Assembly: GCA_030837965.1 (NCBI GenBank)
Contig: JAUTXP010000017.1
Location: 1 to 35,811 of the forward strand
Origin: Acidimicrobiaceae bacterium
GTDB taxonomy: Bacteria > Actinomycetota > Acidimicrobiia > Acidimicrobiales > JAUTXP01
Length of the DNA: 35,811 bases
Direction of reading: 5' to 3'
Part shown: in pieces, positions 1-35,811 of the stretch
Layout of the letters: each line of letters opens with the position of its first letter
Position numbering within the stretch: position 1 is the stretch's first letter
Program-made: the position numbers and the translations under genes
The notes under the pieces: generated by a model
What the model saw: only the letters and a program-made list of their open reading frames with translations
What the model was told of the DNA's origin: nothing
Databases searched by the model: none

Positions 1-29
1 TTTTCCACAGCACCTGCTGCTGTGGAAAA
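1..29. repeat. 29-bp dispersed palindrome, copy 1
   Basis: A perfect inverted repeat: arm TTTTCCACAGCA, 5-nt centre CCTGC, arm TGCTGTGGAAAA. The same 29 bases recur at 13742-13770, and in opposite orientation at 21573-21601. This copy lies 23 nt beyond the stop of the asparaginase-family gene. The T-run is 5' and the A-run 3' on both strands, so it is not a classical intrinsic terminator. Each arm contains TTTTCCACA, which fits the relaxed DnaA-box pattern TTWTNCACA. Confidence 0.9.
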
Positions 30-52
30 GATGGGAGTTGGTCAGATGAGGG

Positions 53-976
53 TCAGACGATGGTGCGAGGGCGGGCTTCGGGCTCGGCCAGGTCGCCGTC
101 CCAGTACGCGTACCGGGCCGTGGGCGACGTCGAGTAGGCCGCATGCCCGCCCGCGGCGTCGACGGCGATCACGTTGATCGGCGTGTCGACCCCCTGAGGG
201 ATGCCCGCGGCCGCGGGCAGGTCGGCCAGCGAGTCGTGGCAGGCGGCGGCCACGTCGTGTCCGTACTTCATGGCCTGCACCACCGAATGGGCCAGCGCGC
301 CGCGGATGGCCAACTCGCCCCACCCCGTGCACGCCGCCGCGCCATAGCGGTCGTCGCAGTAGTTGCCCGCGCCGATGAGGCCCGTGTCGCCCGCCCGGCC
401 GGGGTACTTCCACGCCCACCCGCTGGTGCTGGTGACGGTGACCAGCCGGCCTTGGCCGTCGCGGGCAATGACATTGACGGTGCCGGTCACGTGGTCCGGG
501 TCCACGACCAGCTCACTCACGGCCTCGGCCAGCGGCCCGGCCGGGTCGAAGTCGGGCAGGCGGTGCAGGCCCTTGCGATACACGGCGTCGGCCTCGGGCG
601 TGAGCATGTCCCGCGTCTCCGCCCCGCACTCGGCCGCGAAACGCATGGCCCCCTCCCCCACCAACAGCACGTGGGGCAGCTGCTCCAACACGAGCCGGGC
701 CACGGACACGGGGTGGCGCACGCCCCGCAGTCCGGCCACCGCGCCGGCCTGGCGGGTGGCGCCGATCATCACCGCCGCGTCGAGCTCGACCTGGCCCACG
801 ATGTTCGGGTACCCGCCATAGCCGACGGTGTGGTCCTCGGGATTGTCCTCCACCACCCGCACGACGGCCTCGGCCGCGTCCAGGGCCGACCCGCCTGCTT
901 CGAGCACGGCCCGCCCCTCCTCCATCCCCACCATGGCATTGACACTGGCGAGGAGGAGGGGTCGGGGCGCGGCCAA
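53..976 (-). CDS. Asparaginase-family Ntn hydrolase (isoaspartyl peptidase/glycosylasparaginase type)
   Basis: A 307-residue protein of the type-2 asparaginase family. These enzymes cleave themselves to expose an N-terminal Thr that hydrolyses Asn or isoaspartyl side-chain amide bonds. The N-terminal part reads GMEEGRAVLEAGGSALDAAE, then VGYGGYPN (about residues 51-58). The autoproteolysis site is GTVNVIARD, with Thr166 the likely nucleophile. It is spaced as in the family from TSTSG (182-186) and followed by KYPGRAGDTGLIGAG (190-204). The TTG start is chosen because the first beta strand (PLLLASVNAMVG) would be lost from the downstream ATG. The start lies 3 nt after the hemerythrin remnant's stop and no clear Shine-Dalgarno is visible. 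Whether the substrate is Asn, isoaspartyl peptide or glycosyl-Asn cannot be read from sequence. Confidence 0.9.
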   Translation of the reverse strand: MAAPRPLLLASVNAMVGMEEGRAVLEAGGSALDAAEAVVRVVEDNPEDHTVGYGGYPNIVGQVELDAAVMIGATRQAGAVAGLRGVRHPVSVARLVLEQLPHVLLVGEGAMRFAAECGAETRDMLTPEADAVYRKGLHRLPDFDPAGPLAEAVSELVVDPDHVTGTVNVIARDGQGRLVTVTSTSGWAWKYPGRAGDTGLIGAGNYCDDRYGAAACTGWGELAIRGALAHSVVQAMKYGHDVAAACHDSLADLPAAAGIPQGVDTPINVIAVDAAGGHAAYSTSPTARYAYWDGDLAEPEARPRTIV

Positions 977-979
977 GGT

Positions 980-1198
980 TCAGCGGGTGGCGTCGCGCAC
1001 CCGGTCGAACAGGGCCACGGCCGGCCCCAGGATCACGTTGCCGGTCGCGCTCTCGGGCGCCAGCTCGTCCGCGGCCAGGTGGGCGTGCAGCAGTGGGCAC
1101 ACCTCGCGCTCCTCGGCGTCGGCATGGTCGAGCACCATTTGCTGGAAGCTAGCAAGGTGCGGGGCGAAAGGACCGCAGGGCGTACCCGATCCCAGCCG
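980..1198 (-). pseudogene. Truncated hemerythrin (HHE) remnant
   Basis: This stretch begins in frame directly after the methyltransferase stop codon and runs to a TGA at 982-980. From an ATG at 1138 it would encode 52 residues. The segment LDHADAEEREVCPLLHAHL resembles the last helix of HHE hemerythrin domains, where His and Glu bind the di-iron centre. The first two or three metal-binding helices are missing and there is no room for them, because the methyltransferase gene is intact just upstream. It is most likely a 5'-deleted relic, though a short translated peptide cannot be excluded. A full-length HHE gene lies at 11308-11877. Confidence 0.5.
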
Positions 1199-1924
1199 TC
1201 ATTCGCCCGCCTTGTCGGCTTTGAAGACGACCTCTTCGCCGTTTTGCGGCTCGGTGATGGGCGTGCGGGAGACGACCTCGAACCCGTGGGTCCCGATCTC
1301 GGCCACCAGGTCGTCGACGTCCTGCCAGGCCGTGGCCGCCCAGTCGTCCCAGTCGCCCGTCTGGGCCCCGGCCTGGGCGTCGACGATGAGGGTCCCGCCC
1401 GGCTTCAGCACCCGGTGCACCTGGCTCAGGGTCTTGGCCAGGTCGAAGGCGTGGTCGAGGGAGTTGGAGTAGGCCACGTCGACCGAGTCGTCGGGGAACA
1501 CGAGATTGTGGAAGTCGCCCTTGACGACCCACTGGTTGTCCTTGCCCGGGTTCAGGTCGATACCGACGGCGAAGGCGCCCGCGTCGTGGAAGGCCCGCAC
1601 CTCGGTGCCCAGCCGGGCGGCCAGGCACAGCACCGACCGGCCCTCGAAGCCCCGCCCCTTCAGGCGCTCGGCCAAGGCGGCCCGGAAGCGCACGTCGTAG
1701 TCGCGCAGGTCGACCATGTCGAGCTTGCCTGCCTGGTGCGACACGTACTCGTCGTAGCTCCGGTACTGGCGCACGTGCAGGCCCCGCTCGGCCCGAAGCT
1801 CGCGCCGCGGCCGGCGCAGCGCGTAGGCCGCCGACTGGCGGGCCCGGCTGCTGGTCACCAGACGCAGCACCCGCCACGGCCGCCGGGCCCAGCGTCGGAC
1901 CGTGGTCGACAAGGTGTCGCTCAT
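1199..1924 (-). CDS. Class I SAM-dependent methyltransferase
   Basis: A 241-residue protein with a basic N-terminal 45 residues and a Methyltransf_11-type Rossmann domain. Motif I appears as VLCLAARLGTEV (98-109), the acidic residue after beta-2 as AVGIDLNPG (119-127), and the motif IV region as SNSLDHAFDL (153-162). LKPGG precedes the later strands. Motif I is unusual because the canonical GxGxG is replaced by AARLG. The ATG has a GGAG three bases upstream. It lies 18 nt after the small membrane protein gene, so the two are probably co-transcribed. The substrate is unknown. The protein resembles generic cytosolic small-molecule or lipid methyltransferases. Confidence 0.82.
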   Translation of the reverse strand: MSDTLSTTVRRWARRPWRVLRLVTSSRARQSAAYALRRPRRELRAERGLHVRQYRSYDEYVSHQAGKLDMVDLRDYDVRFRAALAERLKGRGFEGRSVLCLAARLGTEVRAFHDAGAFAVGIDLNPGKDNQWVVKGDFHNLVFPDDSVDVAYSNSLDHAFDLAKTLSQVHRVLKPGGTLIVDAQAGAQTGDWDDWAATAWQDVDDLVAEIGTHGFEVVSRTPITEPQNGEEVVFKADKAGE

Positions 1925-1942
1925 TGGCTCCGGCTCATCGGC

Positions 1943-2125
1943 TCATTGGCTCCGTGTCGGTCGGGTGGGTGCGGGGGGCTGGGCGTTGGCCGCCAGTTGA
2001 CGCTCCCGCCAGGCCACCAGGCCTGCCACCGCCCCGCCCCACACCAACAGTCGGCGCACCCGTCGGCGCCCGGCCCGCACCTTTCCGGCGCGGATGCGGC
2101 CTCGACGACGCGCCAACAAGGGCAT
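1943..2125 (-). CDS. Small basic single-pass membrane protein
   Basis: A 60-residue reading frame starting with ATG. It has a strongly basic N-terminus (LLARRRGRIRAGKVRAGRRR), one short hydrophobic segment (LLVWGGAVAGLVAW, about 26-39), and a Pro/Thr-rich tail (PPAPTRPTRS). The positive-inside arrangement predicts an N-in/C-out membrane protein. It lies on the same strand as the methyltransferase, 18 nt upstream. No family is recognised. There is no strong ribosome binding site, so a leaderless start is possible. Confidence 0.5.
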   Translation of the reverse strand: MPLLARRRGRIRAGKVRAGRRRVRRLLVWGGAVAGLVAWRERQLAANAQPPAPTRPTRSQ

Positions 2126-2199
2126 GGCCGAAGCCTATGTGCCGCGCCCCAGCAGGCCATCCGGGTCCTATGCTCCCTGCCGGCAAACGCAGCGCGCGA

Positions 2200-2286
2200 G
2201 CCCGAGTGGCGCAATTGGCTGACGCGGCGGACTCAAAATCCGTTGTCCGCAAGGACATGTGGGTTCGAATCCCACCTCGGGCACCA
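2200..2286 (+). tRNA. tRNA-Leu (anticodon CAA)
   Basis: A cloverleaf is visible. The acceptor arm GCCCGAG (2200-2206) pairs with CTCGGGC (2276-2282), followed by discriminator A and an encoded CCA (2284-2286). The anticodon stem GCGGA/TCCGT (2227-2231/2239-2243) holds the loop CTCAAAA, giving anticodon CAA at 2234-2236, which reads Leu TTG. The long variable arm (TGTCC, GCAA, GGACA) is the class II feature expected for Leu. The T arm is GTGGG-TTCGAAT-CCCAC. No integrase or duplicated 3' end was seen near it. Confidence 0.97.
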
Positions 2287-2302
2287 CCCCCCTTTTCGCC
2301 GA

Positions 2303-2345
2303 CTGGAGGACATTGCCCGCGGTTTCGCCAGTGCATGTCCTCCAG
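2303..2345. repeat. Dispersed palindrome B, copy 1
   Basis: Inverted repeat with perfect 11-bp arms CTGGAGGACAT (2303-2313) and ATGTCCTCCAG (2335-2345) around a 21-nt centre. A second copy with identical arms and the same centre length is at 11236-11278, and both centres begin with a base followed by GCCCGC. It follows the tRNA-Leu gene by 17 nt and could act as a 3' processing or termination hairpin. There is no T-run after it. Confidence 0.85.
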
Positions 2346-2434
2346 ACGCGGCGAAGGACGGGCTGCGTCGGCCCGTTGGGCCTTTGGACTGTCTCCCGCC
2401 GCCTCGTCAAACGGCGTCTCAGCAGCCTGTTTGT

Positions 2435-2463
2435 GAAAACCCCCCAAATGGGGGGTGGTTTTC
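2435..2463. terminator. Candidate bidirectional terminator
   Basis: GAAAACC (2435-2441) pairs with GGTTTTC (2457-2463), and an inner C-run pairs with a G-run around an AAAT loop. The outer A-run and T-run give a run of U at the 3' side on either strand. It lies between the plus-strand tRNA-Leu and the convergent minus-strand gene ending at 2521, where a two-way terminator would be expected. Its core CCCCCAAATGGGGG recurs at 27025-27038. Confidence 0.6.
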
Positions 2464-2520
2464 GGGCGCGCCGATGTGCAGGCTGTCCACGCGCTGCTCA
2501 TAGTGTGCAGACCGACCGAA

Positions 2521-2718
2521 CTAGAGCGGCGGACAGACCAGCACGTAGGCCGGGGGATTGGTGCTCGTCACCTCGACGCAAGGCACAGACGATGAACTCG
2601 TAGTCGACACCGTGGGCGGTGTGGGATCGGCGCCGCTGGGCGGTGCGCTGAGCCATAGGACAGGCACGGCCCCGATGGCGGTCAGAGCCAACGCGGCGGC
2701 GAGTGAGCGGTGTGTCAT
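2521..2718 (-). CDS. Small secreted protein with two cysteines
   Basis: A 65-residue protein with an obvious signal peptide: MTHR, a hydrophobic core LAAALALTAIGAVPVLWL, then a likely cleavage around APPSGA. The mature part is Pro/Thr/Ser-rich and has two Cys (SVPCVEV and VLVCPPL). The ATG is preceded by GGGGGAGG with a 4-nt gap to the start, the best Shine-Dalgarno in this region, which supports translation. It is divergent from the sigma-like gene, and the two ATG codons overlap in one CATG if the longest sigma start is used. No family is recognised. It was selected on signal peptide and ribosome binding site rather than homology. Confidence 0.6.
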   Translation of the reverse strand: MTHRSLAAALALTAIGAVPVLWLSAPPSGADPTPPTVSTTSSSSVPCVEVTSTNPPAYVLVCPPL

Positions 2719-3859
2719 GGGTCCTCCCCCAGAGGATGAACGTGGTCCTCTGGAGGGAAGACGCCAGACGCACCTCTTCGTTGGCGCGAACGACGAATAC
2801 GACTTGGCCGTGGAACTGCCCGAGCTCGTGGTCGCCATCCGACGGAGCTTGCGGAGCCGGGGCGTCGACGCCGATGGGGCCGACGACATCGCCCAAGAGG
2901 TCGCGGTGCGAGCGTTGGCGAGAAAGGCCCCGTACGCCTCGCGCCGCCACCTGCACGGCTGGTGCTTCCTCACCGCCAGCCGCTTGGTCACCGACCGCTG
3001 GCGACAGCAACAGCGGCATGCGCACCTCGGCGAACTCGGCGAACTCGGCGAACTGGCGGACGTGCCCGACGCGGCCGCGGGAACCGGCGTCGACACCCGG
3101 GTGCAGCACCGCGCCGCCGTGCGCGAACTGCTCGCCGCCGTCCCCCAGCTCACCGAGAGCCAGCAACGGGCCTTCGGACGCATCCTGCGCTCGGACGTCG
3201 GGGCCATGCAGGAGTTCCTTGCCGCCGTCGAGGAGCACGCTTCGGGCCCGCAGATGCAGACGGTGTTGGACGTCCTCTCGGCCGCGGACACGGACTTCGA
3301 GGTCGGCGCCGGATCGACCGAGCGCTGGGGTCGTCACGACGTTCGTCAACGGCTCCGGCGCATGGTGCAGAACTTCCCCGCCGTCGTGCCCGGACTGCGA
3401 CTGGCACTGCGGTCGTTGGAGCAGCGCCTCACGGCCAAGACACGGTGGCTGGCGCCGATGGCCATGTTGGGGGCGACCACCGCAGCCGTCTCGCTCCTGG
3501 TCGGCATCGAGCCGCGGGTCGAGAGCCAGGTCGTCCGGGATACGGCAATGTCCATGCCGGTGGCCTTCTCCCGGCCCGCGGCGCCCGATGCCGCGGGACG
3601 GCGGTCCGAGACGATCGGGGCGCCGCAGCCTGCAACCGCAAGCGATCCGCACGCCGGCGGGCCGAGCTCAGGCCGACTTTCGAACGACGCAGGCAGGACC
3701 ACCCTTCTGCGCTTTCCTGAGCCGGGCGGCGGCACCGGCTCCATCAACGTGGTGCCCAACGCCCCGACGCGCCCGCTCGTGTGCGCCGTCGTCAGTGGCT
3801 ACGGCGGCTGCGTTGAGAAATCAGCCCTGACCGTTCCAGCGCCGCCCCCGAGCGACTGA
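2717..3859 (+). CDS. Sigma-70 region 2-like protein with C-terminal membrane anchor
   Basis: A 380-residue protein from the ATG. Residues 34-100 resemble sigma-70 region 2: LPELVVAIRRSLRSRG, DDIAQEVAVRAL, and a basic helix SRLVTDRWRQQQR. A Gly-Glu-Leu triplet repeat follows (9-bp DNA repeats at about 3027-3055). A clear region 4 helix-turn-helix is not visible; residues 135-225 are helical and of unknown fold. One membrane segment (WLAPMAMLGATTAAVSLLVG, 244-263) is followed by a 115-residue, probably extracytoplasmic, Pro/Gly-rich tail with two Cys (356, 365). ECF sigma factors are normally soluble, so a fused membrane segment suggests a built-in anti-sigma or tethering arrangement. Later in-frame starts (TTG 2804, GTG 2810) keep all of region 2 and would avoid overlap with the divergent gene. 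Confidence 0.7.
   Translation: MGPPPEDERGPLEGRRQTHLFVGANDEYDLAVELPELVVAIRRSLRSRGVDADGADDIAQEVAVRALARKAPYASRRHLHGWCFLTASRLVTDRWRQQQRHAHLGELGELGELADVPDAAAGTGVDTRVQHRAAVRELLAAVPQLTESQQRAFGRILRSDVGAMQEFLAAVEEHASGPQMQTVLDVLSAADTDFEVGAGSTERWGRHDVRQRLRRMVQNFPAVVPGLRLALRSLEQRLTAKTRWLAPMAMLGATTAAVSLLVGIEPRVESQVVRDTAMSMPVAFSRPAAPDAAGRRSETIGAPQPATASDPHAGGPSSGRLSNDAGRTTLLRFPEPGGGTGSINVVPNAPTRPLVCAVVSGYGGCVEKSALTVPAPPPSD
2726..2756 (-). promoter_or_regulatory. Hairpin overlapping the ribosome binding site of the secreted-protein gene
   Basis: CCAGAGGA (2729-2736) and TCCTCTGG (2746-2753) form an 8-bp inverted repeat with a 9-nt loop. In the minus-strand RNA the stem can extend by a G-U and two G-C pairs, into the GGGGGAGG Shine-Dalgarno of the gene starting at 2718. 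It could mask the ribosome binding site or, as DNA, be an operator between the two divergent genes. Inference only. Confidence 0.4.
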
Positions 3860-3892
3860 TGGGGTCCTGGCCTTCCCCCGCTTTGCTCACAC

Positions 3893-3937
3893 GCGGTCCG
3901 GGGGCGCACAGCGCCAAACCGTTCACCCCCGGACCGC
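3893..3937. promoter_or_regulatory. Strong 12-bp inverted repeat between two genes
   Basis: GCGGTCCGGGGG (3893-3904) and CCCCCGGACCGC (3926-3937) are perfectly complementary around a 21-nt loop. It lies 33 nt after the sigma-like gene and 28 nt before the next start. There is no T-run after it, so it may separate transcription of the two genes, stabilise an mRNA end, or be a protein-binding site. Confidence 0.55.
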
Positions 3938-3965
3938 TCGACAGCACTCCATAGGAGGCACCGCC

Positions 3966-4361
3966 ATGACGAATGGTACCGAGAGCACCGGCGCGTCCGG
4001 GGAGGTGACCAAGGTTGTCCGCACCACACGCGTCGAGCTCGTCGACCGGAACGGCACGACCCGCGCCGTGCTCGGCCCGCTCGACAGCCCCGACCCGATG
4101 GCCGCCGTCTTCGGCCTGGCCCTCCTCGACGCCGAAGGGCGCCAGCGGGTGTGGTTGACCCTTGACGGGACCGGGCCGTCCCTCGTCTTCGACTTGGCCG
4201 GCAACAACATCGTCGCCATCGGCGTCAACGACCCCACGGCCGACGCCCTCCATGTCGGCGGCTACCTCCATGTCACCGATCTCGACGGCACACCCGTCCT
4301 TGGGTGGCAGGTCGACGAGGACGGCGCCGTGCTGGGGCGGATGGGCGGCCCGACCCGGTAG
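3966..4361 (+). CDS. Conserved-looking small beta-rich protein, unknown function
   Basis: A 131-residue protein with no signal peptide or membrane segment. The ATG is preceded by AGGAGG at a normal distance. It is built of repeating strand-turn units around D-x-x-G: VELVDRNGTTRAVLG (34-48), LALLDAEGRQRVWL (61-74), VFDLAGNNIVAIGV (84-97), HVTDLDGTPVLGWQVDEDG. Such repeats suggest a small repeated beta-sheet fold, but no named function is recognised. It follows the sigma-like gene on the same strand with a strong hairpin between them, and is followed by a candidate terminator at 4372-4413, so it may be its own unit. Confidence 0.75.
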   Translation: MTNGTESTGASGEVTKVVRTTRVELVDRNGTTRAVLGPLDSPDPMAAVFGLALLDAEGRQRVWLTLDGTGPSLVFDLAGNNIVAIGVNDPTADALHVGGYLHVTDLDGTPVLGWQVDEDGAVLGRMGGPTR

Positions 4362-4371
4362 CGGGCTTTCG

Positions 4372-4413
4372 CCGGCCAATCCGCGTCCGTATCCATCCGG
4401 TATGGCCGGTTTT
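4372..4413 (+). terminator. Candidate intrinsic terminator
   Basis: CCGGCCA (4372-4378) pairs with TGGCCGG (4403-4409), followed directly by TTTT (4410-4413). It starts 10 nt after the stop of the unknown small gene. The loop is long (24 nt), so confidence is moderate. Confidence 0.45.
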
Positions 4414-4464
4414 GCCCCCACGCATTGTCGATAGCGGTGCGGCCGTGCGCCACAATCTTGGTCA

Positions 4465-7400
4465 GTGGCGGACAACACAGCGGCGGCGGGCCGCAGACAG
4501 AACCCGCGGCGTAGCTCCCTGGGATGGGTCATGGTCATGTCGGCCGTCACGGCCGTGGTGGTCGGCTCCATCCTCGTCTTCCAGACCATCCCGGCGTTCT
4601 CGCGGGTGGCCTCCCAGGAGCAGCAGGAGACGTCGGTGGCCAACCGCTTGGCCGCGCTGGTGGCCGGACAGGCCGACGACGAGCGGGGCTACCTGTTGAG
4701 CGGGGACACCATGTTCCTCGACCTCTTCGACGCCAAAGGGCGCGAGATCCAAGCCAATGGCGGGCGGCTCGCCGAAACCGCCACCCGCGAGGAGCAGGCC
4801 GCGCTGACCGCGTCGGTCAAGCCCTACATGGAGTTCCTCGCCGCCCACGCCCAGGTGGTCAAGCTCTACGCCGCCGGCCGGGTCGCCGAGGCCACGAGCC
4901 TCGCACTCGGTGCCGACAGGACGGCCCGGCTCATCGCCGAGTCGCAGTTGAACGCGTACCTGAAGGTGTTGCGAGCCCAGTCCGATCGCGAGTTGAACGA
5001 TGTCAGGGCCAAGGCCGCAGCGCTCACGGGTGCGCTGCTACTGCTTGGATTCGCCCCCGCCCTGGCCGCCTTGCAGCTTCGCCGCAGGGACCGGCAGTTG
5101 GCCGTGGCCGAGGCCACCAACGCGGACCGGGCCCGGCTGGCCGAGGCTCAGCGCATCGCCCACCTCGGAAGCTGGGAGCACACGTTCGCCACCGGCACGA
5201 CGGTGTGGTCCGACGAGACCTACCGCATCTTCGGCTTCGAGCCCGGGCAGGTGCCCGCATCGCTGGAGCTCGTCATCTCGCTCACCCATCCCGACGACAT
5301 GGTCGAGGTGGCGGGCACCTTCCAGGCCGTCCAGGCCAGGCAGGAGCCCTTCGCCTTCACCAACCGAATCGTTCGACCGGACGGGTCGGTGCGGTGGGTG
5401 GCCACCCGAGGCGAGTTCCACATGGCCGCCGGTCGGCCAACCGCGGTGGTGGGAACCGTGCTCGACGTCACCGAGCGCGAGGAGGCCATGTCCGTGGTCA
5501 AGGCCAGCGAGCACCGCCTGGCCGAGCAGGAGCGCGACATGCGCCACCGCTCCCTGCACGACGCCCTCACCGGGCTGGCCAACCGCACCCAGTTGCTCGC
5601 CCGCGTCGAGGACGTCCTCCGACTGGGCGACGACCAGACGCCGCTGGCCGTGTTGCTGTTCGACCTCGACTCGTTCAAGGACGTGAACGACGCATGGGGC
5701 CACGGCGTCGGCGACCGAGTGCTGGTGGCCGCGGGCGAACGTCTGAAGGGTTCGTTGGCCCACGCCGACGGCAACCGCGTCGGCGCCGCGCCGCGGGTGC
5801 CTGACACCGTGGCCCGACTGGGCGGCGACGAGTTCGCCGTGCTCCTGCACGGGGCGTCGGCGTCGGCCGCCGCTTCCTTGGCCGAGCGGATGCTCGAGGA
5901 TTTGCGCCAGCCGCTCACCGTCTCAGGCCGGGTCGTCTCGGTGGACGCCAGCGTGGGCGTGGCCGTCGCCCTCACGGGCGCAGACGGCGAGGAGCTGCTG
6001 CGCAACGCCGACGTGGCCATGTACCGGGCCAAGGCCGAGGGCAAGGGGCGTGTGGCGGGCTTCGCGCCTGAGATGTATGCGGCACGCGTGGAGCGACTGG
6101 CCTTGGAGGCCGACTTGCGGACCGCCATCGAGGACGGCGCCTTCGTCCTCTACTACCAGCCCATCGTGGACTCGGGGACGGGCGAGATCCACACCGTCGA
6201 GGCGCTGATCCGATGGCCGCATCCAGACGGCCGGTTCATCCCGCCCGACGACTTCATCCCGTTGGCCGAGGAGACCGACCTCATCGTCCCGTTGGGCAAG
6301 TGGGTCCTCGAGGAGGCCTGCCACACACTGGCCCGGCTCGCGCCCGACGGGAAGACCAAGGTCGCCGTCAACCTCTCGGCCCGCCAACTGGACCTGCCCG
6401 ATCTGGTCGACACGGTGAAGGACGTCCTCGAACGGTGCGGGCTGCCCCCGGACCGGCTGGTGCTGGAAGTCACCGAGGGTGCGATCATGCGCAAGGCCGA
6501 GACCGCCTTCGAAAACCTCAGCAGCCTGCGCAGGCTGGGTGTCCCCGTGGCCATTGACGACTTCGGCATGGGCTACTCGTCGCTCGGCCGGCTGCGCCAG
6601 CTTCCGGTGAGCGAGTTGAAGATCGACAAGTCCTTCATCGACGAGGTGGACACCGATGGGACGAGAGCGCCGGTGGTGGCTGCGGTCGTCGCCCTGTCCA
6701 AGGGGCTCGGGCTGGCGACTGTGGCCGAGGGAGTGGAGACGGCTCCGCAGGTGCACGCGTTGCGGCGCCTCGGCTGCACTCGGCTCCAGGGCTACTTGTT
6801 CAGCAGGCCGCTCCCGGCGGACCAGATCGGCGAGCTGCTGGCGTTCCCAGCCCCGTACGCCAGCCTGCTGCCGCCCTTGAGCGACGACGTGCTCGACGCC
6901 ACCGCGGCCGAGGTCATGGAAGCAGTGGCAGCCGCCATCGCGGGCGGCGGCACGTTGGAGGACGCGGCCCGCCCGCTGTTGGCCGAGGTGGTCCGTCTCA
7001 CCGGATTGGAGTCGGCCTACCTGGCCGATATCCGAAACGAGGACGGCGCCACCGTGCACGCAGTGCGCTTCGCCGAGAATGCAGGCGGGCTGGTGATGCC
7101 GGAGGGCAATGAGCTGGCGTGGGACGACACGCTGTGCAAACGGCTGATCGATTCGGGCTGGCGCTTCACGGCCGACGCAGAGGCCGACTTCGCCGACTAC
7201 CACCGCTTGAACTCGCTCGGCCTGCGGTCCTACGCGGCGGTGCCCATCGCCCGGCGGGACGGCACCTTGTGCGCCACGCTCTGCGCGGCCAGCCGCGAGC
7301 CCCAGCAGGCCGACGCCGACACCGCGGCCGTGCTCGAGGTGTTCGCCCGCGTGCTGGGCGACGTGCTGGCCCGCACGCAGCCGGACGCCGACTCGGGCCC

Positions 7401-7767
7401 GACCGTGCGGGTCGTGATCGCCGATGACAGCGACGTGGTCCGACGCATCCTGCGCGACGCGCTGGCCGTGGACAACCGCTTCGAGGTGGTGGCCGAGGTG
7501 GCCGACGGCGGCGCCGTGGTGGAGTCGTGCACGCACCACCAGCCCGACCTGTTGCTGCTCGACTTGGACATGCCCGTCCTCAACGGGCTGGCCGCCCTCG
7601 ACAGGGTGCGCCAGTGTTCGCCCGAGACCACCATCGTGATCGTCACCGGCGGCACCGACGCCCGCATGCTGGCCGAGGCCAAGGCCCGCGGCGCCACCGC
7701 CGCCGTCGACAAGCGCGACGTGGTCGACCTCCCCGCCCTCTTGGCCCGGGTCCTCCTGCCGACCTGA
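4465..7767 (+). CDS. Membrane GGDEF-EAL cyclic di-GMP enzyme with PAS, GAF and receiver domains
   Basis: An 1100-residue signalling protein. Order: cytoplasmic tail; TM1 (about 20-42); a CHASE3-like helical sensor (45-180); TM2 (187-204); PAS (228-340); GGDEF (363-535); EAL (548-790); GAF-like (815-970); response-regulator receiver (980-1100). The cyclase motif RLGGDEF is intact (GGDEF 453-457), with an inhibitory-site motif RVPD at 444-447. The phosphodiesterase side keeps EAL (579-581), NLSARQL, DDFGMGYSSL, KIDKSFI, AEGVET and QGYLFSRPLP. The receiver has DD (987-988), phospho-acceptor Asp1033 and Lys1083. Both activities are therefore plausible, and which one dominates cannot be told. A receiver at the C-terminus of a GGDEF-EAL protein is less usual than at the N-terminus. 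The GTG start has no Shine-Dalgarno, and CACAAT ends 8 nt before it, compatible with a leaderless message. Confidence 0.95.
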   Translation: MADNTAAAGRRQNPRRSSLGWVMVMSAVTAVVVGSILVFQTIPAFSRVASQEQQETSVANRLAALVAGQADDERGYLLSGDTMFLDLFDAKGREIQANGGRLAETATREEQAALTASVKPYMEFLAAHAQVVKLYAAGRVAEATSLALGADRTARLIAESQLNAYLKVLRAQSDRELNDVRAKAAALTGALLLLGFAPALAALQLRRRDRQLAVAEATNADRARLAEAQRIAHLGSWEHTFATGTTVWSDETYRIFGFEPGQVPASLELVISLTHPDDMVEVAGTFQAVQARQEPFAFTNRIVRPDGSVRWVATRGEFHMAAGRPTAVVGTVLDVTEREEAMSVVKASEHRLAEQERDMRHRSLHDALTGLANRTQLLARVEDVLRLGDDQTPLAVLLFDLDSFKDVNDAWGHGVGDRVLVAAGERLKGSLAHADGNRVGAAPRVPDTVARLGGDEFAVLLHGASASAAASLAERMLEDLRQPLTVSGRVVSVDASVGVAVALTGADGEELLRNADVAMYRAKAEGKGRVAGFAPEMYAARVERLALEADLRTAIEDGAFVLYYQPIVDSGTGEIHTVEALIRWPHPDGRFIPPDDFIPLAEETDLIVPLGKWVLEEACHTLARLAPDGKTKVAVNLSARQLDLPDLVDTVKDVLERCGLPPDRLVLEVTEGAIMRKAETAFENLSSLRRLGVPVAIDDFGMGYSSLGRLRQLPVSELKIDKSFIDEVDTDGTRAPVVAAVVALSKGLGLATVAEGVETAPQVHALRRLGCTRLQGYLFSRPLPADQIGELLAFPAPYASLLPPLSDDVLDATAAEVMEAVAAAIAGGGTLEDAARPLLAEVVRLTGLESAYLADIRNEDGATVHAVRFAENAGGLVMPEGNELAWDDTLCKRLIDSGWRFTADAEADFADYHRLNSLGLRSYAAVPIARRDGTLCATLCAASREPQQADADTAAVLEVFARVLGDVLARTQPDADSGPTVRVVIADDSDVVRRILRDALAVDNRFEVVAEVADGGAVVESCTHHQPDLLLLDLDMPVLNGLAALDRVRQCSPETTIVIVTGGTDARMLAEAKARGATAAVDKRDVVDLPALLARVLLPT

Positions 7768-7772
7768 GGGGT

Positions 7773-8234
7773 TCAGGCCGAGTCGGCCAGCGAGGCGAGC
7801 AGGTTCTCCGTCGTGGCCTTGGGGCTGACCTTGTACCAGGCCTCGGTGATCCTGCCTTTCTCGTCCACGAGGAAGGCCGAGCGCACGATTCCCATGTACT
7901 TGCGGCCGTACATCGACTTCTCGGCCCACACGTCGTACGCCTCGGCCACGGCGTGGTCCTCGTCGGCAAGGAGCGGGAACCCCAGGCCGTACTTGGTGTC
8001 GAACTTGGCCTGCTTGGCCGGCGCGTCCGGGCTGATGCCCAGAACCACCGTGTCCCCAAGCTGCGGCGCCGCGTCCCGCAGCCCGCACGCCTGCTGCGTG
8101 CAGCCCGGCGTGTCGGCCTTGGGGTAGAAGTAGACGAGCACCTTGCGGCCCTTGAAGCCCGACAGCTTCACCTTGGCCCCGGACTGGTCGAGCAGGGTGA
8201 AGTCGGGCGCCTTGTCACCAGGCTTGAGCGGCAT
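7773..8234 (-). CDS. bcp: Peroxiredoxin of the BCP (thiol peroxidase) type
   Basis: A 153-residue AhpC/TSA-family peroxiredoxin that reduces hydrogen peroxide and organic peroxides in the cytosol. The start MPLKPGDKAPDFTL and the active-site region FYPKADTPGCTQQACGLRD are diagnostic. Cys45 is the peroxidatic cysteine, and Cys50, five residues later, is the resolving cysteine of atypical 2-Cys BCP proteins. Length matches the family. The ATG is preceded by GGGGG. The gene is convergent with the c-di-GMP protein gene, with only 5 nt between stops; a short palindrome (CCTGA/TCAGG) spans the junction. It is separated from the upstream dehydrogenase gene by a strong hairpin. Confidence 0.95.
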   Translation of the reverse strand: MPLKPGDKAPDFTLLDQSGAKVKLSGFKGRKVLVYFYPKADTPGCTQQACGLRDAAPQLGDTVVLGISPDAPAKQAKFDTKYGLGFPLLADEDHAVAEAYDVWAEKSMYGRKYMGIVRSAFLVDEKGRITEAWYKVSPKATTENLLASLADSA

Positions 8235-8281
8235 GCCCCCGACGATAGGCGGCGCCGCGACCCCGGCCGCCTGACCCACGT

Positions 8282-8323
8282 CTTGTCGCGCTAGATGCCG
8301 TATTCGGCAATGAGCGCGACAAG
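8282..8323 (-). terminator. Long two-stem hairpin right after the dehydrogenase stop
   Basis: CTTGTCGCGCT (8282-8292) and AGCGCGACAAG (8313-8323) form 11 bp. After a 3x3 internal loop, TGCCG/CGGCA adds 5 bp and closes a TATT loop. It abuts the dehydrogenase stop codon on the minus strand. No T-run follows, so it is a terminator-like or 3' stability element, or a Rho-independent site of atypical form. Confidence 0.5.
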
Positions 8324-9403
8324 TCAGGACCCCGGCAGGACGATCACCTTCAGGTGCGAGCCGGGCTCGGCGACCAGCGCGTTGAAGCCCTTGTCCACCA
8401 CGTCGGCCAGGCCGATGCGGTCGGTGATGAGCGGGTCGAGGGCCACCGCGCCCCGGTCGATGAGCGAGACGGCGGTGGCGAAGTCCTCGTCGTAGACATG
8501 GGACAGGCTGGCCGTCACCGTCTTCTCGCCCAGCAACAGGTCCTTCATGTCGATGGGCACGGTGTCGTCGAACACGCCGAGCAGCACGGCCCGCCCGCCC
8601 CGCCGCACCAGTCGCACCGCGGCCGCGGCCGCAGCGGCATTGCCGGCCGCCTCGATGGCCACGTCCGCCCCCCGCCCGTCCGACACGGACCGCACCGCCT
8701 CCAACGCTGCGCCCAGTCCGTCCGCACCAACCGCCCCGACGGCCAGGTCCGCCCCCAGCTCCAAGCCCAGCGCCAAGGCCCGTCGGCTGGGCACGTTCTC
8801 GACCACCACCACCCGCTCGGCCCCCGCCAGCCGGGCCGCCTGCACGGCGAGCAGGCCCACCGTCCCCGCGCCCAGCACGACCACCGACGATCCCAACCCG
8901 ACCCCGGCCCTCGTCACCGCGCGCACGGCCACCGACAAGGGCTCGGTCATGGCCGCGTGCTCGGGCGACACCGCATTGGTGAACGGAATGCACATCTGGG
9001 CGGGCGCGGCCATGTACTCGGCCAAGCCGCCGTCGCCCATCAAGCCCAGGTTGGCCAGGTCCGGGCACAGTTGGTATCGACCGCGCCGGCACCACCAGCA
9101 GGTGCCGCAGAACAGGTTCGACTCGACGGCGACCAGCGTGCCCACATCGAGCCCCACGCCGGGACCGACGGCGTCGACCACGCCCGCGGCCTCGTGCCCC
9201 AAGGTGAGGGGCGCGCACCGCCCCGTGATCGGGTGCGGGGACGTCGGGATCAGCACTGGCCCTGACGTGAACTCCTCCACGTCCGTCCCGCAGATGCCGC
9301 ACGCCACGACCCGCAGCCGCACCCAACCGGCCCGCGGCTCCCCTGGCTGGTCGACCTCGTCGACCCGCACATCGCCCCTGCCCCACCACCGGACGGCCTG
9401 CAT
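8324..9403 (-). CDS. Zinc-dependent alcohol/polyol dehydrogenase (MDR superfamily)
   Basis: A 359-residue medium-chain dehydrogenase. From the longer frame starting at 9421, catalytic zinc ligands are Cys44 (GICGTD) and the GHE motif (His76-Glu77). The structural zinc is held by Cys105, 108, 111 and 119 (CGTCWWCRRGRYQLC). The nucleotide-binding loop is GAGTVGLLAVQAARLAG. Overall it resembles threonine/sorbitol/2,3-butanediol dehydrogenases, which oxidise secondary alcohols with NAD(P). The start MQAVRWWGRGDVRV at 9403 fits the family, and a GTG at 9421 is an alternative. It is divergent from a sugar-acid-type dehydratase across a short shared promoter region, suggesting joint use in sugar or polyol breakdown. 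The exact substrate is unknown. Confidence 0.88.
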   Translation of the reverse strand: MQAVRWWGRGDVRVDEVDQPGEPRAGWVRLRVVACGICGTDVEEFTSGPVLIPTSPHPITGRCAPLTLGHEAAGVVDAVGPGVGLDVGTLVAVESNLFCGTCWWCRRGRYQLCPDLANLGLMGDGGLAEYMAAPAQMCIPFTNAVSPEHAAMTEPLSVAVRAVTRAGVGLGSSVVVLGAGTVGLLAVQAARLAGAERVVVVENVPSRRALALGLELGADLAVGAVGADGLGAALEAVRSVSDGRGADVAIEAAGNAAAAAAAVRLVRRGGRAVLLGVFDDTVPIDMKDLLLGEKTVTASLSHVYDEDFATAVSLIDRGAVALDPLITDRIGLADVVDKGFNALVAEPGSHLKVIVLPGS

Positions 9404-9440
9404 GCCCGCGCTGCCGCTCACCGCGGCCCGGCCCCCTTCA

Positions 9441-9460
9441 TAAGGTTCCTATACTAACCT
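9441..9460. promoter_or_regulatory. Divergent promoter/operator region with palindrome
   Basis: AGGTT (9443-9447) and AACCT (9456-9460) form an inverted repeat that encloses a good -10 box, TATACT (9450-9455), for the plus-strand dehydratase. The -10 ends 11 nt before the GTG start, so the message would be nearly leaderless, consistent with the lack of a Shine-Dalgarno. A regulator bound to the palindrome would cover the -10 and could control both divergent genes. Confidence 0.5.
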
Positions 9461-9466
9461 GGCCCG

Positions 9467-11248
9467 GTGAGCTCCCCTGTCCCTCTCGGCCCGCCGCGAA
9501 TCAGCCAGCAGGCGCGGGCCAATGCGCCGGAGGCCGACCCGCTCAGGCTTGGCGTGGGCTGGACACGCGCCGATCTGGACAAGCCCTACGTGCTGGTCGA
9601 GTCGGTTGCGGGCGACTCCCATCCCGGCTCCGTGCACCTCTTCGGGCTGGCCCAAGCGGCCAAGGAGGGCGCGGCCGCGGCAGGCGCGGCGGTGGCCAAG
9701 TACGCGTGCTCCGACATGTGCGATGGCATCGCCCAAGGCACGGACGGCATGGACTACTCGCTCCCGTCGCGCGACGCCATCGCCGGGGTGGCCGAGATGC
9801 ATGCCCGCAGCGGCTACTACGACGCCGTCGTCTTCGTGTCCGGGTGCGACAAGGCCGTGCCTGCCCACCTCATGGCCGCGGCCCGGCTCGGCCTGCCCGC
9901 CGTGCACGTGCCTGGCGGCTCCATGCCCGCGGGCCCCGGCGGCGCGACCGTCGATCAAATCGGCGCCATCGCGGCTGCACTGCGCAGAGGCGAGTTGGAC
10001 GAGGCCGCCTACCAGCAGTGGGTCGACTCGGCCGTGCCGTCGTGCGGGTCGTGCGCCTTCATGGGCACAGCCCTCACTTCGCAAGTGCTGTCGGAAGTGC
10101 TGGGCATGGCCCTCCCCCACAGCGCGGTGGCGCCCGCCAACGACGACGTCATCATCGACATCGCCCGCCGGTCCGGGGCGGCCGTGATGCAGCACCTGCA
10201 CGCTGGCATCACCACGCGGGACCTGCTCACCGAGCAGTCGTTCGAGAACGCGGTCATGGTCCACGCCGCGGTGGGCGGGTCCACCAACTTCCTGCTCCAC
10301 CTGCCCGCCATCGCGGCCGAGGCGGGCGTGCCCTTCAGCCTGGCCCGCCTGCAAGAGCTCAACGACGCCGTGCCCTTCCTGGTCGACACCCGGCCCACTG
10401 GCCGCTATCCGGCCCACCTCTTCTGGTACGCAGGCGGCGTGCCGCGCGTGCTGCGCGAGATCAGGGACCACCTGCACCTCGACGCGCTGGCCGCCACCGG
10501 CAGGTCGTGGGGCGAGGAGTTGGACGGCCTGGAGGCGGCGGGCTTCTTCGACAAGGTGCGTCCCGAGCTGTCCTCGTTGGGACTGGCCGCCACCGACATC
10601 ATCCGGCCCGCGTCCGACCCCGTCGCCGCCCAAGGCGCGATCGCGGTGCTGAGCGGGAACCTGGCCCGGCGCGGTGGCGTGGTGAAACGCACGGCGGTGC
10701 TGTCCTCGGCCCGTCGGGTCCAGGGCCCGGCGCGCGTCTTCGAGCGCCAAGAGGACGCGCTGGCCGCCATCACCGAGCGGCGCATCCGGCCCGGCGATGT
10801 CGTGGTCATCCGCAACGAGGGGCCGCGGGGTTCGGGCATGCCCGAGCAGTACTACGTCACCTCCGCCATAGCGGCCGATCCGGCCTTGGCCGCCACGTGC
10901 GCGCTCATCACCGATGGGCGCTTCTCCGGCGCCAGCAAGGGACCGTGCATCGGCCATGTGTCGCCGGAGGCCGCCACCGGCGGTCCCATCGCCGTGGTGC
11001 GCGAGGGCGACGTCATCCTGGTCGACGTGGACGAGCGCCAGTTGGACCTGCTCGGCCAAGCGGGCGACGGGGCCGACGTGCTCTCGGCGGCCCACGGCCA
11101 GTCGCTCATCGCCGAGCGCCTGCGCGGATTCAAGCCGCCGCCAGCACCCGCCGGCGCGAGCCTGCTGGCCCTTTACCGGACCCTGGCCACGCCCGCCGAC
11201 GAGGGCGCCCGCATGGTCGCCCCCGCAGACGCGGACTGGAGGACATAG
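9467..11248 (+). CDS. IlvD/Edd-family dehydratase (sugar-acid type, YjhG/YagF-like)
   Basis: A 593-residue Fe-S dehydratase. Family marks include MCDGIAQGTDGMDYSLPSRD (84-103), GCDKAVPAHLMAAARLGLP (126-144), PSCGSCAFMGTALTSQV (191-207), HAAVGGSTNFLLHLPAIA, GPRGSGMPE and ITDGRFSGASKGPCIGHVSPEA. The first canonical ligand segment (Cys-Asn-x-His in dihydroxy-acid dehydratase) is replaced by HPGSVHL, while Cys81, 85, 127, 193 and 196 are present. This is closer to sugar-acid (xylonate-type) dehydratases than to biosynthetic IlvD. Its divergent partner is a polyol-type dehydrogenase, supporting a catabolic role. The final codons and the TAG stop fall inside the second copy of dispersed palindrome B. 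Confidence 0.85.
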   Translation: MSSPVPLGPPRISQQARANAPEADPLRLGVGWTRADLDKPYVLVESVAGDSHPGSVHLFGLAQAAKEGAAAAGAAVAKYACSDMCDGIAQGTDGMDYSLPSRDAIAGVAEMHARSGYYDAVVFVSGCDKAVPAHLMAAARLGLPAVHVPGGSMPAGPGGATVDQIGAIAAALRRGELDEAAYQQWVDSAVPSCGSCAFMGTALTSQVLSEVLGMALPHSAVAPANDDVIIDIARRSGAAVMQHLHAGITTRDLLTEQSFENAVMVHAAVGGSTNFLLHLPAIAAEAGVPFSLARLQELNDAVPFLVDTRPTGRYPAHLFWYAGGVPRVLREIRDHLHLDALAATGRSWGEELDGLEAAGFFDKVRPELSSLGLAATDIIRPASDPVAAQGAIAVLSGNLARRGGVVKRTAVLSSARRVQGPARVFERQEDALAAITERRIRPGDVVVIRNEGPRGSGMPEQYYVTSAIAADPALAATCALITDGRFSGASKGPCIGHVSPEAATGGPIAVVREGDVILVDVDERQLDLLGQAGDGADVLSAAHGQSLIAERLRGFKPPPAPAGASLLALYRTLATPADEGARMVAPADADWRT

Positions 11249-11278
11249 CCCGCTGATTCCGCAGGCCATGTCCTCCAG
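11236..11278. repeat. Dispersed palindrome B, copy 2
   Basis: Arms CTGGAGGACAT (11236-11246) and ATGTCCTCCAG (11268-11278) with a 21-nt centre, matching the copy at 2303-2345. The left arm encodes the last residues of the dehydratase, and the TAG stop (11246-11248) begins on its final base. It ends 29 nt before the stop of the convergent hemerythrin gene. Confidence 0.85.
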
Positions 11279-11307
11279 ACAGGTGGGAACGCCGGGGCCG
11301 GCGACAG

Positions 11308-11877
11308 CTAGCGGGGGGCCACCGTCGCGGCCAGCTCCTCTTGGCTCATGGACGACCGGCCGGGGATCTCCTGCTCGCGCGCCAGGTCGATCAGCTCCTC
11401 TTTGGTGAGGTTGATCTTGTCGTCCAGGGTCGGCGCGCCGAGGTCGCGCTTGGCCGCCTCCAACCGCAGGCCGATCTCCTCGCGGGCCGCCGCGTCCGTG
11501 GCCTTGCGGACCATGGTGAACAGCTCGTCCTCTTCCTCCTCCGCGTGGTGGTCGACGTTCTCGATCAGCACCTGCATCTTGGCCGTCCACTCCTCGGCGT
11601 CGGGCGGCAAGGCGGTGATCTCGGCCATGAGCGTCTTGACCACGTTGTGCTCCTCGATGCCCTCGGCCACCAGCTCGCGGGCCTCGTCCGACGTGGACTG
11701 GATCCAGGGGTAGAAGACCTGCTCCTCGATGGTGGCGTGCACCTGGAGCTCTTCGATGATGCGGGTGGCCACCGAGGCCATCCCGCCGGTGTTCTCGGCC
11801 TCGTGGGCCGACTTGAACTGGGCGAACAGGCCACGAACCCGGTTGTGATCGGCGGTGATCAGTTGCAGTGCATCCAC
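11308..11877 (-). CDS. Hemerythrin-domain (HHE) protein with C-terminal Rho-N/SAP-like domain
   Basis: A 189-residue protein. Residues 1-140 are a four-helix HHE di-iron/oxygen-binding domain with the expected His/Glu pattern: ITADHNRVRGLF, VHATIEEQVFYPW, IEEHNVV, and VDHHAEEEEDELF. The last 35 residues (LTKEELIDLAREQEIPGR, then MSQEELAATV) match the short Rho termination factor N-terminal-like helical module, often used for nucleic-acid contact. The protein is cytosolic and probably senses or stores oxygen, nitric oxide or iron. GGAGG lies 11 nt before the ATG. It is divergent from the PepSY-cNMP membrane gene, which may suggest a shared redox/iron theme. Confidence 0.9.
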   Translation of the reverse strand: MDALQLITADHNRVRGLFAQFKSAHEAENTGGMASVATRIIEELQVHATIEEQVFYPWIQSTSDEARELVAEGIEEHNVVKTLMAEITALPPDAEEWTAKMQVLIENVDHHAEEEEDELFTMVRKATDAAAREEIGLRLEAAKRDLGAPTLDDKINLTKEELIDLAREQEIPGRSSMSQEELAATVAPR

Positions 11878-12060
11878 AGGACAACCTCCAGGGCGTTTTG
11901 GGTGCAGAACGTTTTGACTGCCCCCGATCTACCCCCAGGGCCTCACCGGTAAATCCGCACAATTCTGTCGGGAAGTCCTTCCCCTCGGCCGTCAACCCCT
12001 TTACATTGCCGACAATGGCGTGGCCGCCCAGTGGCCGCGCCCTCCGGGGGGGAGGCGGCG

Positions 12061-13710
12061 ATGACCACGACCGACACGGACCGTCGGCCCGAGCCCGCAT
12101 CACCGCGACCGAGCGGCAAGGCGCGCCAGAAGTCCCGTCAGTCCCTGCCCGTGCGGCAGCGGCGCAACGTCTTGAAGGTGCACAAGTGGCTGTCCCTCGT
12201 CATCGGGGTGTGGATCGCCATCCAGGCCCTGACCGGCAGCATCCTCGTGTTCCAGGACCAGATCAACGCGTGGAGCAGGCCGGAGCTGTTCCACCACACC
12301 GGCGGCGACGTCGGCCCCCGCCGAGCCGCCCAAGTGGCCCAGGCCCGCGTCCCGCAAGGCAAGCTCGGCGCCGTCCAGCTTCCGGCCATGCAGTCGGGTG
12401 TATACGTCGGCGTGGTCAACCTGCCCACGCCCGTGCCCATCCCGTTCGGCGGCCCGCAGCGCCTGGTGTACGTCAACCCGGGCACCGGCCGGGTGAACGG
12501 CGTGCGCAACCCGAACGCGGGCTTCACCCATTGGGTCAGCCGGGTCCACGAGGACCTCTTGCAGGACGAGGTGTTCGGCCTCCGAGGCAAGTCGATCGTG
12601 GGCTGGTTCGGGATCATCTCGTTCGTCATCGTGCTGGCGGGCATCTACATCTGGTACTGGCCCAAGGCCAAGCGCTGGGCCAACCTGCTCAAGCCTCGGC
12701 GGGGTCGAACGGCCCAAGCCCGACAGGCCAACTGGCACCGCTCGGTGGCGTTGTTCTGCACGCCCTTCCTGCTGGTGATCTTCGCCACCGGCGTCAACAT
12801 CGAGTTCCCGGAGGCGGCCCGCACCACGTGGTACCGAATCACGCCGGGCAAGGACCTGGGCCCGCGCAATCCGTTCGTGCCGCCCAAGTCCACCCCGCAG
12901 CCTGGGGTCAAGCCGCTCACCATGGACCAGGCCGTGGTCAGGGCCAGGGCTGTGACCCACGGACGGGTCCAGTCCATCAGCCCCGCCTTCGGCCCCACCG
13001 GCGCTTTCAGCGTGCGGGTCACCAAGGGGTGGGACCCGGCGGTGGGGCCCCGCGGCCGCGGCGGCAACGTGACCGTCTACATCGACCAGTACAGCGGCCA
13101 GCCCGTGGCGCGCATCAACCCGTCGAAGTTCCCGGTGGCGGGGCAGGCCTATGAGTACTGGGCCTTCCCGCTCCACATCGGCTCGACCGGGGGCCAGGGC
13201 ACCAGGGTGCTTTGGCTGCTGGTCGGCTTCGGCCTGATGGGACTGGCCTTCACCGGCGGGATGGTCGTGTTGCTGCGCCGTCGGAACCGGACCAGCCGTC
13301 GGGCCATGCTGGCCGAAGCCATGCCCGGGATGCCCCAGGCCGTGGTCGACCAGACCGACGAACAGGCCGAGCTCGTCACCGTCGCGGCCGGGTCGTCCGT
13401 GGTCAAGGAAGGCGAGCCCGCCGAGTTCTTCTACGTCATCACGGCAGGCGAGTTCGACGTGGTGGCGGGCGAGCCCGCGACCAGGCTCAACTCCCTGTCA
13501 GTAGGCCACACCTTCGGCGAGATCGGCCTGCTGTCGACGGGCGTGCGCACCGCGAGCGTGGTGGCCCGCACCGACGGCGAGGTGCTGGCCGTGTCGGTCG
13601 AGGATCTCAACCGGATCGTGGAGCACGCGGTGGCCGAGGGACTCGACCTGCACCAGGCGGGGGCCCGGTTCGCCCAGGAGAAGATCGGCGCAGGCGGCCC
13701 CGGCCTCTAA
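12061..13710 (+). CDS. PepSY-associated membrane protein fused to a cyclic-nucleotide-binding domain
   Basis: A 549-residue inner-membrane protein. Residues 1-410 are a PepSY_TM (iron-regulated, reductase-like) protein: TM1 after HKWLSL (41-64), a periplasmic loop with FTHWVSRVHEDLL (155-167), TM2 (180-200), TM3 after NWHRS (224-245), a periplasmic PepSY-like part (285-355), and TM4 (381-405). Several membrane-edge His (41, 157, 163, 226, 372) could bind haem or metal. Residues 435-525 are a cNMP-binding domain with the phosphate-binding cassette FGEIGLLSTGVRTAS (485-499), including its Arg. GGGGGGGAGG sits 5 nt before the ATG; a GTG at 12031 is an alternative. PepSY_TM proteins usually lack a nucleotide sensor, so this looks like a ligand-gated electron-transfer or uptake protein. 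The role is inferred. Confidence 0.88.
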   Translation: MTTTDTDRRPEPASPRPSGKARQKSRQSLPVRQRRNVLKVHKWLSLVIGVWIAIQALTGSILVFQDQINAWSRPELFHHTGGDVGPRRAAQVAQARVPQGKLGAVQLPAMQSGVYVGVVNLPTPVPIPFGGPQRLVYVNPGTGRVNGVRNPNAGFTHWVSRVHEDLLQDEVFGLRGKSIVGWFGIISFVIVLAGIYIWYWPKAKRWANLLKPRRGRTAQARQANWHRSVALFCTPFLLVIFATGVNIEFPEAARTTWYRITPGKDLGPRNPFVPPKSTPQPGVKPLTMDQAVVRARAVTHGRVQSISPAFGPTGAFSVRVTKGWDPAVGPRGRGGNVTVYIDQYSGQPVARINPSKFPVAGQAYEYWAFPLHIGSTGGQGTRVLWLLVGFGLMGLAFTGGMVVLLRRRNRTSRRAMLAEAMPGMPQAVVDQTDEQAELVTVAAGSSVVKEGEPAEFFYVITAGEFDVVAGEPATRLNSLSVGHTFGEIGLLSTGVRTASVVARTDGEVLAVSVEDLNRIVEHAVAEGLDLHQAGARFAQEKIGAGGPGL

Positions 13711-13741
13711 GCGCACCGCGCCGCCCAACCCACCCCGCGAC

Positions 13742-13770
13742 TTTTCCACAGCACCTGCTGCTGTGGAAAA
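13742..13770. repeat. 29-bp dispersed palindrome, copy 2
   Basis: Identical to the copy at 1-29: 12-bp arms TTTTCCACAGCA/TGCTGTGGAAAA around CCTGC. It lies 31 nt after the PepSY-cNMP stop and 18 nt from the stop of the convergent small membrane gene, so it is between two gene ends. It carries two inverted TTTTCCACA motifs. Confidence 0.92.
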
Positions 13771-13788
13771 GTTGGGATGGCGAGGGGG

Positions 13789-14037
13789 TCAGCGCCAGGA
13801 GGGGGGCAGGCGGTCGGGCACACGGGGGACGCGTGCGCCGGCCAGCCGCCGGCTCCAGCCGCACGACAGCATCAACAAGACGGCCGCGGGCGTGGCCGCC
13901 AGCAGCAGCGGGAAGGCGATGCTGCCCACCACGGCCAGTCCGACGGTGTGCTCCACGCGCGGCCTGCACAGGGCCAAGTGCATCAGCCCGACGGCGGCCA
14001 CGCAGACAAGCAGAGTGAGTCCAAGGGCGCCGGGCAT
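13789..14037 (-). CDS. Small two-TM membrane protein, unknown function
   Basis: An 82-residue frame with two hydrophobic segments: LGLTLLVCVAAVGLMHLAL (about 5-23) and VGLAVVGSIAFPLLLAATPAAVLLML (about 31-56). A basic cytoplasmic-type tail (SRRLAGARVPRVPDRLPPSWR) follows. AGAAGG lies just before the ATG, closer than usual. It lies 38 nt downstream of the DEAD-box helicase gene on the same strand, so it may be co-transcribed. No family is recognised. Support is from hydrophobicity and position only. Confidence 0.5.
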   Translation of the reverse strand: MPGALGLTLLVCVAAVGLMHLALCRPRVEHTVGLAVVGSIAFPLLLAATPAAVLLMLSCGWSRRLAGARVPRVPDRLPPSWR

Positions 14038-14075
14038 GCCTTCTTGGATCGGCCGCGTCCGGCCCCTGCTGAGGG

Positions 14076-15326
14076 TTAGGCGGCGGGGTCCCACTCGGCC
14101 AACTGGGCCAGGCGGGTGTCGTTCGAGAAGATCTCGACCAGCGGCTGCTTGACCCCGATGCGCTTTTGCATGCGCTCCACGTCGGTCACCTGGTTCCACA
14201 GCACCAGGGTCACGACCACGCCCTCGCTGCCTGCCCGGGCCGTGCGGCCTGAGCGGTGGAGGTAGGCCTTGTGGTCCTCGGGCGGGTCGTAGTGGACGAC
14301 CACGTCGATCTCGTCCACGTGGATGCCGCGGGCGGCCACGTCGGTGGCGACCAGGGCGGGCAGCTTGCCGTCGGAGAAGTCCTTCAGCGCCCGCTCCCGT
14401 GCCGTCTGGCGCAGGTCGCCGTGGATGGCGCCCGCCTTCACGCCCTCGCGCTTGAGCTGGAGGGCCAGGCGGTCGGCGCCCCGCTTGGTGCGCACGAAGA
14501 TCAGCGTGCGGTAGTTGGCCCGCACGATGGCCGCGGCCACCTTGGGCTTGTCCATCTGATGGACGGAGAGGAAGCGGTGCTGCATGGCGTCGACAGTCAC
14601 CGTCTCCGACGCCACCTCGTGGTGCACGGGGTCACGCAGATAACGGCGTACGAGGTTGTCGACGGCACCGTCGAGGGTGGCCGAGAACAACAGGGTCTGA
14701 TGGGGCTTCTCGATGCGGCGCAGCACCCACTCGACCTGGGGCATGAAGCCCATGTCGGCCATGCGGTCGGCCTCGTCGAGCACGATCATCTCGACGTCGG
14801 CGACGGACAGGTCGCCCCGCTCGCCCAGGTCGATGAGCCTGCCGGGCGTGGCGATCATGATCTCCACGCCGTCGCGCAGGGCCTTGATCTGGCGCTCCAT
14901 CCGGGCGCCGCCGTAGACGGCGACGATGCGCACGCCTGCGGCCTTGGCCAGCGGCGCCAGCACGTCGTAGACCTGCACGGCCAGCTCGCGCGTGGGGACG
15001 AGGACCACGCCGCGGGGCCGCTTGGGCTGGGCCTTGGTGGTGCGCTGGAGCAGCGGAAGGCCGAAGGCCAGGGTCTTGCCCGAGCCCGTCTTGGCCTTGC
15101 CGCAGACGTCGCGGCCGGCCAGCGCGTCGGCGATGGTCATGGCCTGGATGGCGAAGGACTCGGTGATCCCCTCGCGGGCCAGTGCGGCCGTCAGCTCGGG
15201 GGAGACGCCCAGCGCGTCGAAGGCGATGGGGAGGGGCTCGGGGGTGGAGTCGGTCGTGTCGAACGACTCGTTCGTCGTGAAGGACGTGGCGGTCAAGATG
15301 CTCCTGTCGAATTGCTGCTCGGGCAT
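14076..15326 (-). CDS. DEAD-box ATP-dependent RNA helicase
   Basis: A 416-residue DEAD-box helicase that unwinds RNA in the cytosol (ribosome assembly or mRNA turnover). Motifs in order: Q motif region FDALGVSPELTAAL ... FAIQAMTI (36-64), Walker A AKTGSGKT (78-85), motif Ia PTRELAVQV (111-119), ATPGR (159-163), Walker B VLDEAD (182-187), SATL, IHGDLRQTARERALKDF, ATDVAARGIHVDEIDVVVHYD and HRSGRTARAG. It has almost no C-terminal extension, so it is a minimal core of the RhlE/CshA kind. It is divergent from the CoA-binding protein gene with about 100 nt between. Confidence 0.95.
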   Translation of the reverse strand: MPEQQFDRSILTATSFTTNESFDTTDSTPEPLPIAFDALGVSPELTAALAREGITESFAIQAMTIADALAGRDVCGKAKTGSGKTLAFGLPLLQRTTKAQPKRPRGVVLVPTRELAVQVYDVLAPLAKAAGVRIVAVYGGARMERQIKALRDGVEIMIATPGRLIDLGERGDLSVADVEMIVLDEADRMADMGFMPQVEWVLRRIEKPHQTLLFSATLDGAVDNLVRRYLRDPVHHEVASETVTVDAMQHRFLSVHQMDKPKVAAAIVRANYRTLIFVRTKRGADRLALQLKREGVKAGAIHGDLRQTARERALKDFSDGKLPALVATDVAARGIHVDEIDVVVHYDPPEDHKAYLHRSGRTARAGSEGVVVTLVLWNQVTDVERMQKRIGVKQPLVEIFSNDTRLAQLAEWDPAA

Positions 15327-15430
15327 AGGTGGGTCTGCCTCGATGCAGCAACGAAAGAGGTTGACCCGCGAGCCGCCACGCGGCGCACTCGCAAGGAACA
15401 GGGTAGCGGGTGAATGGGTACGTACCGAAC

Positions 15431-15847
15431 ATGACCCGATTCGCGGACCTCGACACCATGCGCTCCGTCCTCAGCCTGCACACGTGGGCGGTGGTCGGCT
15501 GCTCGGACGATCCGGGGCGGGCCAGCCACGGCGTGGCGTCGTTCCTCCAGCGCAAGGGCCACCGGATCATCCCCGTCCACCCGGACTACGACGAGGTGTT
15601 GGGCGAGCGCTGCTACCCCACCCTGACCGACATCCCCGAGTCCGAGGGCGTCGAGGTGGTCGACGTGTTCCGGCGGTCCTCCCAGGCGGGCGTGCACATG
15701 GACGAGGCCGCGGCCATCGGGGCCAAGGCGGTGTGGACGCAACTGGGCGTGGTGGACTTCGCCGCCGCCGACCGGGCCGAGCGGGCCGGGCTGCTCGTCG
15801 TCATGGACCGGTGCCCAAAGATCGAGTATCGGCTCGCGGCCCGGTAG
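15431..15847 (+). CDS. CoA-binding domain protein (YccU type)
   Basis: A 138-residue single Rossmann CoA_binding_2 domain: [91 protein letters not shown]. The pattern VxDVFRR and VWxQLG, then a conserved Cys near the end (MDRCPKIE), matches the short YccU-like family, which binds CoA and whose physiological role is poorly known. A GTG at 15410 would add seven residues. It lies 12 nt upstream of the TypA gene and is probably co-transcribed with it. Confidence 0.88.
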
Positions 15848-15859
15848 CGTTGCCGGGCC

Positions 15860-17704
15860 GTGCCCGTCCGCCATGACCTCCGCAACGTCGCCATCGTCGC
15901 CCACGTCGACCATGGCAAGACCACCCTCGTCGACGCCATGCTCTGGCAGTCCGGCGCTTTTCGCGCCAACCAGGACGTCAACGAGCGGGTCATGGACTCG
16001 ATGGACCTGGAGCGCGAGAAGGGCATCACCATCCTGGCCAAGAACACGGCGGTGCGTCACGGCGGGGTGAAGATCAACATCATCGACACGCCCGGCCACG
16101 CCGACTTCGGCGGTGAGGTGGAGCGAGGCCTGACCATGGTGGACGGCGTGCTGCTGCTGGTCGACGCGTCCGAGGGCCCGCTGCCCCAGACCCGCTTCGT
16201 GCTGCGCAAGGCGTTGGAGCGGCACCTGCCGGTCGTGCTGGTGGTCAACAAGATCGACCGGCCCGACGCGCGCATCAAGGAGGTGGTGGACGAGGTCTAC
16301 GAGCTGTTCTTGGACCTCGACGCCGACGAGCGCCAGATCGAGTTCCCCATCGTGTACTGCAACGCCAGGGCCGGTCGGGCCTCGCTCGACCCGGCCGACG
16401 CGGGGACCGACCTGGAGCCGCTTTTCAAGGTGCTGTTCGACCACATCCCGGCTCCGTCCTACGAGGACGGCCATCCGTTGCAGGCCCTGGTCACCAACCT
16501 CGACGCGTCGCCGTATGTCGGGCGACTGGCCTTGTGCCGGGTGCGCCACGGCGTGATCAAGCGGGGGCAGATGGTGGCCTGGTGCCGGGCCGACGGCAGC
16601 GTCGAACGGGTCAAGGTCAGCGAGCTGTACGTGACGGAGACGCTCGAACGGGTCACGGCCGATGAGGCCGGGCCGGGCGAGATCATCGCTATCGCGGGCT
16701 TGGCCGACGTGACCATCGGCGAGACCCTCGCCGATCCAGACGACCCCCGTCCCCTGCCCGTCATCACCGTCGACGAGCCCAGCCTGGGCATGACCCTTGG
16801 CATCAACACCGCGCCCCTGTCCGGGCAGGAGGGGTCGAAGCTCACGGCTCGTCTGCTCAAGAGCAGGCTCGACGCGGAGTTGGTGGGCAACGTGTCGCTG
16901 CGAGTGCTGCCCACCGAGCGGCCCGACACGTGGGAGGTGCAGGGCCGGGGCGAACTGCAACTCGCCGTGCTCGTCGAGATCATGCGGCGGGAGGGCTTCG
17001 AGCTGACGGTGGGCAAGCCGCAGGTGCTGACCCGGGTCGTGAACGGCAAGGTGCACGAGCCGGTGGAGCGGGTGTCGGTCGACGTGCCCGAGGACTTCCT
17101 CGGCATCGTCACGCAGTTGCTCGCCCTGCGCAAGGGCCGCATGGAGCACATGGTGAACCACGGGACCGGGTGGGTGCGCATGGAGTACCTCGTCCCTTCG
17201 CGGGGGCTGATCGGCTTTCGCACCGAGTTCGTGACCGAGACCCGTGGGACCGGCGTGCTGCACCACGTGTTCGAGAGGTTCGAGCCGTGGCACGGCGAGC
17301 TGCGCACCCGGCCGACCGGGTCGCTGGTGGCCGACCGACGGGGGCCGACAACGACCTACGCCCTGCTCAACCTGCAGGAGCGGGGGACCATGTTCGTCGG
17401 GCCTGGCGTCGAGGTCTACGAGGGCATGATCGTGGGCGAGAACGCCCGGGCCGACGACATGGACGTCAACCCGGCCAAGGAGAAGAAGCTCACCAACATC
17501 CGCAACTCTGCGGGTGAGGAGACGGTGCGGCTGATCCCGCATCGGCAACTGTCGCTCGAACAGGCGTTGGAGTTCATCCGCGAGGACGAGTGCGTGGAGG
17601 TCACGCCCGCTTCGGTGCGTCTGCGCAAGGTGGTGCTGGACTCCACCGAGCGAGGCCGCCGGGCCGCCCACGCCAAGCGGGCCCGCCTGGCCGACTCGCC
17701 CTAA
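15860..17704 (+). CDS. typA: Ribosome-associated translational GTPase TypA/BipA
   Basis: A 614-residue GTPase of the EF-G-like superfamily that acts on ribosomes during stress and 50S assembly. G1 AHVDHGKT (14-21), G2 in [10 protein letters not shown]3 [16 protein letters not shown]4 NKIDRPDAR and G5 region NARAGRAS are intact. Downstream come the beta-barrel domain 2, EF-G III/V-like domains ([44 protein letters not shown]), and the BipA-specific C-terminal domain ([33 protein letters not shown]). Length matches the family. The start is GTG. The gene ends convergently with the HIT-like gene, with a long inverted repeat between. Confidence 0.98.
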
Positions 17705-17768
17705 CAGCGCGCGGCCCACTCCGCGCCGCTTTCCCGCGCCCCCTTTGAGTCCGCCCGTCCGCGGTTTT

Positions 17769-17823
17769 CCGCATTTGGGCGCAGTTCCCGGCGAAAAGCG
17801 GCGGAAAGTACGCCCAAATGCGG
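17769..17823. repeat. 13-bp inverted repeat between convergent genes
   Basis: CCGCATTTGGGCG (17769-17781) and CGCCCAAATGCGG (17811-17823) are perfectly complementary around a 29-nt loop. It sits between the TypA stop and the stop of the HIT-like gene, a place for a two-way terminator, though no long T-run follows. The arms share CCCAAATG with the palindromes at 2441 and 27025. Confidence 0.6.
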
Positions 17824-17848
17824 CAGCGGCCCCGGTCCGCCCGGACGG

Positions 17849-18145
17849 TCAGCGGCGGGTGAAGCGGCGGAACCACCAGTTCGGGTCGCGGGCGTGGGCG
17901 TGGAAGTGGTCAGGAATCTGGCGCATGACCCGGTCGATCGAGAACCCGTCGGCCCCGAACCGAGCCGAAGCCACGCGGGTCAACGCGTCCAGCATGTGGG
18001 CCAACTCGTCCTCACCCGGCGTCACGCCATGCTGCTTCCACACCACCATGGGCACGTCGCAGATCTCGCAGTCGGCCACCCAGCACACGTCGTCCTCGTG
18101 GTGCCACGGCGTGATGCGAGCGGCCTCGCACAGCTCACACGCCAC
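17849..18145 (-). CDS. Small HIT-like protein with cysteine (zinc) clusters
   Basis: A 98-residue protein. CELC (3-6) and CWVADCEIC (21-29) could bind zinc. Near the C-terminus IPDHFHAHARDP gives His80, His82 and His84 in the H-x-H-x-H arrangement of histidine-triad nucleotide hydrolases. The usual HIT strand-helix core is much shortened, so activity is uncertain. It follows trpA by 3 nt on the same strand and is likely the last gene of the trp run; a link to tryptophan metabolism is only positional. The dense Cys/His pattern also fits a metal-binding accessory protein. Confidence 0.65.
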   Translation of the reverse strand: MACELCEAARITPWHHEDDVCWVADCEICDVPMVVWKQHGVTPGEDELAHMLDALTRVASARFGADGFSIDRVMRQIPDHFHAHARDPNWWFRRFTRR

Positions 18146-18148
18146 GGG

Positions 18149-18934
18149 TCACATGCCGTCGAGGGCGGCCCGCAACTCGCCTACCAACGCGCCCACCTGC
18201 TCGGGCGTGCCGCCGTCGAGAACCCGCCGCATCAAGGCGGACGCCACTACCACCCCGTCGGCTTGGCGCGCGGCCTCCACTGCGTGCTGTGCCGACGACA
18301 CGCCGAAGCCGAGCAGCACCGGCTTGTCGGTGACGGCCTTGAGCCGCTTGGCCATCACGCCCGCGGACTCGGCCAGGCTGGCCCGCTCGCCCGTGATCCC
18401 CATGAGCGACACGCCGTAGACGAAGCCGCGGCTGCGCTCGCAGATCCGCACCAGGCGGTCGTCCGGCGTGACCGGCGAGGCCAGCAGCACGGTGGCGATG
18501 CCCGCGTCGTCAGCCGCTCGGGTCCAGTCGAGCGACTCCTCGAGCGGGATGTCGGGCACGATGGCGCCGGACACGCCCACGTCGGCCAGCGTGCGGGCGA
18601 AGCGCCGGTGCCCGGTCCGAAAGACGATGTTGTAGTAGGTCATGGCGACGAGCGGGACGCCCACGTCCAAGTCGGCGACCTGGGCCAGGATGCCGAGCGG
18701 CGTGGCACCGAGGTCGAGGGCCCGCTGCGAAGCCTCCTGAATGGTCGGCCCGTCCATCACCGGGTCGGAGAAGGGGATGCCGATCTCGATGGCGTCGGCC
18801 CCCGCCGCGGCCATGGCCCGCAGCACGTTCACCCAGTTCGACCCCAGGCCACCCGTCACGTAGGGAACCAGGAGCTTCTGGCCCGCGTCACGTCGGGCGC
18901 GCAGGTGCGCCTCCAAGTCGATCAGCGTGGTCAT
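18149..18934 (-). CDS. trpA: Tryptophan synthase alpha subunit
   Basis: A 261-residue TIM-barrel protein. It splits indole-3-glycerol phosphate into indole and glyceraldehyde 3-phosphate and passes indole through a tunnel to TrpB. The catalytic pair is present: Glu50 in [16 protein letters not shown] and Asp61 in MDGPTIQ. Other marks are [40 protein letters not shown] and the phosphate-binding LLGFGVSS. The ATG overlaps the trpB stop by four bases (ATGA), pointing to translational coupling. Confidence 0.98.
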
Positions 18935-20100
18935 CCCAACAGCCCCATCACCTGTTCGGCGTCCTTATCGCCCCGGCCCGACATGGTGAGCATCACCGTC
19001 GACCCGGCGGGCAGCTCGTCGGTCCCCGCGGCCCGCACCAGCCAGGCCACGGCGTGGGCGGGCTCGAGCGCGGGGATGATGCCCTCGGTGCGGGCCAGCA
19101 GTTGCAACGCCTCCAGCACCTCGCCGTCGGCCGCGGCCACATAGCGGGCCCGCCCGATGGACGACAGGTAGGCGTGCTCGGGGCCGACGCCCGGGTAGTC
19201 GAGGCCGGCAGAGATGGAATGGGCCTCCAACACCTGTCCGTGCTCGTCCTGCAACAAGAACGACTTCGACCCGTGCACAACGCCAGGCACGCCATGACCG
19301 ATGGCCGCCCCGCCCGCGGGCTCCACACCGATCAGCTTCGAGCGCGTGTCCACGAACCCTGCGAACGTCCCGGCCGCGTTCGATCCGCCGCCCACGCAGG
19401 CGACCACGTAGTCGGGGTCGTCGCCGTCGAGGATGGCGCGGCACTGATCCCTGGCCTCCTCGCCGATGATGCGCTGGAACTCCCGCACCATCCACGGATA
19501 GGGGTGCGGGCCCATCACCGAGCCGAGGCAGTAGTGGGTCGACTCGACCGACGCCACCCAGTCGCGCATGGCCTCGTTGATGGCGTCTTTCAAGGTGCGG
19601 CTGCCCGACCCGACCGGTCGCACCTCGGCGCCCAGCAGCTTCATGCGGAACACGTTCAAGGCCTGGCGCTCGACGTCGACCTCGCCCATGTAGACCACGC
19701 AGTCCAAGCCGAACAGCGCGCACGCCGTCGCCGTGGCCACGCCGTGTTGGCCCGCACCCGTCTCCGCGATCACCCGCTGCTTGCCCATGCGCCGGGTGAG
19801 CAGGGCCTGGCCGATGACGTTGTTGATCTTGTGCGACCCGGTGTGGGTCAGGTCCTCGCGCTTCAACAGCACGCGCACGCCGAGCCGCTCGGAGAGCCGG
19901 TGGCACTCGGTGACGGGCGTGGGCCTGCCCGCGTAGTCGCGCAGGATGCCGAAGTACTCGTCCCTGAACCCGGCGTCGGCCCACGCAGTGCGAAAGCCCG
20001 CCTCGAGCTCTTGGCACGCGGGCACCAGCGACTCGGGCAGGAACAGCCCTCCGAACTCGCCGAAGCGCCCGCCTTCTGCGGGCTCGGCCATGGCGGACAC
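18931..20100 (-). CDS. trpB: Tryptophan synthase beta subunit
   Basis: A 389-residue PLP enzyme that condenses indole and serine to tryptophan. The PLP lysine is Lys91 in [10 protein letters not shown]. Further marks are the start [36 protein letters not shown], the phosphate loop [17 protein letters not shown] and [12 protein letters not shown]. It is the classic TrpB1 type, paired with trpA. The GTG start at 20100 is preferred to the ATG at 20091 because AGGAGG lies 7 nt before it, inside the end of trpF. The trpF stop is 2 nt upstream. Confidence 0.98.
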
Positions 20101-20102
20101 GG

Positions 20103-20756
20103 CTAGTCCTCCTGCCAGTCGTAGGGGGCGGCCTCGGCGCCTTCGTAGGCGGGCACCTCGGCGGCGCGGGCCGCGGCCACGAAGGCCCGCAGCTTGCGGG
20201 CGTCCTTGTGCCCGGGTGACTCCTCCACGCCGGTCACCACGTCCACCCCCCACGGGCGCACGCGGGCGATGGCCTCGCCCACGTTCTCGGCGTTGAGCCC
20301 GCCCGCCAACAAGAACCGCACGCCATCGGGCACTCCCTCGGCCAGCCGCCAGTCGAAGACCTGGCCGGAGCCAGGGCTAGGCGCGTCGAGCATGACGATG
20401 TCGGCGCCGTAGTCCTTGGCGTTGCGGATCAAGGGGTCGCCGGCGGTGAAGGCCTTGATCACCATGGGGACGCGCCGACGCACCCAACGGCAGTCGTCCG
20501 CGCTCTCGCGCCCGTGAAGCTGTGCGCCCTTGAGGCCGGCGCCGTTGACGATCTCGACGACGCGCTCGGGCGCGGCATCGCGGAACACCCCGACGGCGAT
20601 GATCTCCGGCGGCAGCCTGCGCACGATGTCGCGGGCCACGGCGGGCGCGATCTGCCGCGGCGAAGGGGCGAAGATGAAGCCGAGCGCGTCGGCCCCCATG
20701 GCCACGGCCAACAAGGCGTCCTCCTCGCTGGTCGTGCCGCAGATCTTCACGAACAC
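20103..20756 (-). CDS. trpF: Phosphoribosylanthranilate isomerase
   Basis: A 217-residue TIM barrel that performs the Amadori rearrangement of phosphoribosylanthranilate to CdRP in tryptophan synthesis. General base Cys6 (VKICGTT) and general acid Asp124 ([10 protein letters not shown]) are in place. So are [30 protein letters not shown] and [16 protein letters not shown] 20-residue acidic tail ([15 protein letters not shown]) is added at the C-terminus. The GTG start overlaps the end of trpC by 10 nt. Confidence 0.97.
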
Positions 20757-21526
20757 AGCCGCAGCTCCTTGAGAGCGGCCACCGGGTCGGCCGACGTCAC
20801 CAGCGTCTCCCCCACCAGCACGGCGTGGTAGCCCCCTTCGGCCAGGCGCCGGGCGTCGGCCCCGGTCTTGATGCCCGACTCGGCCACCTTCACGACCACG
20901 CCGTCGGGGATGGCGGACGCGACCCGAACAGCGCGGTCGGTGTCGACCTCGAACGTCACCAGATCGCGCTGGTTGACGCCAATGAGATCGGCCCCTGCTT
21001 CCAGGGCGCGCTCCACCTCGGCCTCGTCATGGGCCTCGACCAATGCGTCGAGCCGGAGGTCGCGCGCCAGTTCGAGAAAGGCACGCAACTGGGCGTCGTC
21101 CAGCGCGGCCACGATCAGCAGCACGGCGTCGGCGCCCATCAACCGGGCATCGCACACGTCGGCCTCGCAGACGGTGAAGTCCTTGCGCAGCACCGGCAGG
21201 TCGGTGGCCGCCTTGGCCTCGGCCAAGTCGTCGGGCGACCCGCCGAAGAAGTCGCGGTCGGTGAGCACGGACAGGCAGGAGGCCCCGCCGTCCGCGTAGG
21301 ACTTGGCCAGGACGCTGGGCACCAGGTCGGCATCGAGGTCGCCCTTGGACGGCGAGCGCCGCTTTACCTCGGCGATGACGTGCAGCCCGCCGTCCGGCGG
21401 CCCGGCCAGCGCGTTGCGAAAGCCCCGCGGCACGCCGGCCGCGGCCCGCGCCTCGTCCAGCCGCGCCACTCGGCCCGCGGCCGCGGCCCGGTGGGCGGCA
21501 AGAATCGTGTCGAGGTAGGTGCCCAC
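20747..21526 (-). CDS. trpC: Indole-3-glycerol phosphate synthase
   Basis: About 259 residues from the GTG at 21526; GTG at 21535 is equally possible. The enzyme closes the indole ring from CdRP. Marks: YLDTILAAHR, IAEVKRRSPSKG (catalytic Lys and SPSKG phosphate loop), ASCLSVLTDRDFFGGSPDDL, LPVLRKDFTV, DAVLLIVAALDD, DALVEAHDEAEVERAL, LIGVNQRDLVTFEVD and VAESGIKT. The frame is open upstream into the 29-bp palindrome, where a GTG occurs, but homology begins only at about 21526. It is the first trp gene here; trpE, trpG and trpD are not in the window. Confidence 0.97.
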   Translation of the reverse strand: MGTYLDTILAAHRAAAAGRVARLDEARAAAGVPRGFRNALAGPPDGGLHVIAEVKRRSPSKGDLDADLVPSVLAKSYADGGASCLSVLTDRDFFGGSPDDLAEAKAATDLPVLRKDFTVCEADVCDARLMGADAVLLIVAALDDAQLRAFLELARDLRLDALVEAHDEAEVERALEAGADLIGVNQRDLVTFEVDTDRAVRVASAIPDGVVVKVAESGIKTGADARRLAEGGYHAVLVGETLVTSADPVAALKELRLCS

Positions 21527-21572
21527 AGTGCCCACGGTGGCCAGAAGGTTACCGGCCGTGCTCCCCCCGATC

Positions 21573-21601
21573 TTTTCCACAGCAGCAGGTGCTGTGGAAA
21601 A
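21573..21601. repeat. 29-bp dispersed palindrome, copy 3
   Basis: Same 12-bp arms as at 1-29 and 13742-13770, with the 5-nt centre reversed (GCAGG on the plus strand). It lies 33 nt after the era stop and before trpC, so it separates the era and trp parts of a long minus-strand gene run. It has two inverted TTTTCCACA motifs and no T-run at the 3' side. Confidence 0.92.
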
Positions 21602-21634
21602 GTTGGAAGGGGGTGCGGGTGCGGGGCGGGCGGG

Positions 21635-22483
21635 TCAGTAGCCGAGGCGTTGCAGGGCTTTGGGCCTGCGCTGCCAGTCCTTGTCCACCTTGACGAACAG
21701 CTCGATGAACACGCCCGCGGCCAACTGTTCGCGCACGCGGGTGCCGACCTCTTTCAACACGGCCCCGCCCTTGCCGATCACGATCCCCTTCTGCGAGTCC
21801 CGCTCGACCAGGATCTCGCAGCGGATGCGGGGCCAGTCCCACTCCGTCACCCGGCAGGCGATGGAGTGCGGCACCTCCTCGCGGGTCACGGCCAGCAACT
21901 GCTCGCGCACCAGCTCGGCGACCCAAAAGGCCTCGGGCATGTCCGTCACCATGTCGTCCGGATAGAACTGCGGGCCTTCGGGCAGCCGCCCCACGATGGC
22001 GTCCACCAACTGCTCGACGCCCTCGCCGGTCTTGGCCGAGACCGGGTAGTAGTCGGCGAAGTCCCACTTGGCCGCGGCGGTCAACTGACCCAGCACGGTG
22101 TCGCGGGACGCGACGTCGACCTTGTTCAGCACCAGCAGCGAGTCGGGCGGTATGCGGCCGGCCACGAACTCGTCACCCCGGCCGACGGGCTGCGTGGCGT
22201 CGATCACGAAGCACACCACGTCGACCCCCTCAACCGACTGGGCCGCGGTCTCGTTGAGCCGCTCGCCCAAGAGCGTGCGGGGCTTGTGGATGCCGGGCGT
22301 GTCCACGAACACGACCTGCACATCGCCACTCGGCGCCCGTCGGTTGAGCACGCCCCGAACCTGCGTGCGCGTGGTCTGCGGCTTGTCCGACACGATCGAC
22401 ACCTTGATGCCGAGGATGCGGTTCAGCAGCGTGGACTTGCCCACGTTGGGCCGCCCGACCAGCGTGGCGAAGCCGGACTTCAA
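21635..22483 (-). CDS. era: Ribosome-maturation GTPase Era
   Basis: A 282-residue GTPase that binds 16S rRNA during 30S assembly. G domain: GRPNVGKS (10-17), the TTRTQ switch, DTPGIHKPRTLLGERLN, NKVD and SAKTGEGVEQLVD. The C-terminal KH domain is marked by EILVERDSQKGIVIGKGGA followed by LKEVGTRVREQL. The start is TTG at 22483, overlapping the upstream CNNM gene's TGA (TTGA), with GAGG just before it. It belongs to the PhoH-YbeY-CNNM-Era run commonly seen in actinobacteria. Confidence 0.98.
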   Translation of the reverse strand: MKSGFATLVGRPNVGKSTLLNRILGIKVSIVSDKPQTTRTQVRGVLNRRAPSGDVQVVFVDTPGIHKPRTLLGERLNETAAQSVEGVDVVCFVIDATQPVGRGDEFVAGRIPPDSLLVLNKVDVASRDTVLGQLTAAAKWDFADYYPVSAKTGEGVEQLVDAIVGRLPEGPQFYPDDMVTDMPEAFWVAELVREQLLAVTREEVPHSIACRVTEWDWPRIRCEILVERDSQKGIVIGKGGAVLKEVGTRVREQLAAGVFIELFVKVDKDWQRRPKALQRLGY

Positions 22484-23754
22484 GACACCTCGGCCACGGA
22501 CTGCTCCTCGGGCCGGGCCTCGATGCGGACCCGACCGATGCGCCTGCCCTGCACCTTCTCCGCGGCCAGTCGGTGTCCGTCGACCTCGGCTGCCTCGCCT
22601 TCGGCGGGCACGTGGCCAAGCAGGCTGAACAACAGCCCGCCGATGGTGTCCCAGTCGCCGGTGGGGAGGTTGGCGTGCAGCAGGTCGTTGACCTCGTCGA
22701 TGGGCATTCGGGCGTTGACCCGGTAGATGCCGCCGGGCAGGCGCTCGATCTGGGCCTCCTCGACGTCGAACTCGTCGACGATCTCGCCCACCAACTCCTC
22801 GATCAAGTCCTCCAACGTGACCAGCCCCGCGGTGCCGCCGTACTCGTCCACCACGATGGCCATGTGGAACTTCTCGTGCTGCATCTCGCGCATCAACTCG
22901 TTGACCCGCTTGGTCTCGGGCACGAAGTGGGCGTCGCGCACGAGTTGGCGCACGGGCTCGCCGGTGCGGCCCTCGCGCTCGGCCCGCATCAAGTCCTTGG
23001 TGTAGACGACCCCGATGATGTCGTCGATGCCCTGCTCGAACACGGGGATGCGGCTGTAGCCGGCGGCGATGGCGACCTCCATCACGTCGCCCACCATGCC
23101 GCCGCCCTCCACGGCCACCATGTCCGGCCGGGGGACCATGACCTCGCGGGCCACGGTGTCGCCGAACTCGATGATCGAGTGGATGAGGGCCCGCTCCTCC
23201 CGCTCGATGATCTCGTCCTCCAAGGCCACGTCGACCGTGGCCAACAGCTCCTCTTCTGAGACGAACGGGCCCTGCTTCAACCCCCGGCCCGGGAGGATGA
23301 CGTTGGCCAGTCCGATGAGCCCGCTGGCCAGCAACCGCACGGGCGGGAAGCTGGCGATGGCCGACACGATGGGCGCGCTCAACAAGGCGGCCCGCTCGGT
23401 GTGCTGGATGGCCCACGTCTTCGGGGCGGCCTCGGCCAGCACGAAGATGACCACGGCCTCGACGATGAGCCCGATGATCAGCCCGGTCGCCTTGTAGCGC
23501 TCGGTCACCAGGCCGAGCAGGGTGCCCGCGGCCAGATGGCAGATGAGGACGAGGAACAGCACCGGGTTCAAGAAGCGCTCGGTGTGCTCGGCCAACCGCA
23601 CCAACAAGCCCGCGCCCCGACGGCCCTCCTCGGCCAAGGTGATGGCCTTGATCCGGTTGATGCGGGTGAGGGCCGTCTCGGCCATGGCGAAGAACCCGGC
23701 CACGACGATCAAGCCCGCGATCGAGGCGATGATGATCCAGTCGCCTGACCTCAT
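22480..23754 (-). CDS. CNNM/CorC-HlyC family membrane protein with CBS domains
   Basis: A 424-residue protein. The N-terminal DUF21/CNNM membrane domain (about 1-170) has three or four hydrophobic segments (WIIIASIAGLIVVAGFFAMAE; LNPVLFLVLICHLAAG; LIIGLIVEAVVIFVLAEAAPK) and the family's AETAL motif. Two CBS domains follow (about 205-330; MVPRPDMVAVE; GYSRIPVFEQGIDDIIGVV; FHMAIVVDEYGG; LVTLEDLIEELVGEI). The C-terminal CorC_HlyC domain begins at IERLPGGIYRVNARMPIDEV. Members export Mg2+/Co2+ or regulate its transport. It ends 4 nt into era and starts 8 nt after ybeY. Confidence 0.95.
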   Translation of the reverse strand: MRSGDWIIIASIAGLIVVAGFFAMAETALTRINRIKAITLAEEGRRGAGLLVRLAEHTERFLNPVLFLVLICHLAAGTLLGLVTERYKATGLIIGLIVEAVVIFVLAEAAPKTWAIQHTERAALLSAPIVSAIASFPPVRLLASGLIGLANVILPGRGLKQGPFVSEEELLATVDVALEDEIIEREERALIHSIIEFGDTVAREVMVPRPDMVAVEGGGMVGDVMEVAIAAGYSRIPVFEQGIDDIIGVVYTKDLMRAEREGRTGEPVRQLVRDAHFVPETKRVNELMREMQHEKFHMAIVVDEYGGTAGLVTLEDLIEELVGEIVDEFDVEEAQIERLPGGIYRVNARMPIDEVNDLLHANLPTGDWDTIGGLLFSLLGHVPAEGEAAEVDGHRLAAEKVQGRRIGRVRIEARPEEQSVAEVS

Positions 23755-23761
23755 GGCCGCC

Positions 23762-24367
23762 TCACGACCGGGGCTCGGACGGGCCAGTGGCGCCGGACCC
23801 GCCGCCCGCGCCGGGCACACCGGGCACACCGGGCACGCCGGTGGCGCCGGGCGCGTGGAACTGGGCCAGCAGCTCCTGCTCGCGCTTTTCCATGGCCGTG
23901 GCCTCTTCGTCGTCCACGTGGTCCATGCCCATGAGGTGGAGGATGCCGTGGACAACGAGCAGGGCCAGCTCGTCTTCGTAGGTCGCGGCCCGGTCGTCGT
24001 GCAGGCCCTCGGCCACGTTGCGGGCCGCCACCGCAGGGCAGATGACGATGTCGCCCAACAGGGTGGGCAGGTCGCTCGGCTCGGTGGGCATGTCACCCGG
24101 TCCGCTGCCGCCCGAGTCCGGCGAGCGCCCCCCTTCCAGCGGCTCCTCGTCGATGGGGAACGACAGCACGTCGGTGGGCCCGTCCTTGCCCGCGAAGCGC
24201 TTGTTGAGATCGGCGATGGCCTGCTCGTCCACGAACAGGATGGACAGCTCGGCGTCGCCCCGCACCCCCTCCGCGGCCAACACCTTCTCGGCCAGGAGGA
24301 TCAGGCCCATGGTGTCGACCGGGTGGGTCGGCCCCTGCTCGTCTGCCGCGAAGACCTCAACGGCCAC
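23762..24367 (-). CDS. ybeY: rRNA maturation endoribonuclease YbeY, with insertion and repeat tail
   Basis: A 201-residue metalloprotein for 16S rRNA 3'-end maturation and ribosome quality control. The zinc motif HGILHLMGMDH gives His140, His144 and His150, and TDVLSFP marks the N-terminal part. Two features differ from typical YbeY (about 150-165 residues). One is a 30-residue Gly/Ser/Pro-rich insertion (about 76-101) between TDVLSFPIDEE and LLGDIVI. The other is a C-terminal tail with the Val-Pro-Gly triplet repeated (9-bp DNA repeats near 23813-23843). The start is GTG. It lies 12 nt after phoH and before the CNNM gene. Confidence 0.95.
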   Translation of the reverse strand: MAVEVFAADEQGPTHPVDTMGLILLAEKVLAAEGVRGDAELSILFVDEQAIADLNKRFAGKDGPTDVLSFPIDEEPLEGGRSPDSGGSGPGDMPTEPSDLPTLLGDIVICPAVAARNVAEGLHDDRAATYEDELALLVVHGILHLMGMDHVDDEEATAMEKREQELLAQFHAPGATGVPGVPGVPGAGGGSGATGPSEPRS

Positions 24368-24379
24368 GGGGCACCCCGC

Positions 24380-25333
24380 TCACGGCTTCATCCCGCGCGA
24401 CTGGGCCTGCTCGTAGGCGTTCACGATGTCCTGCACGATGCGATGGCGGACCACGTCCTTGGCGCCCAGCCGCACGAAGGCCAGGCCGTCGATCCCGGTC
24501 AGCACCTGCTCGATGTTGATGAGGCCCGACTTGTCGCCCGCCAAGTCGATCTGGGTCACGTCGCCGGTGACCACGGCCTTGGAGCCGAAGCCGATGCGGG
24601 TGAGGAACATCTTCATCTGCTCGGGCGTGGCGTTTTGAGCCTCGTCCAAGATGATGAAGCTGGAGTTCAAGGTGCGCCCGCGCATGAAGGCCAGCGGTGC
24701 CACCTCGATGCGCGAGTTCTCGATCAACCGCTGCGCGCCCTCGGGCGTGAGCATGTCGTAGAGGGCGTCGTACAGGGGCCGCAGGTACGGGTCGATCTTG
24801 GCCATGATGTCGCCGGGCAGAAAGCCGAGCCGCTCCCCTGCCTCCACTGCGGGCCGGGTCAGGATGATGCGCTCCACCTGCTTGGCCTGAAGGGCCTGCA
24901 CGGCCAAGGCCACGGCGAGATACGACTTGCCCGTGCCCGCCGGGCCGATGCCGAAGGTGATGACGTTTTGCTGGATGGCGTCGGTGTAGCGCTTCTGCCC
25001 ACTGGTCTTGGGCCGCACGCTGCGACCCCGCGACGACCGCAACACCTCCGCGCTCAAGACCTCGGAGGGGCGCTCGTCGGCCTTCACCATCTCGATGCTG
25101 CGGTTGAGGTTGGCGGGATCGAGCAGCTCGCCCCGTTCGAGCATGACGCGCAGTTCCTCGAACAAGCGGGCGGCCCGACCTGCGTCGTCGCCCACCAGGT
25201 TGATCTCGTTGCCCCGCACGTGAATGGTCGTGGCGGGAAAGGCGTCCTCAATGAGGCGCAGCAACTCGTCTCGCTGGCCGAGAAGGCCGGCCATGAGGTG
25301 GTTGGGGACGGAGACGGTGACCTGGGTCGACAC
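24380..25333 (-). CDS. PhoH-like ATPase
   Basis: About 317 residues (322 if a TTG at 25348 is used). An N-terminal KH-like part (IHVRGNEINLVGD) is followed by the PhoH NTPase domain. In the longer numbering, Walker A GPAGTGKS is at 135-142, then LTRPAVEAGERLGFLPGD, Walker B SSFIILDEAQNATPEQMKMFLTR and VVTGDVTQIDL. PhoH proteins of this kind are linked to RNA metabolism and lie beside YbeY in many bacteria, as here. No strong ribosome binding site is visible. It starts 33 nt after the HINT gene's end and is part of the same minus-strand run. Confidence 0.95.
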   Translation of the reverse strand: MSTQVTVSVPNHLMAGLLGQRDELLRLIEDAFPATTIHVRGNEINLVGDDAGRAARLFEELRVMLERGELLDPANLNRSIEMVKADERPSEVLSAEVLRSSRGRSVRPKTSGQKRYTDAIQQNVITFGIGPAGTGKSYLAVALAVQALQAKQVERIILTRPAVEAGERLGFLPGDIMAKIDPYLRPLYDALYDMLTPEGAQRLIENSRIEVAPLAFMRGRTLNSSFIILDEAQNATPEQMKMFLTRIGFGSKAVVTGDVTQIDLAGDKSGLINIEQVLTGIDGLAFVRLGAKDVVRHRIVQDIVNAYEQAQSRGMKP

Positions 25334-25366
25334 GGAGCGTTCTGGCAAAAGCGTAGGCCGGCCGGA

Positions 25367-25711
25367 TCAGCCCGGCGGCCATCCCATCGTGCGCCCGCCG
25401 ATGACGTGCAGGTGCAGATGGGGAACGGAGTTGAGGGCGTCGTCGCCCACGTTGAACACCAGGCGGTAGCCGCTCTGGTCGATGCCCTCCTTGCGGGCCA
25501 CCTCCTGGGCGGTCAGCACCATCTCGGCCAGCGTCTCGGCATGCGACCCGTCGATGGCGTGGGCGTCGTCGATGTGCTGGCGCGGGATGACGAGCACGTG
25601 GGTCGGCGCCGCGGGCTGGATGTCGCGGAACGCGTACGTCCGCTCGCTGGACGCGACCTCTTGCGACGGGACGTCCCCGGCGAGGATCTTGCAGAACAGG
25701 CAGTCGGTCAC
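25367..25711 (-). CDS. HINT-family histidine-triad nucleotide-binding protein
   Basis: A 114-residue HIT protein with the triad HLHLHVIGG (His98, 100, 102). A further His at IPRQHID, the N-terminal CLFCKI zinc-type Cys pair and NVGDDALNSVPHLHLH are typical of HINT purine phosphoramidases. The start is GTG. It lies between a HEAT-like gene 12 nt upstream and phoH downstream, an order often seen in actinobacteria. Confidence 0.96.
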   Translation of the reverse strand: MTDCLFCKILAGDVPSQEVASSERTYAFRDIQPAAPTHVLVIPRQHIDDAHAIDGSHAETLAEMVLTAQEVARKEGIDQSGYRLVFNVGDDALNSVPHLHLHVIGGRTMGWPPG

Positions 25712-25723
25712 GGCGCCATGACG

Positions 25724-26218
25724 CTACTGGCCCGACTGAAGGGCATGCTCGGCCCAGTACCGGACCAGTTGATGAGGGTCGTGCTCCTGCACCCGCGTCA
25801 ACTCGGCCCGCACCCGCTCGTCGCCCGCATGGCGGGTGAGGCACCGCGCCGCCGACGCCCGCCGACCCCAGTCGTCCGACCGCAGCGCAGCCAACAGCGG
25901 TCCCACCACCTCGGGCCTGTCCATGGTCCCGAAGCCCTCCACCACCAACGGGTGCGACCACCATTCTGGTTGGTTGAAGGCGTCGAGGAAGGCCTGGGGC
26001 GCGGCCGACGCCAGCCGGGCCACCGCCTCGGTGGTGTTGTCGATCACGTCCCGGATGGCCATTCCGCCCGCACCCCTGGTGATCGGGACACCGCTTTCGA
26101 GCACGTCTTTGAGGTACCGCACGGCCTCGTCGCCCGCGGCCGCCCAGCGCTCCATGGCCTCAGGCGAGCCATCCTCCAAGGCCGCCTCCCAACGGCCCTC
26201 CAACTCGTCCTCGTCCAC
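25724..26218 (-). CDS. HEAT-repeat-like helical protein, unknown function
   Basis: A 164-residue acidic, all-helical protein. The C-terminal half has HEAT-type helices: RPEVVGPLLAALRSDDWGRRASAARCLTRHAGDERVRAELTRV, then a partial unit DPHQLVRYWAEHAL. No signal peptide or catalytic motif. It is the first gene of the long minus-strand run leading to phoH-ybeY-era-trp. The GTG start faces the GTG of the divergent gene with only 20 nt between, so any promoter must overlap the neighbour's coding region. Confidence 0.65.
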   Translation of the reverse strand: MDEDELEGRWEAALEDGSPEAMERWAAAGDEAVRYLKDVLESGVPITRGAGGMAIRDVIDNTTEAVARLASAAPQAFLDAFNQPEWWSHPLVVEGFGTMDRPEVVGPLLAALRSDDWGRRASAARCLTRHAGDERVRAELTRVQEHDPHQLVRYWAEHALQSGQ

Positions 26219-26238
26219 CCCATTACCCTCGCACGACC

Positions 26239-26733
26239 GTGGACGAGTTGTCGGACGACCTGGCCGCGTGGGAGGGCGCGGGCGCCCGGGCCCGGGAGCG
26301 GTCCTTGCGCCGACAGGCCGAACAGTCGGCCACGTTGGCGGGGGTGCTGCTGGACCTGGCCGAGCGCGGGTCGGACGTGGCCGTTCGAGTGGTCGGCGCC
26401 GCGGGCTTGCGCGCGGGCCGCATCAGCGCTGTAGGCACCGACTTCTTCGTGCTGGGCCCGTGCTACATACCGATGGCCGCGGTCGCATCCGTTCGCGCGT
26501 CGGACGGGACCACGGTGTCGGGGGGCAGGGTCGTGCCGCAGGACTCGATGGTGACGTTGACGTTGGCCTCGGCCTTGGCCGAGCTGGCCGAGGAGCGGCC
26601 GCCTGTTTCGATCGCTCTCGACGGCGGCGACGCGGTGCAGGGCGAGTTGCGGGCCGTGGGTGACGGCGTGCTGTCCATCGGCTCGGACCAGTGGGTCGCG
26701 CTCGACGCGGTGCGCGTCCTAACCCTCGTCTGA
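26239..26733 (+). CDS. Conserved-looking cytosolic protein, unknown function
   Basis: A 164-residue protein. A charged helical start (DELSDDLAAWEGAGARARERSLRRQAEQ) leads into small beta-strand units: VAVRVVGAAGLRAGRISAVGTDFFVLG (48-74), IPMAAVASVRA, VSIALDGGDAVQGELRAVGDGVLSIG. The strand pattern with G-x-I/L-x-x-V-G-x-D resembles Sm-like small barrels, but this is only a suggestion. The GTG start is 20 nt from the divergent HEAT-like gene, and the end overlaps the HTH regulator by 15 nt, tail to tail. No close function is recognised. Confidence 0.7.
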   Translation: MDELSDDLAAWEGAGARARERSLRRQAEQSATLAGVLLDLAERGSDVAVRVVGAAGLRAGRISAVGTDFFVLGPCYIPMAAVASVRASDGTTVSGGRVVPQDSMVTLTLASALAELAEERPPVSIALDGGDAVQGELRAVGDGVLSIGSDQWVALDAVRVLTLV

Positions 26734-26970
26734 GTAGTCGGTGAGGTCGCGGGTCGCGGGATAAAGGTGTTCGAGCGTGCCGGGCTCGATGCGGGACCGG
26801 TCGAGGAAGGCGGTGATGTCCTCTTCCTTCATGCGGATCACGCGGCCGATCTTGTAGGCCGGGATCTGGCCCTCGTCGATCAGGCGGTAGAGGGTGCGCA
26901 GCGTGATGCCCAGGCGCTCGCGGACCTCCGTGGTGCTGAGCCAGCCGCTCCTGCCCCGCATGGTCGGCAT
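26719..26970 (-). CDS. Small excisionase/MerR-type helix-turn-helix DNA-binding protein
   Basis: An 83-residue protein from the ATG at 26970, which has AAGGAGG 11 nt upstream (GTG at 27000 would give 93). WLSTTEVRERLGITLRTLYRLIDEGQIPAYKIGRVIRMKEEDI is a clear HTH_17 winged-helix motif as in excisionases and BldC/AlpA-like regulators. A conserved-looking tail (RIEPGTLEHLYP) follows. No recombinase is nearby, so a transcription factor is more likely than a phage excisionase. It is divergent from the Tad pilus operon, and the 122-nt gap between them holds a palindrome that could be its binding site. Confidence 0.85.
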   Translation of the reverse strand: MPTMRGRSGWLSTTEVRERLGITLRTLYRLIDEGQIPAYKIGRVIRMKEEDITAFLDRSRIEPGTLEHLYPATRDLTDYSDEG

Positions 26971-27024
26971 CGTAACCCCTGCCTCCTTCGACCATGGCAC
27001 CTCATGGCCCGTGGTGCATTCCTA

Positions 27025-27039
27025 CCCCCAAATGGGGGG
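27025..27039. promoter_or_regulatory. Candidate operator palindrome before the Tad operon
   Basis: CCCCC-AAAT-GGGGGG in the gap between the HTH regulator (start 26970) and the SAF gene (start 27093). The same 14-base core occurs at 2441-2454. A CATACT box (27070-27075) downstream could be the -10 of the Tad operon, putting the palindrome about 30 nt upstream of it. Role inferred from position. Confidence 0.4.
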
Positions 27040-27092
27040 AACTGCGCCTCCTCGAAAGGAAGCCGATCGTCATACTGCGAATTCGGGGCGTC

Positions 27093-27854
27093 GTGGTCGA
27101 CACCCTCATCAGTTCGCGGCGCGCGCCCGAGGCCGGCGCCGAGGCGGTTCCGCCCGTCCACGTTGTTCGCAGACGCCGGCCGTTGCCCGGCGGGCGGGCG
27201 GCCATGGGCGGACTGCTGGTTGCCGTCGCCGCGGTCGGCACCTTCGCGGCGGCGAGCGGCGCAGCGGCCGACCCCCGTCGTCCCTACGTCGTGGCGCGAG
27301 GCGACTTGGCCGTGGGCCACCGGGTGACGCGAGCCGACTTGGCCGCGGGCCGCATGGACATCCCCGACTTCCTGCGGGGTCGGGCCTATCGAGCAGACCA
27401 GGCGACCGCTTTGGTGGGCGCGGTCGTCGTGGCCCCGGTGGCGCGCGGCGAGTTGGTGCAACGCAGCGCGGTGGCGCGCCGCGGGAGTGGGTCGGCAGGT
27501 GGGGCGACGGGCCCGGCCGCCAGCCGCCAGGTCTCGTTTCCCATCGACCCGGCCCGGGCCGTGGGCGGCGAACTGCAAGCGGGCGAGTTCGTCGACGTGT
27601 TGGCCACCTATGGCGGCTCGACCGACGGCTACACCGTGACCGCGGTGCGCGCCGCGCGCATCGCCGGGGTCCGCGACAGGGGCGGCCTGGCGGGCGGGGA
27701 CAGCCTGGTGCTCACTCTGGACGTGCCCAGCGCGGCCACGGCCATGGCCGTGGCCCACGCCGTGGACGCCGGTCACGTCACCATCGTGCGAACTGGTCCG
27801 CCCACGCCCGACGAGCCCGCGTCCACGCCGTATCGGACCCCGCCCTCGGCCTGA
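27093..27854 (+). CDS. SAF-domain (CpaB/RcpC-like) Tad pilus protein
   Basis: A 253-residue membrane protein from the GTG. A basic cytoplasmic N-terminus (RRRRPLPGGR) is followed by one TM segment (about 38-58) and a SAF domain (about 62-125; RPYVVARGDLAVGHRVTRADL, LVGAVVVAPVARGELVQRSAV). A further domain (VSFPIDPARAVGGELQAGEFVDVLATYG) is typical of CpaB/RcpC. Such proteins assist pilus passage through the envelope. It is the first gene of the Tad operon, and its stop overlaps the next start (TGATG). A start further upstream is possible but not supported by a ribosome binding site. Confidence 0.82.
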   Translation: MVDTLISSRRAPEAGAEAVPPVHVVRRRRPLPGGRAAMGGLLVAVAAVGTFAAASGAAADPRRPYVVARGDLAVGHRVTRADLAAGRMDIPDFLRGRAYRADQATALVGAVVVAPVARGELVQRSAVARRGSGSAGGATGPAASRQVSFPIDPARAVGGELQAGEFVDVLATYGGSTDGYTVTAVRAARIAGVRDRGGLAGGDSLVLTLDVPSAATAMAVAHAVDAGHVTIVRTGPPTPDEPASTPYRTPPSA

Positions 27855-29134
27855 TGCCCGACCGCTTCGTGCTGCTCGGGCTTGCACCCGCACGGGCCGA
27901 GTGGTTCCGCGCCGTAGGCCACTGGTGCAACGCGGCGTCGGTCCCGGCCGAGTTCGTGAAGTGCGTCTCGGTCGAGCAGGTGCGCGCCCAGTTGGCATCG
28001 GGCCGGCCCTTCTCGGCCGTCGTGGTGGACGGGGCCACACCGGGCCTCGACAGGGACTTGGTCGACGCGGCCGCGGCGGCGACCGTGCCCGTGCCCGTGC
28101 TGGTGGTGGACGACGGCCGGCGCAGGCCGTGGCCCGACGTGGGCGCGGCTGCGGTCCTGCCGCCGGGCTTCGGCCCCGACCACCTGTTGGACGCGCTGGC
28201 CGCGCACGCCTCGCCGGTGGGCGCGGTGCTGGTGTCGTCCGCGGTGGACGACGGTCGTGCGGGCGGTGTCGGCCGCGGCGGCAGGACCGACGTCGGCGGC
28301 CAAGGGCGCGTCCTCGCCGTGTGCGGGCCAGGCGGCACCGGCGCGTCGACCATGGCCATCGCCTTGGCCCAGGGCCTGCCCGGCCCGGTGCTGTTGGCCG
28401 ACCTGGCCCTGCACGCCGAGCAGGCCATGCTGCACGACGGGCGCGACGTGGTGCCCGGGGTGCAGGAGTTGGCCGAGGCGTTTCGCACCCGCCGCCCCTC
28501 GACGAACGAGGTCCGAGGTTTGGCCTACCGCGTCGAGGAGCGGGGCTACGACCTGTTGCTCGGCCTGCGTCAGGCCCGGGCATGGAGCGGCGTGCGGCCT
28601 CGGGCCTTCGAAGCCGCGTTCGAAGGCCTGCGGGCCGCGTGGCCGACGGTCGTGTGCGACACCGACGCCGACGTGGAGGGCGAGCGCGAGTGCGGTTCGG
28701 CCGACGTGGAGGACCGGCACATGATGGCTCGCACCTCGATGGCGCGGGCCGACGTGGTGGTGGTCGTGGGCCTGCCCGGTATGAAGGGGCTGCACGCCAT
28801 GGTGCGGGTGATCGAGGATCTGGTGTCCTTCGGCGTGAGCGGACGCCGGGTGATCCCGGTAGTCAATCGGGCACCCCGCTCGCCGCGGGCCCGGGTCGAG
28901 ATGGCCACCGCGTTGGGCGGGCTGGTGCGCTCGCCGTTGGCCGGTCCTGTGTTCGTGCCCGATCGCAAGGTGGACGACTTGTTGCGCGACGGCGCCCGCC
29001 TGCCGCCGGTGCTCACCGCGCCGGTGGCGGCTGCCTGTTCGGCCGTGCTGTCGCGCGTCGGCCCTCGCCGGCCGGCGCCCACCGAGCCCACCCTGATCGC
29101 GCCTAGCTCGCTCGGATCATGGGGCGCGGGGTGA
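27854..29134 (+). CDS. Ssd/CpaE-like MinD-family localisation protein
   Basis: A 426-residue protein. Residues 1-120 form a receiver-like Rossmann half without phosphorylation residues. Residues 150-400 are a MinD/ParA-type domain (RVLAVCGPGGTGASTMAIALA; VLLADLAL; YDLLLGLRQARAW). The P-loop GPGGTGAS (158-165) has Ala where Lys is expected, so ATP hydrolysis is doubtful. The same kind of change is known in actinobacterial septum-site (Ssd) proteins located upstream of tadA. The protein probably helps place the pilus machine. Long Asp/Gly-rich linkers are present. It overlaps tadA by 16 nt (4 nt if the GTG at 29131 is used). Confidence 0.85.
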   Translation: MPDRFVLLGLAPARAEWFRAVGHWCNAASVPAEFVKCVSVEQVRAQLASGRPFSAVVVDGATPGLDRDLVDAAAAATVPVPVLVVDDGRRRPWPDVGAAAVLPPGFGPDHLLDALAAHASPVGAVLVSSAVDDGRAGGVGRGGRTDVGGQGRVLAVCGPGGTGASTMAIALAQGLPGPVLLADLALHAEQAMLHDGRDVVPGVQELAEAFRTRRPSTNEVRGLAYRVEERGYDLLLGLRQARAWSGVRPRAFEAAFEGLRAAWPTVVCDTDADVEGERECGSADVEDRHMMARTSMARADVVVVVGLPGMKGLHAMVRVIEDLVSFGVSGRRVIPVVNRAPRSPRARVEMATALGGLVRSPLAGPVFVPDRKVDDLLRDGARLPPVLTAPVAAACSAVLSRVGPRRPAPTEPTLIAPSSLGSWGAG

Positions 29135-30438
29135 GGTCCGTCGAGACCGGCTGGGTCAACCCGTTGGTCGAGATCGAGCGGGCCGTGCAACTGCGGGCCA
29201 AGGACTCGTCGCTCGACATGTCGTCGGCCGCGGGTCAGGCCGCCTTGCGGGTGCTGGTGGAGCGCGAGGTGGCGACGTGGTCGCAGGACTTTGCCCGAGG
29301 TCTGCGCACTGTCGATCTGGCCGACCCCGCGCTGGTGGCCGAACGGGCCTTTCGCAACCTGGCGGGCTACGGCCCGTTGGCCCCGCTGCTGGCCGACGAC
29401 GACGTGTGGGAGGTCATGGTCAACGGGCCCGACGCCATCTTCGTCAAGCGCCACAAGGGTCCGAGCGGCTATCACGACGAGGTCTTCCACGACGACGAGC
29501 ACGTGGTCCGGACGCTGACCAAGATCCTGGACGACGCGGCCGCGTCGCATCGCAAGCTCGACCCGGCCGAAGGCCTTCAGGACGCCCAGTTGGACACCGG
29601 GGCGCGGCTGCACATCGTGCACGGCGACATCGGCAGAGACGGCCACGTCCTCGTCAACATCCGCAAGTACACGGGGCTCGCGTTCCGCAGCTTGGACGAG
29701 TTGGTGGGCATGGACATGCTCGACCATCGGGTGGCCGCCTTCTTGCGGGCGTGCGTGCGCGGCCGGGCGTCGATCGTGTTCGCGGGCCCGCCCGGCGCGG
29801 GAAAGACCACGCTGCTCACCTGTTGCGCGGCCGAACTGGACCCTTCGTTGCGGGTGGTCGTCGCCGAGGAGGTCTTCGAGACCGACCTGCCCTTGCCCAA
29901 CGTGGCCCACATGCAGACCCGCCCGGCGAGGGTGGACAGGCCCGAGGTCGACCTGCGCCGGCTGGTCGCCGGGTTCCTTCGGATGGCACCGGACGTGGCC
30001 ATCGTCGGCGAGGTGAGGGACAGAGAAGCCTTGCCGTTGCTGCTCACGCTTTCATCCGGGGTGAAGGGCTTCACCACCATCCATGCCGGGTCGGCCCGCC
30101 AGGCCCTGACCCGCTTGCGCTTCATCTGCCAACTGGCCGACACGCGCAGCGAGCTTCCCCTCGCCGCGTTGAACGCGTTGGTCACCGAGGCCATCGACGT
30201 GGTGGTCCACTGCGCACGGGTCAGCGGACGGGTGCAGGTGACCGAGGTGGTCGCAGTCGAGGACCTGCAAGGCGGGATGGACGCCGCGGGGTTCACCGTC
30301 ACCGAGGTCTACCGGCGGCCTCGGGCCGACGGGCCGTTGCAGTGGACGGGCACCATCCCCGTGCGGGTGGCCCGGCTGCTGGAACAGGCCGGGTACGACG
30401 TGCGCACGCTGCTGGACGAGACGGCCGCGCTTCGATGA
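29119..30438 (+). CDS. tadA: Tad/Flp pilus assembly ATPase (TadA/CpaF)
   Basis: A 439-residue secretion ATPase that powers pilin polymerisation at the inner membrane. Walker A GPPGAGKT (223-230), Asp box VVVAEEVFETDL (247-258), Walker B/Glu DVAIVGEVRDREA (292-304), and His box GFTTIHAGSA (317-326) are intact. The N-terminal domain (GYGPLAPLLADDDVWEVMVNG) is typical. A GTG at 29131 would give the 4-nt GTGA overlap seen elsewhere in this operon and may be the true start. The following tadB start overlaps its stop (ATGA). Confidence 0.96.
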   Translation: MGRGVRSVETGWVNPLVEIERAVQLRAKDSSLDMSSAAGQAALRVLVEREVATWSQDFARGLRTVDLADPALVAERAFRNLAGYGPLAPLLADDDVWEVMVNGPDAIFVKRHKGPSGYHDEVFHDDEHVVRTLTKILDDAAASHRKLDPAEGLQDAQLDTGARLHIVHGDIGRDGHVLVNIRKYTGLAFRSLDELVGMDMLDHRVAAFLRACVRGRASIVFAGPPGAGKTTLLTCCAAELDPSLRVVVAEEVFETDLPLPNVAHMQTRPARVDRPEVDLRRLVAGFLRMAPDVAIVGEVRDREALPLLLTLSSGVKGFTTIHAGSARQALTRLRFICQLADTRSELPLAALNALVTEAIDVVVHCARVSGRVQVTEVVAVEDLQGGMDAAGFTVTEVYRRPRADGPLQWTGTIPVRVARLLEQAGYDVRTLLDETAALR

Positions 30439-31295
30439 CTGCGGTGTTGCTGGCGGCGATGGCCGCGTACGGCGTGTTCCTGGTCTATACGGCGTGGGCC
30501 TTCGGGTGGCGGGGCCTCGGGATGGGGCCGTCTGTGCAGGCGGCCCGCCGCGTGCGAGAGGCGCGGATGACGGGCGTGCCCTTGCGCTCAGTGGCGGGTG
30601 TGAGCGGCGTCTCGGCTGCGGTCGGCGCCTTGATCGGCATGGTGGTGTTCGGCGGTCCGTTGCCCGCCCTCGCGGCTGGCTTGTTTGCGGCCACCTTCCC
30701 GGTGGCATCGACCCGGGCCCGTCTCGATCGGGCCCGGGCCGACGCCCGGGACGCGTGGCCGCGGCTCATCGAGGAGATCAGGCTGCAGACCGGGGCACTG
30801 GGGCGGTCGATCCCGCAGGCCTTGTTCGAAGTGGGCAAGCGGGCGCCCGAGCCCATGCGCCCTGCATTCGCAATGGCCGAGCGCGAGTGGCTGTTGTCGA
30901 CCGACATCGAGGAGACGGTGCGGGTGTTGAAGCGGGAGTTGGCCGACGCCACCGCCGACTCCACGCTGGAGACGCTCCTGGTCGCGCATCAAGTGGGCGG
31001 CTCCGACGTGGACCGCAGGCTGGCCGCATTGGTCGAGGACCGGGTGCAGGACCTGCAAGGCCGCAAGGACGCACGGGCCAAACAGGCGGGCGTGCGCTTC
31101 GCCCGGCGGTTCGTGTTGATCGTGCCCGCGGGGATGGCGTTGGCAGGCTTGTCCATCGGCACGGGCCGCGCCGCGTATCAAACGGCATCCGGGCAACTGG
31201 CCGTGGCCGTCGGGCTGGGTGTAGTGGCGCTGTGTTGGATCTGGGCAGGCCACCTGATGCGACTCCCGGTCGAGGAGCGCGTCTTCGATGCATGA
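30435..31295 (+). CDS. tadB: Tad inner-membrane platform protein TadB
   Basis: A 286-residue protein with TM segments at the N-terminus (VLLAAMAAYGVFLVYTAWAF; VSAAVGALIGMVVFGGPLPALAAGLFAATF) and C-terminus (FVLIVPAGMALAGLSIGTG; GQLAVAVGLGVVALCWIWAG). Between them is a type II secretion F domain (WPRLIEEIRLQTGALGRSIPQALFEVG; VAHQVGGSDVDRRLAALVEDRVQD). With TadC it forms the membrane base on which TadA acts. Tightly coupled to both neighbours (ATGA overlap before, 8-nt overlap after). Confidence 0.92.
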   Translation: MTAVLLAAMAAYGVFLVYTAWAFGWRGLGMGPSVQAARRVREARMTGVPLRSVAGVSGVSAAVGALIGMVVFGGPLPALAAGLFAATFPVASTRARLDRARADARDAWPRLIEEIRLQTGALGRSIPQALFEVGKRAPEPMRPAFAMAEREWLLSTDIEETVRVLKRELADATADSTLETLLVAHQVGGSDVDRRLAALVEDRVQDLQGRKDARAKQAGVRFARRFVLIVPAGMALAGLSIGTGRAAYQTASGQLAVAVGLGVVALCWIWAGHLMRLPVEERVFDA

Positions 31296-32208
31296 GGCAT
31301 CCCTTTTCTTGCTGTCAGTCGCAGTGCTCTGGGTCGGGGCCACGTTGCTGTTGAGCGAGCTTCGGTGGTTCGCCCGCGTGCCGTTGGTCGAGCGGCTGCG
31401 GCCCTATGCGCCCGGCGGGATGGCGGCCGGGCGAGCGGCACCGAAGCGGGCGTTGTCGGCCGAGTCGTTCCGCGATGTGCTGGGGCCGTTGGCGCAACGT
31501 CTGGGCGAGCGGGTGGCCCGTTTGTTCGGCGTGAGCGAGCAGACCGGGCTGCGTTTGGAGCGGATGCACTCGGACCTCGACGCCACTGGGTTTCGCGTGC
31601 GGCAGGTGGGCTGGGCCGTCGCGGGGTTGGGTCTGGCGGGCGGGTTCGTGGGCGCCGTGCGCCCGTCCCCTGGACTGTCGCTGCTTTCCTTGCTGGGCGG
31701 GCCGTTGCTGGCCTTCTTGGTGCAGGAGCAGCGGCTGGCCGCCGCTTCGTCGCGGTGGCAACGGCGCGTCTTTCTCGAACTGCCTGTGGTCACCGAGCAG
31801 TTGGCCATGTTGTTGTCGGCCGGGTATTCGCTGGGCTCCGCGCTCCAGCGCGTGTCGGCGCGGGGCCGGGGCTGTTGCGCGGCCGACTTGCGGCGTGTGG
31901 TGCTTCGGGTCCGACAAGGCCTGTCCGAGGCCGAGGCGTTGCGGGAGTGGGCCGCGGTGGCGCGCGTCGACGCCGTCGACCGGTTGGTGCCGCTCCTGGC
32001 GTTGAACAGGGACGCGCCAGACCTGGGCAGGCTGCTGTCCGCCGAGGCCAGATCGGTCCGCAAGGACGTGCAGCGCGAGTTGGTGGAGGCCATGGACCGT
32101 CGGGGCCAGGCCGTCTGGATCCCTGTCACGGTGGCCACCTTGGTGCCGGGCGTGATCTTCCTGGCCGTCCCCTTCCTCGAGGCCTTGCGCCTCTTCTCCG
32201 GTTCCTAG
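31288..32208 (+). CDS. tadC: Tad inner-membrane platform protein TadC
   Basis: A 306-residue type II secretion F protein. TM segments are near the N-terminus (SLFLLSVAVLWVGATLLL), in the middle (VGWAVAGLGLAGGFVGAV; LSLLSLLGGPLLAFLV) and at the C-terminus (IPVTVATLVPGVIFLAVPFL). The F domain contains LPVVTEQLAMLLSAGYSLGSAL, a standard T2SSF signature, and RDAPDLGRLLSAEARSVR. It pairs with TadB. A 39-nt gap separates it from the pilin genes. Confidence 0.92.
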   Translation: MHEASLFLLSVAVLWVGATLLLSELRWFARVPLVERLRPYAPGGMAAGRAAPKRALSAESFRDVLGPLAQRLGERVARLFGVSEQTGLRLERMHSDLDATGFRVRQVGWAVAGLGLAGGFVGAVRPSPGLSLLSLLGGPLLAFLVQEQRLAAASSRWQRRVFLELPVVTEQLAMLLSAGYSLGSALQRVSARGRGCCAADLRRVVLRVRQGLSEAEALREWAAVARVDAVDRLVPLLALNRDAPDLGRLLSAEARSVRKDVQRELVEAMDRRGQAVWIPVTVATLVPGVIFLAVPFLEALRLFSGS

Positions 32209-32250
32209 ACAGACGTTCATTGGCAATAGGCGAAAGGGCGTGGCGAAGTG

Positions 32251-32481
32251 ATGGATGAGCAGTTGTTGCGGGCGTGGGTGTGGCAGACCACGTTCCGGCA
32301 TGTGGTCGGCGGTCGTGTCCGGGCCGCGTTGGTGCGCGACGAGACGGGCGAGGGGGTGATCTCGGCCGCCATCGCCGTGCTGGTGATGGCCTTCCTCGGC
32401 GTGTTGATGTGGCAGCTCTTCGGCGACACCCTCCGCAAGGCCAACGGCAACGTCAACACCCGGCTCGACCAGTTGAAGTGA
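32251..32481 (+). CDS. Flp-type pilin-like small membrane protein
   Basis: A 76-residue protein with a basic leader (WVWQTTFRHVVGGRVRAALVR). Then DETGEGVISAAIAVLVMAFLGVLMWQLFG, a single hydrophobic helix led by Gly-Glu as in Flp pilins, and a short polar tail (KANGNVNTRLDQLK). Position between tadC and the TadE-like genes fits the major pilin. Whether cleavage occurs after the Gly cannot be confirmed, and no prepilin peptidase gene is in the window. A GTG three bases upstream is an alternative start. Confidence 0.7.
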   Translation: MDEQLLRAWVWQTTFRHVVGGRVRAALVRDETGEGVISAAIAVLVMAFLGVLMWQLFGDTLRKANGNVNTRLDQLK

Positions 32482-32882
32482 GTCGACCAAAAGTTGAACG
32501 CGGCGACGGCGATGCAGGCGCGGGCGTTGTGTCCACTGTCTTCGGTGTGTCCATCTTCTTGGTCTTCATGCTGTTCGCGGCCCAGTTGCTGCTGGGGCTG
32601 TACGCCGAGTCGGTGGTGGGCGCGGTGACGTTCGACGCGGCCAAGACGGTGGCGGGGGCGAATTCGATCGACGACCCTTCGGCTCCGGCGCGGGCCGACG
32701 TTGCCGCCCGCCGGCGCTTGGGCCGTCTGGGCGACGGGGCCGCCTTCGACTGGGCCGTGTCCGACGACGCCGTGCGGCTCACCGTGCGCGTGCGTCGGCC
32801 GCCGGTGTTGCCCGGGCTGCTGCCCGACGTGCGCGGGCCCATCGTGCGGCGGGTCCGGGTGCGCGCTGAGCGGGTCCGATGA
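32478..32882 (+). CDS. TadE-like minor pilin
   Basis: A 134-residue protein starting with a GTG that overlaps the pilin stop (GTGA). After a charged leader with Gly-Asp repeats (ERGDGDAGAGVV) comes a hydrophobic helix (TVFGVSIFLVFMLFAAQLLLGLYA). Then AESVVGAVTFDAAKTVAG, a typical TadE feature with Ala-rich helix and small residues. The rest is a short beta-rich domain (DAVRLTVRVRRPPVLPGL). It is probably an assembly-priming or minor pilin. Confidence 0.72.
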   Translation: MSRPKVERGDGDAGAGVVSTVFGVSIFLVFMLFAAQLLLGLYAESVVGAVTFDAAKTVAGANSIDDPSAPARADVAARRRLGRLGDGAAFDWAVSDDAVRLTVRVRRPPVLPGLLPDVRGPIVRRVRVRAERVR

Positions 32883-33361
32883 GCTGTCGGCCGTGGCCGA
32901 GGCATGGGCATCGGCGTCGGCATCGGCGGGACGAGGCTGGGTTCGCGGGCGGGCTCGACGGCTTGGTGTTCGGCGTCTTGGTGTTCGTATTCGGGACGCT
33001 GGTGGTCGTCAACGCGTGGCAGGTGGTCGACGCCAAGTTCGCGGCCGCGTCCGCGGCGCGCGAGGCAGCCCGCACGTATGTGGAGGGCCGCGACACGGAC
33101 GGGGCGGCAAGGTCGGCCGTGGTCGCGGCGGATGAGGCCATCGTTGGGCACGGCCGCTCGTTGGAGCGGGCATCGGTGTCGTTGGTGTCGGGCGGCTTCT
33201 CCCGGTGCAGGCGGGTGGTGTTCGAGGCGCGCTATCGAGTCCCGCTGTTGCTGGTGCCCGTCGTCGGCTCGTTCGGAGACGGGTTCACCGTCAGCGCGCG
33301 CCATGCCGAGGTGGTCGACCCCTACCGGTCAGGCCTGTCGGGTGCGGCCGACTGTGGGTGA
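32879..33361 (+). CDS. TadE-like minor pilin
   Basis: A 160-residue protein. A His/Arg-rich leader (RPWPRHGHRRRHRRDEAGF) is followed by LDGLVFGVLVFVFGTLVVVNAWQVVDAKFAAASAAREAAR, the hydrophobic helix plus Ala-rich amphipathic helix of TadE. A C-terminal beta-rich domain carries two Cys (one at FSRCRRV, one at the end). ATGA overlap with the preceding gene. Related in layout to its two neighbours, with which it probably forms a minor pilin complex. Confidence 0.75.
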   Translation: MSCRPWPRHGHRRRHRRDEAGFAGGLDGLVFGVLVFVFGTLVVVNAWQVVDAKFAAASAAREAARTYVEGRDTDGAARSAVVAADEAIVGHGRSLERASVSLVSGGFSRCRRVVFEARYRVPLLLVPVVGSFGDGFTVSARHAEVVDPYRSGLSGAADCG

Positions 33362-33866
33362 TCGCGCCGACGCCGAGGCAGGCAGCGTCTTGGCCCTGGT
33401 GCCCGCTGCGGTGTTGGTGCTCGTGGTGCTCGGCGCCATCGCCGTCGACTCGGCCTTGGCCTTCCTCGGCCAGCGCGAGGTGTCGAACGCCGCCGCGGCC
33501 GCGGCCAACGACGCCGCCACCGCCGCCCTTTCGGACCGCCTGTTCTACCGGGGCGGCGAGGGCCGGGCCGCGGGCGCGCTGGCCGTCGACCTGGGCCGGG
33601 CACGAGAGGTGGCCAGCCGGTCGATTGCGGCCCGGTCGTCGCGCGGCGTCGAGGTGACGGGTGTCGACGTGGAGCCTGCCGAAGGCGGCCGCGGCGTGTG
33701 CGTCACGGTCCACGGCCGGGTGCCGTACGTGTTCGCCCGGTCCGTGCCACTCGTCGACCACTGGGCCGCGGTCACCGGCCGGGCGGGCGCGGTGGCGGTG
33801 GCCGGGGACGAGGGCGAGGGCGCGGTCGGGGGCGAGGGACAGGCCGGCGTGCGAACCGACTGCTGA
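33354..33866 (+). CDS. TadG/TadE-like pilus protein
   Basis: A 170-residue protein from a GTG overlapping the preceding gene by 8 nt. After GDRADAEAGS comes one TM helix (VLALVPAAVLVLVVLGAIAVDSALAF), then REVSNAAAAAANDAATAAL, the Ala/Asn helix common in TadG-type proteins. A short periplasmic domain follows, ending in a Gly/Glu-rich low-complexity stretch. Full TadG proteins carry a large von Willebrand domain; none is present here, so this is a short form. Confidence 0.72.
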   Translation: MGDRADAEAGSVLALVPAAVLVLVVLGAIAVDSALAFLGQREVSNAAAAAANDAATAALSDRLFYRGGEGRAAGALAVDLGRAREVASRSIAARSSRGVEVTGVDVEPAEGGRGVCVTVHGRVPYVFARSVPLVDHWAAVTGRAGAVAVAGDEGEGAVGGEGQAGVRTDC

Positions 33867-33879
33867 ATTTCAGCCCGAA

Positions 33880-35028
33880 ATGCGTTGCGCGGCAGTGAGA
33901 TGTCGTGCTATTTCATGTCTTGTGCTGTTGCTCGATGCGTTCCCGGTACTAGATGTGGAGGAGGTGGCCGACGTGGGCCGCGTCGTCGCCTTCGCCTTGG
34001 CGCGCGAGCACGCGGCTGGTCGGGCTCACGGCGCGGTCGACGCCGACCACCTCCTGATCGACGCCTCGGGCGCGGTCACCCTGGCGCCCTCCGGCGTGGC
34101 CATCGGCGGCCAGGCCCGAGCCGAGGACGACGTGCGGGCCTTGGGCGACCTGCTGTTCGACCTGTTGGCCGGCGCCGGTCCCGGCGAGAGTGGGGCTTCG
34201 CTCGGCGCCCATTCGGCGCCGAACACGTGGCTGCGCCGGGTGCGGGCGGCCGGGCGCGGGGTGGTGGGCCGTCGTCCGGTGCCATCGCGAATAGCGCCCT
34301 CTCCCGCCGAGGCCTTGACCGCCATCGCCCGCCAAGCGTGTCCGCCGGACGGGGCCACGCCGCCATCCGCCGCCACCATTGCCGCACTCATCGCCCTTCG
34401 CGTCCCTGGCGCCCGTCCTCCCGGCCGGCGACCGCCGTCGCCTGACCCTGCCCTCGGTCAGGCGGCGGTCGCCGCGCCCAGTCCGCCGAGCCACCAGCCG
34501 CCCGTACCTGGGCCTCGCCTGCTCGGCGCCGCGTGTGCCGTCCTGTTGGCCTGCGTCGGCGTTTTCGCCTTGGCGTCGTTGCACCGCCGCGCTCAGAGGG
34601 TCGACCAGGCCGGGCCCGTGGGCCTGGGCGTCGAAGCCGCAGCCGGTCCGCCTCCGTCGGCGGCCATGCCCACCAGGGTGTGGCCTGCCGTCGACTTTCA
34701 TGACGGTGTCCTCACCACCGGGGCCGGGCGCTTCACCGTGGGCCGTGCAGGCGACGTGGTCATAGCCGGCGACTGGCTCTGCGCCCGCACATCCGTGCCC
34801 GCGCTGTTGCGGCCGGCGACCGGGGAAGTGTTCGTCTTCGACCGCTGGCCCGCGGCGGACGAGGACGTGCCCAGCCGGCCGGCCGGCGTCGTGCCCGGCG
34901 CCACCGGACTGCGAGCGAGGGGCGACGCGGGCCGAGGCTGTCCGGCGTTGGTGGCGGTCAAGGCGGACGGGACCACCGTTCCCGTCGAGGTGCCTTCGCT
35001 GGGTGACGGTCGGGAGGCGGGCCCATGA
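33880..35028 (+). CDS. Pseudokinase-like membrane protein of the Tad operon
   Basis: A 382-residue protein. Residues 25-100 resemble the C-lobe of a Ser/Thr protein kinase: ALAREHAAGRAHGAVDADHLLIDASGAVTLAPSG, then DVRALGDLLFDLLAG. The catalytic HRD is replaced by HGA and the DFG by PSG, and the ATP-binding N-lobe is absent, so it cannot be an active kinase of normal type. After a Pro-rich linker there is one TM (213-233). An extracytoplasmic part with FTVGRAGDVVIAGDWLCARTSVPALLRPATGEVFVF resembles one FG-GAP/VCBS-like repeat; Cys301 and Cys354 may pair. Start choice is uncertain: GTG 33973 follows a GGAGG but would cut the domain. A lower-GC stretch (about 33867-33960) covers the start. Confidence 0.68.
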   Translation: MRCAAVRCRAISCLVLLLDAFPVLDVEEVADVGRVVAFALAREHAAGRAHGAVDADHLLIDASGAVTLAPSGVAIGGQARAEDDVRALGDLLFDLLAGAGPGESGASLGAHSAPNTWLRRVRAAGRGVVGRRPVPSRIAPSPAEALTAIARQACPPDGATPPSAATIAALIALRVPGARPPGRRPPSPDPALGQAAVAAPSPPSHQPPVPGPRLLGAACAVLLACVGVFALASLHRRAQRVDQAGPVGLGVEAAAGPPPSAAMPTRVWPAVDFHDGVLTTGAGRFTVGRAGDVVIAGDWLCARTSVPALLRPATGEVFVFDRWPAADEDVPSRPAGVVPGATGLRARGDAGRGCPALVAVKADGTTVPVEVPSLGDGREAGP

Positions 35029-35811
35029 CCACCGTCTCCGTGTCGGGCCGCTTGCGCCGGGCCATGTCGTCGCATCCGACGGTCGGGTCGGTCGCCGCAT
35101 TGGCGGGCTGGTGCGCCATGTTGGCCGGCGCCGTGGTCGTGCTGACCCGGGCGGGGGCTCGACTGGGCGCGCCGCCGTGGCCGCCCGCGGCGTGGTCGGG
35201 CTGGGTGGACGGCCACGATCCTGGGCTGGTCGCGTTCGCGGTGCTCAGGCTGGGGGCACTGGCCCTGGCCTGGTATCTGGCGGGCGCCACCGTCCTCGGG
35301 CTGTTGGCCCGACTGAGCCGGTTGCCCGCCCTGATCCGTGCCGCCGACCTTGTGACCATCCCGCCGGTCCGACGCGTCCTGCACGCGGCCCTCGGCGCCA
35401 CCCTCGCTGTCGCCGCCTCCACCGCACCGGCTGGCGCCGCCCTCGGGCCGTCCCCACCTGCGGTTACCGCGTCCTCGAACCCACCCGTTGTCCCACCGGC
35501 CCCCGAGCCCGCCGCGCCCGGCCCGCCCGCCGCCATTCCCGGCCAGCCCGCCACGCCCGACCCGCCCGTCCTCCGCCGTCTCCCCGACGCCGCCCCGAAC
35601 CCATCCGGGCCCGCTGACACCGGGACCACCACCGAGCCTGCCGCCCTGCCCGAGCCCGACCCTCCCGTCCTCCGCGGCCTCCCCGACCCCGCCCCGAACC
35701 CATCCGCGCCCGACGCGTCCGACCCGCCCGTCCTCCGCCGCCTCCCCGACCCCGCCCCGAACCCATCCGCGCCCGCTGGCACCGGGACCACCGGCCCGCC
35801 TACCGCCCCGC
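35025..35811 (+). CDS. Membrane protein with Pro-rich repeat tail (C-terminus outside window)
   Basis: At least 262 residues, overlapping the preceding stop (ATGA). Hydrophobic segments: about 20-42 (VGSVAALAGWCAMLAGAVVVL), 68-95 (LVAFAVLRLGALALAWYLAG) and 118-140 (LHAALGATLAVAASTAPAGA). Then follows a long Pro/Ala-rich extracytoplasmic stretch with three copies of a PPVLRRLPD-type unit. This layout resembles actinobacterial membrane proteins beside Tad loci that end in a LysM peptidoglycan-binding domain, but that domain would lie beyond the window. The gene is open to the last base. Confidence 0.7.
   Translation, partial: MTTVSVSGRLRRAMSSHPTVGSVAALAGWCAMLAGAVVVLTRAGARLGAPPWPPAAWSGWVDGHDPGLVAFAVLRLGALALAWYLAGATVLGLLARLSRLPALIRAADLVTIPPVRRVLHAALGATLAVAASTAPAGAALGPSPPAVTASSNPPVVPPAPEPAAPGPPAAIPGQPATPDPPVLRRLPDAAPNPSGPADTGTTTEPAALPEPDPPVLRGLPDPAPNPSAPDASDPPVLRRLPDPAPNPSAPAGTGTTGPPTAP
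35559..35792 (+). repeat. Three tandem-type coding repeats (PPVLRRLPD units)
   Basis: Units begin at 35559, 35658 and 35721, each coding D-P-P-V-L-R-(R/G)-L-P-D-(P/A)-A-P-N-P-S. Units 1 and 3 also share a following segment ending in accgggaccacc (72 bases each), while unit 2 is shorter (55 bases). The near identity at DNA level suggests recent duplication in a disordered linker. Confidence 0.85.

Follow-up and report, generated by a model that had tools for sequence, protein, structure and literature searches.

A membrane-tethered sigma-like protein encoded divergently from a secreted-type two-cysteine mini-protein in Acidimicrobiales

The divergent gene pair and its distribution

The analyzed stretch of DNA (in the following, the window) comprises 35,811 nucleotides of an Acidimicrobiaceae bacterium and corresponds to contig C14 of a 3.55-Mb draft genome. 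At positions 2521–3859 it carries two divergent genes, one for a sigma-like protein with a predicted membrane anchor and one for a small protein of the secreted type. Together with the adjoining sequence, the following features were assigned:

2440–2455: palindrome CCCCCCAAATGGGGGG, terminator-like, past the 3′ end of the small gene; also present at the corresponding position of the paralogous locus L011 (~1946–1961)
2521–2718, minus strand: gene of a secreted-type mini-protein with two Cys (65 aa), divergent from the sigma gene; homologous ORF at 14/14 family loci
2533–2580, minus strand: Cys pair of the mini-protein, C47-x14-C62, whose second Cys is preceded by V and followed by P
2716–2719: CATG, the overlapping ATG starts of both genes; same in L011
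2717–3859, plus strand: gene of the tethered sigma-like protein (380 aa, ATG start, TGA stop)
2722–2730, minus strand: GGGGGAGGA, strong Shine-Dalgarno sequence for the mini-protein, located within the coding sequence of the sigma gene
2804–3040, plus strand: sigma region 2, residues ~30–108 (Pfam/NCBIfam; AlphaFold2 pLDDT mostly >90)
3086–3376, plus strand: shortened or degenerate region 4, residues ~124–220 (profile alignment), containing an insertion of ~45 aa that is peculiar to the copy in the window
3452–3508, plus strand: predicted single transmembrane segment, residues 246–264 (hydropathy; Arg/Lys 5 vs 2, N-terminal side richer)
3509–3856, plus strand: predicted extracytoplasmic tail of 116 aa, rich in Pro, Ala, Ser and Thr, with a Cys pair at its end
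3782–3811, plus strand: Cys pair of the tail, C356-x8-C365; C-x7..10-C in 12/12 intact members
3966–4361, plus strand: downstream gene of unknown function, homologous, at 47% identity, to the gene that follows the paralogous module

The coordinates given for both ORFs in a preliminary description of this DNA were correct, and its suggestion that the possible ATG codons overlap in a single CATG was confirmed. The overlap recurs in the paralogous locus of the same genome and is not general among the family loci: across the 14 loci, the position of the mini-protein start, relative to the aligned start of the sigma gene, ranges from ~40 bp within that gene to ~85 bp upstream of it.

A single-sequence search yielded four loci. 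When 397 Acidimicrobiales genomes were searched with a profile, and again with a 12-member profile, the divergent pair was found at 12 intact loci in ten genomes and at two further loci cut by contig ends, one in one of these ten genomes (G013:C29) and one in an eleventh (G187:C121); in total, eight families are represented. Intact members scored 169–352 bits, while the next full-length sigma reached 134. For the first four loci, the peptide was known before the profile was built from them, whereas the later loci were retrieved with the sigma profile alone. A divergent mini-protein was present at all 14 family loci. For comparison, 94 sigma-like ORFs from outside the family were examined, of which many are membrane-anchored and several carry a loose pair of Cys close to the end; a single one of them had a mini-protein match, which was loose and 265 bp away (Fisher p 6e-15; since the family members are related and their loci are not independent events, this value measures retention and not independent gains). 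The preliminary description had proposed to look for the two genes together in other genomes, and in this respect, as in its expectation of a conserved small frame, it was borne out.

Relatives with the module include BP_101, AC_35, RYN_50 and YB1_3, all metagenome-assembled Actinomycetota/Acidimicrobiales, and the assignment of the order to Acidimicrobiales is based on them. In the named genome collection, only four clear members were found, all metagenome-assembled, and the other matches had only region 2 in common with the family. Searches of the class and the phylum, based on the top five candidates per genome in a sample of genomes, gave matches outside the order that were without a divergent peptide; given this sampling, family members outside the order may exist.

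The overlapping starts in the window and L011, and the frequency of spurious long frames in GC-rich genomes, are what one would expect if the small ORF were a chance antisense frame, i.e. a reading-frame artefact. This can practically be dismissed, as a homologous ORF is found at 14 loci and lies in most cases outside the coding sequence of the sigma gene, and as nearly all of these ORFs are preceded by a Shine-Dalgarno-like purine stretch. The chance background is also low, with secreted-looking small ORFs ending in C-x10..18-C[TPL] in three of 864 control stretches of 900 bp.

Architecture of the two proteins

In the window protein, the Pfam model Sigma70_r2 matched residues 41–100 with E=1.7e-4, just under the curated cut-off, and NCBIfam ECF models matched with E-values down to 3.9e-8. 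In a Pfam scan of the 12 intact members at E≤0.01, Sigma70_r2 was the sole domain; it was matched in ten of them, with 4.7e-10 as the best value. The family profile, searched against the PDB, matched solved ECF sigma factors down to 1.9e-11. AlphaFold2 predicted region 2 confidently both in the window protein and in its relative L049, and the L049 model agreed with region 2 of Mycobacterium tuberculosis SigE to 2.1 Å over 76 residues (Z 9.4). With the window model, Foldseek ranked ECF sigmas first with weak E-values (best 0.015) and gave nothing below E 0.001, because half of this model is of low confidence.

Region 4 deviates from that of other ECF sigmas. A profile alignment of the family with ordinary anchored ECF sigmas of the order (99.7% probability, E 2e-24) extends over region 2, the beginning of region 4 and the end of the recognition helix (RxRARxxL), with gaps falling where the helix preceding the recognition helix is expected. 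From these gaps together with the aligned ends it follows that region 4 is shortened and not absent. The ~45-aa insertion lies in region 4 of the window copy, and the paralogue is without it according to the alignments. Judged by sequence, the family does not have the complete region 4 expected of ECFs, and the protein may not be a normal sigma factor. It could even drive no transcription at all and act as a membrane-held, peptide-gated, sigma-derived binder of RNA polymerase or of a sigma regulator, as a PhyR-like decoy. The missing helix in the profile alignment and the failure of Pfam to match Sigma70_r4 in any of the 12 members would suit such a role, and sigma-like proteins that are not sigma factors, e.g. 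PhyR, are known (PMC8103513). We nevertheless regard it as improbable, since region 2 still shows the ECF pattern in general outline and gives high-confidence models on SigE/SigH from initiation complexes, and since region-2 proteins are able to work with a partner, as RsoA does with SigO (PMC8103513).

Following region 4, one hydrophobic segment was found in 12/12 intact members by hydropathy, with Arg/Lys enriched on its N-terminal side in ten members and equal on both sides in two. The predicted tail beyond it measures 102–118 aa in 11 members and 144 aa in one, has a combined Pro, Ala, Ser and Thr content of 36–50% (12 intact members), and ends in a conserved motif that mostly reads [LIV]-x-C-x7..10-C-[VILFA]. 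The AlphaFold2 model of L049 places two paired strands around this Cys pair at low confidence. A zinc-finger (anti-sigma-like) domain is absent from the 12 members (Pfam, E≤0.01), and their alignment contains no conserved Cys/His set between the sigma domain and the membrane segment. Also, no carbohydrate-binding module was matched by Pfam at the C-terminus, where the tail of ~110 aa ends in the Cys pair. The near-constant tail length and the conserved terminal Cys pair speak for the proposed sensor function.

The 14 homologous mini-protein ORFs have a signal-peptide-like N-terminus and end in C-x12..16-C, with V or I before the second Cys in 14/14 and P, T or L after it in 14/14. The Cys loop comprises 12, 14 or 16 residues in twelve ORFs and 13 in two, lengths which would fit a beta-hairpin, and the likely cleavage sites suggest a mature peptide of about 20–40 residues. 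Between tail and peptide, profile comparison detected no sequence homology (0.2% probability), and the idea that the tail hairpin and the peptide mimic each other was not supported. Likewise, distance matrices of the peptide and of sigma region 2 gave no indication of co-evolution (Mantel r 0.03, p 0.43). This missing signal, and the simplicity of secreted two-Cys peptides in general, could be taken to mean that the Cys pairs serve stability only and that the peptide is an exported tail stabilizer without signalling, or that it is an unrelated neighbour retained because the control regions overlap. We consider this very unlikely, given the likeness of the peptides at fixed positions around the second Cys and the presence of a peptide at every family locus.

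Most of what the preliminary description had read from the window agrees with these data. The sigma region 2-like domain has family matches in both Pfam and NCBIfam, the single membrane segment is supported by hydropathy at about residues 246–264, the predicted tail carries its two Cys at residues 356 and 365, and the minus-strand neighbour shows the signal-like N-terminus, two Cys and strong Shine-Dalgarno sequence of a short secreted protein. Its statement that there is no obvious region 4 holds for the Pfam search and has to be modified in view of the shortened region 4 in the profile alignment.

Start region, flanking genes and proposed mode of action

The genes flanking the module differ between genomes and include those for a lysyl-phosphatidylglycerol synthase, a YfhO-like protein, OsmC, OpuAC and an ABC transporter; therefore, the two genes are the unit that is retained. 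The exception is the genome of the window, whose two copies have flanking features in common. Here, the gene at 3966–4361 was considered as a third component and rejected: it lies beside both modules of this genome only, three further copies occur elsewhere without a module, and no relatives were found near other modules. The encoded family (L161–L165, five copies in the window's genome) contains repeated LVDxxGxxR-like units and has no Pfam match. No separate region 4 protein was recognized among the neighbours of several modules, and such a partner could lie elsewhere.

Some further observations concern the surroundings. A tRNA-Leu (CAA) at 2200–2286 of the window adjoins the module just past the palindrome. 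The paralogous module L011 lies between a gene for a large secreted protein (1–1542) and an RHS-like repeat gene (5036–6001), both named by eye. GGDEF/EAL (cyclic-di-GMP) proteins are encoded near three modules (the window, G186 and G219; positions 4465–7767 of the window, 2066–3718 of L065 and 479–1420 of L053), which may be chance. The sequence GTGATTAC is near-identical at the sigma start of L049 (1476), L051 (1883) and L052 (2110), and in L053 (~1626) it is out of frame, 29 bp before the sigma start; it may represent a regulatory site, or else point to a frameshift or to translation from a leaderless start.

A shared ECF-type promoter of the form AAC-N15..18-CGT was rejected, as it was present at three loci on the peptide side (1.4 expected) and at four on the sigma side (1.2 expected), there at inconsistent positions. 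An ECF-promoter-like CNAAC-N16-CGTC precedes the ATG of the peptide gene by 41 nt and is confined to the two copies in the window's genome. This element bears on the main rival explanation, in which the peptide is a sigma-activated product rather than a ligand. The mini-protein would then be the output, i.e. a secreted pheromone, a bacteriocin-like peptide or a cell-wall micro-protein, and the main target of a tethered sigma that senses something else with its own tail. Divergent, nearly overlapping starts suit a product that controls the other gene, and tail and peptide are not homologous, as this explanation would allow. The promoter-like element points in the same direction, but it is missing at the other loci and lies within the sigma coding sequence, so that it may reflect plain coding conservation. 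Moreover, a mere target need not remain adjacent over such divergence, nor be confined to one sigma family with this tail motif. On balance we judge this explanation to be unlikely.

We favour, with a confidence a little short of even, a two-gene sensor with one membrane pass, in which the secreted hairpin acts on the tail of the tethered sigma and sigma activity is thereby released or unmasked. The ECF-type sigma domain would be held at the membrane by the single helix, from which a linker of ~110 residues would extend into the cell wall and carry a small, disulfide-closed hairpin at its tip. The mini-protein would be exported, lose its signal peptide, fold as a second small disulfide hairpin and bind the tail, either directly or via a common surface partner. 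Since there is no tail–peptide similarity, no distance correlation and no common promoter, the arguments for direct binding are gene linkage and anatomy. Binding or its loss would alter the cytoplasmic sigma part, and the simplest route would be exposure of the stalk to regulated proteolysis, by which the sigma domain would be freed; this step is suggested by analogy to IutY, for which such a release was shown, and to ECF52, for which it was proposed. With a reduced region 4, the sigma would have to recognize promoters mainly by their −10 element or work together with a helper. Through the start region common to both genes (0 to ~80 bp), it could control its own gene as well as the peptide gene.

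The interpretation given in the preliminary description is therefore partly supported. As a description, 'membrane-tethered sigma-like protein divergent from a secreted two-Cys peptide' is right, while sigma action, binding of the peptide to the tail and an envelope-stress signal are proposals. ECF sigmas mostly depend on a separate anti-sigma factor linking the outside to the inside. The module appears to unite sensor, membrane anchor and transcription factor in one protein, accompanied by a secreted partner, and its recurrence in distantly related uncultured Actinobacteria suggests a way of sensing the surroundings that has so far not been described. Thereby, the gating of a sigma factor by an extracellular mini-protein and the working of a sigma with a shortened region 4 become accessible to tests, and the family is a source of candidate signalling peptides for uncultured Acidimicrobiales. 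Tentatively, and with some reserve, we suggest a peptide-gated class: one-pass tethered sigmas read by a dedicated secreted disulfide-hairpin mini-protein, with the genes of ligand and receptor sharing one start region and no separate anti-sigma recognized.

Comparison with known tethered sigma factors

Actinobacterial ECF sigmas with one or more membrane segments and a long extracytoplasmic extension have been described as ECF52 (SCO4117 of Streptomyces coelicolor), ECF48 and ECF53; the extension of ECF52 is proline-rich, and proteolytic release was proposed for all three groups (PMC5826349, PMC8999054). The family shares with them the membrane segment after the sigma domain in 12/12 intact members and, with ECF52, a proline-rich extracytoplasmic linker. 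In contrast to ECF48/52/53, it is without the zinc-finger anti-sigma-like domain and has a shortened region 4 as well as a divergent secreted two-Cys mini-protein; the carbohydrate-binding module of ECF52 is also missing.

In IutY of Pseudomonas putida (ECF243), a tethered sigma for which proteolytic release was shown (PMC8999054), one protein joins the sigma domain to a membrane-spanning regulatory part, as in the family. Whereas IutY, to which an anti-sigma part is fused, reacts to aerobactin, the family protein has a short tail with a Cys pair. RsoA of Bacillus subtilis, a region 2 protein without region 4, forms a working split sigma with SigO (PMC8103513). RsoA is a separate protein acting with SigO, while the family protein is membrane-anchored and has no recognized region 4 partner next door. 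Of the features of secreted-ligand and pheromone systems, a signal-like N-terminus and linkage of the two genes are present, and export, processing and receptor binding of the peptide would belong to the proposed mode of action.

Within the order, ordinary anchored ECF sigmas (e.g. L047, L057, L058 and L145) likewise combine an ECF sigma with a membrane segment and an extracytoplasmic part, but have a full region 4 and are without the terminal Cys motif and the divergent mini-protein of the family. Single proteins with an ECF sigma of normal region 4, a membrane segment and a long external part seem to be common in the order (L046, L047, L048, L057–L060, L154–L156). L045 (G013:C39), L125 and L145 are anchored ECF-type sigmas of 600+ aa with BNR/sortilin-like (DGGxTW) repeats named by eye, whose extracytoplasmic part ends in a Cys pair and beside which no mini-protein is encoded divergently. 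A shortened region 4 also seems to be present in L045 and L005 (G000:C27).

In the open literature, no tethered sigma with a secreted peptide partner was found. Membrane-tethered ECF sigmas as such are already known; what distinguishes the family is the secreted partner and the shortened region 4, and by its domain content it is set apart from ECF52.
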